Assembly (NCBI GenBank): GCA_024707365.1
Contig: JANPZV010000004.1
Location: 62,001 to 126,000, forward strand
Length of the DNA stretch: 64,000 bases
Source: Terricaulis sp.
Lineage (GTDB): Bacteria; Pseudomonadota; Alphaproteobacteria; Caulobacterales; Aquidulcibacteraceae
Direction: 5' to 3'
Positions 1 to 64,000 of the stretch are shown here, in pieces. Under the pieces are notes generated by a model, which saw nothing but the letters and a program-made list of their open reading frames with translations, was not told the DNA's origin and made no database searches. Position 1 is the first letter of the stretch. Each line of letters begins with the position of its first letter. Both the position numbers and the translations under genes were made by a program.

Positions 1-89
1 CAGAATTCGTAGGCCCAGGGGTAGCGGAACGGCTTATAGCCGATCGACGGCGTCCGAAGCCCCGTTTTGCCCCCGTTTTCGCCAGCCAT
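1..89 (-). CDS. nrdB: N-terminus of ribonucleoside-diphosphate reductase beta subunit (truncated by window edge)
   Basis: Reverse-strand translation from ATG at 89: MAGENGGKTGLRTPSIGYKPFRYPWAYEF; the YPWAYE motif resembles class I NrdB N-termini. Only 29 aa are visible. Confidence 0.5.
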   Translation of the reverse strand, partial: MAGENGGKTGLRTPSIGYKPFRYPWAYEF

Positions 90-271
90 AGATCGTCTCC
101 GTTCCGCAATTATTCTAGATGTAGGGATAGGGTGGCGCAACCGCCACCACATCTAGCGCATCAGGGCGTGAGTCTCCTTTAAGAAAGGTTACCAGCCGCG
201 ACAGGCGGACCATGGATCGATTCATCGGTCTGGTAAGCCGAGGCTGACGCCCAGCCTGTGGAGAACGCGGC

Positions 272-571
272 TCAGCGGCCGCGATAAGGCTCGCAGCCGA
301 TACCGTCGCCGTCCCGATCCAGGTGCGCGCCGTAACCCGGCTGGCCGCGCAGCACCGGCGCCGCGCCGGCCGCCCGCGCTTCGGCGCAATTGCGGAAGGG
401 GGCTGTCATGGCCGGGGCGGCGGCTGGTTGCAGCGCCGCCGCCATCGCAGGCGCCTCGGCTTGCCCGAAATAGTAAAATGCGCCCGCGCCGACGATCAGG
501 CCGGCAAGGGTGGGGCCGAGATAGAAGCGCAACATGCGCTTGCGCGCGAACTGGTTCGGAAACCGGAGCAT
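272..571 (-). CDS. Excalibur calcium-binding domain membrane-anchored protein
   Basis: N-terminal TM segment; C-terminal FRNCAEARAAGAAPVLRGQPGYGAHLDRDGDGIGCEPYR matches the Excalibur pattern (DxDxDGxxCE). Confidence 0.8.
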   Translation of the reverse strand: MLRFPNQFARKRMLRFYLGPTLAGLIVGAGAFYYFGQAEAPAMAAALQPAAAPAMTAPFRNCAEARAAGAAPVLRGQPGYGAHLDRDGDGIGCEPYRGR

Positions 572-600
572 GCGCCCCTACATGCAAGAAATAGGCGCGT

Positions 601-1245
601 TTACCGCCGCACGGTCAGCGTCACGCCGCCGAAGCGTTCGTCCTTGGAGAAGGATTCGCGGCCAACCTGGGCGGAAACCTCACGCTCCACATAGGCGATC
701 GAAGCCTGAACCGGGCCGCGCTGGTAGGTGACGCCGGCCGACATATCGCCGATTTCGACGCGATCTTGCAGGGCGAAGCCGCCGCCTTGGCCGCCCATGT
801 CGTCGCGCTGGCCGGGCCGCCAGATCAGCGCCTCGTCATCGGAGGCGACGAACATATAGATCGAGCTGCCGCTGTTGTTTTCCTGGCCTTCTTCCTGAAC
901 CAGATTGCGCCCGATCCGCACCTCGGAGCCGCGCGATTGGCGGTTCATATCGCCGGCCGCGTCCACCCCGATGGCGGCGCGCTGGGCGACTGAAACATCC
1001 AGCGGCCCGCTGGCGGCCAGTTCGAGCTCAAGGCGTTGAGGGGCCGGGCTTTCGCCGATCTGGATTTCCGGCGCGCGAAACCGGCCCGCCGCCTCGGCCC
1101 CGGCGCTCAGCGAGAGCTGCGCGGGCGCGCGCAATTGCTCATGCGGATCAGCCAGTTGCACGCCATCGACGCTCTCTTGAGCGACGGCCGCCGTCGCGCC
1201 AGCGAACAACGCGCTGCAAGTGACGAGGAGGGTACGCATACGCAC
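601..1245 (-). CDS. Secreted protein of unknown function, tandem paralog of 1308..1988
   Basis: Signal peptide; shares 'DEALIWRPGQR', 'GGFA.QDRVEIGD', 'Y.RG.VQAS.AYVEREV', 'F..DERF.G.TLT.R' with the neighbour. Confidence 0.7.
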   Translation of the reverse strand: MRMRTLLVTCSALFAGATAAVAQESVDGVQLADPHEQLRAPAQLSLSAGAEAAGRFRAPEIQIGESPAPQRLELELAASGPLDVSVAQRAAIGVDAAGDMNRQSRGSEVRIGRNLVQEEGQENNSGSSIYMFVASDDEALIWRPGQRDDMGGQGGGFALQDRVEIGDMSAGVTYQRGPVQASIAYVEREVSAQVGRESFSKDERFGGVTLTVRR

Positions 1246-1307
1246 TTATAAAAGCCCTAGTTTGCCTCTGCGACAATCCGGTAATGCATAAATCCAGCCG
1301 TAGTTCC

Positions 1308-1988
1308 TTAATGGCGCATTGTGAGCGTGAAGCCGGCGAAGCGCTCGTCCTCAGAGAAATGCTGCGCGCCCGAGCGCACCGTGACCTCGCGCTCGACATA
1401 GGCGAGCGAGGCCTGAACCCCACGGAATTCATAGGTAATTCCGGCCTGGAGATCGCCAATTTCGACGCGATCCTGCATGGCGAAGCCGCCCGGTTCGGCC
1501 CCGAACGCGGTGCGTTGGCCGGGCCGCCAGATCAGCGCCTCATCTTCGGAGGCCGCGAAAAAATACCAACGGGGGCCGGCGCTTGGGGCGTCCTCGCGCA
1601 TGCCAAGGCCGCGGCCGATGCGCAATTCGGCGCTGCGGCTGTGGCGCGCGACATCGCCGGCGGCGTTAAAGCCGATGCCGCCCCGCTGGCTGAGCGCCAG
1701 ATCAAAGCCGGCGCCGGCCCGCGTCACCAGGGCGAACGCATAATTGGGGCCGTTGCGACGCTGCGCCTGATGCGGCGTGAAGGCAAAGCTGCGCTCTTCT
1801 TCGGCGCGGCTTAGTTCCAAACGAAAACGGTTCAGCCGAAGCTCAGGCGCCGCGGGCGCGTCTTGAAACGAAACCCCGCTTGCCGCCGCGAAGGGCGGGA
1901 GGGCTTCTTGCGCTTTGGCGTTGGCGGCTGTCGCCGTCCAGCTTGCAATCCCCACCAGGCCAACGATGACGAGCGTACAAAAGCGCAT
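1308..1988 (-). CDS. Secreted protein of unknown function, tandem paralog of 601..1245
   Basis: Same conserved blocks as 601..1245; signal peptide. Confidence 0.7.
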   Translation of the reverse strand: MRFCTLVIVGLVGIASWTATAANAKAQEALPPFAAASGVSFQDAPAAPELRLNRFRLELSRAEEERSFAFTPHQAQRRNGPNYAFALVTRAGAGFDLALSQRGGIGFNAAGDVARHSRSAELRIGRGLGMREDAPSAGPRWYFFAASEDEALIWRPGQRTAFGAEPGGFAMQDRVEIGDLQAGITYEFRGVQASLAYVEREVTVRSGAQHFSEDERFAGFTLTMRH

Positions 1989-2040
1989 CGCAACCCTCCT
2001 GATGAGGGTGAGGATGTCTTAATGGTGGTAAAAAGTTCGT

Positions 2041-2573
2041 TTACGCTTGGTTGAGCGTAAGCTGCATCAGCACGACATCGAGCTTACGCCCAAATTTTTC
2101 GCCGACATTGGTAAGCCGGCCGGCATGGGTGAAGCCGAGCTTTTTATGCAGGCCGATCGAGGCGGCGTTGTAGGAATCCCCGATCACCGCCAGCGCCTCG
2201 CGCACGCCGTCGCTTTTCAGCATGTGCAGCAATTCGTTGAGCAGCAGCGCCCCGCGCCCTGGCGCTGGGTGGTGGGGCCCACATAGATCGAAACCTCGAA
2301 TGTCTTGGCGTAGGCGGCCCGCTCGCGGAATGGGGCGGCGTAGGCGAAGCCCAAAACCCGGCTCAAATCAGTAGTTGGCGTGGCCACCAGCCAGGGCCAG
2401 CCATTGGACACCACGCGCCCCCAGCGCTCGGTGATTTCATCGAGGCTCGGCGGCTCGATCTCGAACGTGCCCGTGCCGGAAAGCACGTGGTGCGCATAGA
2501 TCAGCTGCACCAATTCCAGATCCTGCTGAAAGCAGGGGCGGACAAGGATAGGCGGGCGTGGGCTGGCGGACAT
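2041..2573 (-). CDS. GNAT N-acetyltransferase (phosphinothricin acetyltransferase-like), frame break near 2255
   Basis: MSASPRPPILVRPCFQQDLELVQLIYAHHVLSGTGTFEIEPPSLDEITERW... continues in another frame as ...LLHMLKSDGVREALAVIGDSYNAASIGLHKKLGFTHAGRL. Confidence 0.8.
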
Positions 2574-2663
2574 GGTGTGGCTGTTGCCGTGGCCTTTGCT
2601 TGCCAAATGGTCAAGGCCGCGTTCACCGGACTTCCACTCCTCTGCGGTAATATCACCGCCAAG

Positions 2664-3242
2664 ATGGGGAGATTGCTGAAATCGGGGGCGGCCCGCGCCC
2701 TGGCGCTTGGGCTTCTGGCGGCCGCGCTGACGGCGTGCGCGTCCACGCCGGCGCCGGTCTATCCCGGCTTGCGCGGGCGCACGCCGGTGGTTGCGCCCAT
2801 TCCGTATGACCCGGCCGCGCCGCCGCGCGTGGTTGACGCCGCCGCCAATCTTCAATGCGTGCCCTATGCGCGCAACGCCAGCGGCGTCGAGATCTATGGC
2901 GACGCCAATACCTGGTGGGGCAAATCCGAAGGGCGCTATCCGCGCTCATCGCTGCCGGCGGCGGGCGCGGTTTTGGTGATGCGCGGCTATTATGGGCCGG
3001 GGCGGGGGCATGTCGCGGTGGTGCGCGAAGTGATCGGCGCGCGCATGCTGCGCGTGGATCACGCCAATTGGCTCAATCGCGGCGAGGTCAGCGTCGGGGT
3101 GCCGGTGCTGGATGTGTCGGCCAACAATGATTGGAGCGAGGTGCGCGTCTGGCACATCCCCGGCGGGCATTGGGGCGGAAGGGTTTACCGCGTCGAGGGC
3201 TTCATCCACCCCTTCGCCTTTGCGGCGATGATGGGGCGATAA
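2664..3242 (+). CDS. CHAP-domain lipoprotein
   Basis: Lipobox LTACAS; CVPYAR...W.....GAVLVMR...RGHVAVVREV....DHANW typical of CHAP cysteine amidohydrolases. Confidence 0.8.
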   Translation: MGRLLKSGAARALALGLLAAALTACASTPAPVYPGLRGRTPVVAPIPYDPAAPPRVVDAAANLQCVPYARNASGVEIYGDANTWWGKSEGRYPRSSLPAAGAVLVMRGYYGPGRGHVAVVREVIGARMLRVDHANWLNRGEVSVGVPVLDVSANNDWSEVRVWHIPGGHWGGRVYRVEGFIHPFAFAAMMGR

Positions 3243-3454
3243 TTCGCGCGTTAAGACTTGTTGATAACGTCGCGAAGATGAATTTACCAAGATGACAAAG
3301 AATATAGGACTACATCTAGTCTAAGTGCGACGAATTTACCATAAAAGTGTGCATCTTTCTGTTGGAGCCGCTGCGCATTTAAGTGTTCTTTAAGGGTGGG
3401 CGCGCGTTTCTGTGTGCCAGTTTGGGGCGCCAGCCCGCCTAGGCACTTGATTGC

Positions 3455-4192
3455 ATGTCCAGCAACAAAGCTCTCCTGCTCGTCGCCGCTGCTGCGCTTG
3501 CCGGCTTCACCGCCAGCGAAGCCGAAGCGCTGACGCCGCTGGCGATGGATATGGATATGTCCATCGACCCGAGCATCTCGGTAACGCCCTCCCAGCACGC
3601 GACGATGGCGCCCAGCGCGTTCACGCGCCCGGCCGATGAGGCGTACGAGCCGACGGCCTATGTCGAGAACGCCCGCGCGCGGCTGCAATGCGTGCCGTTC
3701 GCGCGCAAGGAATCGGGCGTTGAGATTTACGGCGACGCCCATACGTGGTGGCGCCAGGCCAATGGCCTTTATGAAACCACGGCCGTCCCTGAAGAGGGCG
3801 GGGTGATGGTGCTGCGCGGCTTCAACACCAACAATCGCGGCCATGTCGCGCTGGTGCGCGAGGTTGTCTCTTCGCGTTTGATCATCGTTGATCACGCCAA
3901 CTGGCTGAACACGGGCGAGATCACCCGCAACGTGCCGGTGCGCGATGTGTCGCCGAACGGCGATTGGAGCCAGGTGCAAGTCTGGCATGTGCCGGGCCGG
4001 CATTGGGGCTCACGCACCTACAACGTGCAGGGCTTCATTCTGGATATGCTTGAAGACGCCAAGGCGCCCGCAGATGAGGCGCCCGCCGCGCCTGTCGCGA
4101 TCGGGTTAAGCAGACACTTCCACGTCGTCAGCGAAGCGCTTAGTTTCCCCCGCGCCGGCGGCTTGCCCGGCGAACGGGGATTTTTGCGATGA
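3455..4192 (+). CDS. CHAP-domain secreted protein, paralog of 2664..3242
   Basis: Signal peptide; LQCVPFARKESGVEIYGDAHTWW...RGHVALVREV...DHANWLNTGEI parallels the upstream gene. Confidence 0.8.
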   Translation: MSSNKALLLVAAAALAGFTASEAEALTPLAMDMDMSIDPSISVTPSQHATMAPSAFTRPADEAYEPTAYVENARARLQCVPFARKESGVEIYGDAHTWWRQANGLYETTAVPEEGGVMVLRGFNTNNRGHVALVREVVSSRLIIVDHANWLNTGEITRNVPVRDVSPNGDWSQVQVWHVPGRHWGSRTYNVQGFILDMLEDAKAPADEAPAAPVAIGLSRHFHVVSEALSFPRAGGLPGERGFLR

Positions 4193-5082
4193 CAGCTTCC
4201 GCCGCGCCTGAACACGCGCGCCCCGCCAAGCGCAATCCGCTGGCGGTGATCACTGAAAGCAAAGTGTTTCAGTGGTTTATCCTGCTGTGCATCATCATCA
4301 ACGCGCTGATGCTTGGCTATGAAGCGCAAGTGGGCGCGAACAATCCCTACAGCGCGCAGATCGCCCAGTGGAACGCGATCTTCCTGTGGATATTCACGGC
4401 CGAGCTTGTGCTTGAGTTTCTGGCGCAGGGGCCGCGCGCGTATGTGCGCAATGGCTGGAATTTATTCGATGTCGTGATCGTCGGCGTGTCTTGGATCGCC
4501 GCCGCGCCGGGCGCCACCGCGCTGCGGGCGCTGCGCGTGATCCGGGTTTTCCGGCTTGTCTCCAACGTGCCGCAGATGCAGCGCGTGGTGGAGGCGCTGA
4601 TGCGGGCGATGCCGGGCATCTTCGCCACGCTCTCGATCCTCGCCATCGTCTATTATATCGGCGCGGTGACGGCGACGACGCTGTTTGGCGCGCAATTTCC
4701 CGAACGCTTCGGCAATCTGCTCACCTCGGGCATGACGCTGTTTCAGCTCACGCTGTTTGACGATTGGGGCAATATCGTTTTCGCCGTGGCCGAAGAATAT
4801 AGCTGGGCTTGGTCTTTCTTCCTGATCTTCACGGTGCTTTCCGCGTTTGCGGTGCTGAACCTGTTTATCGGCGTGATCGTCGATGCGGTGCAGGAAGCGC
4901 GCGATGCTGAGCGCAAGGCGGCGGAGGCCAAGATCCAGAAAGAGGTGGTGAAGATCGAACGCGAGGTCGATAAGATCGAGGATGAGATCGAGGATGGCGT
5001 GGCCGTTCAGAGGCGCATCCTTGATGAGCTGAAAGAGCTGCGCGCCAGCGTCGAGGCGCTGCGGAACGCGCCGCCGCGCTAG
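4189..5082 (+). CDS. Voltage-gated ion channel (BacNav-like, 6TM) with cytoplasmic coiled coil
   Basis: S4-like TALRALRVIRVFRLV (Arg every third residue); pore MTLFQLTLFDDWGNIVF; C-terminal coiled coil KIQKEVVKIEREVDKIEDEIED. Confidence 0.88.
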   Translation: MTASAAPEHARPAKRNPLAVITESKVFQWFILLCIIINALMLGYEAQVGANNPYSAQIAQWNAIFLWIFTAELVLEFLAQGPRAYVRNGWNLFDVVIVGVSWIAAAPGATALRALRVIRVFRLVSNVPQMQRVVEALMRAMPGIFATLSILAIVYYIGAVTATTLFGAQFPERFGNLLTSGMTLFQLTLFDDWGNIVFAVAEEYSWAWSFFLIFTVLSAFAVLNLFIGVIVDAVQEARDAERKAAEAKIQKEVVKIEREVDKIEDEIEDGVAVQRRILDELKELRASVEALRNAPPR

Positions 5083-5158
5083 TTTAACCGTCGCGCTTCA
5101 CGGGGGTTTCATCGGCCCGGCGCTGGCGCGCGCGCCGGGGATAGGCGAGACTGGGCGC

Positions 5159-5851
5159 ATGTCCGTTTGGTCCAGCATTTTGGAGCGGGCGGCGCGCGCC
5201 TTCGATCCCGAGGCCGAGCCGCCGGAATTCTCCGAGGAGTGCGCCCCGCGCCCCAATGATGTCGGCTTCACCGCCGCCGTCATCGGCCTCGCCGCGAAAA
5301 TGGCCAAGGCCGATGGCGAGGCGACCGAGAGTGAGCTCCGCGCCGCCGCGCAGGTGTTCCGCCCGCCGCAGGGCGAGGAAGAGAATTTCCGCCGCGCCTT
5401 CAACCTGGCGAAGCAAACTGTCCTAGGATTTGAATCCTACGCCAAGCAGATTGGCCGCAAATACCGCGCGCGGCCCTGCCTCCTGGAAGACGTGCTCGAC
5501 GGGCTTTTTCACATCGCCGCCGCCGATGGGCATGTGGCCCCGGCGGAGATCGAGTATCTGGCCCAGGTGGCGCAGCATTTCGGCTTCAGCGACATGGAGT
5601 TCCGCCGCATCAAGGCGACCAATCTGGGCCCCGATGCGGGCGATCCCTATGCCGTGCTTGGGCTTTTGCCCGGCGCCAGCATGGAGGAGGCGCGCCAGGC
5701 ATGGCGCCGCGCCGCCGCCGAAAATCACCCGGACCGGATGACCCAACGCGGCGCGCCGCCGGAATTTGTGGCCATCGCCCGCGAAAAAACTGCGGCGATC
5801 AACGCCGCCTATTCCATGATCCGCGAAGAGCTCAGCGTCGCGGCAAAATAG
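5159..5851 (+). CDS. DjlA-like co-chaperone (TerB-like + J domain)
   Basis: TerB-like helices; C-terminal DPYAVLGLLPGASMEEARQAWRRAAAENHPDRM (HPD motif). Confidence 0.85.
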   Translation: MSVWSSILERAARAFDPEAEPPEFSEECAPRPNDVGFTAAVIGLAAKMAKADGEATESELRAAAQVFRPPQGEEENFRRAFNLAKQTVLGFESYAKQIGRKYRARPCLLEDVLDGLFHIAAADGHVAPAEIEYLAQVAQHFGFSDMEFRRIKATNLGPDAGDPYAVLGLLPGASMEEARQAWRRAAAENHPDRMTQRGAPPEFVAIAREKTAAINAAYSMIREELSVAAK

Positions 5852-5968
5852 GGTTAAGGCGCCTTCCCGATAGGCGCGCCCGCGCGCCGCAGCCCCCGCC
5901 ATGGGAGCGCCGCATTGATTGGCGAGCCTTCGCCTCCATATTGATGCGGAGAAAGAGGAGAAACCCCG

Positions 5969-6232
5969 ATGACCGGCGCCGCTGATTCCGGTTCGGCCCT
6001 GTTTGGCGCGCTGCTGCGCGCGGCGGGCTTGATGCTGCTGGTCGTGGGCGCGGGGCTTGCGCTGATGTTCGCGGCGGCCGCCGCCCTGGTGGTGGGCCTG
6101 CTGATCGCTGGCGCGGCGGTGGCGCTGCGTTTCTTCCCGGCCAAGCGCGTGGCGGCCGAAGCCGGCGTGCTTGAAGCGCGCCGCACGCCCGATGGCTGGG
6201 TGGTGGAAACCGAAGCCGCGCCCAAGCGCTAA
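5969..6232 (+). CDS. Small membrane protein of unknown function
   Basis: Two hydrophobic segments; its stop codon lies in the palindromic element at 6228..6308. Confidence 0.6.
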   Translation: MTGAADSGSALFGALLRAAGLMLLVVGAGLALMFAAAAALVVGLLIAGAAVALRFFPAKRVAAEAGVLEARRTPDGWVVETEAAPKR

Positions 6233-6308
6233 AGCGTTGGGACTTAAATGCGACCCACGCTCTGCGCCCGCCATCAAACTGAGGCGAATTTAAAGTCCGG
6301 GCTTTAGC
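6228..6308. repeat. Palindromic intergenic element, copy A
   Basis: GCTAAAGC...GCTTTAGC termini; left arm ctaaagcgttgggacttaaatgcgacccac, right arm cctcagtttgatggcggg/ggcgaatttaaagtcc (on reverse strand) shared with copies B and C. Confidence 0.85.
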
Positions 6309-6350
6309 ATTTCGTTTGCCGGGCCGCGCAAGTCAGGCCACAAAACTGCT

Positions 6351-7160
6351 GTGAGCACGCTGGCTTTCATTGAACGGCCTTCGCCCAATTTTGACGCGCG
6401 CGCGCGCGTCATTGATCTTGTCGTGCTGCACTATACCGGCATGCAGGATGCGGAGATCGCGCTGGCGCGGCTCACCGATCCCGCGCCGGTGGCGGGCGCT
6501 TATCCCGGCCCTTGGCAAAGCGAGAGCGCGCCGGCGGACGCCCCGCTTGGGCGCGTCTCTACGCACTATGTCGTCGGCGAAGCCGGGGAGATCTGGCGCG
6601 TGGTCGATGAAGAGGAGCGCGCCTGGCACGCGGGTGTTTCCTCGTGGGAGGGCGAGGGCGATGTGAACAGCCGCGCCATCGGCATCGAGATCGTCAATGG
6701 CGGGCACGATTTTGGCCTGCCTGACTTCCCCGACGCGCAGATCGACGCCGTGATCGCGCTGGTGCGGGATATCCTGGCGCGGCGCGGGCTCGACGCATCC
6801 CGCGTGATCGCCCATTCCGACATCGCCCCAGAGCGCAAGCTCGATCCGGGCGAGAAATTTCCATGGAAACGCCTGGCTGACGCAGGCGCCTCGATATGGC
6901 CGGCTTCGGTTCCTGTAGCGACGCGCGCCGGCGAAGATGTGGTGGGCCGCGTGCAGGCCCAGCTCAAGCGCTTGGGATATAGCCTGGAGCAGAGCGGAGC
7001 GATGGACGCCCCCACACGCGCGGCGCTTATGGCGTTTCAGCGCCGCTTCCGCCCCACTTTGATCGACGGGCTGATTGACGAGGAGACGCAAGCGCTGCTG
7101 GCGGGCCTGGCGCTAAAGCAACGGACTTTAAATTCGCCTCAGTTCGATGGCGGGTTCTGA
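6351..7160 (+). CDS. N-acetylmuramoyl-L-alanine amidase (Amidase_2 + peptidoglycan-binding domain)
   Basis: VVLHYTGM, STHYVVGEAGEIWRVVDEEERAWHAG, SRAIGIEIVN, VIAHSDIAPERKLDPGEKFPW; C-terminal PG-binding repeat; GTG start. Confidence 0.9.
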   Translation: MSTLAFIERPSPNFDARARVIDLVVLHYTGMQDAEIALARLTDPAPVAGAYPGPWQSESAPADAPLGRVSTHYVVGEAGEIWRVVDEEERAWHAGVSSWEGEGDVNSRAIGIEIVNGGHDFGLPDFPDAQIDAVIALVRDILARRGLDASRVIAHSDIAPERKLDPGEKFPWKRLADAGASIWPASVPVATRAGEDVVGRVQAQLKRLGYSLEQSGAMDAPTRAALMAFQRRFRPTLIDGLIDEETQALLAGLALKQRTLNSPQFDGGF

Positions 7161-7189
7161 GCGAATTTAAAGTCCATAAGTTGCTTTAG
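7112..7189. repeat. Palindromic element, copy B (overlaps amidase 3' end)
   Basis: gctaaagcaacggactttaaattcgc ... gcgaatttaaagtccataagttgctttag inverted arms. Confidence 0.9.
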
Positions 7190-7201
7190 AAACATTTGAA
7201 T

Positions 7202-7281
7202 CTAAAGCGTCTTTGAGGACTTAAATGCGACGTGGGCGTTTGATCCATCGTGTGGGTCGCATTTAAGTCCCGACGCTTTAG
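7202..7281. repeat. Palindromic element, copy C
   Basis: ctaaagcgtctttgaggacttaaatgcgac ... gtcgcatttaagtcccgacgctttag inverted arms. Confidence 0.9.
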
Positions 7282-7369
7282 CGAAATAGGGCGCCGCCAA
7301 TTTTGCATATGCCCTAACGAGAACCTCGCCTTGCCGGGCGCGCCGTGCGCCGATACCGGTACCAATCGC

Positions 7370-10153
7370 ATGAGCACGAAAGCCAAAAACGATCCCGCCG
7401 CGCTGCGCGCGCACTGCCTTGCGCTGCTTTCCGCGCATGCGGACGCAGCCCAGCGCGATCCGATGGCCGCGGCGCGCGCGCGCTGGCGATCGACCTTTTG
7501 GAGCAGCGCGAGGCGGGCAAGCTCGGCGCTGCGGATTTGCAGGCGCTGGTGAAGCACGTCGCTGATGAGGCTTTGCGCGCGCGGGCGCGCCGCCTGGCGG
7601 AAAGCAAGCCGGGCGGCGATTGGGCGGGCGTGGTCGCCGATGTGCTGGCGCCGTTAAAGGGCAGGCCGCTGAAAGAGATCAAAGCCGCGCTTGAGCGCGC
7701 CCGCGCGGGCGTTGTGTTCACCGCGCACCCCACCTTCGCGCTGTCGCGCGCCATGCGTGAGGCGCTGGCCGTGCTCGCGGGCGGGGGCGAGGCTGATCTT
7801 ACGCCGCTGGCGCATCTGCCGGATGCGCCAGTGACGCTGGCCTACGAGCATGCGGACGCCGCCGCCGCGATCGCGCGCGCGCAGGAGGCGCTCAGCGGCT
7901 TTAACGCGGCGGTGTTTGATTGGCTCGAAGCCAATGTCGAAGGCGCATGGTGGCGCATTGCGCCCGCGCCGGTGCGGCTCGCCACCTGGGTGGGCTACGA
8001 TCTTGATGGCCGCACCGATATTCATTGGGCGCAGACCATTCGCTTTCGCTTGATCGAAAAGGCGGCGCAGCTGGCGCGCTATGCGCAAGCTTTGGCGCCG
8101 CTGGGCAAAGAGGCCAAAGCCTTGGGCGAGAAGCTCGCGCGCGCGCCGGCAAGGAGGCTGAGGCGCAAGCGGCGCTGTTTGACGGCGATCTCGATGATCC
8201 GGCGCGCACGGTGCAAGCCGCAAATCGGCTGACGGGCGAGGGGCCGGATCGGCTGGTTTCGATCGGGCCGATCATTGCCGAGATCGATCACATCATCGAA
8301 AGCGCAAGTGGGTCCGCGCGCAAGGCGCTGTGCCTGGTGCGCACGCAAATGGCCGCGTTTGGGCTTGGCGCCGCCGCCATTCATCTGCGCGTGAATGCAA
8401 GCCAGGTGCGCTCGGCCGTGCAGGCCGATCTTGGCCTTGCCGCCGATGGCGAGTTCATGGATCGCCGCGCGATGGATGCGGCGGCCGAACGCAGCGCCCA
8501 TGCGGTGCGCGAAGCGGTGAATTTCGGCGCGATCTTTCAGGAAAAAATGACGGCGCGCCGCCAGCTCATGCTGGCCGCGCAGATCGTCAAGCATATCGAT
8601 GCGGATGCGCCGATCCGCTTCCTGATCGCGGAATTGGAGGCGCCCGCCACCATCATGGGCGCGATTTATCTGGCGCGGCTTTATGGCGTCGCCGATCGGC
8701 TGGATGTTTCGCCGCTGTTTGAAACCCCGGATGTGCTCGAGCGCGGCGGGCGGGTGATGGAGCGGCTGCTCGATGAGCCGGAATATCGCGCCTACATCCA
8801 AAAGCGCGGACGGCTTTGCGTGCAATACGGCTTCTCCGATAGCGGCCGCTTCATGGGCCAGATCGCCGCCGACATCGCGGTGGAGCGGCTGCATGTTTTG
8901 CTCTCGCGCGCCATGGCCGCGCGCGGGGTGAAAGGCGTTGAGGCGCTGGTGTTCAACACGCACGGCAGAATCCATGGGCCGCGGCGCCTATCCCGGCGCG
9001 ATGCAGGAACGGCTGGATTATCTGCTCTCCCCTTGGGCGCGCGCGCGTTTTGATCATGACGGCGTGCCCGTCCATGCCGAGGTGAGCTTTCAGGGCGGGG
9101 ATGGCTATTTGCATTTCCAGACGCCGGCATTGGCCGAGGCCACGCTGCGCGCGGTTGTGGCCTGGGCGTTTCAGCAGCCGCACGGCAAAGCCGATGACGC
9201 GTTCTACGCCGACATCAATTTCTCCTGGGACATCTACCGCGCGGTGAAAAACTGGCAGGAGGAATTGTTCGCCGATAAGCATTATCAGCGCGTGCTGGGC
9301 GCGTTCGGCCAATCTTTTGCCCAGCACGGGTTCGCGCAAAACCCGCCGCCAAAGCGGCGCATCCAAGGATGACGCCGCACGCTCTTTGCGCGCCATCCCG
9401 CACAACGCAATTTTGCAGCAATTGGCTTCGCCCGCGAATGTGTCAGGCGGGTTCGGGCAAGTGGCCGCGCGCGAGCCAGAGCGTTTCATTTCGCACGTAT
9501 CGGCCTCGCCGCGTTTCACGGCGCTGGTGCGCATGGCCAATGCGGCGCGGCGGCTCACCTCGATTTCGGTGCTGCGCACCTACGCCGATTTCTACAGCCC
9601 TTCGTTCTGGACCATCCGCGCCGCGCGCACCGATGATGATTCCGTCGCTGAGCGCGCCTTGCGCATCGCCGGCCGGCTGGAGGCGCGCGAGCTTGATGTG
9701 GCGATTGAGCGCCTCGCCAATTTGCTCTCGGCCGATCGGCGGCAATTCGATTCCGTGAGCCGCGGGCTTTTGCCGTTCGCCACCGGCGATTCAGGGTTTG
9801 AGCGCGATCTTTACATCCTGCACGCGGCGCGCCTCATCTGGATCGTGGAGGGCTTTACGCTCGCGGCTTCAATCCCCGCGTTTTCCGGCCGGCACGATAT
9901 GACGCGCGATGATCTCATCGATCTGGCGCTTGATCTGCGCTTTGCCGATCTGGCCGAGGCGCTGACGGAGATTTTCCCCGTCACCAGTGAAGCGCCCGCC
10001 GCTTTCGACGCGCTCACCGAAGCGGGCCCCGCTGACGCGCACGCCGGCTATCCGCACATCGCCCGCGAGATCGCCGCGCCGTTGCGCGCGCTTGATGCGG
10101 CGATCAAGGAGGTGACTGTCTCGGTCGCGCATTTTTACGGTGCGTTCGGGTGA
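7370..10153 (+). CDS. ppc: Divergent phosphoenolpyruvate carboxylase-like protein, several frame breaks (~7475, ~8150, ~8965, ~9350)
   Basis: TAHPTF, VQYGFSDSGRFMGQIAA, NTHGR(ES)MGRGAYP and a C-terminal SLRAIPHNAILQQL block spread over four overlapping ORFs in consistent order. Confidence 0.7.
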
Positions 10154-10165
10154 GGCGCCGCTAAT

Positions 10166-10689
10166 TTAGCGATTGAAGATCGAGCCGTCGGACGCCCCGT
10201 AGCGCAGGATGGCCGGATAGCGCGCCGCATCCGCGCATTGCATGATGACCCGCTCGTTGAGCGTGAGCGTCACAACAAGACCCTCTGCATCGCCTGCGTT
10301 GTTTGTGTGAAAGCGCACGATGCCGCGCGCGGGCTCGACGATGGCGGCAAATTGCCCGCTCGCGGCCAGCGCGCGGCGGATCTCGGCGAAGGCCGCGCGC
10401 GCTTCGCGCTGATTGCGGAATTGGGAATCGGCGATCACCGCCGCGATGGGCCGCTCCGCCGTCGGTGCGAAGATCGTGGTGCGGCGGATGAAGGGCGGGA
10501 AATCGGCGGTGAAATCGTGGGTGTTTTGCTCATGCGGATAGCGGGGGCGGGGGCGGTTTCGCCGAACCCGCGCCCGAACGCGCCCGCGGGCGAACAATAC
10601 GCCGCCACCTCAGCCGGGGTCCAAGCCTCGGCGGCGCCGGCGGCGCTCCAGGCCAGCAGGGCCGTTAGGGCGCTAAGCCATGCCCGCAT
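10166..10689 (-). CDS. Secreted hypothetical protein, frame break near 10530
   Basis: Signal peptide MRAWLSALTALLAWSAAGAAEA in one frame; ...TTIFAPTAERPIAAVIADSQFRNQREARAAF... in another. Confidence 0.55.
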
Positions 10690-10813
10690 CGCATCCCCTC
10701 CTGGCTGCAAGCCTAACAGCCCCGGCCGCTCTACGGTAGCGCTCAGCGCGCCGGAGGGGTGTTTCGCGCGCAAGCGCCTGTTTTATTGGCGAGAGCTTCG
10801 CTATATTGGCCCC

Positions 10814-11202
10814 GCCAGTCGGCCGGGCGGCCGCGGGCGCAAGCTGGAAACGGCGCGTTCGAGGAAAGTCCGGGCTCCATGCGGAAACGGCGGCGGGTAA
10901 CGCCCGCCGAGAGTAATCTCAGGGATAGCGCCACAGAGAATAGTCTGCCCTCCTTCGCCAAGGCTTCGGAGGGTGAGGGTGAAACGGTGGGGTAAGAGCC
11001 CACCGCGCCGACCGTAAGGAAGGCGGCACGGCAAGCCCCGCCGGGAGCAAGACCGAATAGGGATGCTTGGGGCCTTGAGCTCCAGCCCGCCGCAGGGGCG
11101 CATCCGGGTAGGTCGCGAGAACCGCTCAGCAATGGGCGGTCCAGAGGAATGGTCGCCCATCCTGAAAAGGTGGACAAAACCCGGCTTACAGGCCGACTGG
11201 CA
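10814..11202 (+). ncRNA. rnpB: RNase P RNA, bacterial type A
   Basis: Conserved GAGGAAAGTCCGGGCTCC, AGGGTGAAACGGTGGGGTAAGAGCCCACCG, GGTCCAGAGGAATGG, ACAAAACCCGGCTTACAGGCC; 5' gccagtcggcc pairs with 3' ggccgactggc. Confidence 0.95.
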
Positions 11203-11235
11203 TTTTACTTCACGGACTCGCATTAGGGTGGGCCC

Positions 11236-12213
11236 ATGAGCGGTCACGCCCCCGTCCTCCTCAACGAAGCCATGGACGCGCTCGCGCTACGCGATGGCGG
11301 TATCTATGTGGACGCCACTTTCGGCGGGGGCGGCTATAGCCGGCAAATGCTGGCCCGCGCCGATTGCCGCGTGATCGCGTTCGACCGCGACCCGGACGCG
11401 ATCGCGCGGGGCCAAGCTTTAGTTGAGTCAGCGCATGGTAAATTCACGCTTCATCAAGGCCGCTTTGGCGATCTAGCAGCCGAGGAATTGCTCGATGGGG
11501 TCGTGTTCGATCTCGGGGTTTCTTCTTTCCAGCTGGATGAGGCCGCGCGCGGCTTCTCCTTCCAGGCCGATGCGGATTTGGACATGCGCATGGAGCGTGA
11601 AGGCAAAAGCGCCGCTGACGCGGTGAACGGGCTCTCCGAGGGCGCGTTGGCTGATCTCATCTACAATCTTGGCGAAGATGATGAGAGCCGCCGCATCGCC
11701 CGCGCCATCGTGCGCGAACGCGTGGTCAGCCCCATCACCCGCACGCTGCGCTTGGCCGATACGGTCGAGAAAGCGGTGGGCGGGCGCAAAGGCGCGCGCA
11801 CGCATCCGGCCACGAAAACTTTCCAAGCCCTGCGCATGCTGGTGAACGATGAGTTGGGCGAACTGGCGCGCGGGCTCTCTGCGGCGGAGCGGGCGCTTAA
11901 GCCCGGCGGGCGGCTGGTGGCTGTTTCGTTCCATTCGCTGGAAGACCGCATGGTCAAACAATTCATCGCCCAGCGCGCCGATGCGCAGGGGCGCGGCTCG
12001 CGCTTCATGCCGGATCTTCCGCCAGAGCGCGCGCCGAGCTTTGTGCTGGAGCGCCGCCGCGTCACCACGGCGGGGGAGGCCGAGCTTGCCGCCAATCCGC
12101 GCGCGCGCTCGGCCAGCTTGCGCTGGGCGGCGCGCACCGAGGCGCCGGCCTGGGATGATCTCGATCCGCCCATGCTTGCGCCGAAAGCGGAGGCCGAATG
12201 GGCAAGGCTCTAA
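11236..12213 (+). CDS. rsmH: 16S rRNA (cytosine1402-N4)-methyltransferase
   Basis: HAPVLLNEAMDAL, DATFGGGGYSRQML, FDLGVSSFQLDEAARGFSF, LVAVSFHSLEDRMVK. Confidence 0.97.
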   Translation: MSGHAPVLLNEAMDALALRDGGIYVDATFGGGGYSRQMLARADCRVIAFDRDPDAIARGQALVESAHGKFTLHQGRFGDLAAEELLDGVVFDLGVSSFQLDEAARGFSFQADADLDMRMEREGKSAADAVNGLSEGALADLIYNLGEDDESRRIARAIVRERVVSPITRTLRLADTVEKAVGGRKGARTHPATKTFQALRMLVNDELGELARGLSAAERALKPGGRLVAVSFHSLEDRMVKQFIAQRADAQGRGSRFMPDLPPERAPSFVLERRRVTTAGEAELAANPRARSASLRWAARTEAPAWDDLDPPMLAPKAEAEWARL

Positions 12214-12509
12214 TCCGCGCCGCGCAGATCGGCGCTGGTCTGCTGATCGCGCTGCTGATCATCGGCCTTTACAAAGCCAAAACCGACGCGGCGAAAACCG
12301 AGGCGCATGTGCGCGCGCTCGAGGTGCAGATTTCCGAAACCGAAGCGCGCCTGCGGGCGCTGCGCGCCGAGATCGCGGGGCAGGAAACGCCAGAGCGCAT
12401 CGAAGCGTTGGCGCGTCGCCATCTTGGCCCCCACGCGCTCGAAGAAACGCCGGCCTTGCCTGAAGCGGCGATCGACGCGCGCTTGCCAGCGCCGAAAGCG
12501 CGCGAGTGA
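12198..12509 (+). CDS. ftsL: Cell division protein FtsL-like
   Basis: Position between rsmH and ftsI; single TM plus coiled coil. Confidence 0.75.
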   Translation: MGKALIRAAQIGAGLLIALLIIGLYKAKTDAAKTEAHVRALEVQISETEARLRALRAEIAGQETPERIEALARRHLGPHALEETPALPEAAIDARLPAPKARE

Positions 12510-14137
12510 GGCCGTTCGAGACGCAACGCGCGCCGCTTGCGTTCGCGCCGAACGAAGCCGCGCCTGCGCGCAACCGCGTGCGCCTTTTGGCGCTCGCTTT
12601 ATTTGCGATGCTGCTTTTGCTGGCCGGGCGGGCGGTGCAACTCGCGTTCGCCGGCGATCCGCTGGCGGAGCCGCGCCGCGCCGCAAGCGCGCCCGCCCCG
12701 GTTGCGCGCGCCGATCTGATCGATCGCAACGGCGTGTTGCTCGCCACCACGGTGCGCGCCTATGCGCTGACGGCGGATCCCGCGCGCGTCCGTGATCCGC
12801 AGGCCACGGCCGCCGCTTTGATCCGCATTTTCCCCGAACTGCAAGCGCGCACGCTGATCGAGCGGATGCGCGACACAAGCCGCCGCAGCATCTATCTGCG
12901 CCGCAGCCTCACCCCGGAAGATCGCGAGGCGGTGCTTAGTCTCGGCCTTTCCGGCATCGGCTTTCAGCCGGAAGATCGGCGCACCTATCCGCACGCAACG
13001 CTGGCGGCGCACGCCATCGGCTACACCAACGTCGATCTCACCCCGTTTGGCGGGGTGGAGAACGGGCTCGACACCATGATCCGCGAAGCGGGCGCGGCGG
13101 GGCGGCCCGTGCGGCTCTCGCTCGATGTGCGCGTGCAATTTGCGCTGGAAGAAGAATTGGCGGCGGCCGCACGCGCGGCTGGGGCGCCGGCGGCGGCGGC
13201 CATCATTCTCGATGGGCGCACCGGGGAGGTGTACGCGATGGCCACTTGGCCTTCGTTTGACCCCAACCGCTTTAACGCGTTCAGCCAAGCCCAGCGCAAT
13301 GATCTCGTCGCCGGCGCGGTGCGCGAATTGGGCTCCATCATCAAGCCGTTCACCGTGGCGATGGCGCTCGAAACCGGCGCGTCCAACGCGCGCGAGGTGT
13401 TTGATGTTTCCGAGCCGCTGATCGTGGAAGGCACGCGCATCGTCGATCATGAGCAAATCCTCGGGCCAGTGACGTTGCGAGAAATCCTTGCACGCTCTTC
13501 CAACATTGGCGTCTCGCGGCTTGCGCTGCGCATCGGCGCTGAAAACCAGCGCGCCTATCTGGATCGGCTGGGGCTTATTCAGCCGGCGAGTTTGCAGGTC
13601 GCGTTCAACGAGCAGCCGATCGCGCCGGAACGCAGAGGCCGGCGTGAAATCGCAGGGCTTGGCTTCGGCTATGGCTTGGCCGCTTCGCCTGCCGCGTTGG
13701 CGGGCGCTTACACCGTGTTCGTCAATGACGGCGCGCGCGTGAGCCCTACAATTTTGGCGCGTGACAGCGATAGCGAGGCGCCGATCGCAACCACGCCGGT
13801 GTTCTCCCCAGAAACCGCGCGCACGGTGCTGAGCTATCTGCGCAGCGCCGTCACCAACGGGACGGGCCGCGCGGCGGAGGCGCCGGGCCTGGGCGTCGCC
13901 GGAAAAACCGGCACGGCCGAGATCTGGGATCGCACCCAAGGATATGATCCTAGCCGCAATTTTTCCTCGTTTGCGGGCGTATTTCCGGCGCATCAGCCGC
14001 GCTATGTGATCGTGCTGGCGCTGGACGGCGTGGGCCAGGGCGGCGCCGGCGGGCAGGTGGCCGCGCCTGCCGTGTCGCGGACGCTGCGGCGTGTGGCGCC
14101 GATGCTTGGTTTGCGTGTGGACCGGCCGGCGCGCTAG
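12506..14137 (+). CDS. ftsI: Peptidoglycan D,D-transpeptidase FtsI (PBP3)
   Basis: Transpeptidase motifs LGSIIKPF, SSN, and GKTGTAE. Confidence 0.96.
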   Translation: MRPFETQRAPLAFAPNEAAPARNRVRLLALALFAMLLLLAGRAVQLAFAGDPLAEPRRAASAPAPVARADLIDRNGVLLATTVRAYALTADPARVRDPQATAAALIRIFPELQARTLIERMRDTSRRSIYLRRSLTPEDREAVLSLGLSGIGFQPEDRRTYPHATLAAHAIGYTNVDLTPFGGVENGLDTMIREAGAAGRPVRLSLDVRVQFALEEELAAAARAAGAPAAAAIILDGRTGEVYAMATWPSFDPNRFNAFSQAQRNDLVAGAVRELGSIIKPFTVAMALETGASNAREVFDVSEPLIVEGTRIVDHEQILGPVTLREILARSSNIGVSRLALRIGAENQRAYLDRLGLIQPASLQVAFNEQPIAPERRGRREIAGLGFGYGLAASPAALAGAYTVFVNDGARVSPTILARDSDSEAPIATTPVFSPETARTVLSYLRSAVTNGTGRAAEAPGLGVAGKTGTAEIWDRTQGYDPSRNFSSFAGVFPAHQPRYVIVLALDGVGQGGAGGQVAAPAVSRTLRRVAPMLGLRVDRPAR

Positions 14138-14146
14138 GGAGACGAC

Positions 14147-15588
14147 ATGACACTTGGCGAGCTTTTCGACGGCGGCGTGCCTGAGAGCGCCGCTGCGATT
14201 CCTGATTGCGGGCCTCACCGCCGATTCCCGCGCGGTGAAGCCGGGCTATCTGTTCGCGGCGCTCGCCGGCGCCGCCGCGCATGGGCGCGATTATGTCGGC
14301 CAAGCGATCGAACGCGGCGCGGTGGCGGTGTTGAGCGCCGGTGATCTTCATGCAGAGCCGGGCGCGGCGCATGTGATTGCCGAAAACCCGCGCCGCGCGT
14401 TCGCGCTGGCCGCATCGCGCTTTTATCCGGCGCGGCCTGCAACCATCGTGGGCGTGACGGGCACCAACGGCAAAAGCTCCACCGTCGATTTCCTGCGCCA
14501 GATCTGGGCGCATGCGGGTGAACGCGCGGCCAGCCTTGGCACGCTGGGCGCGATTGGCCCCGAGGGCGTGATCGACCTTGGCCACACCACGCCCGATCCC
14601 GCCGCCATCCACGCCACGCTTTCCAAGCTCGCCGAGCAAGGCGTCACGCACGCGGCGATGGAGGTTTCAAGCCACGGGCTTGAGCAGCACCGCGCCGATG
14701 GCGTCAGCTTCGCCGCCGGCGCCTTCACCAATCTCAGCCAGGATCACCTCGATTATCACCAGGACATGGGCGCCTATCGCGCCGCCAAGCTGAAGCTTTG
14801 GCCGCTGGTGAAAGATGGCGCGCCCGCGATCATCAATGCGGACGCCGCCGAGGGCGCGGCGTTTGAAAGCGCGGCGCAAAAGCGCGGGCTTGAGCTTGTG
14901 CTGTGCGGCTGGCGCGCACCGCGCAGCGGCGCGCTGAAGATCGTGGAAATCCAGCCGCGCCCGGCCTCGCAAATGCTGACGCTGTTATGGGCCGGCAAGG
15001 AAAGTGATGTCGAATTGCCGCTGATCGGCGAGTTCCAAGCGCTCAACGCCGTGTGCGCGGCGGCGCTTGCGTTGGCGCTGGGCGCGGGGCCGGAAAGCGT
15101 GTTCGCGGCGATGGCCGCGCTTAAGCCGGTGAAGGGCCGCATGGAGCATGTGGGCGAAGCCAAAAGCGGCGGGCATGTTTTTGTCGATTACGCGCACACC
15201 CCTGATGGGCTCGACGTGCTGTTGCGCGCCGCGCGCCCGCACGCGCCGGGGCGCATTATCGCCGTGTTCGGCTGCGGCGGGGATCGTGATGCGGATAAGC
15301 GCCCGAAGATGGGCGCCATCGCCGCACGCCAGGCTGATCTGGTGATCGTCACCGACGATAACCCGCGCGGCGAAGACGCCGCCGCGATCCGCGCGCAGAT
15401 TTTGGCCGGCGCGCCGGATGCGCGCGAGATCGGCGATCGCCGAAGCGATCCGCCATGCGGTGGCGCAGCTTTTGCCCGGCGATGCGCTGATGATCGCCGG
15501 CAAGGGCCACGAAACCGGGCAGATCATCAAAGGCGTGGCGCATCCGTTTTCCGATCAGGACGTCGCCCGCGCGGCGCTGGAGGCTTAA
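14147..15588 (+). CDS. murE: UDP-MurNAc-L-Ala-D-Glu ligase MurE, frame breaks near 14205 and 15440
   Basis: [58 protein letters not shown]. Confidence 0.93.
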
Positions 15589-15590
15589 GC

Positions 15591-16988
15591 ATGAGCGAGT
15601 TGTGGAACGCCGCCGAAGCCGCGCGCGCCGCGGGCGGTTCGCTCATCAATGGCGAACGCTGGAGCGCCACAGGCATTTCCATCGACACCCGCACGCTCGA
15701 GCCGGGCGATCTGTTCATCGCGCTTACGGATGTGCGCGATGGGCATGATTTCTTGCCGCAAGCGTTTGTCTCCGGCGCGGCGGCGGCGCTGATCTCTGAT
15801 CCGGGCAAAGCCGAAGGGCTGGGGCCGTGCATTGTTGTCAGCGATGTGCTGGAGGGTTTGCGCAAGCTGGGCGGCGCCGCGATCGCGCGCAGCGCGGCCA
15901 AGCGCATTGCTGTTACCGGCTCTGTCGGCAAAACCTCCACCAAGGAGGCGCTGGCGATTTGCCTTGCCGGATCGGGCCACGCATCGCTCGATCAAAAGCT
16001 ACAACAATCATTGGGGCGTGCCGCTCACCATGGCGCGCATGCCGGCGGAGAGCGCGTTCGCGGTGTTTGAAGTGGGCATGAACCATCGCGGCGAGATTTT
16101 GCCGCTGGCGCAGCTCGTGCGCCCGCACGCCGCTTTGGTGACGACGATCGCGCCCGCGCATGTGGAAAATCTCGGCTCGCTCGAAGCGGTGGCCGATGAG
16201 AAGGGCGATGTCTATGCCGGGCTTGAGCCGGGCGGCGCGGCGCTTGTGCCCAACGAAGCGCCGCACGCCGCGCGCCTGATCGATGCGGCCGAGCGCGCGG
16301 GCGCCAACATCATTCGCTTTGGCCGCGATACGGGTTGCGAGGCGCGCCTCATCAGCTTCGCCATGGATGAAACCGGCTCCACCGCCGAAGCGGAAATCCT
16401 TGGCCGCAATTTGCGCTACCGCATTGGCGTTGAAGGCGCGCACTGGGCGCTCAATGGCCTTGCCGCGCTCGCCGCCGCCGATATGCTCGGCGCGGACGTG
16501 GAAGCGGCCGCGCATGCGCTGGAGCATCTGCGCGCGTTCGATGGCCGCGGAACCGCGCAAGCGGTGCCTGCGTCCTTCGGGTCGTTTCTGCTTGTGGATG
16601 ACGCCTACAACGCCAACCCCGCCTCGATGGCGGCGGCGTTTTCCACATTGGCGGCGCGCAAGCCCGGCCCCGGCGGGCGCCGCATCGCCGCGCTTGGGGA
16701 TATGTTGGAACTCGGGCCTGATGAGCGCGCGCGTATCACGCCGGATTGGCCCGCCCGCTGGAAGAAGCGGGCGTTGATCTTGTGTTCGCCGCCGGCCCGC
16801 GCATGGCGGCGCTGATGGAGGCGCTTCCGCCGGAGCGGCGCGGGGGCTATGCCGAAAATGCGGATGCGTTGATTCCCATCATCGCCAGCGCCGTGCAGGC
16901 AGGCGACGTCGTGCTGGTGAAGGGATCGAATTCTTCGCGCATGAGCCGCGTGGTGAGCGCGCTTGCGGCGCTTAAAGGGGAGACTTGA
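15591..16988 (+). CDS. murF: UDP-MurNAc-tripeptide-D-Ala-D-Ala ligase MurF, frame breaks near 15990 and 16735
   Basis: [68 protein letters not shown] across frames. Confidence 0.93.
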
Positions 16989-18133
16989 TGCTCGAATTGC
17001 TGGGCAAGTACGTGGAGGTTTCCACGTTCTTCAATCTCTTCAACTACATCACCTTCCGCACCGGCGGGGCGATGTTTACCGCGATGATCATGGCGTTCGC
17101 GCTTGGCGCCCCGTTCATCGCCTGGCTGCGCAAAAAGCAAGGCAAAGGCCAGCCGATCCGCACCGACGGCCCCGAAGGCCATTTGCTGACGAAAAAAGGC
17201 ACGCCCACGATGGGCGGCCTCATCATCCTCATTCCGCTGGCGATCTCGACGCTGCTGTGGGCGGATCTGGATAATCCTTACGTCTGGGCCGTGCTGCTGG
17301 TGACAGTGGGCTTTGGCGCGATCGGCTTTATCGATGATTTCGCTAAGGTGACGAAGCAGCATCATGGCGGGCTTTCCGCCAAAGTGCGCCTCGTTACGGA
17401 ATTTTCCTTCGCGCTGGTGGCGGCGCTGATCATGCTGGCGGCGGAATGGATCGCCGTGAGCCAAGGCCAGGCGCATACCATCAGCGGCTTCTGGAACGCG
17501 CTGTGGGCAGGCGAGGCGCTGACGGCGGTGGCGGTGCCGTTTTTCTCCGGCTGGGGCATCCAGTTGCTGGGCTTTTATGTGCTGTTCGCGATGATCGTCG
17601 TCGTCGGCTTCGGCAATGCGGTGAACCTCACCGACGGGCTCGATGGCCTCGCCATCGTGCCGGTGATGATCGCGGCGGGCACGTTCGGGGTGATCTGCTA
17701 TCTCGTCGGCCGCATCGATTATTCGGCCTATCTTGGCATTCCGCACGTGGCGGGCGTGGGCGAGCTTTCCACCATTCTTGGCGCGCTTTTGGGCGCTTCG
17801 CTCGGTTTCCTTTGGTATAACGCCCCGCCCGCGCGGGTGTTCATGGGCGATACAGGCTCGCTGGCGCTGGGCGGCCTTTTGGGCGCGGTGGCGGTGGCGA
17901 CCAAGCACGAGATCGTGCTTGCCATCGTGGGCGGCCTTTTCGTGCTCGAAACGCTTTCGGTGATGCTGCAGGTGGCGGTGTTCAAGCGCACCGGCAAGCG
18001 CATCTTCCTGATGGCGCCGATCCACCACCATTTTGAGAAGCTTGGCTGGCAAGAGCCCACGATCGTGATCCGCTTCTGGATCATCGCGGTGATCTTCGCG
18101 CTGGCGGGCTTGGCGACATTGAAGTTGCGTTAA
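16988..18133 (+). CDS. mraY: Phospho-N-acetylmuramoyl-pentapeptide-transferase
   Basis: [56 protein letters not shown]. Confidence 0.98.
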
Positions 18134-18187
18134 TTGCGCGAAGCAGCGCACGAAGTTCGCTCTTTGGAGGGCGGCTGTGATTCTGAA

Positions 18188-18280
18188 ATTGGGCAATGGG
18201 CAATGGGCAATAGGCAATAGGGGCCAAAGCGCGGCGGCGAAACGAGCGCCCCATTGCCCATTGCCGATTGCCGATTGCCT
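18188..18280. repeat. Inverted heptad repeat arrays between mraY and murD
   Basis: (gggcaat)x3+aggcaat on the left, cccattgcccattgccgattgccgattgcc on the right, inverted, with a ~30 nt spacer. Confidence 0.85.
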
Positions 18281-18281
18281 C

Positions 18282-18300
18282 ATCATGGCGAAGCCATGAT
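18282..18300 (+). promoter_or_regulatory. Perfect 8-bp hairpin containing the murD start codon
   Basis: atcatggc-gaa-gccatgat; the murD ATG (18296) lies in the 3' arm. Confidence 0.55.
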
Positions 18301-19720
18301 CCCCATCACCGAATTCAAAGGCCGCGACGTTGCGGTGTTTGGGCTGGCGCGCACTGGCCTTGCGGCGGCCAAAGCGCTGATGGCCTGGCGGCGCGCGCGT
18401 TTATGCGTGGGATGATAACGATAGCTCACGCGCCGCAGCGGAAGCGGCGGGCGTGCCGGTTTCGGATATCAACTCGCGCGATTGGCGCAGCTTCGCGGCG
18501 CTGATCCTATCGCCCGGCGTGCCGCTCACATTTCCCGAGCCGCATCGCGTCGTCACGCTGGCGGAAGCCACGGGCGTGCCGATCATGAGCGATATCGAGC
18601 TCTTTGCGCGCGCCGTGAACGCGCTGGCGCCCACGCAACGCCCGAAGTTGATCGGCGTCACCGGCACCAACGGCAAATCCACCACCTCGGCGCTGATCGC
18701 CCACATCCTCAAGGAAGCGGGCAAGGATGTGCGCCTGGGCGGCAATATCGGGGCTGCCATGCTGGAGCAGCCGCCGCTGCATGCTGGCGCGTATTATGTG
18801 ATCGAGCTTTCGTCGTTTCAGCTCGATCTTACCTCGTCGCTGCGGCTGGACGTGGCGGTGTGGCTCAACACCACGCCCGATCACCTCGATCGCCACGGCG
18901 ATATGACCGCCTACGTCGCCGCCAAGAAGCGCATCTTCCTCAATCAAGGCGCGGGCGATACGGCCGTGATCGGCGTGGACGATGAATATTGCGCCGCGAT
19001 CTGCACCGAGCTCACACGCACCGGCGCGCAGCAAGTTTCGCCGATCTCCGCCGGGCAAGCTTTAGGGCGCGGGGTCAGCGCGCTTGGCGGCAAGCTGATC
19101 GATGCGCTGGGCGCGCGCGCCGAAACGGCGGCCGATCTCACCAAGGCGCCGGCGCTGGCCGGGCGCCACAACGCGCAGAACGCCGCCGCCGCGTACGCCG
19201 CCGCGCGCGCGCTGGGCGTGGATGCGCGCGCGCGATCGTGCAAGCCTTCACCAGCTTCGCCGGCCTGCCGCATCGGCTTGAGCGCGTGGCCACGATCGAG
19301 GGCGTGCGCTTCGTCAATGACAGCAAAGCCACCAATGCGAACGCGGCGGCCCAAGCGCTGGCGGTATATCCGCGCATTTACTGGATCGCCGGGGGCGTGG
19401 CCAAAGAGGGCGGCATCCATGAGCTCGCCCCGTTTTTCCCACGCATAGCGCGCGCCTATCTGATCGGCCAATCCGCCGGTGATTTCGCTGACGTGCTTGA
19501 GGGCAACGCCAATCTCACCATGGCGGGCAACCTGGAAGCGGCGGTGAAGCTCGCCTTCGCCGACGCCAAAGCTTCGGGCGAGCCGCATCCGGTTGTGCTG
19601 CTCTCGCCCGCTTGCGCGTCTTACGATCAATTCCGCTCTTACGAGGAGCGCGGCGATAAGTTCAAAGCGTATGTGAAGGCGCTGGCGCAAACCGGCGCGC
19701 GGGCGGGGGATCGGATTTGA
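18296..19720 (+). CDS. murD: UDP-MurNAc-L-alanine-D-glutamate ligase MurD, frame breaks near 18385 and 19230
   Basis: [74 protein letters not shown]. Confidence 0.95.
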
Positions 19721-20808
19721 GCGCGGCGTGGGCCGAACGTGCAAGCGCTGCGTTCGATCGCTTCCGCACTTATGACCGCGCGCTGCTGCTGATCGCGATC
19801 ACGCTGCTGGCGATCGGCATTGTGCTTTCCATGGCTGCGAGCCCCGCCGCCACCGCGCGCATCCGCATAGACGAAGCGTTCTATTTTGCCGCGCGCCAGG
19901 CCGCTTATGCGGGGCTGGGCGTTATCGTTATGCTGGCGGCCGCTTCGCTCGATCCGCGCGCGCTGCGGCGCCTTGCTACTATTCTGGCCGCGATTTTCTT
20001 GCCGCTCTGCGCGCTCGCCGCTTGGATCGGGCCGGAGATCAAGGGCGCGCACCGTTGGTTTGATTTTGGGCTGTTCTCAGTGCAGCCGGCGGAAATTCTA
20101 AAGCCGGCTTTGATCGTGGTGTGGGCCTGGATGCTCAGCGAAAGCATGAAGCATCCGGGGTTTCCGGGGCGGATCGTGTGCATCGTGCTCTATGGCCTCG
20201 CGGCGGCGGCGCTGATGAGCCAGCCTGATCTTGGGCAAACCGCGCTGCTTGGGCTTGCGCTCGCGCCGATGCTGTTTCTCTCGGGTATGGCGGTGCGCTG
20301 GCTGCTCGGCGGCGCCGCGCTGATGGTGATCGCGGCGCGCGCGGTCTATGAATTTTTCCCGCATGCGCGCGAACGCTGGGATGCGTTCATGGGCGAGCCT
20401 GGTTTTCAAGTCGGCCGCGCGCTCGATGCGATCGCGGCGGGCGGGGTGTTTGGGCGCGGGCCGGGCGAGGGCGTGATCAAGCGCGGCTTGCCTGATGCGC
20501 ATGCTGATTTCGTGTTTGCGGTGGCGGCCGAAGAATTTGGCTTGCTGGCCTCGTTGGGATTGATCGCGCTGTTTGGCGTGCTGGCGTTTCGCGGGCTTTC
20601 GCGCGCGAGCCGTTTGAACGAGCCGTTCGAGCAGCTCGCCGCCGCTGGTCTTGTCACGTTGCTTGTCGGGCAGGCGGCGATCCATATCGCGGTGAATTTG
20701 AGCCTGCTGCCGGCGAAGGGCATGACGCTGCCGTTCATCTCGTTCGGCGGATCGTCCATGATCGGAACCGCGCTCGCGTTCGGCTTTTTGCTTGTCGCTG
20801 CTGCGTGA
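19717..20808 (+). CDS. ftsW: Peptidoglycan glycosyltransferase FtsW (SEDS)
   Basis: SEDS topology; KGAHRWF, FSVQPAEILKPA, QPDLGQTALL, LPAKGMTLPFISFGGSSM. Confidence 0.97.
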   Translation: MSAAWAERASAAFDRFRTYDRALLLIAITLLAIGIVLSMAASPAATARIRIDEAFYFAARQAAYAGLGVIVMLAAASLDPRALRRLATILAAIFLPLCALAAWIGPEIKGAHRWFDFGLFSVQPAEILKPALIVVWAWMLSESMKHPGFPGRIVCIVLYGLAAAALMSQPDLGQTALLGLALAPMLFLSGMAVRWLLGGAALMVIAARAVYEFFPHARERWDAFMGEPGFQVGRALDAIAAGGVFGRGPGEGVIKRGLPDAHADFVFAVAAEEFGLLASLGLIALFGVLAFRGLSRASRLNEPFEQLAAAGLVTLLVGQAAIHIAVNLSLLPAKGMTLPFISFGGSSMIGTALAFGFLLVAAA

Positions 20809-20852
20809 TAGGCCGGGCGCTTATCTCTATGTCGAGCGCAGGCCAGATTGAG

Positions 20853-21943
20853 ATGTCGAAAAAAATCGTGGTGATCGCCGCGGGCGGAACCGGCGGGCAT
20901 TTGTTTCCCGCCGCCGCGTTCGCCGAAGAAATGTTCCGCCGCGGCTGGCGCGTGTTTCTGATGACGGACGCGCGCGGGCGCCGCTACGCCGAAGGCTTTC
21001 CCGCTGAGCGGATTGATGACGTGCCCGCCGCCAGCATCGGCGCCAATCCGTTCAAGGCCGTGCCGGCCGCGTTCAAGATTATGCGCGGCATTGACGCCGC
21101 CAAGAAGCGCTTCAAGGAGCAACCGCCCGCGCTTGTGGCCGGCTTTGGCGGTTATCCTTCCTTCCCAGCATTGATGGCTGCGCGCGCGCAGAAAATTCCG
21201 ATCCTGATCCATGAGCAGAATTCCGTGCTTGGCCGCGTGAACCGCGCGATGGCCGGCAGCGCCGCTGTGGTGGCGTGCGGGTTTGAGCGGCTGGATCGGC
21301 TCCCGGTCAGCGCCGCGAGCCGCAAGCATGTCGTCGGCAATCCGGTGCGTTCGCCGATCCTCGCGGTGCGGGAGCGGCCCTATCGGAAGCGCCAGCCGGC
21401 GGGCGGCTCAATTTGCTGATCATCGGCGGTAGCCAGGGCGCGCGGCTGTTTGGCGATGTGATCCCCGCCGCCATCGCCATGTTGCCGCCTGAGTTGAAAA
21501 GCCGGCTCGATGTCGTGCACCAGGTGCGCGAGGAGCAATTGACGGCGGCCAAGAAGGTTTATGAGAAAGCCAAGGTGAAAGCGGAGGCCGCGCCGTTCTT
21601 CACCGAGATGGGCCAGCGCTTGGGCGCGGCGCATCTGGTGATCGCGCGCGCGGGCGCTTCCTCCGTCACCGAGCTGCAGGTGGCGGGCCGGCCCGCCATC
21701 CTGGTGCCGTTCGCCGCCGCGGCCGACGATCACCAGACCGCGAACGCAGAAGGGCTCACCGCCGTCGGCGCGGCTGATCTGTTCACCGAAGCTGAATTTA
21801 CCCCGGACGTGCTGGCCGCCTGCCTTGAGCGGCGCCTGGCGGATCCGCATGGGCTCGCGGTGCGCGCCGCCGCCGCCCGCGCCGCCGCCAAGCCCGAAGC
21901 GGCCAAGGCCCTGGCCGATCTGGCTGAGGAAGAGGCGCTCTAA
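20853..21943 (+). CDS. murG: UDP-GlcNAc:lipid I transferase MurG, frame break near 21400
   Basis: AAGGTGGHLFPA, GFGGYPSFPALMAA, HEQNSVLGRVNR, then LLIIGGSQGARLF in a second frame. Confidence 0.96.
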
Positions 21944-22030
21944 AAAACCTGGCCCCGCCCGCATCCGGGGCCGCCTTTGGCGGCGGATAGGGTTCAGAAG
22001 GCCGGTTTGGCGGCCTTGGAGGGCAAGCAC

Positions 22031-22174
22031 ATGGAAGAGCTGTTCCGCGATTTTTGGTGGCTGATGTTCCCGCTGTTTGGGATGGTGCTGGCGTTTCGCG
22101 GCCAAGCCAACGAATTTGCCCGCCGTGAGCGCGTGCTCGCCGAGGCCGAACGCAATCTGGAGAGCCGCCCGTGA
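22031..22174 (+). CDS. Small single-TM protein with FWWLMFPLFGM motif
   Basis: 47 aa; shares FWWLxFPxFGMxxAF with the following ORF; ATGs well placed. Confidence 0.6.
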   Translation: MEELFRDFWWLMFPLFGMVLAFRGQANEFARRERVLAEAERNLESRP

Positions 22175-22572
22175 CCTTCGCTGAATTCTTCTATTCCTTT
22201 TGGTGGCTGATCTTTCCGATCTTCGGCATGGCGATGGCCTTCCAGGGCGCGGGCCAAAGCGAAAAGCGCCAGCGCCGCACGCTCGATCTGATCCGCTCTT
22301 ATGTGGAGCAGGGCAAAGAGCCGCCGCCCGAATTGCTCAAGCTCGCCCAGAAAAGCGATGATGATTGGGGCATGGGCGGCGTCGGCGGCGGCGGCGGGCA
22401 AAATTCCAGCGCCTGGACCTTCGTGGTGTTCGCGGCGCTCGCGGCGGGGTTTGGCACCGGCTATTGGTTCGTGCGCGCGGAAGATTTCGCTTTCGCTTTC
22501 CTGATCGTGGCCGTGACGATGGGCGTGCTCGCGCTGGGCGCGCTTGGCATCCTGATCTTCGGACGCAAGTAG
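22171..22572 (+). CDS. Membrane protein with FWWLIFPIFGM motif
   Basis: N-terminal motif shared with the upstream ORF; three hydrophobic segments; overlaps the upstream gene by 4 nt. Confidence 0.75.
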   Translation: MTFAEFFYSFWWLIFPIFGMAMAFQGAGQSEKRQRRTLDLIRSYVEQGKEPPPELLKLAQKSDDDWGMGGVGGGGGQNSSAWTFVVFAALAAGFGTGYWFVRAEDFAFAFLIVAVTMGVLALGALGILIFGRK

Positions 22573-22579
22573 CAAGCTG

Positions 22580-23128
22580 ATGGACGCCGCCTCCGAGGCG
22601 CGCCTCCTGGGATTAGCTCGCAAAGGCGATATGCGCGCCTTCGGCTCTTTGGTCGATGCGCATCAGCCGGCGGTGCGCGCTTTCTTGCGCCGCCTCACCG
22701 GCTCCTACGCCGATGCGGACGACATCGCCCAAGATGCGTTCGCCAGAACCTGGGAAGTGCTGAACCGTTATGACGGCCGCGCCTCGCTGCGCAGCTTTAT
22801 CTGCGGGGTGGCGTTTCAATATTGGCGGCGCGGCCGCCGCGCGGAGGGCCGGCGCCTGGCGCGCGACACCGCCTACGCCGATCTCGAAGACGCCCACCAT
22901 GACGCGCCGCAGATGACGCCGGAGCGGCTGGCGTTGCGCCGCGCGATGGAGGATCTGCCGCCCGATCAGCGCGCCGCGCTGGCGCTGTGCTTGGGCCAGG
23001 ATTTCACCCACCAGGAAGCGGCTGAGGCGTTGAAGCTTCCCCTCGGCACTGTGAAGTCGCATATTAATCGGGGCAGGGCGCGCCTACAGGCCGCGCTTGG
23101 CCTTAACGCAGAGCAGAACGATGCATGA
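22580..23128 (+). CDS. ECF-type RNA polymerase sigma factor
   Basis: DADDIAQDAFARTWE (region 2), LPPDQRAALALCLGQDFTHQEAAEALKLPLGTVKSHINRGRARLQ (region 4). Confidence 0.93.
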   Translation: MDAASEARLLGLARKGDMRAFGSLVDAHQPAVRAFLRRLTGSYADADDIAQDAFARTWEVLNRYDGRASLRSFICGVAFQYWRRGRRAEGRRLARDTAYADLEDAHHDAPQMTPERLALRRAMEDLPPDQRAALALCLGQDFTHQEAAEALKLPLGTVKSHINRGRARLQAALGLNAEQNDA

Positions 23129-23435
23129 CGACCGCTCTTTAGCCGCCCTGTTGGGCGAGGCGCCGCAGACGCCCGATCCGGGCTTCCGCTTTGACGTGTT
23201 CGCCCGCGTCAGCGCACGCGCGCGCCGCCGCGCGGCGTTCGAGCGCGGGACGCTGCAAGTGGCCGCGTTCACTGGCGCTGGGCTGGTTTTGGCGCTGATC
23301 CAGTTCGCCAGCGCCGCTTCCGGCGCCTGGGGGCCGATGCTGGGCGCTGCGGGCGCGCTCGCGCTCTCGGGGGCTGTGGCCTTTACGGTGATCAAGGGCC
23401 CGAAGGCGGCGCTGGCTGTGTTCCGGCCCGCTTAA
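23121..23435 (+). CDS. Small membrane protein, possible anti-sigma partner
   Basis: Overlaps the ECF sigma gene; cytoplasmic N-terminus plus two TM segments. Confidence 0.6.
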
Positions 23436-23488
23436 GCCTATCTGCCGCCGCAAGCGGCCCCTATAATCCCGGCAAATCGGGAGAGACC

Positions 23489-24904
23489 ATGCTGCGCCGC
23501 GCCATTCCGTTCGATACAGGGCCCATTCATTTCGTCGGCATCGGCGGCATCGGCATGTCCGGCATCGCCGCCGTGATGAAGAATTTCGGCTACGAGGTGA
23601 CGGGCTCGGACGCGAAGGAAAGCGCCAACACAGAGCGCCTGCGCGCCCAGGGCATCCCCATCTTCATCGGCCACAACGCTGAGAACGTCGCCAATGCCGG
23701 CGTGGTGGTGATTTCCTCGGCCATCAAGAACGGCAACCCGGAGGTGGACGCCGCGCGCGCGCGCGGGGCGCCGATCGTGCGCCGGGCTGAAATGCTGGCC
23801 GAGATCATGCGCCTGAAATGGACGGTCGCCATCGGCGGCACGCACGGCAAAACCACCACCACCTCGATGATCGCGGCCCTGCTCGACGCGGGCCAGAAAG
23901 ATCCCACCGTCATCAATGGCGGCATCATCAACGCCTATGGCGCCAATTCGCGCATCGGCGAGGGCGAGTGGATGGTGGTGGAGGCCGATGAGAGCGACGG
24001 CACCTTCACGCGCCTGCGCGCTACTGCTGTTGTCGTCACCAACATGGATCCTGAGCATCTGGATCATTACGGCTCGGTCGAGGCCATGAACGCCGCGTAT
24101 CAGACGTTCGTGGAAAATATCCCGTTCTACGGCTTTGCCGTGATGTGCCTCGATCATCCGCAGGTGCAGGCGCTGGCCGCCAATGTGCGCGATCGGCGCA
24201 TCATCTCTTACGGCTTTAACCCCCAGGCCGATGTGTGCGCGCAAAACGTGCGCCCCTCGCGCGATGGCTCGACGTTCGATGTCGTGGCCCGCCGCAAGGG
24301 CGAGGGGCCGGGCGTGACCATGCACGATCTCTTCCTGCCAGTGGCTGGCCGCCACAACGTGCAAAACGCCGTGGCCGCCATCGCCGTGGCGCGGGAGCTG
24401 GGCGTGACCGATGCGGGCATCCGCGCCGGGCTCAAGAAATTCGCCGGTGTGAAACGGCGTTTCTCCACCACCGGCTATTGGAACGAGGTGCGCATCGTCG
24501 ATGATTACGGCCATCACCCGGTCGAAATCGCCGCCGTGCTTTCGGCCGCGCGCGAGATGACGGAAGGGCGCGTGCTCGCCGTGGTGCAGCCACACCGCTA
24601 TTCGCGCTTGCGCGATCTGTTCAAGGATTTCTCCACCTGCTTCAACGACGCCGATATCGTGGCGGTGGCCGATGTGTACGCTGCGGGCGAAGCCCCGCTC
24701 GATGGGATCAGCGCGGAAACGCTCGCCGCCAGCCTCAAAGGCCACGGTCATCGCGATGCGCGCAAGCTTGCTAGCCTCGATGCGCTGCCCGATTTCGTGC
24801 GCACTGAGGCAAGGCCCGGCGACATCGTCGTCTGCCTCGGCGCCGGCGACATCACCGCCTACGCCAACGCGCTGCCCGCCAAGCTGGGCGCTGCGGCGGC
24901 TTAA
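23489..24904 (+). CDS. murC: UDP-N-acetylmuramate-L-alanine ligase
   Basis: [46 protein letters not shown]. Confidence 0.97.
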
Positions 24905-25371
24905 GGCTCAGGCATCAGCCGCGCGCGCAAGGCGCGCACGCGCGTGAGCAAGGGCTGCGCTTCGCTGAGCGGCGCGCCGAAATCGAACGTGATGCTGCGC
25001 GCGCCGTTGATGCTCAAGGTCTCTGCGCCGCCATCGGCGCAATCGGGGCAGCCGATCACATCGGGCAGCGCGCTGAGATCAGCCTGAGCGGCAAGGCGCG
25101 CGAACGCATCCCATTCAGCGGCTGAAAGCGGCGCCGTAAAGCGCTGGTCCGGCAGGTCGGGCGCGCCGCGCCCGCCGCGCGCTTGGCGCGTCAGCACCGC
25201 GCCCGCTGCGCTGATCTCCAGCCGCGTCGTGCAATAGCCCACGCACATGCCGAACGATGTGGTGGAGACGATCTGGCGGATGTCCGCCCGCGCTTGCGGC
25301 GTGCTCGCGCATGCGGCGAGTGCGAGCAGCGCGGCAAGAAGCCCGAACCTCGCACATGAGATCGTTGGCAC
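24901..25371 (-). CDS. Lipoprotein, DUF6438-like
   Basis: Lipobox [25 protein letters not shown] pattern. Confidence 0.65.
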
Positions 25372-25394
25372 TGCTGGAGCCTCCCTGCGTGTTT

Positions 25395-25406
25395 GGGGGG
25401 GGGGGG
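25395..25406. repeat. 12-nt poly-G tract upstream of the 24901..25371 lipoprotein gene
   Basis: Direct reading: gtttGGGGGGGGGGGGctat. Confidence 0.9.
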
Positions 25407-25505
25407 CTATCGCTCCCCGAGATTTGCGGCGAATTGTAGTCCATTCGGGCGCCTGGAGCCGAAACGATTTGACCCAGGCCGCGACTCACGGCGCCAAGGT
25501 CAGCC

Positions 25506-26370
25506 ATGGCCGATACAGCATCCCGCAAACCTGTCCCGCTGCGCGCGGCTATCGTCTATGATTTTGACGGCACGCTCGCGCGCGGCAATCTTCAGGAACG
25601 CAGCTTCATCCCCGACATCGCCGGCATGAAGCACGCCGATTTCTGGCTCGACGTGAAGCGCCTCGCCAAAGCTGAGGATGCGGATGAGATCCTCGTCTAT
25701 ATGCACCTGATGCTCGATCGCGCGCGCGCAGCGGGGCATCCGGTCACGCGCAAGCAATTGCAGCAGAGCGGATCAGATCCTGATTTCTTCGATGGGCTCG
25801 ATCATTGGTTTGATCGCATCAACGCCTTTGGCGATGATATGGGCCTGCAGCTGGATCATTACGTTGTCTCTTCCGGCATCTATGAGATGATCGAAGGCTG
25901 CCCCTTGTTTGGCCGCTTCCGGCAAGTGTTCGCCTCGCGCTATCTCTATGACGCGAACGGGGGAGGCCAAATGGCCTTCGGTGGCGATCAATTACACCAC
26001 CAAGACGCAATTTCTTTTCCGCATCAACAAAGGCATCGATAACGTCCACGATACCGAGGCGATCAATCGCTGGCTGCATAATGATGCGCGCGCCGTGCCG
26101 TTTGAGCGCATGATCTTCATTGGCGATGGCGATACCGACATCCCCTCGATGAAGATGGTCACAAGCCAAGGCGGCTGCGCCATCGCCGTGCTCGACCCCT
26201 ATCAATGGACAGAGCCGCGTAGCCTCGACAAAGTCTCGCGCCTCATCGCCGAGGATCGCGTCTCTTACGTCGCGCCCGCCGATTACATGCCGCAAAGCCA
26301 GCTCGACGTGATCGTCAAAGGCGCGCTGGGCCGGATCGCCCTGCGCGCCGGTTTGAAGGTTGCGCCTTAG
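25506..26370 (+). CDS. HAD-superfamily phosphatase (SerB-like), frame break near 25965
   Basis: VYDFDGTLARGN; SSGIYEMIEG; IFIGDGDTDIPSMKM in the second frame. Confidence 0.85.
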
Positions 26371-26744
26371 CTGCCGGTGGCTTCCGGCTCTTCCGGCTTG
26401 CGCTGGATCGAAACCACGCTGTAGCGGTTTTGCGGTTCGCCGCCGATGATCTCAACGCCGAGCCCGTTGCCGACGCAAATCCAATTGGTGGGAGAGCGGA
26501 TGGCGATGGCTTGCGTCCAATCGAGATCGCGCGCGTTCCAATTGGTGGTGAGGATGTAATAGCGGCCGCGCGCGCGCACTTCGATATTGTGATTGTCGAT
26601 CACGCCGTAGCCGAAAATATCGTCATTGCGGAAGCAATCTTGCGCGGGCGCCGCCGCGCTCGCGGTTTGCTCGGAAGCGCCGGTGCTGGAGCATGCGGCG
26701 AGCGTGAGGGCCGCCGCAGCGAGGAAAAGTGAACGAAGCATCAA
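26367..26744 (-). CDS. DUF6491-like lipoprotein
   Basis: Lipobox LAACSS; DCFRNDDIFGYGVIDNHNIEVRARGRYYILTT. Confidence 0.7.
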   Translation of the reverse strand: MMLRSLFLAAAALTLAACSSTGASEQTASAAAPAQDCFRNDDIFGYGVIDNHNIEVRARGRYYILTTNWNARDLDWTQAIAIRSPTNWICVGNGLGVEIIGGEPQNRYSVVSIQRKPEEPEATGS

Positions 26745-26848
26745 GCGTGTCTCCCAATATAGCCGTCGCCACTATGGCGCCGCATTTCAGGGCTGGCGAG
26801 CGCAGCAGCGCGTTGACGGGCGCTAAAACCGTGCGATAGCCATCAAGA

Positions 26849-27763
26849 ATGAGTGAATTGGATTGGCCCTCGGTGCGCGGCAAGCTTCTCAAGCAAGAAA
26901 GCCTTGCGCCCTTTACCTGGTTTCGCGTTGGCGGGCCGGCGGATGCGCTGTTCATTCCCGCCGACGCTGATGATCTCGGCGCGTTTCTGGAGAGCTTGCC
27001 TCTACACATTCCCGTTACAATGCTCGGCGTCGGCTCCAATGTGATTGTGCGCGATGGCGGGATTGAAGGCGTTGTCATCCGCCTTGCGGGCCGCGCCTTC
27101 GCCGATATTCGCATTGATGCGGAGAGCAACACGCTCAGCGCGGGCGCGGGCGCGCTTGATGCGATGGTCGCCAAAGCTGCGGCGAAGGCGGGGCTCGGCG
27201 GGCTCGAATTTTTCGCCGGCATCCCCGGCACGATCGGCGGCGCGCTGACGATGAACGCAGGATGCTATGGGAGCGAAACCAAGGACGTGCTCATCTCCGC
27301 CTGGGGCTTTGACCGGAGCGGGCGAAAGCGCACGTTCAGCGCCGCTGAGTTTGGCTTCACTTATCGCCGCAACGCGATCGCAGAGCCGATTCATTGGGTC
27401 GAGGCGGTGTTCGCGGCGCGCCCTTCGACGCCGGAAGCCGTCAGCGCGCGCATGGCGGAGATCACCAGCCAGCGTGAGAGCAGCCAGCCGATCCGCGATA
27501 AAACTGGCGGCTCCACCTTCAAGAACCCGCTCGGCGCCGATGGCCACAAGCTCTCGGCCTGGAAGCTGGTGGATGAAGCGGGCATGCGCGGCGCGCGCCG
27601 GGGCGGCGCCCAAGTCAGCGAAAAGCACGCCAATTTCCTGATCAACACTGGCGAAGCCAGCGCCGCCGATATCGAAGGCTTGGGCGAGGATGTGCGCGCG
27701 GCCGTGCAGGCCAAGCACGGCGTTGCGCTTGATTGGGAAATCAAGCGCATCGGCCGGCCATGA
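26849..27763 (+). CDS. murB: UDP-N-acetylenolpyruvoylglucosamine reductase
   Basis: [60 protein letters not shown]. Confidence 0.97.
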
Positions 27764-27772
27764 TACGCCCGT

Positions 27773-28345
27773 CTAATCGCCGCGCTTGAAGATGTCGGCC
27801 GCGCGCGCCTGCGCGATGCCGGCAAGGTCGTTTGCGCGCGCGGCGAAGCGCGCATCGCTCGCATAAAGCGCAACCAGCAGCGCGAACGCTGAAAGAGCCA
27901 GCACGCCAACCCCCGCAAGGCGCGAGGCTTGCCCGGCTGTGTGCGGCGGCGCAGGCTTGGCGGGCGGCTCCATCATAGGCGCTGACGCGCGCGGCGGGCT
28001 TAGCAAAGCGCGCCAGGCGTTTTTCGCGGCGCGCCCCTTGGGCAAAGGCTTGACCAGCGCCCCGAGCGGCGCAGGCGGCGTCGCCGCGTCGGTGCGCAGG
28101 CAGGTCAGCCGCTTGGCCGCCGCCGCCTTTTTACCCGCCCAGCGCAAGTCCGGCCGTCGCGCCGCATCGCGCGACCAAAGCAGCACCACGTTGTCGGCTT
28201 CCGCCAGAAGCTTTTCCCGGTCACGCCCAGCGTCGGGCAGGGTGCTCACGGCATAGCCAAGCTGCGCCAAGGTCCAGGCGATGTCGGCGGCGAGCGCCCG
28301 CGCGCTCGGCGCGTGCGCGAGAATTACGAGAGGCGAAGGTTTCAT
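27773..28345 (-). CDS. TIR-like (degenerate) membrane protein
   Basis: SPLVILAHAPSARALAADIAWTLAQLGYAVS...NVVLLWSRDA resembles the TIR fold pattern; C-terminal TM segment; no clear SxxCxxE motif. Confidence 0.5.
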   Translation of the reverse strand: MKPSPLVILAHAPSARALAADIAWTLAQLGYAVSTLPDAGRDREKLLAEADNVVLLWSRDAARRPDLRWAGKKAAAAKRLTCLRTDAATPPAPLGALVKPLPKGRAAKNAWRALLSPPRASAPMMEPPAKPAPPHTAGQASRLAGVGVLALSAFALLVALYASDARFAARANDLAGIAQARAADIFKRGD

Positions 28346-28701
28346 CGCGGCGGATGGTAGCCGTTGCTGCGGGCTGCGCGCCAAGCGCGCGCGTCTTTGG
28401 TAAAGGCGCGGAAGCGTCCAGGCGCCTCTGTGCGCGGCGCCTACGCCTAAAAAAGAAGGCGCAGGCGGCGGCGCAAACGCGAAAATGCGCGCCTTTGCCC
28501 CGACGGCTTAACAGCGCGTTGCCGCCCATGCCCGCGCTTTAGACAAGCTCAACACTATTGAATCGAAATTTACCATAAAAAACAGCAACTAAGCGCAGCG
28601 CCATCATCATGCCTTAACCCCGATCCGTTTCATTATGACACTCTCGGATCGGGCGATGACGAAGCTTGGCCGAGGGGGTGTTTGGTTGGTGAGGCGCGAG
28701 C

Positions 28702-29616
28702 ATGGCGCGGGTTGTGGTGCTTTTGGGCGGCTTAAGCCCTGAACGGCCTGTGAGCTTGGTTTCCGGGCGCGGCTGCGCGGATGCGCTCGCCCGGCTAGGC
28801 CACGAGGTGATCGAAATTGATCCGCAAAACAGCGGCTGGATCGCTGAATTGAAGGACGCCGCGCCGGACGCGGTGTTCAACGCCCTGCACGGCGAATACG
28901 GCGAGGATGGCCGCACCCAAGGCGTGCTCGATTATCTCAAGCTGCCGTACACGCATTCAGGCTGCCTATCTTCAGCGCTGGCCATGGATAAGGATAAATC
29001 CAAGGCCGTGTTTGCGCAGGCGGGCCTGCCGCTGGCGAACGGCAAGCTGATGCATCGGCTCGATGCGGCCAAAGCTCATCCGATGCCAGCGCCTTACGTT
29101 GTGAAGCCCAATGCGCAGGGCTCATCGGTGGGCATCTTTATCGTGCGCGAAGGCGCCAACCGCCCGCCCGAACAATTGCTCGATCCCGATTGGACCTTTG
29201 GCCAAGAGGTGCTGGTCGAAGAATTTATCGACGGCAAGGAGCTCACCGTTGCGGTCATGCATGATCGCGGCGCGCTGGCTGTCACCGAAATCATCGCCAA
29301 CAGCGAATGGTACGATTTCGACGCGAAATATTCCGCTGGCGGCTCGCGCCACGAAATCCCGGCCGACATTCCGCAGACCGTCGCCGATCAATTGATGCGC
29401 GCCGCCGAAGCCGCGCACCACGCGCTTGGCTGCCGCGGCGTGACGCGCAGTGATTTCCGCTATGACCCCAAGCGTGACCGCATCGCGCTCTTGGAGGTGA
29501 ACACCCAGCCCGGCATGACGCCGACCTCGCTCGTGCCCGAGCAGGCGGCTTTCGTCGGCATGTCTTACGATGAATTGGTAGGGTGGATTTTGGAGGATGC
29601 GTCATGGCCGCGGTGA
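28702..29616 (+). CDS. ddl: D-alanine-D-alanine ligase
   Basis: VVVLLGGLSPERPVSLVSG, ALHGEYGEDGRTQGVLDYL, KPNAQGSSVGI, EVNTQPGMTPTSLVPEQA. Confidence 0.97.
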   Translation: MARVVVLLGGLSPERPVSLVSGRGCADALARLGHEVIEIDPQNSGWIAELKDAAPDAVFNALHGEYGEDGRTQGVLDYLKLPYTHSGCLSSALAMDKDKSKAVFAQAGLPLANGKLMHRLDAAKAHPMPAPYVVKPNAQGSSVGIFIVREGANRPPEQLLDPDWTFGQEVLVEEFIDGKELTVAVMHDRGALAVTEIIANSEWYDFDAKYSAGGSRHEIPADIPQTVADQLMRAAEAAHHALGCRGVTRSDFRYDPKRDRIALLEVNTQPGMTPTSLVPEQAAFVGMSYDELVGWILEDASWPR

Positions 29617-30536
29617 GAGCGCGCCGCGGCAAGCGGCCTCCGCAAGATCCGCCGCAGCGCGGGCGCCGCAAGGCCGCCCCGGCGCAGCACGAGCCGATGT
29701 CGCGCCTGGCGCGCATCAAGCTCAATGGCGGGCTGCGCGAAGAGGATATTCACGTTTCGGGCAAGAGCCTCATCACCGCGCTTGGCGGGCTGGTCCTGTT
29801 TATCGGCATCTCCGTGGCGGGCGCGACGTGGCTTGGCTCATCTTTGTTTGACGTGCGCGAGGCGTTCGCGCGCGCGGCTGACGGCGCGGCGGCGAATGTC
29901 GGCTTTGCGGTAGCCGAAATCGAGATCGAGGGCGTGTCCGGTGCGCGCGAGGATGAAATCCGCGCGCTGATCCAGCCGGAGGGGCGCCGCTCCTTGCTGG
30001 CGCTTGATCCGTCTGATGTGCGCACGCGCGTGCAGAGCCTTGATTGGGTGGCCGATGCGCAGGTGCGCCGGCTTTGGCCTTCCACCATCGCCATCACCGT
30101 CGAGCGCCGCCAAGCGTACGCCCGCTGGGAAGAGGGCGGCGAGATTTCCGTGATCGATTATAATGGCGAGCGCCTGCTCACCGAACGCGCCGCCGATCAC
30201 CCGGAATTGCCGCTGGTGAAGGGCGTAGGCGCTGGCCCCGCCGCTGAGCCGCTGCTGATCGCGTTGGAAAACCTGCCGCAGACGCGCGCGCGCCTGGTTG
30301 AGCTGGTGCGCGTGGGCGATCGGCGTTGGGACGTGCGTTTGCAAAACGGGATGACGATCGCGTTGCCGGAAGATGCGCCGGCGCAAGCGCTCATCCAGCT
30401 TGAGCGCCTGCACAACGCGCATGCGCTGCTTGACCGTCCTTTGACTCAAATCGATCTGCGTGCGCCCGGCCTTGTCGCCGTGCGCGTGCATCCTTCACTT
30501 GCCGGCGGCGCACGCCCGCTATTGGGAGGCGCATAA
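29604..30536 (+). CDS. ftsQ: Cell division protein FtsQ
   Basis: N-terminal TM plus POTRA (VAEIEIEGVSGAREDEIRALIQ) and VERRQAYARWEEGG; position ddl-ftsQ-ftsA. Confidence 0.94.
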   Translation: MAAVRARRGKRPPQDPPQRGRRKAAPAQHEPMSRLARIKLNGGLREEDIHVSGKSLITALGGLVLFIGISVAGATWLGSSLFDVREAFARAADGAAANVGFAVAEIEIEGVSGAREDEIRALIQPEGRRSLLALDPSDVRTRVQSLDWVADAQVRRLWPSTIAITVERRQAYARWEEGGEISVIDYNGERLLTERAADHPELPLVKGVGAGPAAEPLLIALENLPQTRARLVELVRVGDRRWDVRLQNGMTIALPEDAPAQALIQLERLHNAHALLDRPLTQIDLRAPGLVAVRVHPSLAGGARPLLGGA

Positions 30537-31860
30537 TGGGCGTGGCTGTCCTCGATTTTGACGACGACTTTCTGCGCGCCGAAGCGCCCGCGCGCGCGCC
30601 TGCGCCGCTGGTGGCCGCGCTTGATGTCGGCGTGTCCAAAACCGTGTGCCTTGCCGCGCGCCATGATCCTGTTTTGGATTTTCATCCGGGGCGGCCGATG
30701 CGCGTCTCGGGCGTGGGCGTGCAAACCGCGCCGGCTGTCGCCTCCGGCAAAGCCGCTGATTTCGATGGCTGCGCCCGCGCCATCCGTGTGGCGATGGACG
30801 AGGCCGCCTTCATGGCCGGCGCGCCGATCCGCCGCGTCACCGCAACCTATTCAGGCCCCGGCCTCAACGCCGTGATTGTGCATGGCGGCGTGCGCGTGCG
30901 CGGCAAGATCATCGGCCATCGTGAGATTGAAGCGGCCATCGCCGCCGCGCTGCAAACCCAGCCCAAATCCGATCGCACCATCCTGCACGCCGAGCCGCTG
31001 CGCTTTTTCATCGATGACGGCGCGCCGGTGGATGACCCCACCGGCCATTCGGGCCGCACGCTGCAAGTTGAGGTTTGCGCCGTCTCGGCGCCGAGCCAAG
31101 CGATCAGTGCGCTCAAAGCCTGCGTGCGCCAAGCGGGCGCGGAGGTGGATGAGATCGTGCCGGGCCCATCGGCTGCTGGTTTTGCGGCGCTCACCCGCGA
31201 TGAACGCGAAGCGGGCGCGCTCGTGCTCGATATTAGGCGCCGGCGCCATTGGCATGGCGGTGTTTGCCGAAGAGGGGCTCGTGCACGCTGAAACCGTCAG
31301 CGTGGGCGGGGTGCGCTTGACGCGCGATCTCGCCGCCAAGCTGCGCACCAGCTACGCTGCGGCTGAGCGCGTGAAGCTCGCCTTCGGCGCCGTGAATGGG
31401 GCGTACGATCCGCGTGAAGCCATCGCCGCGCCAAGGCTTGGCCCGGATGGCCGCCTCGAAGCCGCCACCACGCTGCGTGGGGTGATCGCCGATACGCTGG
31501 CCGCGCCTCATGGAAATGCTGCTGCTGGCGCGCCAGCAGCTCGCGCGCGCCGGTTTCTCCGGCGGCGATGGCCCGCAACGCGCGGTGCTTGTCGGCGGCG
31601 GCGCGATGATCCCCGGCTTGCGCGAACTCGCGGTCGAAGCGCTAGGCATGCCCGTGCGCATCGGGCGGCCCGATGTTTCCGGCTTTGACCATGGCGAAGC
31701 TGGCCCCGCTTACGCGGCCGCTTCCGGCGCGCTGCGCTGGCGGCTCGACATCCCCGCGCCCGAGGATGACGATGAGGGCCAGCCCACGCTTGGCGATCTC
31801 ATCGGCGCCGTGCGCAACGGCGTCAGCAAAGCCTGGCGCTGGCTGCGGGATAATTTCTGA
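30536..31860 (+). CDS. ftsA: Cell division protein FtsA, frame breaks near 31235 and 31505
   Basis: ALDVGVSKTVCLAAR; LVLDI(GAGAIGMAVF); VLVGGGAMIPGL across three frames. Confidence 0.94.
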
Positions 31861-31863
31861 GCC

Positions 31864-33162
31864 TCATTGCGGCGCGCAGATGAACACGCTCAGGTAATTC
31901 GCCGTGAGCGTGCTTGACTGGCGTGTCGTCACGGCCACGCCTTCGCGCCCCAAGAAGGCGCGCAATGCGCCAACTTGCTCAGCCTCGCCCGCTTCGCCGC
32001 GGATTTCATCCTGGCTGACTCGGTAACCGGGGCGCTGGTTGACCGCTGCGGTGAGCACGCGCAAACGCGCGCTCCGCAGCTGGACGCCCAATTGGCCTGC
32101 GCTTTCACGCTGGCGGCGCTGCTCAGCTTCAAGCAGGCTCACCACGCGCTCGGCCTTCTGGCGCGCGCCTGCCACGCCTTCGCATGTGAACACATCGATA
32201 CGCCAGCCGATGCTGTCGCGCGTCTGCTGAATGACGTTCTGGATCTGCTCGGCGCTTTGTTCGATCGCTTGTTCGGCGGGGGACGGCGCTTGGCGCGCAT
32301 CGCCCGGCGATGCTGCGCCCGGCTGAACTGGCGCGGACGCCTGAAGCCCGGCGATCTCGTTCAAGAAATTCTGCTCGGTAATTTCAAATTGCCGGCGCTG
32401 TTCCTGCAATTGGCGCTGGGAATTCCATAAAAGCCCGCCCACGGCGCCGATGGCGATGAGGCTGACAAGGGCCAGGCCCACCAGGAGCCGTGCGCGGCTT
32501 CGCTGAACGGCAATGAGCTTATCGAGCTGCTTGCGCTGCTCATTGTTGCGCGATGTCTCAGCGGCCTCGCTCGCACTGATGAATTCGCGCTGGCTCGCTG
32601 TCGGCTCCGGCGCGCCAGGTTTCCAGGCTGCGAGCCATGTTTGTGCGGCGTCCAATTCTGCGCCGCGCATCAGCAATGATTCATCGTTGCTGTGTTCTCG
32701 CCAACGCGCGGCCATGTCGCCGAGGCGGGTATGCTCGCGAATCCAATCGATGTCGGTGCGCAGCGCGGTGGTGAGTTGCTTGAGCCCCGCGCCGAAGCTG
32801 CGGCCGCGTGTAAAATAAATGTAGTTCAGCCGCCGCAGCGCCTCGGGCGTTTGCGCCTCGTCAGTCTCGACAGACACGACAGGGAGTACGCGCTTGGCCA
32901 ATTCTTTCGCGCGGGCCAATTCCCACGCGCACCGCTCGGAGGCCACAGAGGCGGGGGTGATGACGTAGGCGATCGTGTCAGCTTGCTGCAGCAAGTGATT
33001 GAGCCGCGCCTGCCAATCCTCGCCCGGCACAATATCGTGCTGATCAAGAAACGGATCAAAGCCGGCCGCTTCGAGGCCAGCCATCAATTCCTCGGCGAAA
33101 GCGCTGGCGTCGCTTCGCGCGTAGGAAATGAAAATCCGCAGCGATTGGTGCGCCCCCGCCAT
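31864..33162 (-). CDS. TIR-domain protein with TM segment and C-terminal periplasmic (LytR_C/SPOR-like?) domain
   Basis: RIFISYARSDASAFAEELMAGLEAAGFDPFLD...YVITPASVASERCAWELARA (TIR, SxxCxxE); TM LLVGLALVSLIAIGAVGGLLW; then coiled coil and conserved-looking C-terminal domain. Confidence 0.85.
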   Translation of the reverse strand: MAGAHQSLRIFISYARSDASAFAEELMAGLEAAGFDPFLDQHDIVPGEDWQARLNHLLQQADTIAYVITPASVASERCAWELARAKELAKRVLPVVSVETDEAQTPEALRRLNYIYFTRGRSFGAGLKQLTTALRTDIDWIREHTRLGDMAARWREHSNDESLLMRGAELDAAQTWLAAWKPGAPEPTASQREFISASEAAETSRNNEQRKQLDKLIAVQRSRARLLVGLALVSLIAIGAVGGLLWNSQRQLQEQRRQFEITEQNFLNEIAGLQASAPVQPGAASPGDARQAPSPAEQAIEQSAEQIQNVIQQTRDSIGWRIDVFTCEGVAGARQKAERVVSLLEAEQRRQRESAGQLGVQLRSARLRVLTAAVNQRPGYRVSQDEIRGEAGEAEQVGALRAFLGREGVAVTTRQSSTLTANYLSVFICAPQ

Positions 33163-33219
33163 ATCCGCCTCCTGCGGAGACGCTAACCTAAGGTGAGGGC
33201 GCAGGCCAAGGCGTTTTCG

Positions 33220-34821
33220 CTATTGCCCGCCTTCGCCCGCGCCGCGCGGGATGGCTTGGTAATCGAGCACGAAGCGCTCAAGCAGGCGCACGGCGTAGGC
33301 GTTGGAGCCGTCCGGATTCCAATCGCTCGCGCCGCTCCATGCTGTGCCGGCAATGTCGATATGCGCCCAAGGCACCTCGCGGCTGATGAACTCGCCCACG
33401 AAATGCGCGCCGGTGCCCGCGCCGGGGCTGCCGCCGCTGTTTTTGATGTCGGCATAGGTGGAAGAAACTTCGCGGCCGTAGCTTGAGTGCAGCGGCAGGC
33501 GCCATAGCGGTTCGCCGGTGGCGCGCCCGGCGGCCTCCAATTGCGTCGCCAGCGCATCGTGGCGCGTGAACAGGCCCGCATATTCGTCCGCCAGCGCGCC
33601 AACCACCGCGCCCGTCAGCGTCGCCACATCGACCACGACGGACGGATTGAGCCGCGCGTCCGCGTAAGCCAGCGCATCGGCCAGCACGAGGCGGCCCTCG
33701 GCGTCAGTATTGGCGACCTCGATGGTTTTGCCGTTCATTGCCGTGAGCACATCGCCTGGGCGCATGGCCGCGCCGTCAGGCATGTTTTCGGCCAGCGCCG
33801 CGATCGCCACCACATGCACCGGCGCGCGTGAGCGCGAAAGCGCCAGCACCGCGCCCGTCACCGAAGCCGCGCCGGACATATCCCTGCGCATATTGCTCAT
33901 GCCGCCGCCGGTTTTGATGTTGAGGCCGCCGCTATCGAAGGTGATGCCTTTGCCGGCCAGCACGATCGGCCCGCCTTCGGGCGCGCCAGGGCCGCGATAG
34001 GTGATGATCATCATGCGCGGCGGCCGCTCGCTGCCTTGGCCAACCCCAAGGATCGCGCCCATGCCGAGCCGCTGCATCGCCGGAACGTCCAGCACCTGGA
34101 TGCTCACGCCGGCGACGCCCTGAAATTGCCGCCGCGCGCTTTCCACAAAGCTTTCAGGATAGATCACATTGGCCGGCGCGTTGGAGACATCGCGCGTCCA
34201 GGCCATGGCGTCGATCAGCGCGCGGCCGCGGCTTGTATAAAGCGCAGCAGCCTCCGCGCCTGTGTCACTGACGATCAGGGTGGGGCCAAGCGGCGCAGCG
34301 TTGCGCCGCGAGGATTGGAAAAGATCAGCGCGATATTCGCCAATGCCCATGCCGGCGGCCCATTCGGCCGCGGCGTCAGCGGGAAGGCCGCCGGCCAGAA
34401 CGGTGATGCGGCTTTCGCTGAGCAGCGACCGCCCGGCGACAGCGCCCGCCATTTGATAATCGAGCGCGCTGGGGGTTGCGCTAAGGCCCACGATCAAAAT
34501 CCGATCCCACGCGCCGATGCCGCGCAGTGAGAGCGTGGCGCGCGCGCCGTATTTGAAATCCGCTGAGGTCAGCGCCCGGGTGATCGCGGCGCGTTCATCA
34601 TCGCTCAGGCTCGCGCCACGGGCCTCGAGATCCTCCACCGCGCCCATCGGCAGCACCAAAGCGCCGCCGGCTTCCCCGGCGGCCGCTGCAAAGCTGATTG
34701 CGCGCTGCTGCTGCGCGGCGGGCTGGGTGATGACGGCGCGGGTCTGCGCCTCGGCGGGTGCGGCGAGCGTGGTCAAAGCAATGGCGGCCAGCGCTGTGCT
34801 GGCGAGAAGGCGCGTGAGCAT
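33220..34821 (-). CDS. Secreted M17-family leucyl aminopeptidase
   Basis: Signal peptide MLTRLLASTALAAIALTTLAAPAEA; LAGKGITFDSGGLNIKTGGGM, NTDAEGRLVLADAL. Confidence 0.93.
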   Translation of the reverse strand: MLTRLLASTALAAIALTTLAAPAEAQTRAVITQPAAQQQRAISFAAAAGEAGGALVLPMGAVEDLEARGASLSDDERAAITRALTSADFKYGARATLSLRGIGAWDRILIVGLSATPSALDYQMAGAVAGRSLLSESRITVLAGGLPADAAAEWAAGMGIGEYRADLFQSSRRNAAPLGPTLIVSDTGAEAAALYTSRGRALIDAMAWTRDVSNAPANVIYPESFVESARRQFQGVAGVSIQVLDVPAMQRLGMGAILGVGQGSERPPRMMIITYRGPGAPEGGPIVLAGKGITFDSGGLNIKTGGGMSNMRRDMSGAASVTGAVLALSRSRAPVHVVAIAALAENMPDGAAMRPGDVLTAMNGKTIEVANTDAEGRLVLADALAYADARLNPSVVVDVATLTGAVVGALADEYAGLFTRHDALATQLEAAGRATGEPLWRLPLHSSYGREVSSTYADIKNSGGSPGAGTGAHFVGEFISREVPWAHIDIAGTAWSGASDWNPDGSNAYAVRLLERFVLDYQAIPRGAGEGGQ

Positions 34822-35122
34822 GGAACCCCCAAAATGAACTTGGGCCAGTTTTCGGCAAAGCGCGCGGCAGGGGCAACCCTTGCCGCGACGTTTGGGGCCC
34901 TGGGCGCGACGACCTCTCACGGCGGATGCGGCATTCTGTTCCTCTGCGGCCGCCGCTTGGCGCGGCGGGCTTTGCGCCTTATTTTTCTCAGGCCAGCCTG
35001 CTTTAGCCCTAAATCCGCCGCGAGTGTTCCGGTACCTTAACGTACACTTAAGGCGGCCGTTTGAGGCTGCGGTGCCAGTGTGGGCGAATCATGCGAACCG
35101 AGGCCGGTGGAGCCGCGAAATT

Positions 35123-36481
35123 ATGAGCCATTTTAGCGCGCCGGGCGTGCAGGAATCCAAACCCCGCATCGTCGTGTTCGGCGTTGGCGGCGCGCCGGCG
35201 GCAACGCGGTGAACAACATGATCGACGCCGGCTTGCAGGGCGTTGAGTTTGTCGTCGCCAACACCGACGCCCAAGCGCTCACCCGCGCCAAGACGCCCAA
35301 CCGGCTCCAGCTTGGCCATTCCATCACCGAAGGCCTCGGCGCCGGCGCGCGCCCGGAGGTCGGCCAGGCCGCCGCGCAGGAAAGCACGCCTGAGATCATC
35401 GAGTTTCTTGAGGGCGCGCACATGGTGTTCGTCGCCGCCGGCATGGGCGGGGGCACCGGCACCGGCGCGGCGCCGGTGATTGCGCGCACCGCGCGCGAGC
35501 GCGGCATCCTCACCATCGCCGTCGTCACCAAGCCGTTTCACTTTGAGGGCCAGCGCCGCATGCAGCTGGCCGAGGCGGGCGTGCAGGAGCTGCGCAAGCA
35601 CGTCGATACGCTGATCGTCATTCCGAACCAAAATCTCTTCCGCGTCGCCAATGAGCGCACCACCTTCGCCGAAGCCTTCCAGCTTGCCGATCAGGTGCTT
35701 TACAGCGGCGTGCGCGGCGTCACCGATCTCATGGTGATGCCTGGCCTCATCAATCTCGATTTCGCGGACGTCCGCACCGTGATGGCCGAGATGGGCACCG
35801 CGATGATGGGCACCGGCGAAGGCGAGGGCCACAACCGCGCGCTCGAAGCCGCGCACGGCGCCATGGCTAACCCGCTGCTGGATATCGTCTCGATGCGCGG
35901 CGCCAAGGGCGTTTTGATCAACATCACCGGCGGCTTTGATATGACGCTCTACGAGGTCGATATCGCCGCCAACGAAATCCGCGCCGAGGTGGACGCCAAC
36001 GCCAACATCATCCTTGGCTCGACCTTTGACGAGAGCTTGGAAGGGCGCATGCGCGTTTCCGTGGTGGCCACCGGCATCGATGATGAAGCCATTGTCGGCC
36101 AGCAAACCATGGTCGAGCCCGCGCGCCGCGCGGCCGAGGCGCCGCTGCGCCGCCCGGCTGCAAACACCGCGCGCCCCGCGCAAGAGCCCGCGCCGCGCCC
36201 AGAGCCGGCGCCTTCGTTTGAAGAGCAGCGCCCGCGCTTTGCCAATGACGTGGAGCCCGAGCGCCGCAAGGGCGGCGGCTTTAATATGTTCGGCTGGAAA
36301 AAGCCCGAGCCGCGTGAGCGTGAACGCGACCGCGATGAGGGCGCCCGCGCCGCGCATCGAGGATTTCGGCGTTGAAGATGATCTCAACAAGCCCGCGCCG
36401 CGCGCGGCTGAGCCCGATCCTTCGCTCGACGAAGAGCTGGAAATTCCCGCTTTTCTGCGCAGGCAGATCAATCCGCGCTAA
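35123..36481 (+). CDS. ftsZ: Cell division protein FtsZ, frame breaks near 35190 and 36345
   Basis: [11 protein letters not shown](A)[22 protein letters not shown] tubulin signature, C-terminal [17 protein letters not shown]. Confidence 0.97.
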
Positions 36482-36609
36482 GCAAGCCGCGAAACCGGCA
36501 AGATCATTTCCATGCGACAGGATGCGCGCGCCCGCTTGCTTGCCGCAAGGGCGGGAGCCGTCCAAAACGCGCCCAGCCGCATGATGCGCGCGGCGAAGAG
36601 GGATGTCCG

Positions 36610-37881
36610 ATGAAATTTGAAACGCTCGCCGTCCACGCCGGATACGGCCCAGACCCGACAACGCGCGCCGTGGCGACGCCGATCTATCAGACGACGTCCT
36701 ACGCCTTCGACAGCACCCAGCACGGCGCGGATCTTTTCGATCTCAAGGTGGCGGGCAACATCTACACCCGCATCATGAACCCGACGACCGACGTGCTTGA
36801 ACAGCGCGTGGCCGCGCTTGAAGGCGGCGTCGCCGGGCTGGCGGTGGCTTCGGGGCAGGCGGCGATCACCTATGCGATCCTCACCATCGCCGAAGCGGGC
36901 GACAACATCATCGCCACCTCCACGCTTTATGGCGGCACCTATAATCTCTTCGCGCACACGCTGCCGCAATACGGGATCGAGGTGCGCTTTATCGATGCGG
37001 GCGATCCGGCCGCGATCGCCAAGCTGGCCGATGCGCGCACCAAGGCGGTGTTCTGCGAATCCATCGGCAATCCTTTGGGCAATGTGGTCGATTTCGGCGC
37101 GCTGGCGCAGGCCGCGCATGCGCAAGGGCTGCCGCTGATCGTCGATAACACGGTGCCCACGCCCTATCTCACGCGCCCGATCGAGCATGGCGCCGATATC
37201 GTGGTGCATTCGCTGACCAAATATATCGGCGGGCACGGCACCAGCATTGGCGGCATCATCATCGATGGCGGCAAGTTTCCGTGGGCCGAGCATAAAGAGC
37301 GCTTCCGCCGGCTGAATGAGCCGGAGGTGAGCTATCACGGCGTGGTCTATACCGAGGCGCTTGGCCCGGCCGCCTATATCGGGCGCGTGCGCACCGTGCT
37401 GCTGCGCAACACGGGCGCGGCGCTTTCGCCGTTCAATGCGTTCCTCATCCTGCAAGGGCTCGAAACGCTCGGCCTGCGCATGGATCGGCATGTCGAGAAC
37501 GCCAGCGCCGTCGCGAAATTCCTCAAAGGCCACGCCAAGGTGGAATGGGTGAATTATGCGGGGCTGGAAGATCATCCCTCGCACGCGCTGGTGCAGCGTT
37601 ATTTCGGCGGCAAAGCTTCTGGTTTGCTGACGTTTGGCGTGAAGGGCGGGCGCGATGCGGGCGGGCGCTTTCAGGATGCGGTGAAGGTGTTCACGCGCCT
37701 GGTGAACATCGGCGACGCCAAATCGCTGGTTTGCCACCCGGCCTCGACCACGCACCGCCAGCTTTCGCCCGATGAATTGAAGAAGGCCGGTGTCACCGAG
37801 GATACGGTGCGGCTCTCTGTCGGCATCGAACATATCGACGATCTCATCGCCGATTTGGATCAGGCGCTGGCGGCGGTGTAA
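36610..37881 (+). CDS. metY: O-acetylhomoserine aminocarboxypropyltransferase/sulfhydrylase
   Basis: ETLAVHAGYGPDPTTRAVATPIYQTTSYAF, YTRIMNPTTDVLEQR, VVHSLTKYIGGHGTSIGG. Confidence 0.92.
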   Translation: MKFETLAVHAGYGPDPTTRAVATPIYQTTSYAFDSTQHGADLFDLKVAGNIYTRIMNPTTDVLEQRVAALEGGVAGLAVASGQAAITYAILTIAEAGDNIIATSTLYGGTYNLFAHTLPQYGIEVRFIDAGDPAAIAKLADARTKAVFCESIGNPLGNVVDFGALAQAAHAQGLPLIVDNTVPTPYLTRPIEHGADIVVHSLTKYIGGHGTSIGGIIIDGGKFPWAEHKERFRRLNEPEVSYHGVVYTEALGPAAYIGRVRTVLLRNTGAALSPFNAFLILQGLETLGLRMDRHVENASAVAKFLKGHAKVEWVNYAGLEDHPSHALVQRYFGGKASGLLTFGVKGGRDAGGRFQDAVKVFTRLVNIGDAKSLVCHPASTTHRQLSPDELKKAGVTEDTVRLSVGIEHIDDLIADLDQALAAV

Positions 37882-37897
37882 CGGCGTGGGGCGGCGC

Positions 37898-39628
37898 TCA
37901 GCCGCCCCACAATTTCTTGCGCAGCGCCGCGTCGGTGGTGGTGAGTAGGCCGGCGCTGGCCAGATCGTCAAAGCGGGCGAGCGCGTTGCGCCGGTGCAGC
38001 TCAGCATCCAGCCCGCCCAGGCTTGCAAGGTGGCTTTCAATCACGGCGCAAAAGCGTTGGCCTGTGGGATCATCAGGCCCGAACAGCCGCGCGGCGAGCG
38101 ATAATTCATCTTCCCATGCGCCGCGCGCGGCGTCGCGATCGCCGCAGGCGCGCGCGGCAAGGCCAAGCCGCTCAAGCACCGTGGCCAGCGCCAGCGCCGC
38201 GTCGCGATTTTCTTGGTCCGCATGCGCGAGCGTCCAGCGCAGGCGCGCGCTTTCGTGGAAAGCCGCGCGCGCCGCGCCCGGATCGTTGTTTGCGAGCACC
38301 GCTTCGCCCAGCTTCACCAGCGCGCCCGCCAGGGCGCGTGCAAAGCGCGGATTTTGCGCATCGCATTGGTACGCGCGGCGGCGAAATTCGGCGGCGCGGG
38401 CAAAGGCGTCGGTGGTTTGCGCAGGCGCGCGCGCAGCTCGCGCCAACTCGCCCAGCCGATCCCAGCAGGCGCCCGCTTCGCCAAGCCAGGCCGCATCCGC
38501 ATCTGGCGCGCGCGCGTACGTATCGGCCCGGCGCAGCGCCAATTCCGCGCTTTCATGCGCGGTGTCGAGCGCGCCGCGGCGCAGGCCGTGATCGGCCTCG
38601 TCCAGCAGCGTATGGATAAGAAAGCGCGCGCCCGCTTCGCCGCCGTGTTCGGCGAGGTGTTCGGCCAGCGCGCGCGCTTGGCGCAAGCTGTCGCCAGCGC
38701 CTGCATCGTCGTTCAGCGCCGCAAGCAGCGCCGCGCGCGTGCGCCAAAGCCCGGCCAGGCCCCAGCGCTCGTCCGCATTGTTGAGCGCGAGGCGAATACG
38801 GGCGTGCAGCGCTTTATCCATCGCCGCGCGTGCGCGGGCGCCATCGCCGCGCGCGTATTCGGCTTCGGCCGCCAGCGCCCATGCATCCGAGAGCGTGGCG
38901 CGCCAGTGCGGCTCGTCTTGTTCGGTTGCGGCGAGCGCCTCAAAGCGGCCGATCGCTTCGCCCAGCCGGCGCAGCGCCGAGGTGGGGCGGCCATCATCCA
39001 GTTCGAGCGCGCCAAGGCGCATTTCCGCATCAGCGATGTCGGCGGCGAGTTCCGGCGGCTCGCCGATCTGCGCGGCGCAGGCGCGCAGCAGCGCCAAAGC
39101 GGCTTCCGCGCCAGCGCGCGCGCGCGCGAAATCACCGGCGCCGGCGTCGAGTTCGGCCAGCCTGCCGCGCGCGCGCGCGTACCAGCGCGAGGCGTCAGGG
39201 TCGCCGCGCGTGCGCGCCAGGATCGCATCCTCGATCTTGAGCACCGTCTCAAAATGCGAACGCGCCGCCGCATTTTCCCCCAACGCGCGAGAAAGCTCGC
39301 CCAGCATGAAGGCTGCGCGCGCCCGCGCGGCTTGGTCCACGCTCGTGGCCAGAACCGCTTCGGCCTCGGTGCGTGCGGCGGCGAAATCGCCCGCCTCGGC
39401 GCTCAGGCGCGCCGCCGCCAGGCGCGGGGCGGGGTCGAGCGGGGAGAGCCGCGCCGCCAGCGCCAGCGCCGCCAGCGCCCGCGCGCCATCGCCCCCGCGC
39501 TCGGCCAGGGCCGCCGCGCGCCGGGCCGCGAGCGCCGCCTCAGGGCCTCCCGCCTTGGCCTCGGCGAGCCAGAGATCGACTTGATCCAGCGCCAAATCTT
39601 GCCCCATTTTCAGCTTCTTCGGCCTCAT
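37898..39628 (-). CDS. TPR-repeat-like Ala-rich protein
   Basis: Long ORF of helical A-rich repeats with TPR-like periodicity. Confidence 0.65.
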   Translation of the reverse strand: MRPKKLKMGQDLALDQVDLWLAEAKAGGPEAALAARRAAALAERGGDGARALAALALAARLSPLDPAPRLAAARLSAEAGDFAAARTEAEAVLATSVDQAARARAAFMLGELSRALGENAAARSHFETVLKIEDAILARTRGDPDASRWYARARGRLAELDAGAGDFARARAGAEAALALLRACAAQIGEPPELAADIADAEMRLGALELDDGRPTSALRRLGEAIGRFEALAATEQDEPHWRATLSDAWALAAEAEYARGDGARARAAMDKALHARIRLALNNADERWGLAGLWRTRAALLAALNDDAGAGDSLRQARALAEHLAEHGGEAGARFLIHTLLDEADHGLRRGALDTAHESAELALRRADTYARAPDADAAWLGEAGACWDRLGELARAARAPAQTTDAFARAAEFRRRAYQCDAQNPRFARALAGALVKLGEAVLANNDPGAARAAFHESARLRWTLAHADQENRDAALALATVLERLGLAARACGDRDAARGAWEDELSLAARLFGPDDPTGQRFCAVIESHLASLGGLDAELHRRNALARFDDLASAGLLTTTDAALRKKLWGG

Positions 39629-39739
39629 TCGTTAACCGTCACAAACAGTAACGCAACGTGTGTTGTGCAGTGCGGCGCGGGCTCTTAATCAAAAGCATCG
39701 GGTCGGGGGGCCCAACTTGTCCTAGCGGGGGGACAAAGG

Positions 39740-40672
39740 GTGGCATCGTTGCGTCGTCAACAAACCATTGCAGGGCCGGCCATGTGCGCGGGCGTCGGTG
39801 TTCACAGCGGGGCGCATGTGCGCATCGTGCTGAGCCCGGCCGCCGCCGATACCGGCATCGTCTTTATCCGCAGCGACGTGCGCGGTGTGGATAACATCAT
39901 TCGCGCGCATGCTGATAGCGTCGGCGATACGCGCAACGCCACCACGCTGCGCAACGAGGCGGGCGTTGAGATCGCCACCATCGAGCACCTGATGTCGGCC
40001 TGCATGGGCCTGGGTGTGGATAACCTGATCGTCGAGGTCGATGGCCCTGAGCTGCCGATCCTGGACGGCTCGTCCGCGCCCTTCGTGCAAGTGCTGCTGA
40101 ACGCCGGCCTCAAAACGCTGACCGCGCCGCAGCGCGTGATCCGCATTCTGGCCCCGGTTGAGGTGCAGATGGGCGCCAAGCGCGCCGCGCTGCTGCCTGC
40201 CGAGGGTTTTGACGGGCTGGAGCTCGACGTGACGATCCGCTTCGCGGACGCCGCCATCGGCGTACAGCGCCGCAGCGTTCAGCTCAGCGCCGAAACCTTC
40301 CTCTCTGATGTTGCCGACGCCCGCACCTTCGGGTTCCTCGCCGATGTCGAGGCCATGCGCGCCGCGGGCCTTGGCCGCGGCGCCTCGATGGACAACACCG
40401 TCGTGGTCGGCGAAGGCCGCGTGCAGAACCCCGAGGGGCTTCGCTTCGATGACGAATTCGTTCGTCACAAGCTGCTCGACGCGGTGGGTGATCTTTCCCT
40501 GGCCGGCGCGCCCATTTGTGGCCGCTTTGTGGCTGACCAGCCTGGCCATGCGCTCAATGCGCTCTTGGTGCGTGCGCTTCTGGATACGCCGGAGGCGTGG
40601 CGCTGGGAGATCGATACCGCGGCCGAAACGGGCCGCGGCGCGTTGCCGGTTCTCGCGGCGGCCGCAGGCTAG
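39740..40672 (+). CDS. lpxC: UDP-3-O-acyl-N-acetylglucosamine deacetylase
   Basis: QQTIAGPAMCAGVGVHSG, IEHLMSACMGLGVDN, ELPILDGSSAPFV, HKLLDAVGDLSLAG, GHALNALLVRAL. Confidence 0.96.
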   Translation: MASLRRQQTIAGPAMCAGVGVHSGAHVRIVLSPAAADTGIVFIRSDVRGVDNIIRAHADSVGDTRNATTLRNEAGVEIATIEHLMSACMGLGVDNLIVEVDGPELPILDGSSAPFVQVLLNAGLKTLTAPQRVIRILAPVEVQMGAKRAALLPAEGFDGLELDVTIRFADAAIGVQRRSVQLSAETFLSDVADARTFGFLADVEAMRAAGLGRGASMDNTVVVGEGRVQNPEGLRFDDEFVRHKLLDAVGDLSLAGAPICGRFVADQPGHALNALLVRALLDTPEAWRWEIDTAAETGRGALPVLAAAAG

Positions 40673-40783
40673 AGTTTCAGTCTCCGCAACAGCCGCTGGC
40701 GCTTTGCCAAGGCTCCCACTTCCTGTATCAGCGGGTTCGCCGCGCGCTTTGGCGCGCCCGTGAAATTCGCCGCAAGAGGCTAG

Positions 40784-43999
<3,216 letters not shown>

Positions 44000-44040
44000 C
44001 CCGTTGAGCCAGGGCTCCGGCGCAGATACAGTGCCAGCCC

Positions 44041-44451
44041 ATGTCTTATGTCAAAAGCGCGCTCGCCCATGACGAGACCATCCAGGCGGTGGCGCGCGTG
44101 CATTGGATTTTGTGGGTGCGCGCCTGGCTTTCGTTGCTGATCCTGGGCTGGTTCCTGATCGGCATCTATCTGTTCTTTCGGGATGTTTTCTTTCTCGTCA
44201 GCACCGAACTCGCGCTCACCAATCGGCGGCTCATCTATAAGACCGGGCTCCTGCATCGCCGCACCTCCGATCTCGTGCTCAACAGCATCGAGACCGTGCG
44301 CATCAGCCAGGATTTCTGGGGCCAGCTCTTCGCTTATGGCCGCGTGCAAGTGTTCGGCACCGGCTCGGAGGTGTGGACGACGCCCCTGATCAGCAATCCC
44401 GTCCGCTTTCGCCGCGCCATCGCCGAGGCGAGCCCCAGCGCGCACGATTAA
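44041..44451 (+). CDS. PH-domain (bPH2-like) membrane protein
   Basis: TELALTNRRLIYKTGLLHRRTSDLVLNSIETVRISQDFWG. Confidence 0.82.
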   Translation: MSYVKSALAHDETIQAVARVHWILWVRAWLSLLILGWFLIGIYLFFRDVFFLVSTELALTNRRLIYKTGLLHRRTSDLVLNSIETVRISQDFWGQLFAYGRVQVFGTGSEVWTTPLISNPVRFRRAIAEASPSAHD

Positions 44452-44521
44452 AGCAACGTGCGTTAAATCGGATGCACCGCGTTCCCTCCTCGCCAGGGAA
44501 GCTCCGCGAAAGCCTTAAATC

Positions 44522-44663
44522 ATTCTCCACCCATCCCCGGATTGGCGCGCAGCGCCAAGTCCGGGGCCTATGAACACAGGCGTTTGTGGGTGAAATTGCT
44601 CTGTTGGTGTTCATGGGTCCCGGGCCCGCCGCTCTCGCGGCGTCCCGGGAATGGGTGGGGAGG
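44522..44663. repeat. Large palindromic repeat element (CTCCACCCAT...ATGGGTGGGGAG)
   Basis: Inverted arms ctccacccatccccgg...tatgaacac / gtgttcatgggtcccggg...cccgggaatgggtgggga; partial second copy at 60463..60524. Confidence 0.8.
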
Positions 44664-45032
44664 CTGTGTCGCGGAGGTCGCCTTAAGAGGAGGCAAGCGC
44701 ACGCCGCGCTCCCACACGCCCACGCGGGCAAAGCGCGTGTCGATATCCAGCCGCACAATCTCATGCTCAAACTGCAGCGCGGTGGCCGCCAGCGAGGTGT
44801 AAACCCGCGGCGCGCGGTTCGCCGCGCCGGTGTCGAGGTGATAATAGCCGGGGCTCGCATCGATCGCGCCGGGCGCATAGAGCGCGTAAACGCGCCCGTC
44901 ATCGCCCGCGCGCTGCTGCTCATACCAGCGATCGATCAAAGCGCCGATCGCGGCCTCGTCGCCATTCGCCCGCGCCACGCTGGCGCAGCCGATGAGCGCC
45001 AGCGCCAAAGCCATCGTCGCCAGAATGCGCAT
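44568..45032 (-). CDS. Secreted/lipoprotein-like hypothetical protein whose C-terminus is repeat-derived
   Basis: MRILATMALALALIGCASVARA signal; the last ~30 residues are encoded by the palindrome 44522..44663. Confidence 0.65.
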   Translation of the reverse strand: MRILATMALALALIGCASVARANGDEAAIGALIDRWYEQQRAGDDGRVYALYAPGAIDASPGYYHLDTGAANRAPRVYTSLAATALQFEHEIVRLDIDTRFARVGVWERGVRLPPLKATSATQPPHPFPGRRESGGPGTHEHQQSNFTHKRLCS

Positions 45033-45084
45033 GCTTTCTCCTCCCGCCGCAGCGTGCGGCGAAGGAGGGTGGGCGATCAAGCCG

Positions 45085-46896
45085 TTAAATCGGCTTTGTC
45101 GCCGCTTCGAGCCACGCTTTGGCTTCGCCATCCAGCAGCGGGCCAGTCTTTTGCCAAACCTCGGCGTGATAGGCGTTCAGCCATGCAAGCTCATCTTTCG
45201 TCAGCAGCGGCTTGAGGATGAGATCGCGCGCGATCGGCGCCATGGTCAGCGTCTCAAAGCCCAGCATCGGCCGCTCCCCGCCTTCGATCGGCGCGGCGGG
45301 CGTGACCACTTGCAGGTTCTCGATGCGGATGCCGTAGGCGCCGGTTTTGTAATAGCCGGGCTCGTTGGAGACGATCATGCCCGGCTCAAGCGGCTGGGTG
45401 TTCACGAATTTGGCGATCCTGTGCGGCCCCTCATGCACGCCGAGATAAGAGCCAACGCCATGGCCTGTGCCATGATCGTAGTCGAGCCCGCCCTCCCACA
45501 AACTCATGCGCGCCAGCGCATCGAGCTGATGGCCGGTCGTGCCCTTGGGAAAGCGCACGCGGGCGAGGGCGATATGGCCCTTGAGCACGCGAGTGAAGCG
45601 ATCCTTCATTTCTTTGGTTGGCCGGCCGATCGCCACGGTGCGGGTGATGTCTGTCGTGCCATCGAGATATTGCCCGCCGCTATCGATCAGGAACAGCGAG
45701 CCGCGCCCGAGCTTGCGATTGGTTTTCTTCGAGACGCGATAGTGCACGATCGCCCCGTTCGGCCCCGCGCCGGAGATGGAGTCGAACGAAAGATCCTTAA
45801 GCTGCCCCGTCGCCTGGCGGAATTCTTCCAGCTTCTGGCAGGCTTCGATCTCCGTCACCTTGCCGCTTTGTGCGGTGGTCGCCAGCCAATGCAGATAGCG
45901 CGCGATCGCCGCGCCATCGCGGATATGCGCTTGGCGCGAGCCTTCCACCTCCGCCGCGTTCTTGCACGCGCGCGGCAACACCACAGGATCTTGCCCGCGC
46001 ACGATCTCAGCGCCCGCGCCTTTCAGCGTTTCAAAATACCAGGCGCTCGCGCTCGAAGGATCGAGCTTCACGCGCTTGCCCGAAAGCGCGGCCAAAGCCG
46101 GCTGCAAATCGCTGCTGGGCCGCACGGAAACCTCGTTGCCCAGCCATTGCTTCAACTCAGGTGAGACTTTCTCATCCGCGAGAAAGAGATCGGCGCCGCC
46201 ATCGCTTTTTAAAATCGCTTCACCCAGCGGCAGCGGCGTGCGCGCCACGTCCCCGCCGCGAATGTTGAACAACCACGCCAGCGAAGCGGGGGAGGTGATC
46301 ACCGCCGCATCCGCGCCATCGCTTTTGAGCCCTTCGCCAAGGCGCTGGCGTTTGGAAGCAGCGCTCTCGCCCGCATAACGCTCCGCGTGCGGCTCCACTT
46401 TCGCGGAGGGCACAGCCGGGCGATCATCCCAAATCGTATCGATCAGATTGCGCGACACCGGCACAAGCACTGCGCCCGCCGCATCCGCCGCCGCGCGCAA
46501 GCGCTCCAAGCTGTCAGGCGAGTGCAGCTTCGGATCATAGCCGATCTTGGCGCCCTTGGCCGCGCGCTCGCGGATATAGGCCGCCGGCCCGCCATCGACG
46601 AGATCGCGGTAGGCGAACAATTTCTCATCCACCTGCGCCCGCACTTGCAGCGTATAGCGCCCATCCACGAACACCGCCGCCTCGTCCGCCAGCACCACGG
46701 CCGCGCCGGCCGAGCCGGTAAAGCCCGTCAGCCATGCCAGCCGGTCATAGGCGGGCGGCACGTATTCGTTTTGCCACTCGTCTTCATGTGGGGCGATAAA
46801 GCCATCGAGGCCCGCCTGCTTCAGCGCCTTGCGCAAGCGCGGCAGGTGTTTGCGGCCAAGGGCGGGCCCGCCGGGCTCATCATAGGTTTGGAACAC
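45085..46896 (-). CDS. M24-family aminopeptidase P (Xaa-Pro aminopeptidase)
   Basis: LIDSGGQYLDGTTDITRTVAIG, YDHGTGHGVGSYLGVHEGP, IVSNEPGYY metal-binding motifs. Confidence 0.93.
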   Translation of the reverse strand: MFQTYDEPGGPALGRKHLPRLRKALKQAGLDGFIAPHEDEWQNEYVPPAYDRLAWLTGFTGSAGAAVVLADEAAVFVDGRYTLQVRAQVDEKLFAYRDLVDGGPAAYIRERAAKGAKIGYDPKLHSPDSLERLRAAADAAGAVLVPVSRNLIDTIWDDRPAVPSAKVEPHAERYAGESAASKRQRLGEGLKSDGADAAVITSPASLAWLFNIRGGDVARTPLPLGEAILKSDGGADLFLADEKVSPELKQWLGNEVSVRPSSDLQPALAALSGKRVKLDPSSASAWYFETLKGAGAEIVRGQDPVVLPRACKNAAEVEGSRQAHIRDGAAIARYLHWLATTAQSGKVTEIEACQKLEEFRQATGQLKDLSFDSISGAGPNGAIVHYRVSKKTNRKLGRGSLFLIDSGGQYLDGTTDITRTVAIGRPTKEMKDRFTRVLKGHIALARVRFPKGTTGHQLDALARMSLWEGGLDYDHGTGHGVGSYLGVHEGPHRIAKFVNTQPLEPGMIVSNEPGYYKTGAYGIRIENLQVVTPAAPIEGGERPMLGFETLTMAPIARDLILKPLLTKDELAWLNAYHAEVWQKTGPLLDGEAKAWLEAATKPI

Positions 46897-46993
46897 GGAA
46901 TAATCCTCACGCTTCAGCGCCGGTTCAGCTGTCTGAGTCTAGGCCTTTCCGACGCCCGTTTTAAGGGCCCCGCGCCGCCGTATCGGGGAGAAT

Positions 46994-47434
46994 ATGCGCC
47001 CAAGCCGCGCCATCGCCGCCATTTTCGCCCTTGCGCTTGGGCTCGCGCCGGCCGCCTTCGGCCAAGCGCCGCCGCCCGAGGCGAGCGCGCGGGCTATGGT
47101 CCCGGCGCTGAACGCCCACACATTGGCGCTGAGCGAGGAGGGCTATGCGCTTGCCGCCGGGCCGATCACCGGCGCGTTTGCGCGCGGCGGCGGCGAAAGC
47201 GTATCGATCCGGCTCTGGGCGGGGCAGGATTATCGGATCGCCGGTGTCTGCGATGAGGCGTGCAGCGGCCTTGTGCTGCGCCTGCGCGATCCTTCTGGCG
47301 CATTGATCGCTGAAACCAGGGGCGCGCCGCTGCAAGTGCGCCCCACTGTCACCGGCCGGCACGAAATCGAAGCGCGCGCCGCGCGGTGCACGCAGGCGCA
47401 ATGCTGGTTTGCGGTGAACGTCTATGCGCGCTGA
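46994..47434 (+). CDS. Secreted hypothetical protein
   Basis: Signal peptide MRPSRAIAAIFALALGLAPAAFGQ; intact ORF. Confidence 0.65.
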   Translation: MRPSRAIAAIFALALGLAPAAFGQAPPPEASARAMVPALNAHTLALSEEGYALAAGPITGAFARGGGESVSIRLWAGQDYRIAGVCDEACSGLVLRLRDPSGALIAETRGAPLQVRPTVTGRHEIEARAARCTQAQCWFAVNVYAR

Positions 47435-47435
47435 T

Positions 47436-48284
47436 CTAAAGCGGCTTGCGCCACACCAGCGTCATCCACGCTTCGCGCGGAATTTGCCGCTCGAGCACCA
47501 GCCCGCGCGACGCGTAAGCTTCACGCACCAGCGGCGCTTGCGAACGCAAGAGGCCCGAGAGGATCAGCGTCCCGCCGCGCGCAACGGTGGGAACCAGCTT
47601 GGGCGCGAGCTTGATCAGCGGGCGCATCAGAATATTGGCGAATACGAGATCGAATGTTTGCCCCGCGATATAGCGCGCGCCATCGCCGGCGATCACGCGC
47701 ACGCGCTGGGCGAGGCGGTTTTGCTTGGCGTTGATTTCCGCGATGGCGGCGGCGCGCGCGTCGATCTCGATCGCCAGCGCGCTTGCGCCTTGGCTTGCGG
47801 CGGCCAGCGCCAGCACGCCCGAGCCCGCGCCCACATCCAGCACGCGCTTCACGCGGCGTTTGCGCAAAATCCCCTCCAGCGCCATCAGGCAGCCCCATGT
47901 GGTGCCGTGATGGCCGGTGCCGAACGCTTCGCTGGCTTCGATCCAGATTTTCTTGCGCCCGTTATGCTCATTGGCCAGCGCATGCGCGCCCGCCACGATA
48001 AAGCGCCCCGCGCGCACCGCCGGCAGCCCTTCGAGCGCCATCGCCACCCAATCTGCAGGCGCGACATCTTTTTGCGTCAGATGCAGGCTGGGCGCGGCCG
48101 CGCCGACGATCGCTTCGGCGCTCAGCGCGTCCTGCTCGGTCGGCACATACACTTCCAGGCGAAACTTGTTCGGGCTTTCCTCAAACCAACTCACCGCATC
48201 GGCGGGCGAGGGATCGTGGCGATCCAATTCCGCGGCGGCGGCTTTGATATCGGCCAAGGGACCAAGGGCGGTGAGCAAAATCAT
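47436..48284 (-). CDS. prmA: Ribosomal protein L11 methyltransferase
   Basis: WIEASEAFGTGHHGTTWGCLMAL, VLDVGAGSGVLALAA, DLVFANILMRPLI. Confidence 0.94.
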   Translation of the reverse strand: MILLTALGPLADIKAAAAELDRHDPSPADAVSWFEESPNKFRLEVYVPTEQDALSAEAIVGAAAPSLHLTQKDVAPADWVAMALEGLPAVRAGRFIVAGAHALANEHNGRKKIWIEASEAFGTGHHGTTWGCLMALEGILRKRRVKRVLDVGAGSGVLALAAASQGASALAIEIDARAAAIAEINAKQNRLAQRVRVIAGDGARYIAGQTFDLVFANILMRPLIKLAPKLVPTVARGGTLILSGLLRSQAPLVREAYASRGLVLERQIPREAWMTLVWRKPL

Positions 48285-48367
48285 GGCGCGGGCTTAAAGC
48301 GCGCGCGCGGGTTTGTCACCGCCCCGCACGGTTGGCGCCGGGGCTGCCGGCGCCTAAGGTCGCGCCC

Positions 48368-48757
48368 ATGAAACGGGTAGGTTTGGTTTTCGCCAGCATC
48401 GGCACCGCCGCCTTGCTGGCCGCAGGCATCGCCGGTGTGGCCGCGCTCGCCACCGGCGAGGGCGCATCGCCGGCGCAGGCGGAGGCCGGCGCGAGCGGCC
48501 CCGGCGGCGCGATGGCCGCGCAAGGGCTGAGCAATGGCGCGGCGGAACAAGCGGCCCCGCCTTCCCGCGCCGGGGCGCAGCGTTGGGGCGTGTTCTCAGT
48601 GCTTGTCGGCGATGATGAAACCCGCGCCCGCCGCGCGGACGAGCAGCGCGAAGCCGCCGAAACCCGCGCCCGCGAAACCACGCGCCGCAACACCGCCGCC
48701 GTCCGCGCTGTCTCACGCGACGGTGATGACGACGACGACGATGATGATGACGATTAG
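48368..48757 (+). CDS. Low-complexity secreted protein with C-terminal poly-Asp tail
   Basis: Signal-like N-terminus; C-terminus DGDDDDDDDDDD from a GAC/GAT run. Confidence 0.55.
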   Translation: MKRVGLVFASIGTAALLAAGIAGVAALATGEGASPAQAEAGASGPGGAMAAQGLSNGAAEQAAPPSRAGAQRWGVFSVLVGDDETRARRADEQREAAETRARETTRRNTAAVRAVSRDGDDDDDDDDDD

Positions 48758-48808
48758 CCGTCACGCCAATGGGTGGCGCGGCGCCATGCGCAGCCTTATA
48801 CTGCCCTT

Positions 48809-49033
48809 ATGAGCAAACTTGACATGATCCTTGAGCGCGTCCGCCAATTGCCGCAGGAGCGTCAGGACGCCATCGCCGCGGAAATGGAATTTCTGCTGGA
48901 TCACGACCCCGGCGCGGGGCTTCTGACGCCGGAGCAAGAAGCCGAATTGGTGCGGCGGCTCGCCGAGCCCGATAAGCAATATCTATCGCACCAGGACGTG
49001 CATGCCTACTTCGCGGCGAAGTACGGGCAATGA
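48809..49033 (+). CDS. Probable type II antitoxin-like small protein (orphan)
   Basis: 74 aa; ATGA overlap with a ParE-like start MKIEWS downstream. Confidence 0.55.
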   Translation: MSKLDMILERVRQLPQERQDAIAAEMEFLLDHDPGAGLLTPEQEAELVRRLAEPDKQYLSHQDVHAYFAAKYGQ

Positions 49034-49080
49034 AAATTGAATGGTCGCTCGCCGCCGTGCGCAGGATAGATAAGCCCTAA
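49030..49080 (+). pseudogene. Truncated ParE/RelE-like toxin remnant
   Basis: MKIEWSLAAVRRIDKP then stop; the start resembles ParE N-termini (MKIEWSPxAxxDLxxI). Confidence 0.45.
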
Positions 49081-51451
49081 GCCGCGCTCGCCGGGATCAC
49101 GAAGCTGTCGATCACGCGCTTTTCGCCGGCCTTGTCGAACGAGACCGTGAGCTTGTTGCCTTCCACATTGCGCACGCGGCCATAGCCGAATTTCTGGTGG
49201 AAGATGCGATCGCCCACGCCATAGCTTGAATCGCTGTCGCCGCTTTTGGCGATGAGGCGCGCTTCGCCGTCGATCGTCGGCGGGCGTGAGCCGCCGCGCC
49301 CCATGTTTTCCTGCGCGCGCCGCCAGCCGGGGATTGGTAGGCGCTGCTAAAGCCCGCGCCCGGCGCGTAGGAATCGAGCCGCGAGGCCGCCTCGCGCACG
49401 CCGCCCGCCTGCATCGCATAACCTGTTTCGCTCACCGCATCGACGTTCGCGGCCGGCAGCTCATCAATGAAGCGCGAAGGCAGCACGGTTTGCCAGCGGC
49501 CATAGATTTGCCGGTTGGCCACAAAGGAAATGCGCGCGCTTTCCCGCGCGCGCGTCACGCCCACATAGGCAAGGCGCCGCTCTTCCTCCAAACCCTTCTC
49601 GCCATTTTCGTTGATCGAGCGCTCGGAAGGGAACACCACTTCCTCCCAGCCGGGCAGGAATACAAGCGGCCATTCGAGGCCCTTGGCCGCATGCAGCGTG
49701 GAAAGCTGCACGTTCGCGCCTTCGCTTTCGCTCTCAATATCGAGCACCAGCGACACATGCTCCAGATACGCTTCCAGCGTATCGAACTGCCCCATGGCCT
49801 GGACAAGCTCTTTCAAGTTTTCCAGCCGCGTCTGCGCTTGCGGGCTTTTATCGTTGCGCAGCATCTCGGTGTAGCCGCTCTCATCCAGCACGGTTTCGGC
49901 GAGTTCGACATGGTTCACGTGCCGGCTCTGATCGCGCCAGCGATCAAAATCGTTGAGGAAGGCGCGCAGCGCCGTTCTCGCTTTCAGCGGCAGATCGTCC
50001 GTCAGGATCAATTCGCGGGCCGCGGCCATAAGTGAGCGGAAGCGCGCGGCCCCGCCCGGCGCTTCATCCTGGCTGCTCACCACTTCGCCGGTATTGGCGT
50101 CAAACAGCGGGCCCGCGTCGGTCACGAAGCGCACCGGCGGCTTGCCCGCATGCGCGTGCAGCTTCTGCACGCTGCTTTCGCCAATGCCACGCTTGGGCTG
50201 ATTGATGATGCGCTCGAACGCGAGATCATCATCCTCAGAACGGATCAGGCGCAGATAGGCGTGCGCATCGCGCACCTCCGCGCGCTCGAAAAAGCGCGGG
50301 CCGCCGATCACTTTGTAAGGGATACGCAGCATCAGGAAGCGTTCTTCAAACGCCCGCATCTGCCAGGCCGCGCGCACCAGGACGGCGCAATCGGCATAGG
50401 TGTGTTTGCCGCCTTGCTGCACCCAATGCTCGATGTCATCGGCGATCAGCCGCGCTTCGGCCTCGCCATCCCACAGCCCGCGCACTTTCACCCGTTCGCC
50501 GAGATCATCGTCGGTGAACAGCGTTTTGCCCAAGCGCCCGCGATTGTTGGCGATGAGGTGCGAGGCGGCGGCGAGGATATGCCCGGTGGAGCGATAATTC
50601 CGCTCCAGCCGCACGACTTTCGCGCCCGGAAAATCATGCTCAAAGCGCAGGATGTTATCGACCTCCGCGCCGCGCCAGCCATAGATGGACTGATCGTCAT
50701 CGCCCACCACGCACAAATTCTTGCGCGCCTGCGCCAGCAAGCGCAGCCAGAGATATTGGGCGACGTTCGTATCCTGATACTCGTCCACCATCAGGTGGCT
50801 GAGCTTCTTGTGATAATTTTCCAGCACGTCGGGATGGCGCTGGAAAATATCGATCATGTGCATCAGCAGATCGCCGAAATCGCACGCGTTCAGGATTTTC
50901 AGCCGCGCCTGATAGATCGCGTAAAGCTTCACGCCCGCGCCGTCGCCGAAATGGAAGGCTTCGCCTTTCGGCACTTTATCGGGCGTCAGCGCGCGGTTCT
51001 TCCAGCCGTCGATCACGCCGGCCAATTGCCGGCCAGGCCAGCGCTTTTCATCGATGCCTTCGGCCTCGATGATTTGCTTAAGCAGGCGGATCTGATCGTC
51101 GGTATCGAGGATGCTGAAATTGTTTTTGAGCCCCACCAGCTCCGCATGCGTGCGCAGCATGCGCGCGCTGATCGAGTGGAAGGTGCCAAGCCAAGGCAAG
51201 CCGCCGCCGCCGGGGCCAAGCAGCGCCTCCACCCGCTCGCGCATTTCCCGCGCGGCCTTGTTGGTGAAGGTGACGGAGAGAATGCTCCAGGGCTTGGCGC
51301 GGCCTGTCGTCAACAGGTGCGCGAGGCGCGTTGTCAAAACGCGCGTTTTGCCTGTGCCTGCGCCGGCCAGAACCAGCACCGGGCCGTCGAGCGCCTCCAC
51401 CGCCGCGCGCTGCTCAGGGTTGAGGCCCGCCAGATAAGGCGGGGCCGCCAT
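49077..51451 (-). CDS. uvrD: UvrD/PcrA-type DNA helicase, frame break near 49320
   Basis: LNPEQRAAVEAL, AGAGTGKTRVL, VDEYQDTN, GDDDQSIYGWRGA, LSTLHAAKGLEW, GVTRARE; C-terminal GDRIFHQKFGYGRVRNVEGNKLTVSFD. Confidence 0.95.
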
Positions 51452-51565
51452 CGCGCGCTGCGAGATCGGCAGGGATCTCTCCGCTGTCGTCGCTCATCGA
51501 TCTGTCCATTGAATGCGCACCTTAGCACGAAGCGAGAACATGGGGAGGGCGCGGCCCAGCGCCAC

Positions 51566-51619
51566 GGCTAAAGCTTTTGATGCATCGTGCGGGCCGCTTT
51601 TAAGTCCCGCCGCTTTAGC
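51566..51619. repeat. Palindromic element, partial copy D
   Basis: tttgatgcatcgtgcgggccgcttttaagtcccgccgctttagcg matches copy C at ~40/45 positions. Confidence 0.75.
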
Positions 51620-51706
51620 GGTGTTTGTTCCTCGTGCGGGCGCCGCGCACGCGGTATAAGCGATGTGGCGCGCGTGGAGGCATGCGGCGGCTGTTGAGGG
51701 GCGTGA

Positions 51707-52121
51707 ATGCAGATCTGCTCGATGGTGTTTGGTTTGGTTTTGGCGCTCGGCGCGTGCGGCGCCCGCAGGCGCCCGCGCCGGAGCCGGAACCTGTTCCCCG
51801 CCAGCAGAGACCGCCTTCGTGGCCGAAGCGGCGCCGGCCTTCGTCGGCGAATGGGCCGCCGGCGCCGACCTTTGCGTGGAACCCGCCTGGCGCTTCGATG
51901 CGCGCGAGCTCAGCACGCTGGGCGAGGTGCATTGCGCCTTCAGCGAGATCGCCCGCACGCAAGATGGTTATGCGATCAAGGCCATGTGCACGGCCGAAGG
52001 CCCGCCCGCGCCATATGATCTCGGCATCGCGCTGAGCGATAACGGCCAAGCCATGGCGCTCTCGGGCGGGCCCTGGGGCGAGCCGCCGATGCAATTGGCG
52101 CTGTGCGGCCCGTTGCGCTGA
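51707..52121 (+). CDS. Lipoprotein, frame break near 51800
   Basis: MQICSMVFGLVLALGACGA in one frame; AFVAEAAPAFVGEWAAGADLCVEPAWRFDARELSTLGEVHC in another. Confidence 0.6.
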
Positions 52122-52140
52122 GCGGGCTTGCTGTTTGGAT

Positions 52141-52386
52141 TTAGATCCGATGCTCGAGCACGAACACGCGCACGGCTGATGCGAGTGAGGCTTCCGGGGT
52201 GTCGCGCCCGCGGGTTTCATCGATCGAGGCGATCAGCACTGGCAGCGTCTGCGTGCGGGCGCGGGCGATGCGCTCCAGCCCCGCCCAGAACTCAGGTTCC
52301 AGCGCGAGGGAAGTGCGATGGCCGGCAATCCGCATGGACCGCTTTTTCAGGGCGCCTTTAGCTGTCATCTCGTTTGTGTCCGTCAA
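52141..52386 (-). CDS. Ribbon-helix-helix domain protein
   Basis: KKRSMRIAGHRTSLALEPEFWAGLERIARARTQTLPVLIASID; probable start at ATG 52368. Confidence 0.8.
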   Translation of the reverse strand: MTDTNEMTAKGALKKRSMRIAGHRTSLALEPEFWAGLERIARARTQTLPVLIASIDETRGRDTPEASLASAVRVFVLEHRI

Positions 52387-52537
52387 GTTTTCGCGCCGTT
52401 GCGTCCGCCTCGGCTTTGGTGAGTGCGCGTTCGGCTTTGCTGCGGCCGTGCGCGCGACGATTGGCTTCCGCTTCGCTCTCTTTTTCCGCGCGCACTTTCG
52501 CCTTGCGGGCGCGCTTGAGATTGATGACGGCTGCCAT
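52358..52537 (-). CDS. DUF4169-family small protein (not in the supplied ORF track)
   Basis: Translation MAAVINLKRARKAKVRAEKESEAEANRRAHGRSKAERALTKAEADATARKLDGHKRDDS; overlaps the RHH gene start. Confidence 0.8.
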   Translation of the reverse strand: MAAVINLKRARKAKVRAEKESEAEANRRAHGRSKAERALTKAEADATARKLDGHKRDDS

Positions 52538-52846
52538 TGCCGCCTTGATGTAGGCCGCTACCTGTTAACGGCCAACCCCGCATGCGACGAATAACAGCTC
52601 GTCGCGGCATCACGCGCGCGTGATGTTCCACTGGTTATCTGGCTTGTTATCCTTAAGCGTAAGGTTCCCGATGCGCCGCGCGCTCTGCGCGCGCATGCAC
52701 GATCTGCGCATTGTATTGGGCGAACAAAAGCGCGCGCAAAGTTTCAGCCGCACCCGTAGATACTCTTCGTCCAAACGCAGCTGCTCACGCTGCGCGCCTC
52801 CCGCCCTGGTTGCGCCGCGAGTGATTTCGCTCGCGGTTCCGACGCT

Positions 52847-54233
52847 TTAACCCGGCGCGATCATGTTTTCGGGGCGCACGATGGCGTCGAAATCTTCCGC
52901 CGGGATGCCGTCCTTAATCGCTTCCTCGCGCAGCGTGGTGCCGTTCTTGTGCGCGGTTTTGGCGATCTTGGCGGCGCGGTCGTAGCCGTATTTTTCCTTG
53001 AGCGGCGTCACCAGCATCAGCGAGTTTTCGAGCCCGCGTTGGATGTTGTCCAAACGCGGCTCGATGCCGACGACGCAGTTTTCCGTGAAGCTCACCGCCG
53101 CATCGGCCAGCAGCCGCACCGATTGCAGGAAATTATACGCCATCATCGGGTTGAACACGTTGAGTTCAAAATGCCCCTGGCTGCCGGCGAAGCCGATGGC
53201 GGCGTTGTTGCCGTGAATATGCGCGCACACTTGCGTCAGCGCTTCGCACTGGGTCGGGTTCACTTTGCCTGGCATGATCGAAGAGCCCGGCTCGTTCTCG
53301 GGCAGCGCGAGCTCGCCCAGGCCCGAGCGGGGGCCTGAACCCAGAAAGCGGATGTCGTTGGCGATCTTAAAGCAGCTCATCGCCACGGTGTTGATCGCGC
53401 CGTGCGTCATCACCATCGCATCGTGCGCGGCCAGCGCCTCGAACTTGTTGGGGGCGGAGGTGAACGGCAAACCAGTGATCTGCGCGATTTTGCTCGCCAC
53501 CAGATCGGCGAAGCCGATAGGCGAGGCGAGGCCCGTGCCCACGGCCGTGCCGCCTTGGGCCAATTGCATCAGCATCGGCAGCGTCATCTCGATGCGCTTG
53601 ACGCCGTTTTCGACCTGCTGGGCGTAGCCGGAAAATTCCTGGCCCAAAGTCACCGGCGTTGCGTCCTGGGTGTGCGTGCGGCCGATCTTGATGATGTCCT
53701 TCCAGGCGTTCGCCTTATCGTTCAGCGCGTTGCGCAGCGTCTGCAGCGCCGGGATCAGGCGATGCACCACTTCTTCGGCGCAGGCGATGTGCATGGCGGT
53801 GGGGAAGGTGTCGTTCGAGCTTTGGCTCATATTGACGTGATCGTTCGGGTGGATCGGCTTTTTCGAGCCCATCTCCCCGCCGAGCATTTCGATGCCGCGA
53901 TTGGAGATCACTTCATTGGCGTTCATGTTCGATTGCGTGCCAGAGCCCGTCTGCCACACCACCAGCGGGAAATGGCTGTCGAGCTTGCCTTCGATCACCT
54001 CGTCGCTCGCCTTGATGATCACCGCGCCCAGTTCAGGATCGAGCTTGCCGAGCGCGATGTTCGCCTCGGCGGCGGCCTTCTTGACGATGCCCAGCGCCCG
54101 GACGATCGGGCGCGGGCTGCTTTTCCCAGCCGATCTTGAAATTGCCGAGGCTGCGCTCTGCCTGGGCGCCCCAATATTTATCAGCCTCGACAGGGATCGG
54201 GCCAAAGGTGTCTGTTTCGGTGCGGGTCGTCAT
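52847..54233 (-). CDS. fumC: Class II fumarate hydratase, frame break near 54115
   Basis: [61 protein letters not shown]. Confidence 0.96.
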
Positions 54234-54282
54234 GGGGAAGGGCCTCTGGTAAATCTGCCGCCTTGTCCGCTGAGGGGATATG

Positions 54283-54474
54283 GGCATGGACAGGCTGGAT
54301 CAAGCCGCCGGCGGCGATTGGCGGATGCAGCTCAAGCATAAGCGGGCCATCGCCGCCTTGCGCGCGGACGATCCGTCGCGGGCGGCGGCCGCGCCGCCGG
54401 CTGGCCGGGCGCCGCCGGCCGCCGGCCAAAGCCCCGCCTTCCGCGCCGCGCGGATCAAGGCCATGGCCGCATGA
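54283..54474 (+). CDS. Small hypothetical protein upstream of rusA-like gene
   Basis: Overlaps the downstream start (ATGA); intact ORF. Confidence 0.45.
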
Positions 54475-54830
54475 GCGAATGGATCGCCCACGGCAAAGTG
54501 CGCGCGCGCCTGATCGAAGGCGGCGTCGAGATCGCCATCGACGGCATCACCACACAGGCGCGCTATTACAAGCAATTGGTTTACGAGTTTTTCCGCAAGG
54601 AGTTCGACATCCGCCCGCGCTACGGCGAGTTCGAGGTTGAGCTCAGAATGGAATATATCGGCGAAGCGCCGCGCCTGGATTTGGACAACCTCGCCAAAGC
54701 CCTGCTCGATGCGCTCAAGGGCCATGTGTTTGTCGATGACAGCCAAATCGCGCGCCTGCTGTGCGAGCGTTTTGCGGGCGAGCGGGAGCGGATCAGCGTG
54801 AGGGCGGTGCGGCGCGCTACTTCCACCTAA
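54471..54830 (+). CDS. RusA-family crossover junction endonuclease-like
   Basis: LDLDNLAKALLDALKGHVFVDDSQIARLL matches the RusA DNLxKxxLDALxG...DDSQI motif. Confidence 0.8.
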   Translation: MSEWIAHGKVRARLIEGGVEIAIDGITTQARYYKQLVYEFFRKEFDIRPRYGEFEVELRMEYIGEAPRLDLDNLAKALLDALKGHVFVDDSQIARLLCERFAGERERISVRAVRRATST

Positions 54831-55461
54831 GCGGCGGCGCCTCCGCTTTCAGCGCCTCAATCTTCGCCCGCAATTCATCCACCAGCGCCCGATAATCGCC
54901 GCGCCAATAGAGCGCCTTGCCCACCACGGCGGTGGTGTTGAACGGCACAAGCAGTTTCGCATCTTTCGGCAGCGAGCGCCCCGCGCCTTGCAGATACACC
55001 GGCACGATCGGCGCCTCTGGCGCAGATTCCGCCAGCCGCGCCACGCCGCCTTTGAACTTCGTCATTTCCTCGGGCGCGCCGCGCGAGCCTTCGGGGAAGA
55101 TCACCAGGATTTCCCCGCGCGCCAGCGCTTCTTTTGCGCCCGCCAGCACATCCTCGCCGCGCTCGGCGCCGCTGCGTTTGATCGGGATGATGCCGATAAT
55201 GTTGCGCGAAAACCAGGAGCCAAAGCCGCCTTTGTCAAAATGATCCGCCGCCGCAACGGGGCGCAGCTTCGGCAACAGCCTGGAAGGAAAGAGGCACAGC
55301 AGCACCACTGTATCGACGTGGCTGTTGTGATTGGCCGCGATGATCGCCGGGCCATCTTTCGGCAGATTTTCCGCTCCGATCACATCGAGCCCGAACATCA
55401 GCCGCGCCAGCGGCCGCACGATCAGCATCAGCAGATAGCGGCGGAAGATTTGCAGCATCAA
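54817..55461 (-). CDS. plsC: 1-acyl-sn-glycerol-3-phosphate acyltransferase
   Basis: AANHNSHVDTVVLL (NHxxxxD), FPEGSRGAPEEM. Confidence 0.9.
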   Translation of the reverse strand: MMLQIFRRYLLMLIVRPLARLMFGLDVIGAENLPKDGPAIIAANHNSHVDTVVLLCLFPSRLLPKLRPVAAADHFDKGGFGSWFSRNIIGIIPIKRSGAERGEDVLAGAKEALARGEILVIFPEGSRGAPEEMTKFKGGVARLAESAPEAPIVPVYLQGAGRSLPKDAKLLVPFNTTAVVGKALYWRGDYRALVDELRAKIEALKAEAPPLRWK

Positions 55462-56454
55462 AACCGCTCAATCGCGAAATACGCCAGCAAGTGAAAATAA
55501 ACCGGCGCGGCGAAAGTGAGGCTATCGAGCCGATCGAGCACCCCGCCATGGCCGGGGATGAGGCGCGATGTATCCTTCACGCCAAGATCGCGTTTGATCG
55601 CGCTCATCGTAATGTCGCCAAAAAATCCGGCCAGCGGCACGATAAGCCCCATGATCGCCGCGTGCGCCGGCGAAAGCGGGGTGAAGAAGGGCGCGAGGAA
55701 ATAAAACACGGCGGCCGTCGTCAGCCAGCCGCCGATCGCCTTCCCAGGTTTTGTTCGGCGACACATTCGGCGTGATCTTGTTGCGGCCGATGGCTTTGCC
55801 CCAGCAATATTGCGCCACATCGTTCAGCTGCGTGATCAGCAGCAGGAAAAACACCAGCCCCGCCGCGCCCGCCGGCGCCTCTGCATCGGGCGTGCGCATC
55901 AGGAAGGCGATATAGCCTATATTATAAACGCAAACGACAACGCCCCAATGCACGATGCCCACGGTGGATAAAAACCCATCCGTGCGCCCTATCCAGGCCA
56001 TGGTCGCGGCCATCACAAGAAAGGCGTAAACCGGGGTAAAGACGAGATAGATATTGTAGCTGTCCTGAAACAGCGTATCGGTGAAGATGAGCCCGTAATT
56101 GACGATGATCGTCAGATACGCCAGCAGCACGATCAGCCGATCTTCCTTTCGCGTGGGCGCCAGCGTGAGAAACTCTTTCAGCGCCAGAAACGAAATCACC
56201 GCCATCAAAATGGTGAAAGCCTGCCAGCCCGCCAGCAGCGCCCCGCCTACTAGCAGCGCGATCACCCACCAGGAGCGCATCCGCGGCCCAAGATCGCTCC
56301 ACTTGCCCGGCTGCGCGCGCGGCAGGATCAGCGCCGCCAGCGTGCCCAGCAGCAAAAGCGCAAGCACGCCCGCAAAGCCGAGCATCAGCGGCAGATGGAC
56401 ATCAATCCCGCAGCCATGGCTCCAACACGTCAGCAAGTTTCCTTCGATGCGCAT
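55458..56454 (-). CDS. cdsA: Phosphatidate cytidylyltransferase, frame break near 55745
   Basis: Multi-TM; QLNDVAQYCWGKAIGRNKITPNVSPNKTWEG, then GLIVPLAGFFGDITMSAIKRDLGVKD..IPGHGGVLDRLDSL. Confidence 0.9.
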
Positions 56455-56490
56455 GGCCCGAGCATTGCGCCTTGCCAGGGCGGGCCGTCA

Positions 56491-56885
56491 ATGAGCGGGC
56501 TTCAATCGTTTCGCCAATGGGCGGCGCAAAGCACGCTCGCGCATGTGGCGTTCGGCTTCCTGGCCATGGGCGGCTGGGCGCTGTTTGCAAACCGCGAACA
56601 TCCGCTCGAAGCCATGCTTCTCGCGGGGCTTGTGCAGGGAACGATCTCGGGCCTGCTCACGCTCGGGCTCAAAAATTCCTCGAATGGCGGAACGCGCGCC
56701 TCAAAGGCGCCGCCGCTTTGATCGTTCCGCCTGCGATCACCGCCTCCACCATCTTCGCCATTCTCGTTTCGGCCCACACGCTCGCGGCCACGCCCGCGCT
56801 TTGGGCCACGATCGCGGTTCCGTTCACGGTCTCGACCAGTTACGCCATCCTCTACAATCTCCGCCTCTCAAGAGAGCGCTCATGA
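56491..56885 (+). CDS. Small membrane protein, frame break at the A-run near 56675
   Basis: MSGLQSFRQWAAQSTLAHVAFGFLAMGGWALF; second half IVPPAITASTIFAILVSAHTLAATPALWATIAVPFTVSTSYAILYNL in another frame. Confidence 0.7.
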
Positions 56886-57535
56886 GCCAGGATCGCCGCC
56901 CGATTTCCCAACGCGAACACGGCTGGGCCAAGGCGCTCACGCGCGCGCTGGTCAAAAGCGGGGCAACGCCCAATCTCATCTCTTTCAGCAGCATCGTGTT
57001 CGCCGCTTTTGGCGGGCTGTGTTTTTACGCGATCGGGCTCGCCGCAAGCGCAGGCGATCGCGTGCTGTTGTGCATCGGCGCGGCGCTGTTTTGCCAGCTG
57101 CGGCTGCTGGCCAACATGATGGACGGCATGGTCGCGGTCGAAGGCGGCAGGGGCGGGCCCGATGGCCCGGTCTGGAACGAATTGCCCGATCGCTTCGCCG
57201 ATATTTTTATCCTTGTTGGCGCAGGTTATGGCGCAGCGGCGCTGGGGGTGGCGGATGCTTCACTCGGCTGGGCCGCCGCTGTTGCTGCGGTAATGACAGC
57301 TTACGTGCGCGAGGTGGCGCGTGGCGCCGGCGCGCCGGCTGACTTCTCTGGCCCGATGGCGAAACCGCACCGCATGTTTGTGATGACGCTGGCGACGCTG
57401 CTCACGATCTTCGATGCGCACATGGGCGGTGCGGGCGCGGTGTTGCACATCGCCCTCTGGATCGTGCTGATTGGCTCGATTTTCGTTGTGCTCAACCGCA
57501 CGCGGCGCGCGCTCGCGTTCTTGAACAAGCGTTAA
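56882..57535 (+). CDS. CDP-alcohol phosphatidyltransferase family protein (YnbA-like)
   Basis: NMMDGMVAVEGGRGGPDGPVWNELPDRFAD variant CDP-OH-P signature; multi-TM. Confidence 0.82.
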   Translation: MSQDRRPISQREHGWAKALTRALVKSGATPNLISFSSIVFAAFGGLCFYAIGLAASAGDRVLLCIGAALFCQLRLLANMMDGMVAVEGGRGGPDGPVWNELPDRFADIFILVGAGYGAAALGVADASLGWAAAVAAVMTAYVREVARGAGAPADFSGPMAKPHRMFVMTLATLLTIFDAHMGGAGAVLHIALWIVLIGSIFVVLNRTRRALAFLNKR

Positions 57536-57540
57536 AACAA

Positions 57541-57566
57541 AAAACGCCCGCTTGCGCGGGCGTTTC
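57541..57566. terminator. Bidirectional rho-independent terminator
   Basis: aaaaaacgcccgc-ttgc-gcgggcgttt hairpin between convergent genes. Confidence 0.8.
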
Positions 57567-57589
57567 GGTTCACCGTTTTGCGGCGCCGT

Positions 57590-58081
57590 TTATTTTTTGC
57601 GGAACGCGTCGAGGCTCACCACGGCGCTGGCTTCGCTCACGGGCGCAGCTTCGGCGCGCGCTTGCGGGGCGGGGGCGCTGGGCTCATCGCCGGCGGCCAT
57701 GCGCGCTTCGTCAGCGGGGGGCTGTTCAAACTGCAGGCCGAACTTCACGCTCGGATCAAAGAAGCGGGTGATGGCTTTCAGCGGAATGGTGATCGGCTGC
57801 GGCTGGCCCGAGAATTTCAGGATCACGCGGAAGCGATCGGCGTAAACTTCGAGATCCCAGAATTGGTGCTCGAGCACGATCGTCATTTCTTCCGGATAAC
57901 GCGCGCGCAGATGATCAGGGATGATCACGCCTTCGCCGTGCGTGCGGAAGGTGATGTAGAAATGATGCTTTCCGGGCAGGCCGTTCGTGCTCGCCGCTTG
58001 TTGCAGCGCTGTCCGCACGACGCTGCGCAGCGCGTCCTGCATCAGCGTTTCATATCCGATCAAGTCATCGGCCACGAGCAT
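57590..58081 (-). CDS. sspB: SspB-family ClpXP adaptor (alphaproteobacterial type)
   Basis: MLVADDLIGYETLMQDALRSVVRTAL..., GKHHFYITFRTHGEGV, LEHQFWDLEVYADRFRVILKFSGQPQPITIPLKAITRFFDPSVKFGLQF. Confidence 0.92.
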   Translation of the reverse strand: MLVADDLIGYETLMQDALRSVVRTALQQAASTNGLPGKHHFYITFRTHGEGVIIPDHLRARYPEEMTIVLEHQFWDLEVYADRFRVILKFSGQPQPITIPLKAITRFFDPSVKFGLQFEQPPADEARMAAGDEPSAPAPQARAEAAPVSEASAVVSLDAFRKK

Positions 58082-58419
58082 GCCCCTTCAATTCTTGTCC
58101 ACACCCTTAATGGCTCGTTTCGCTCAGTCAATTGCTGATCCATGCGGCGCGAACTCACATTGCTTTGCAACGATGGCTGGAGAAACAGCGCCCCGTTGCA
58201 CAGCGATGCGCGCCGTTGCAAACCAAGGGCCAGCCCTCGCGCCGCGCGCGAGAACTTCGCCAAATATCTGCGTGCAAAGCAGAATTCTCACGCCTTGTTG
58301 AAAGCGGCGCACGCGGCGCCTGTATCGGAACGCCCAAGGGGCGTAAAACTCGCTCAAGCCGTCGCGCTGTTGTGGATAACGTGCGTGCGCCTGATGCGGC
58401 GTAATCGAGAAGGGGGTGC

Positions 58420-58461
58420 AAAAAAAGAGAATCCCGGACTTCTGTTGCCGGGCGTCCGGGG
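58420..58461 (-). terminator. Rho-independent terminator of ssrA
   Basis: cccggac...gtccggg followed by attctcttttttt on the reverse strand. Confidence 0.8.
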
Positions 58462-58738
58462 GCCCCGCCTGAGGATGCTACTCGTCAGGACTTAAGGTCG
58501 GAATTACCCGCACTGCTTACGCAGCGAGAGCGAATTCCTCAGCGTTGTTGTCATTGGCAACTATGCTGTTCGCCCTGTAACGGGAGCACCCGAGCAAAAG
58601 CATCAGCCTTCAACGTCCGTCGATCCTATTTCGGCCCCAGACAATCCCCAATGAGGATGAAACTGGTGGAGCCGCCGGGCATCGCACCCGGGTCCGATCC
58701 GCCTATCTCTGCGCGTTTATCGCCATAGTCCGGGCAAG
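58420..58738 (-). ncRNA. ssrA: Permuted two-piece tmRNA
   Basis: Reverse strand: acceptor piece ...CCGGGTGCGATGCCCGGCGGCTCCACCA, then coding piece GGGGCCGAAATAGGATCGACGG...; GGGGCCG pairs with CGGCUCC (7 bp acceptor stem); tag ORF ANDNNAEEFALAA*. The 5' boundary of the acceptor piece is approximate. Confidence 0.95.
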
Positions 58739-58872
58739 CCCGGACGAGTCGAATATAGCGCCTGCGCGCGCGAGGGGAAGCGGGCGCAGGCCTTTCGTTG
58801 CGCGGGCGGATGCTCACCCATTTGTCGCGGACTCACGGTACCCCTGAACCTGCGGGAAAATGGGAGAGAGCC

Positions 58873-59560
58873 ATGACAAAAAAAATTCACTGCTGAATTC
58901 ATCGGCACATTCACGCTCGTGCTGTTCGGCTGCGGCGCGGCCGTGCTCGCGGGCTTTGATATTGTGGGCCAACTTGGCATCGCCTTCGCCTTCGGGCTGG
59001 CGATTGTGGCGATGGCCTACGGCATCGGGCCCATCTCGGGCTGCCATGTGAATCCAGCCGTCAGCTTCGGGGTTTGGGCCGCAGGCCGCATGCCGCTCAA
59101 GGAAATGTGGGTCTATTGGGCCGCGCAATGCCTTGGCGCCATCGCTGGCGCGGGCGTGCTTTACCTGATCGCCTCCGGGGCGGACGGCTATTCCATCGCC
59201 AACGGCCTTGGCCAGAACGGCTATGAAGCCGGCTCCCCCGGCGGCTACAGCCTGCAATCGGGCCTCGTCTTTGAAATCGTGGCCACTTTCCTCTTTCTGG
59301 TGTGCATCCTGGGCGTCACCCAAGCGGGCGCGCCGAGCCAGTTCGCGGGCCTCGCCATCGGGCTCACGCTGGTGGTGATCCACATTGTCGGCATCCAGGT
59401 GACGGGCGTTTCGGTGAACCCGGCCCGCTCGCTCGGGCCGGCGGTGTTCGTCGGCGGGCAGGCGCTCGGCCAGCTTTGGCTGTTCATCGTCGCGCCGCTG
59501 ATCGGGGCGGGGATCGCGGGGTACCTCTTCCGGTCGAAACTGCTTTCCGCCGAGGGGTGA
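58873..59560 (+). CDS. aqpZ: Aquaporin Z, frame break at the A8 run near 58880
   Basis: MTKK(F)[31 protein letters not shown] and [12 protein letters not shown] (two NPA motifs). Confidence 0.94.
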
Positions 59561-59591
59561 GCTTGGGGCCGAGTCGGCCCATATTGGGGGC

Positions 59592-60434
59592 ATGAGCGCA
59601 GAGCCTGCCCCCATCGCCCCCTCGTCTCAATCTGAGGCGGATATCGCCTATGTCGGCCTGCTGCGGGATATTCTCGAAAACGGGATCGACCGGGGGGACC
59701 GCACCGGCACCGGCACGCGCGGCGTGTTCGGCCGCCAGCTGCGCTTTGATCTTGCCGCCGGCTTCCCGCTGCTGACGACCAAGAAGGTGCATCTCAAGAG
59801 CATCATCCTGGAGTTGCTCTGGTTTCTGCGCGGGGATTCCAACGTGCGCTGGCTGCAAGAGCAGGGCGTCACCATCTGGGACGAATGGGCCAATGAGCAA
59901 GGCGAGCTTGGGCCTGTTTATGGCAAGCAATGGCGAAGCTGGGAGGCCAAGGATGGCCGCGTGATCGATCAGATCGCCAATGTCGTCCACGCTATCAAAA
60001 CCAATCCCACTTCACGCCGCCACATCGTATCCGCCTGGAACCCGGCCGAGGTCGATCAAATGGCGCTGCCGCCGTGCCATTGCCTGTTCCAGTTTTTCGT
60101 CGCTGACGGAAAGCTCTCCTGCCAGCTTTATCAGCGCAGCGCCGATGTATTCCTCGGCGTGCCGTTCAACATCGCCAGCTACGCGCTGCTCACACAAATG
60201 ATGGCGCAAGTCACGGGCCTAGAGCCGGGCGAATTCGTGCATACCTTCGGCGACGCGCACCTCTACCACAACCATTTCGACCAAGCCCGCTTGCAGCTCA
60301 CGCGCACGCCGTTCGCGCCGCCGATCATGCGCATCAATCCAGAACGCAAAGATATCTTCGCGTTCGAGTACGGCGACTTCAAACTTGAAGGCTATACGGC
60401 GCATCCGGGGATTAAGGCGCCGATCGCGGTTTAG
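59592..60434 (+). CDS. thyA: Thymidylate synthase
   Basis: [74 protein letters not shown]. Confidence 0.97.
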
Positions 60435-60462
60435 CTTGGCGCTTTGCTTGGCGGAGAAAAAC

Positions 60463-60524
60463 TCCACCCATCTCCGGGGCGCAGCAAAGCTGCGAGCCCG
60501 GAGCCCAAGAACACAAGCCTCTTA
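60463..60524. repeat. Palindromic repeat related to 44522..44663
   Basis: ctccacccatctccggggcgcagcaaagctgcgagcccggagcccaagaacacaagc. Confidence 0.65.
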
Positions 60525-60536
60525 GATTATCGCGGA

Positions 60537-60944
60537 ATGGCTGATTTGCAGACTGATCCGATAGATGCGCTGATTGGGAAGTTAGCTCTCTATCCGAATG
60601 TGCGGTGTCGGCTGGTCGCTAACGGATGCGAGATTGATCCGCCGAACGACGGCGGCTTCAAGATCAACCTCTACCACGCTGGCGATGGTTGGGGCGTTGC
60701 CTTCGGCGAGGGCGGATTTCACGAAGAATTTGCGGATCCAAAAGACGCGCTGGAATTCGTTGCGTTTGGACTTTCGGATCGTTGCCGCTTGCGTGAAGTC
60801 GTGGCGCCGCTATTGCGACGTTCCGTGGTCGAGCGATGCCACGAGAGCGATTGGGCTGTCGTCAGCGAAGTCGGAACGCTAGGGTGGCCCATTCCTTTCG
60901 GCTCCCGCGAGCGGATATTTCAGAACAGGCTAATCGTGGGCTGA
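60537..60944 (+). CDS. Hypothetical protein
   Basis: Intact 135 aa ORF with non-repetitive composition. Confidence 0.55.
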   Translation: MADLQTDPIDALIGKLALYPNVRCRLVANGCEIDPPNDGGFKINLYHAGDGWGVAFGEGGFHEEFADPKDALEFVAFGLSDRCRLREVVAPLLRRSVVERCHESDWAVVSEVGTLGWPIPFGSRERIFQNRLIVG

Positions 60945-60968
60945 GCGCCGCTCCGCGCCAACAGCAGA

Positions 60969-61078
60969 AATTCGTCATTCCGGGGCTCGCGCAGCGAGAG
61001 CCCGGAAGCCAGGGGCTGCTGTTGCGCCGTTTGCCCCTGGGTTCCGGATCGCGCCTGCGGCGCGTCCGGAATGACGAA
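60969..61078. repeat. Palindromic intergenic element of the TTCGTCATTCCGG...CCGGAATGACGAA type
   Basis: Perfect TIR attcgtcattccgg / ccggaatgacgaa; internal hairpins ggctcgcgcagcgagagcc and atcgcgcctgcggcgcgtc. Confidence 0.85.
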
Positions 61079-61105
61079 GCTGAGGGCGCACGCTAAGCTC
61101 CGCCC

Positions 61106-61765
61106 ATGATCCCCCGCGAACACCTCGACACAGCGCACATCCCCGGCGGCGGCGAACTGCGCCTCTATCAGCGCGGCGCTGAATTCACCGTGGCGCTCGG
61201 CGGCAATGAGCTGATGTCCTCCCGCATGGCGGGCTCGGAGGAAGCGCTGGCGCTGATGGCGATTGAGCGGCTTAAAGCGCCCGCGCCGCATCTGCTGATC
61301 GGCGGCTATGGCATGGGCTTCACGCTGCGCGCCGCGCTGGGGCGCCTTGGCGGGCAAGCGCGCGTCAGCGTGGCGGAGCTTGTGCCGGAAATCATCGCCT
61401 GGGCGCGCGGGCCGATGGCGGCGCTTACGGCCGGCAGCCTCGATGATCCGCGCGTTGCGCTGATCCAAGGCGATGTGGCCGAGGCCATCGCCGCCGCAAA
61501 GGCGCGCTATGATGCGATCCTGCTCGATGTCGATAACGGCCCCGATGGCCTCAGCCGCGCGGCGAATGATCGGCTCTACGCCGCCAGGGGCCTCGCCGCC
61601 GCGAAAGCGGCGCTGAAGCCGGGCGGGGTGCTGGCGATCTGGTCCGCCGGGCCGGACGCAAAATTCACGCGCCGCTTGAAGGACGCGGGCTTTGCCGTCG
61701 AGGAGGCGGTGGTGCGCGCCCGCGCCGGCAAGGGCGCGCGGCATGTGATCTGGTTTGCGCGTTAG
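61106..61765 (+). CDS. Spermidine synthase-like methyltransferase-fold protein
   Basis: LLIGGYGMGFTLRAALGRLG, VAELVPEIIAWARG, YDAILLDVDNGPDGL. Confidence 0.8.
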   Translation: MIPREHLDTAHIPGGGELRLYQRGAEFTVALGGNELMSSRMAGSEEALALMAIERLKAPAPHLLIGGYGMGFTLRAALGRLGGQARVSVAELVPEIIAWARGPMAALTAGSLDDPRVALIQGDVAEAIAAAKARYDAILLDVDNGPDGLSRAANDRLYAARGLAAAKAALKPGGVLAIWSAGPDAKFTRRLKDAGFAVEEAVVRARAGKGARHVIWFAR

Positions 61766-61789
61766 CGGTGAAGCGGATTAAAACGCGCC

Positions 61790-62317
61790 GTGCCCGAAGC
61801 TTCCGCGCCTCCCAAACTCACCCTCGTTGTCGCCATCGCCAAGAACGGCGTGATCGGCCGCGATGGCGATCTGCCATGGCGGCTCTCCTCCGATCTCAAG
61901 CGCTTCAAAGCCGCCACGCTCGGCAAGCCGGTGCTGATGGGGCGCAAGACCTGGGACAGCTTGCCCAAGAAGCCGCTGCCGGGCCGCGATAATCTCGTGC
62001 TCACCCGCGATCCGAATTTCAAAGCCGAAGGCGCGCGCGTCTATACCGATCTTGCCGCCGCCATCGCCGCTGCGCGCGCGATGGCGCAGCAGGGCGGCGC
62101 TGAGGAGGTCTGCATCATTGGCGGCGCGCAATTGTATGAAGCGACGCTGCCGCTTGCGGATCGCATCATCCTTACCGAAGTAAACCTCGCGCCCGAAGGC
62201 GATGCGCGGCTTGCGCTCGATCTCAGCGATTGGGCCGAGATGAGCGCAGAGCACGCGCCGCGCGGGGAGAAGGACGACGCGGATTTCACGATCCGCGTGC
62301 TGCATCGCAACAAATAG
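61790..62317 (+). CDS. folA: Dihydrofolate reductase
   Basis: LVVAIAKNGVIGRDGDLPWRLSSDLKRFKAATLGKPVLMGRKTWDSL. Confidence 0.96.
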   Translation: MPEASAPPKLTLVVAIAKNGVIGRDGDLPWRLSSDLKRFKAATLGKPVLMGRKTWDSLPKKPLPGRDNLVLTRDPNFKAEGARVYTDLAAAIAAARAMAQQGGAEEVCIIGGAQLYEATLPLADRIILTEVNLAPEGDARLALDLSDWAEMSAEHAPRGEKDDADFTIRVLHRNK

Positions 62318-62371
62318 CGCATCACCCAAGGGTATGATTTACGCGCCCGCGCGTGGCGCTAAGCTCAGCCC

Positions 62372-63283
62372 ATGGACATCGAAATTCTCTGCGAAGGGCT
62401 CGGCTTTCCCGAAGGCCCCGTCATCATGCCGGATGGCTCTGTCATCCTCGTGGAAATTCAGCGCAAAACGCTAACGCGCGTGTGGAACGGCAAGCGCGAA
62501 ACCATCGCTGAAATCCCAGGCGGCCCCAATGGCGCCGCGCTCGGCCCCGATGGCGCGATCTACATCACCAATAATGGCGGCTTTGAATATCACGATATCG
62601 GCGGGCTGCTCATTCCCGGCCACGCGCCGCCCGATTACGATACGGGCCGGCTTGAGCGCGTTGATCTCAACACCGGCAAAATCGAGCGGCTTTATGATGC
62701 AATCGACGGCCAACGCCTCTCAGGCCCCAATGATCTTGTGTTCGATAAAGCCGGCGCGATCTGGTTCAGCGATCTTGGCAAAACCTATCCGCGCAGCCTT
62801 GAGCGCGGCGGCCTGTATTACGCCAAGCCCGATGGCTCGCTGCTGCGTGAAATCGCCATCGGCGGCACGGGGCTCAACGGCGTCGGCCTCTCTCCGGATG
62901 AAAGCGTCGTCTACGCCGCCGAAACCGAAACCGGAAAGCTCTGGGCGTTTGATGTGACGGGCGAAGGGCAAGTCGCCCCCGGCGGGCTCGGCGCCATTGG
63001 CCGGCATGTGTTCACCTATCCGGGGCATGTCTATTTCGACAGCCTCGCCATGCAGGCCGATGGCGCAGCGTGCGTCGCCACCATTCTCAATGGCGGTGTC
63101 AGCATCATCCAACCTGACGGCCAATTCAGCCATATCCCGCTGCCCGATCCGCTGGTCACGAACATCTGTTTCGGCGGCGCCGATATGCGCGACGCCTATG
63201 TGACGCTTTCTGGAACCGGCAAGCTGGCGAAGCTGCGCTGGCCCACGCCCGGCAAGCGGCTCAATTTCAATCCGTATCCGTGA
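62372..63283 (+). CDS. SMP-30/gluconolactonase/LRE-family protein
   Basis: ILCEGLGFPEGPVIMPDGSVILVEI, GPNDLVFDKAGAIWFSDLGKTY, LNGVGLSPDESVVYAAET. Confidence 0.9.
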   Translation: MDIEILCEGLGFPEGPVIMPDGSVILVEIQRKTLTRVWNGKRETIAEIPGGPNGAALGPDGAIYITNNGGFEYHDIGGLLIPGHAPPDYDTGRLERVDLNTGKIERLYDAIDGQRLSGPNDLVFDKAGAIWFSDLGKTYPRSLERGGLYYAKPDGSLLREIAIGGTGLNGVGLSPDESVVYAAETETGKLWAFDVTGEGQVAPGGLGAIGRHVFTYPGHVYFDSLAMQADGAACVATILNGGVSIIQPDGQFSHIPLPDPLVTNICFGGADMRDAYVTLSGTGKLAKLRWPTPGKRLNFNPYP

Positions 63284-63353
63284 TAAGCTCTAACATGCTG
63301 GACATCCGCCCCCGCGCGCATTGAATGGCGCCGTAAGGGGAGATTCTCGCACG

Positions 63354-64000
63354 ATGCGCGCACGCGATTGTAAAATCGTCGCCACCATGGGCCCGGCGTC
63401 CGATCCGCCGGAACGGCTGGCGATGCTGATCCAGGCTGGGGTGGATTGCTTCCGGCTCAATTTCAGCCACGGCGCCAAGGAAGATCACGCCCGCCGCATG
63501 GCCGCGATCCGTGAGGCGGAGGCAAAAGCCGGCGCGCATGTCGGCGTATTCGCCGATCTGCAGGGGCCGAAAATCCGCGTCGGCGCGTTCGAGGGCGGGG
63601 AGATCAAGCTCCGCTATAACGAGATCGTCACGCTGGAAGCCTCCACCGAGCCCGGCGGGCCTGGCCTCATCCGCCTGCCGCACCCGGAGATCGTGCAGGC
63701 GCTGGAGGAGGGCGATATCCTCAAGCTGGATGACGGCAAATTGCAGATCACCGTCACCGAGGTGGGCCGCACGCAGCTGAAAGCGCGCGTCGATTTTGGC
63801 GGCGTGCTGAAAAACCAGAAGGGCCTCAACGTGCCCACGCGCCGCATCCCGATCTCGGCGCTGACGGAGAAGGATCGCGAGGATCTCGTCTACGCGCTCG
63901 ATCTTGGCGTCGATTACATCGCGCTTTCTTTCGTGCAGCACCCGGAAGATGTGCGCGAGGCGCGCGGCCTGATCGGCGATCGCGCCGGCATCATCTCGAA
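63354..64000 (+). CDS. pyk: Pyruvate kinase (truncated by window end; not in ORF track)
   Basis: MRARDCKIVATMGPASDPPERLAMLIQAGVDCFRLNFSHG; GVFADLQGPKIRVG; LTEKDREDLVYALDLGVDYIALSFVQHPEDV. Confidence 0.96.
   Translation, partial: MRARDCKIVATMGPASDPPERLAMLIQAGVDCFRLNFSHGAKEDHARRMAAIREAEAKAGAHVGVFADLQGPKIRVGAFEGGEIKLRYNEIVTLEASTEPGGPGLIRLPHPEIVQALEEGDILKLDDGKLQITVTEVGRTQLKARVDFGGVLKNQKGLNVPTRRIPISALTEKDREDLVYALDLGVDYIALSFVQHPEDVREARGLIGDRAGIIS

Follow-up and report, generated by a model that had tools for sequence, protein, structure and literature searches.

The reverse-strand gene at 31864-33162 of the window (the whole 64,000-nucleotide stretch of Terricaulis sp. DNA analysed here) encodes a member of a modular family in which a TIR domain, a linker and a single transmembrane (TM) helix form a common core and the C-terminal part is exchanged from one gene to another. 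In the window protein, the C-terminal part is an unnamed domain with two invariant cysteines that probably lies outside the cytoplasm. The features discussed below are as follows.

31864-33162, reverse strand: gene for the TIR-linker-TM-coiled coil-C-domain protein, 432 amino acids, ATG start; a full-length homologue in genome G662 is 42% identical
32773-33138, reverse strand: TIR_2 domain (residues 9-130); Pfam TIR_2 at 5.2e-26, AlphaFold pLDDT mostly 90+, Foldseek matches to TIR domains
32920-32922, reverse strand: E81 of SERCAWE, the putative catalytic glutamate; conserved as Glu in 17 of 18 aligned family members
32548-32757, reverse strand: conserved post-TIR linker (residues 136-205; DIDWIREHTRL..RW...LLLRG..L..A..W); invariant residues in 18 sequences, pLDDT about 90-97
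32428-32487, reverse strand: single TM helix (residues ~226-245); Kyte-Doolittle maximum, K/R excess on the N side
32341-32424, reverse strand: post-TM helix or coiled coil (residues ~247-274), within the AlphaFold helix 189-274
31867-32220, reverse strand: C-terminal domain (residues ~315-432) with invariant C327 and C429; both Cys invariant in four homologues
33220-34821, reverse strand: secreted Peptidase_M17 of the leucyl aminopeptidase type; Pfam E=4e-114, signal-peptide-like N terminus

The TIR-linker-TM core and its exchangeable tails

The open reading frame comprises 432 codons without interruption, and from N to C terminus it encodes a TIR_2 domain carrying the glutamate of an SxxCxxE motif, a linker of about 65 residues, one TM helix, a coiled coil and the C-terminal domain. 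A homologue with the identical layout is present in G662, which belongs to another family of the same order; sequence alignment gives 42% identity over the length (E=1e-115), and the two proteins are collinear to the last residues. Because the C terminus of the window protein coincides with the end of its homologues, the frame is free of a frameshift. Probable errors do occur nearby in the same contig. The ftsA gene shows apparent frameshifts near 31234 and 31495 (its reading frame runs over 30536-31291 and then continues in two other frames to 31860), and ftsZ shows one near 35206. As both genes are essential, these are probably indel errors of the assembly. Other split reading frames in the window, for example 25506-26042/25909-26370, suggest further indels. 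Such errors could in principle have fused unrelated pieces into the domain order described here, but a collinear full-length homologue in an independent genome of another family, ending at the same point, makes this explanation hardly credible, and we rejected an assembly chimera for this gene. The original prediction had described an intact reverse-strand gene with a TIR domain containing SERCAWE, one TM helix, a coiled coil and a distinct C-terminal domain, and all of these features are borne out by the analyses given here.

The protein belongs to TIR_2, as its score lies above the curated cut-off across the whole domain (E=5.2e-26, residues 10-130, 92 bits against a cut-off of 28, profile positions 1-121 of 122). 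TIR families are the only Pfam families that exceed their cut-off in this protein, with no STING, APAZ or SAVED domain. E81 occupies the SxxCxxE or W..E position and is presumably the counterpart of the glutamate established for TIR enzymes that cleave NAD+. AlphaFold modelled the TIR domain and the linker with pLDDT values mostly above 90, and the best Foldseek matches of the TIR model were SPARTA TIR-APAZ, MyD88 and SARM1, with AbTir and plant and Toll-like receptor (TLR) TIR domains lower down. By sequence profile, the best matches in the PDB were the TIR domains of TLRs, including the non-enzymatic TLR1/2/6/15. These retain the glutamate in the same motif, yet they are not known to be NADases; since they are among the closest PDB sequences, the glutamate alone does not show that the window protein is one.

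The linker is conserved as strongly as the TIR domain itself across Alphaproteobacteria and has no match in Pfam. Residues D137-H144, R146, W154, R166, A173 and W176 are invariant across the 18 aligned sequences. We considered a relationship to the segment that precedes the TM helix in nSTAND1 proteins and found no support for it: the linker profile matched none of 16 reading frames from 10 nSTAND1 loci, and a single-sequence match reached just 14 bits. After the linker comes the only hydrophobic segment, with a 19-residue Kyte-Doolittle mean of 2.49, the maximum of the protein, flanked by five K/R residues on the N side versus three on the C side. AlphaFold predicts one continuous helix over residues 189-274, which runs through the TM segment and beyond it. 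The window protein thus has the order that defines the family, a TIR domain, then the DIDWIREHTRL...LLLRG...W linker, then one TM helix.

A full-protein search (E<=1e-10) found TIR and linker homologues in 16 of 61 relatives (about 26%); around G662, 14 of the 61 genomes have them. Some of these matches cover the TIR domain alone. Aligned over TIR domain, linker and TM helix, family members are about 34-62% identical to the window protein. Their tails differ. Pfam recognised WD40 repeats in four of them (L120, L127, L126 and L029), TPR repeats in L122 and a bacterial SH3 domain (SH3_3) in L013; the tail of L027 has a weak trypsin-like match, and those of L121, L124 and L025 contain no named domain. 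These proteins share with the window protein the same TIR_2 domain, the same DIDWIREHTRL linker and a similar length to the TM helix, whereas the window tail is the two-cysteine domain and not WD40, TPR or SH3. Read by eye, the gene neighbours of the family are scattered (purE/K, purH, rplK, recF/gyrB, lepA and unrelated genes) and do not form defence islands. The genome of the window also contains a second, distant TIR-like stretch (L002; G000:C1:27215-27571, reverse strand), located towards the end of an open frame of 641 codons.

The two-cysteine domain and membrane topology

At least four copies of the C-terminal domain were found in the family, order, class and phylum samples: those of the window, G061, G068 and G662. 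The G662 copy is part of a complete TIR-linker-TM-C-domain protein. The other two occur in proteins that lack a TIR domain; the G061 protein is a 406-residue reading frame with an N-terminal TM helix, and the G068 protein carries a signal peptide. The alignment of the four copies has 21 invariant columns, among which are C327 and C429 in window numbering. A wider hunt through 385 genomes of the class, 398 of the order and 299 of the phylum contributed one of these four copies, from the order; in these large searches the best 11-15 candidates per genome were scored, and the copy count is therefore a lower bound. We also looked for mobile spread of the domain, and no copies were found in plasmids (tblastn) or viral contigs. 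The domain has no match in Pfam or, by sequence, in the PDB. Its single-sequence model suggests a beta-alpha-beta...alpha-beta order at a pLDDT of 54.5, and this low-confidence model gave nothing below E=0.1 in Foldseek.

The domain probably lies outside the cytoplasm, in the periplasm, because it follows a signal peptide in G068 and an N-terminal TM helix in G061 and because its cysteine pair is invariant, which fits the predicted topology. The original prediction of a periplasmic domain is thus supported at the level of architecture. It is also probable that C327 and C429 form a disulfide. To call the domain a sensor is a guess from this topology. For the family as a whole, a tail outside the cytoplasm is not proved, because the WD40 and TPR tails of other members are of kinds that are usually cytoplasmic.

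The ftsA-ftsZ interval and the peptidase neighbours

Between the ftsA stop codon at 31860 and the ftsZ ATG at about 35123 there are two genes, the TIR gene and the Peptidase_M17 gene, and the TIR gene lies on the strand opposite to ftsA and ftsZ. The original prediction placed the TIR gene correctly between ftsA and ftsZ; it did not mention the secreted peptidase that shares the interval. In addition, it called ftsA and ftsZ normally near neighbours, which does not hold for the genus of the window: the two genes are 256-679 bp apart in seven genomes and 1.3-7.3 kb apart in 10, so that 10 of the 17 linked cases have an interval longer than 1.3 kb, and in seven more genomes ftsA is not found within about 10 kb of ftsZ. 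What fills the interval, as read by eye, varies by genome; examples are actin-like proteins, a serpin-like protein, a transporter, and a glucosidase together with a glycosyltransferase. Where the two genes are linked in other genera of the family, they are mostly about 200-400 bp apart; an exception is genus g6, which has murB inside the gap. In 60 relatives (L049-L108) we surveyed the region preceding ftsZ, over about 10 kb at most and less where the contig was shorter, and neither a TIR nor an M17 gene was found in any of these regions. The original prediction had itself named sporadic occurrence at this locus as counting against it, and by that criterion its locus part is refuted.

The ftsA-ftsZ interval is therefore a site of variable cargo in one genus, filled in this case by the TIR/M17 pair. 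It follows that the position of the TIR gene is incidental and implies no role in division; its place beside division genes is a genome-specific accident. The physical position in the dcw cluster is all that would favour a protein that acts together with FtsA and FtsZ in cell division. The opposite strand, the missing TIR gene in the interval of every relative examined, the empty or unrelated interval elsewhere and the location of the G662 homologue between recF-S9 and gyrB all argue against it. We consider such a role very improbable, and the survey largely refutes it. In this way it removes a tempting wrong lead from the ftsA-ftsZ position to a division function.

The M17 gene lies 57 bp upstream of the TIR gene on the same strand, and it is possible that the two are operon partners. 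In G662, gyrB and recF lie on either side of the TIR homologue, which is immediately downstream of the gene for a secreted S9 peptidase of the prolyl-oligopeptidase type and on the same strand, so that both known full-length copies follow a secreted peptidase. The G068 protein with the two-cysteine domain is part of a same-strand run (L045 6419-11071) in which its neighbours are a weakly trypsin-like protein on one side and a secreted caspase-FGE-sulfatase protein on the other. This might suggest a functional pair in which the C-terminal domain monitors, binds or is cut by the peptidase, or responds to its peptide products, and the TIR domain reacts. We regard this as distinctly unlikely. There are just two full-length cases, with two unrelated peptidases, and the pattern was noticed after the fact. 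Moreover, G666 has recF-S9 with no TIR gene within 1.5 kb, none of the M17 orthologues in eight relatives adjoins a TIR gene, and in G061 the C-domain protein is next to a curlin-repeat protein. In G662 itself, the secreted S9 peptidase and the TIR homologue break up the recF-gyrB neighbourhood (L135 5893-15825).

Possible function and relation to known TIR proteins

The reading that we prefer, and to which we give an even chance, is that the protein is a single-pass inner-membrane TIR effector or receptor that is controlled by its periplasmic domain and acts on NAD+. The N-terminal TIR domain would face the cytoplasm, and the linker and the continuous helix would transmit a signal, or oligomerisation, through the membrane to a disulfide-stabilised periplasmic domain. 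Binding of a ligand to the latter, or its disturbance or cleavage, may change the arrangement of coiled coil and linker; the TIR domains may then cluster and act on NAD+, resulting in its depletion or in a signalling product. The defence or envelope-stress NADase role put forward in the original prediction likewise remains an inference. The TIR_2 domain with its SxxCxxE glutamate and a high-confidence model that resembles the NADases SPARTA TIR-APAZ, SARM1 and AbTir argue for an effector of this type, as do the single TM helix, whose N side is the more positively charged, the homologue of full length from a different family of the order, the occurrence of the C-terminal domain on signal-peptide and anchored proteins with both cysteines invariant in four of four copies, and the fusion of the same core to WD40, TPR or SH3_3 tails. 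Against it stand the TLR TIR domains with the same glutamate among the closest PDB sequences, the poor model of the C-terminal domain and the usually cytoplasmic location of WD40 and TPR tails in relatives.

Alternatively, the protein may, like TLRs, be a membrane-anchored scaffold that lacks NADase activity, in which contacts between TIR domains assemble proteins at the membrane upon an envelope cue. The non-enzymatic TLR domains among the best PDB matches fit this possibility, as do the lack of an adjacent effector such as ThsA and the presence, elsewhere in the same dcw cluster, of a conserved and weakly TIR-like protein without the glutamate. Retention of the glutamate in 17 of 18 family members speaks against it. 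Many bacterial TIR domains assayed so far consume NAD+, and the best structural matches include active NADases. Taken together, we consider a scaffold unlikely.

If the effector reading holds and the TIR domain is wired to a periplasmic domain, its trigger would sit at the envelope; intracellular signals are what most of the characterised TIR defence proteins of bacteria sense. A constant core with exchangeable tails also suggests a family of receptors whose domains can be tested one at a time. We further put forward, tentatively and as a rather less likely idea than the effector itself, that this family and order carry shuffled membrane TIR receptors with a constant TIR-linker-TM part and interchangeable tails, a bacterial counterpart of the TLR layout, in which the two-cysteine domain would be a novel family of periplasmic sensors that sets off NAD+ signalling upon envelope damage or proteolysis. 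The likeness to TLRs and IL-1R consists of the single-pass receptor layout with a cytoplasmic TIR domain and an ectodomain, and of TIR sequence similarity. TLRs have an LRR ectodomain, a TM helix and a C-terminal TIR domain, whereas the window protein is inverted, with its TIR domain at the N terminus, has no LRR or Ig domains and carries an unrelated ectodomain. It is therefore an analogy and not membership.

The TIR domain is similar to that of Thoeris ThsB (PADLOC ThsB, 9.9e-16) and of the type III protein ThcB4, but the score of 77.4 bits against NF058526 is far below the cut-off of 220 bits, and the window protein has a TM helix and a C-terminal domain in addition. No ThsA-type effector is located beside the gene, whose neighbours are M17, ftsA, ftsZ, ftsQ, ddl and a metB-type gene, and partners of the Thoeris, CBASS or SPARTA systems were likewise not seen there. 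TIR-STING, TIR-SAVED and SPARTA TIR-APAZ proteins share the TIR fold and the coupling of a sensor domain to a TIR effector; the window protein lacks STING, SAVED and APAZ, and its putative sensor is predicted to be outside the cytoplasm. In amoebae, TirC is a TM-tethered TIR protein that becomes toxic once the TM segment is removed, and release by a protease was proposed as a possible trigger (PMC13142454). TirC is eukaryotic and horizontally acquired and has no ectodomain of the type described here (PMC13142454); it makes TM tethering plausible as a means of control and is not evidence on the window protein. Prokaryotic TIR groups with diverse architectures have been described (PMC7075850). 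We found no paper on the present architecture in a literature whose subscription part was incompletely covered. What is new here is the pairing of a TIR domain with the unnamed two-cysteine domain, together with the description of the linker.

Another TIR-like protein is encoded in the dcw cluster of the window, between murB and ddl (27776-28345, reverse strand). It has 190 residues, a weak TIR_2 match, a C-terminal TM helix and no catalytic glutamate. Twelve relatives from several genera have homologues in the same interval, and seven of nine tested members match TIR_2 at E<=1 (best 1.3e-6). Comparison of their profile with that of the TIR domain of the TIR-linker-TM family gave a probability of 70% (E 3.9e-5). 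It is a membrane protein with a degenerate, probably inactive TIR-like domain. Unlike that of the TIR gene between ftsA and ftsZ, its position in the dcw cluster is conserved.
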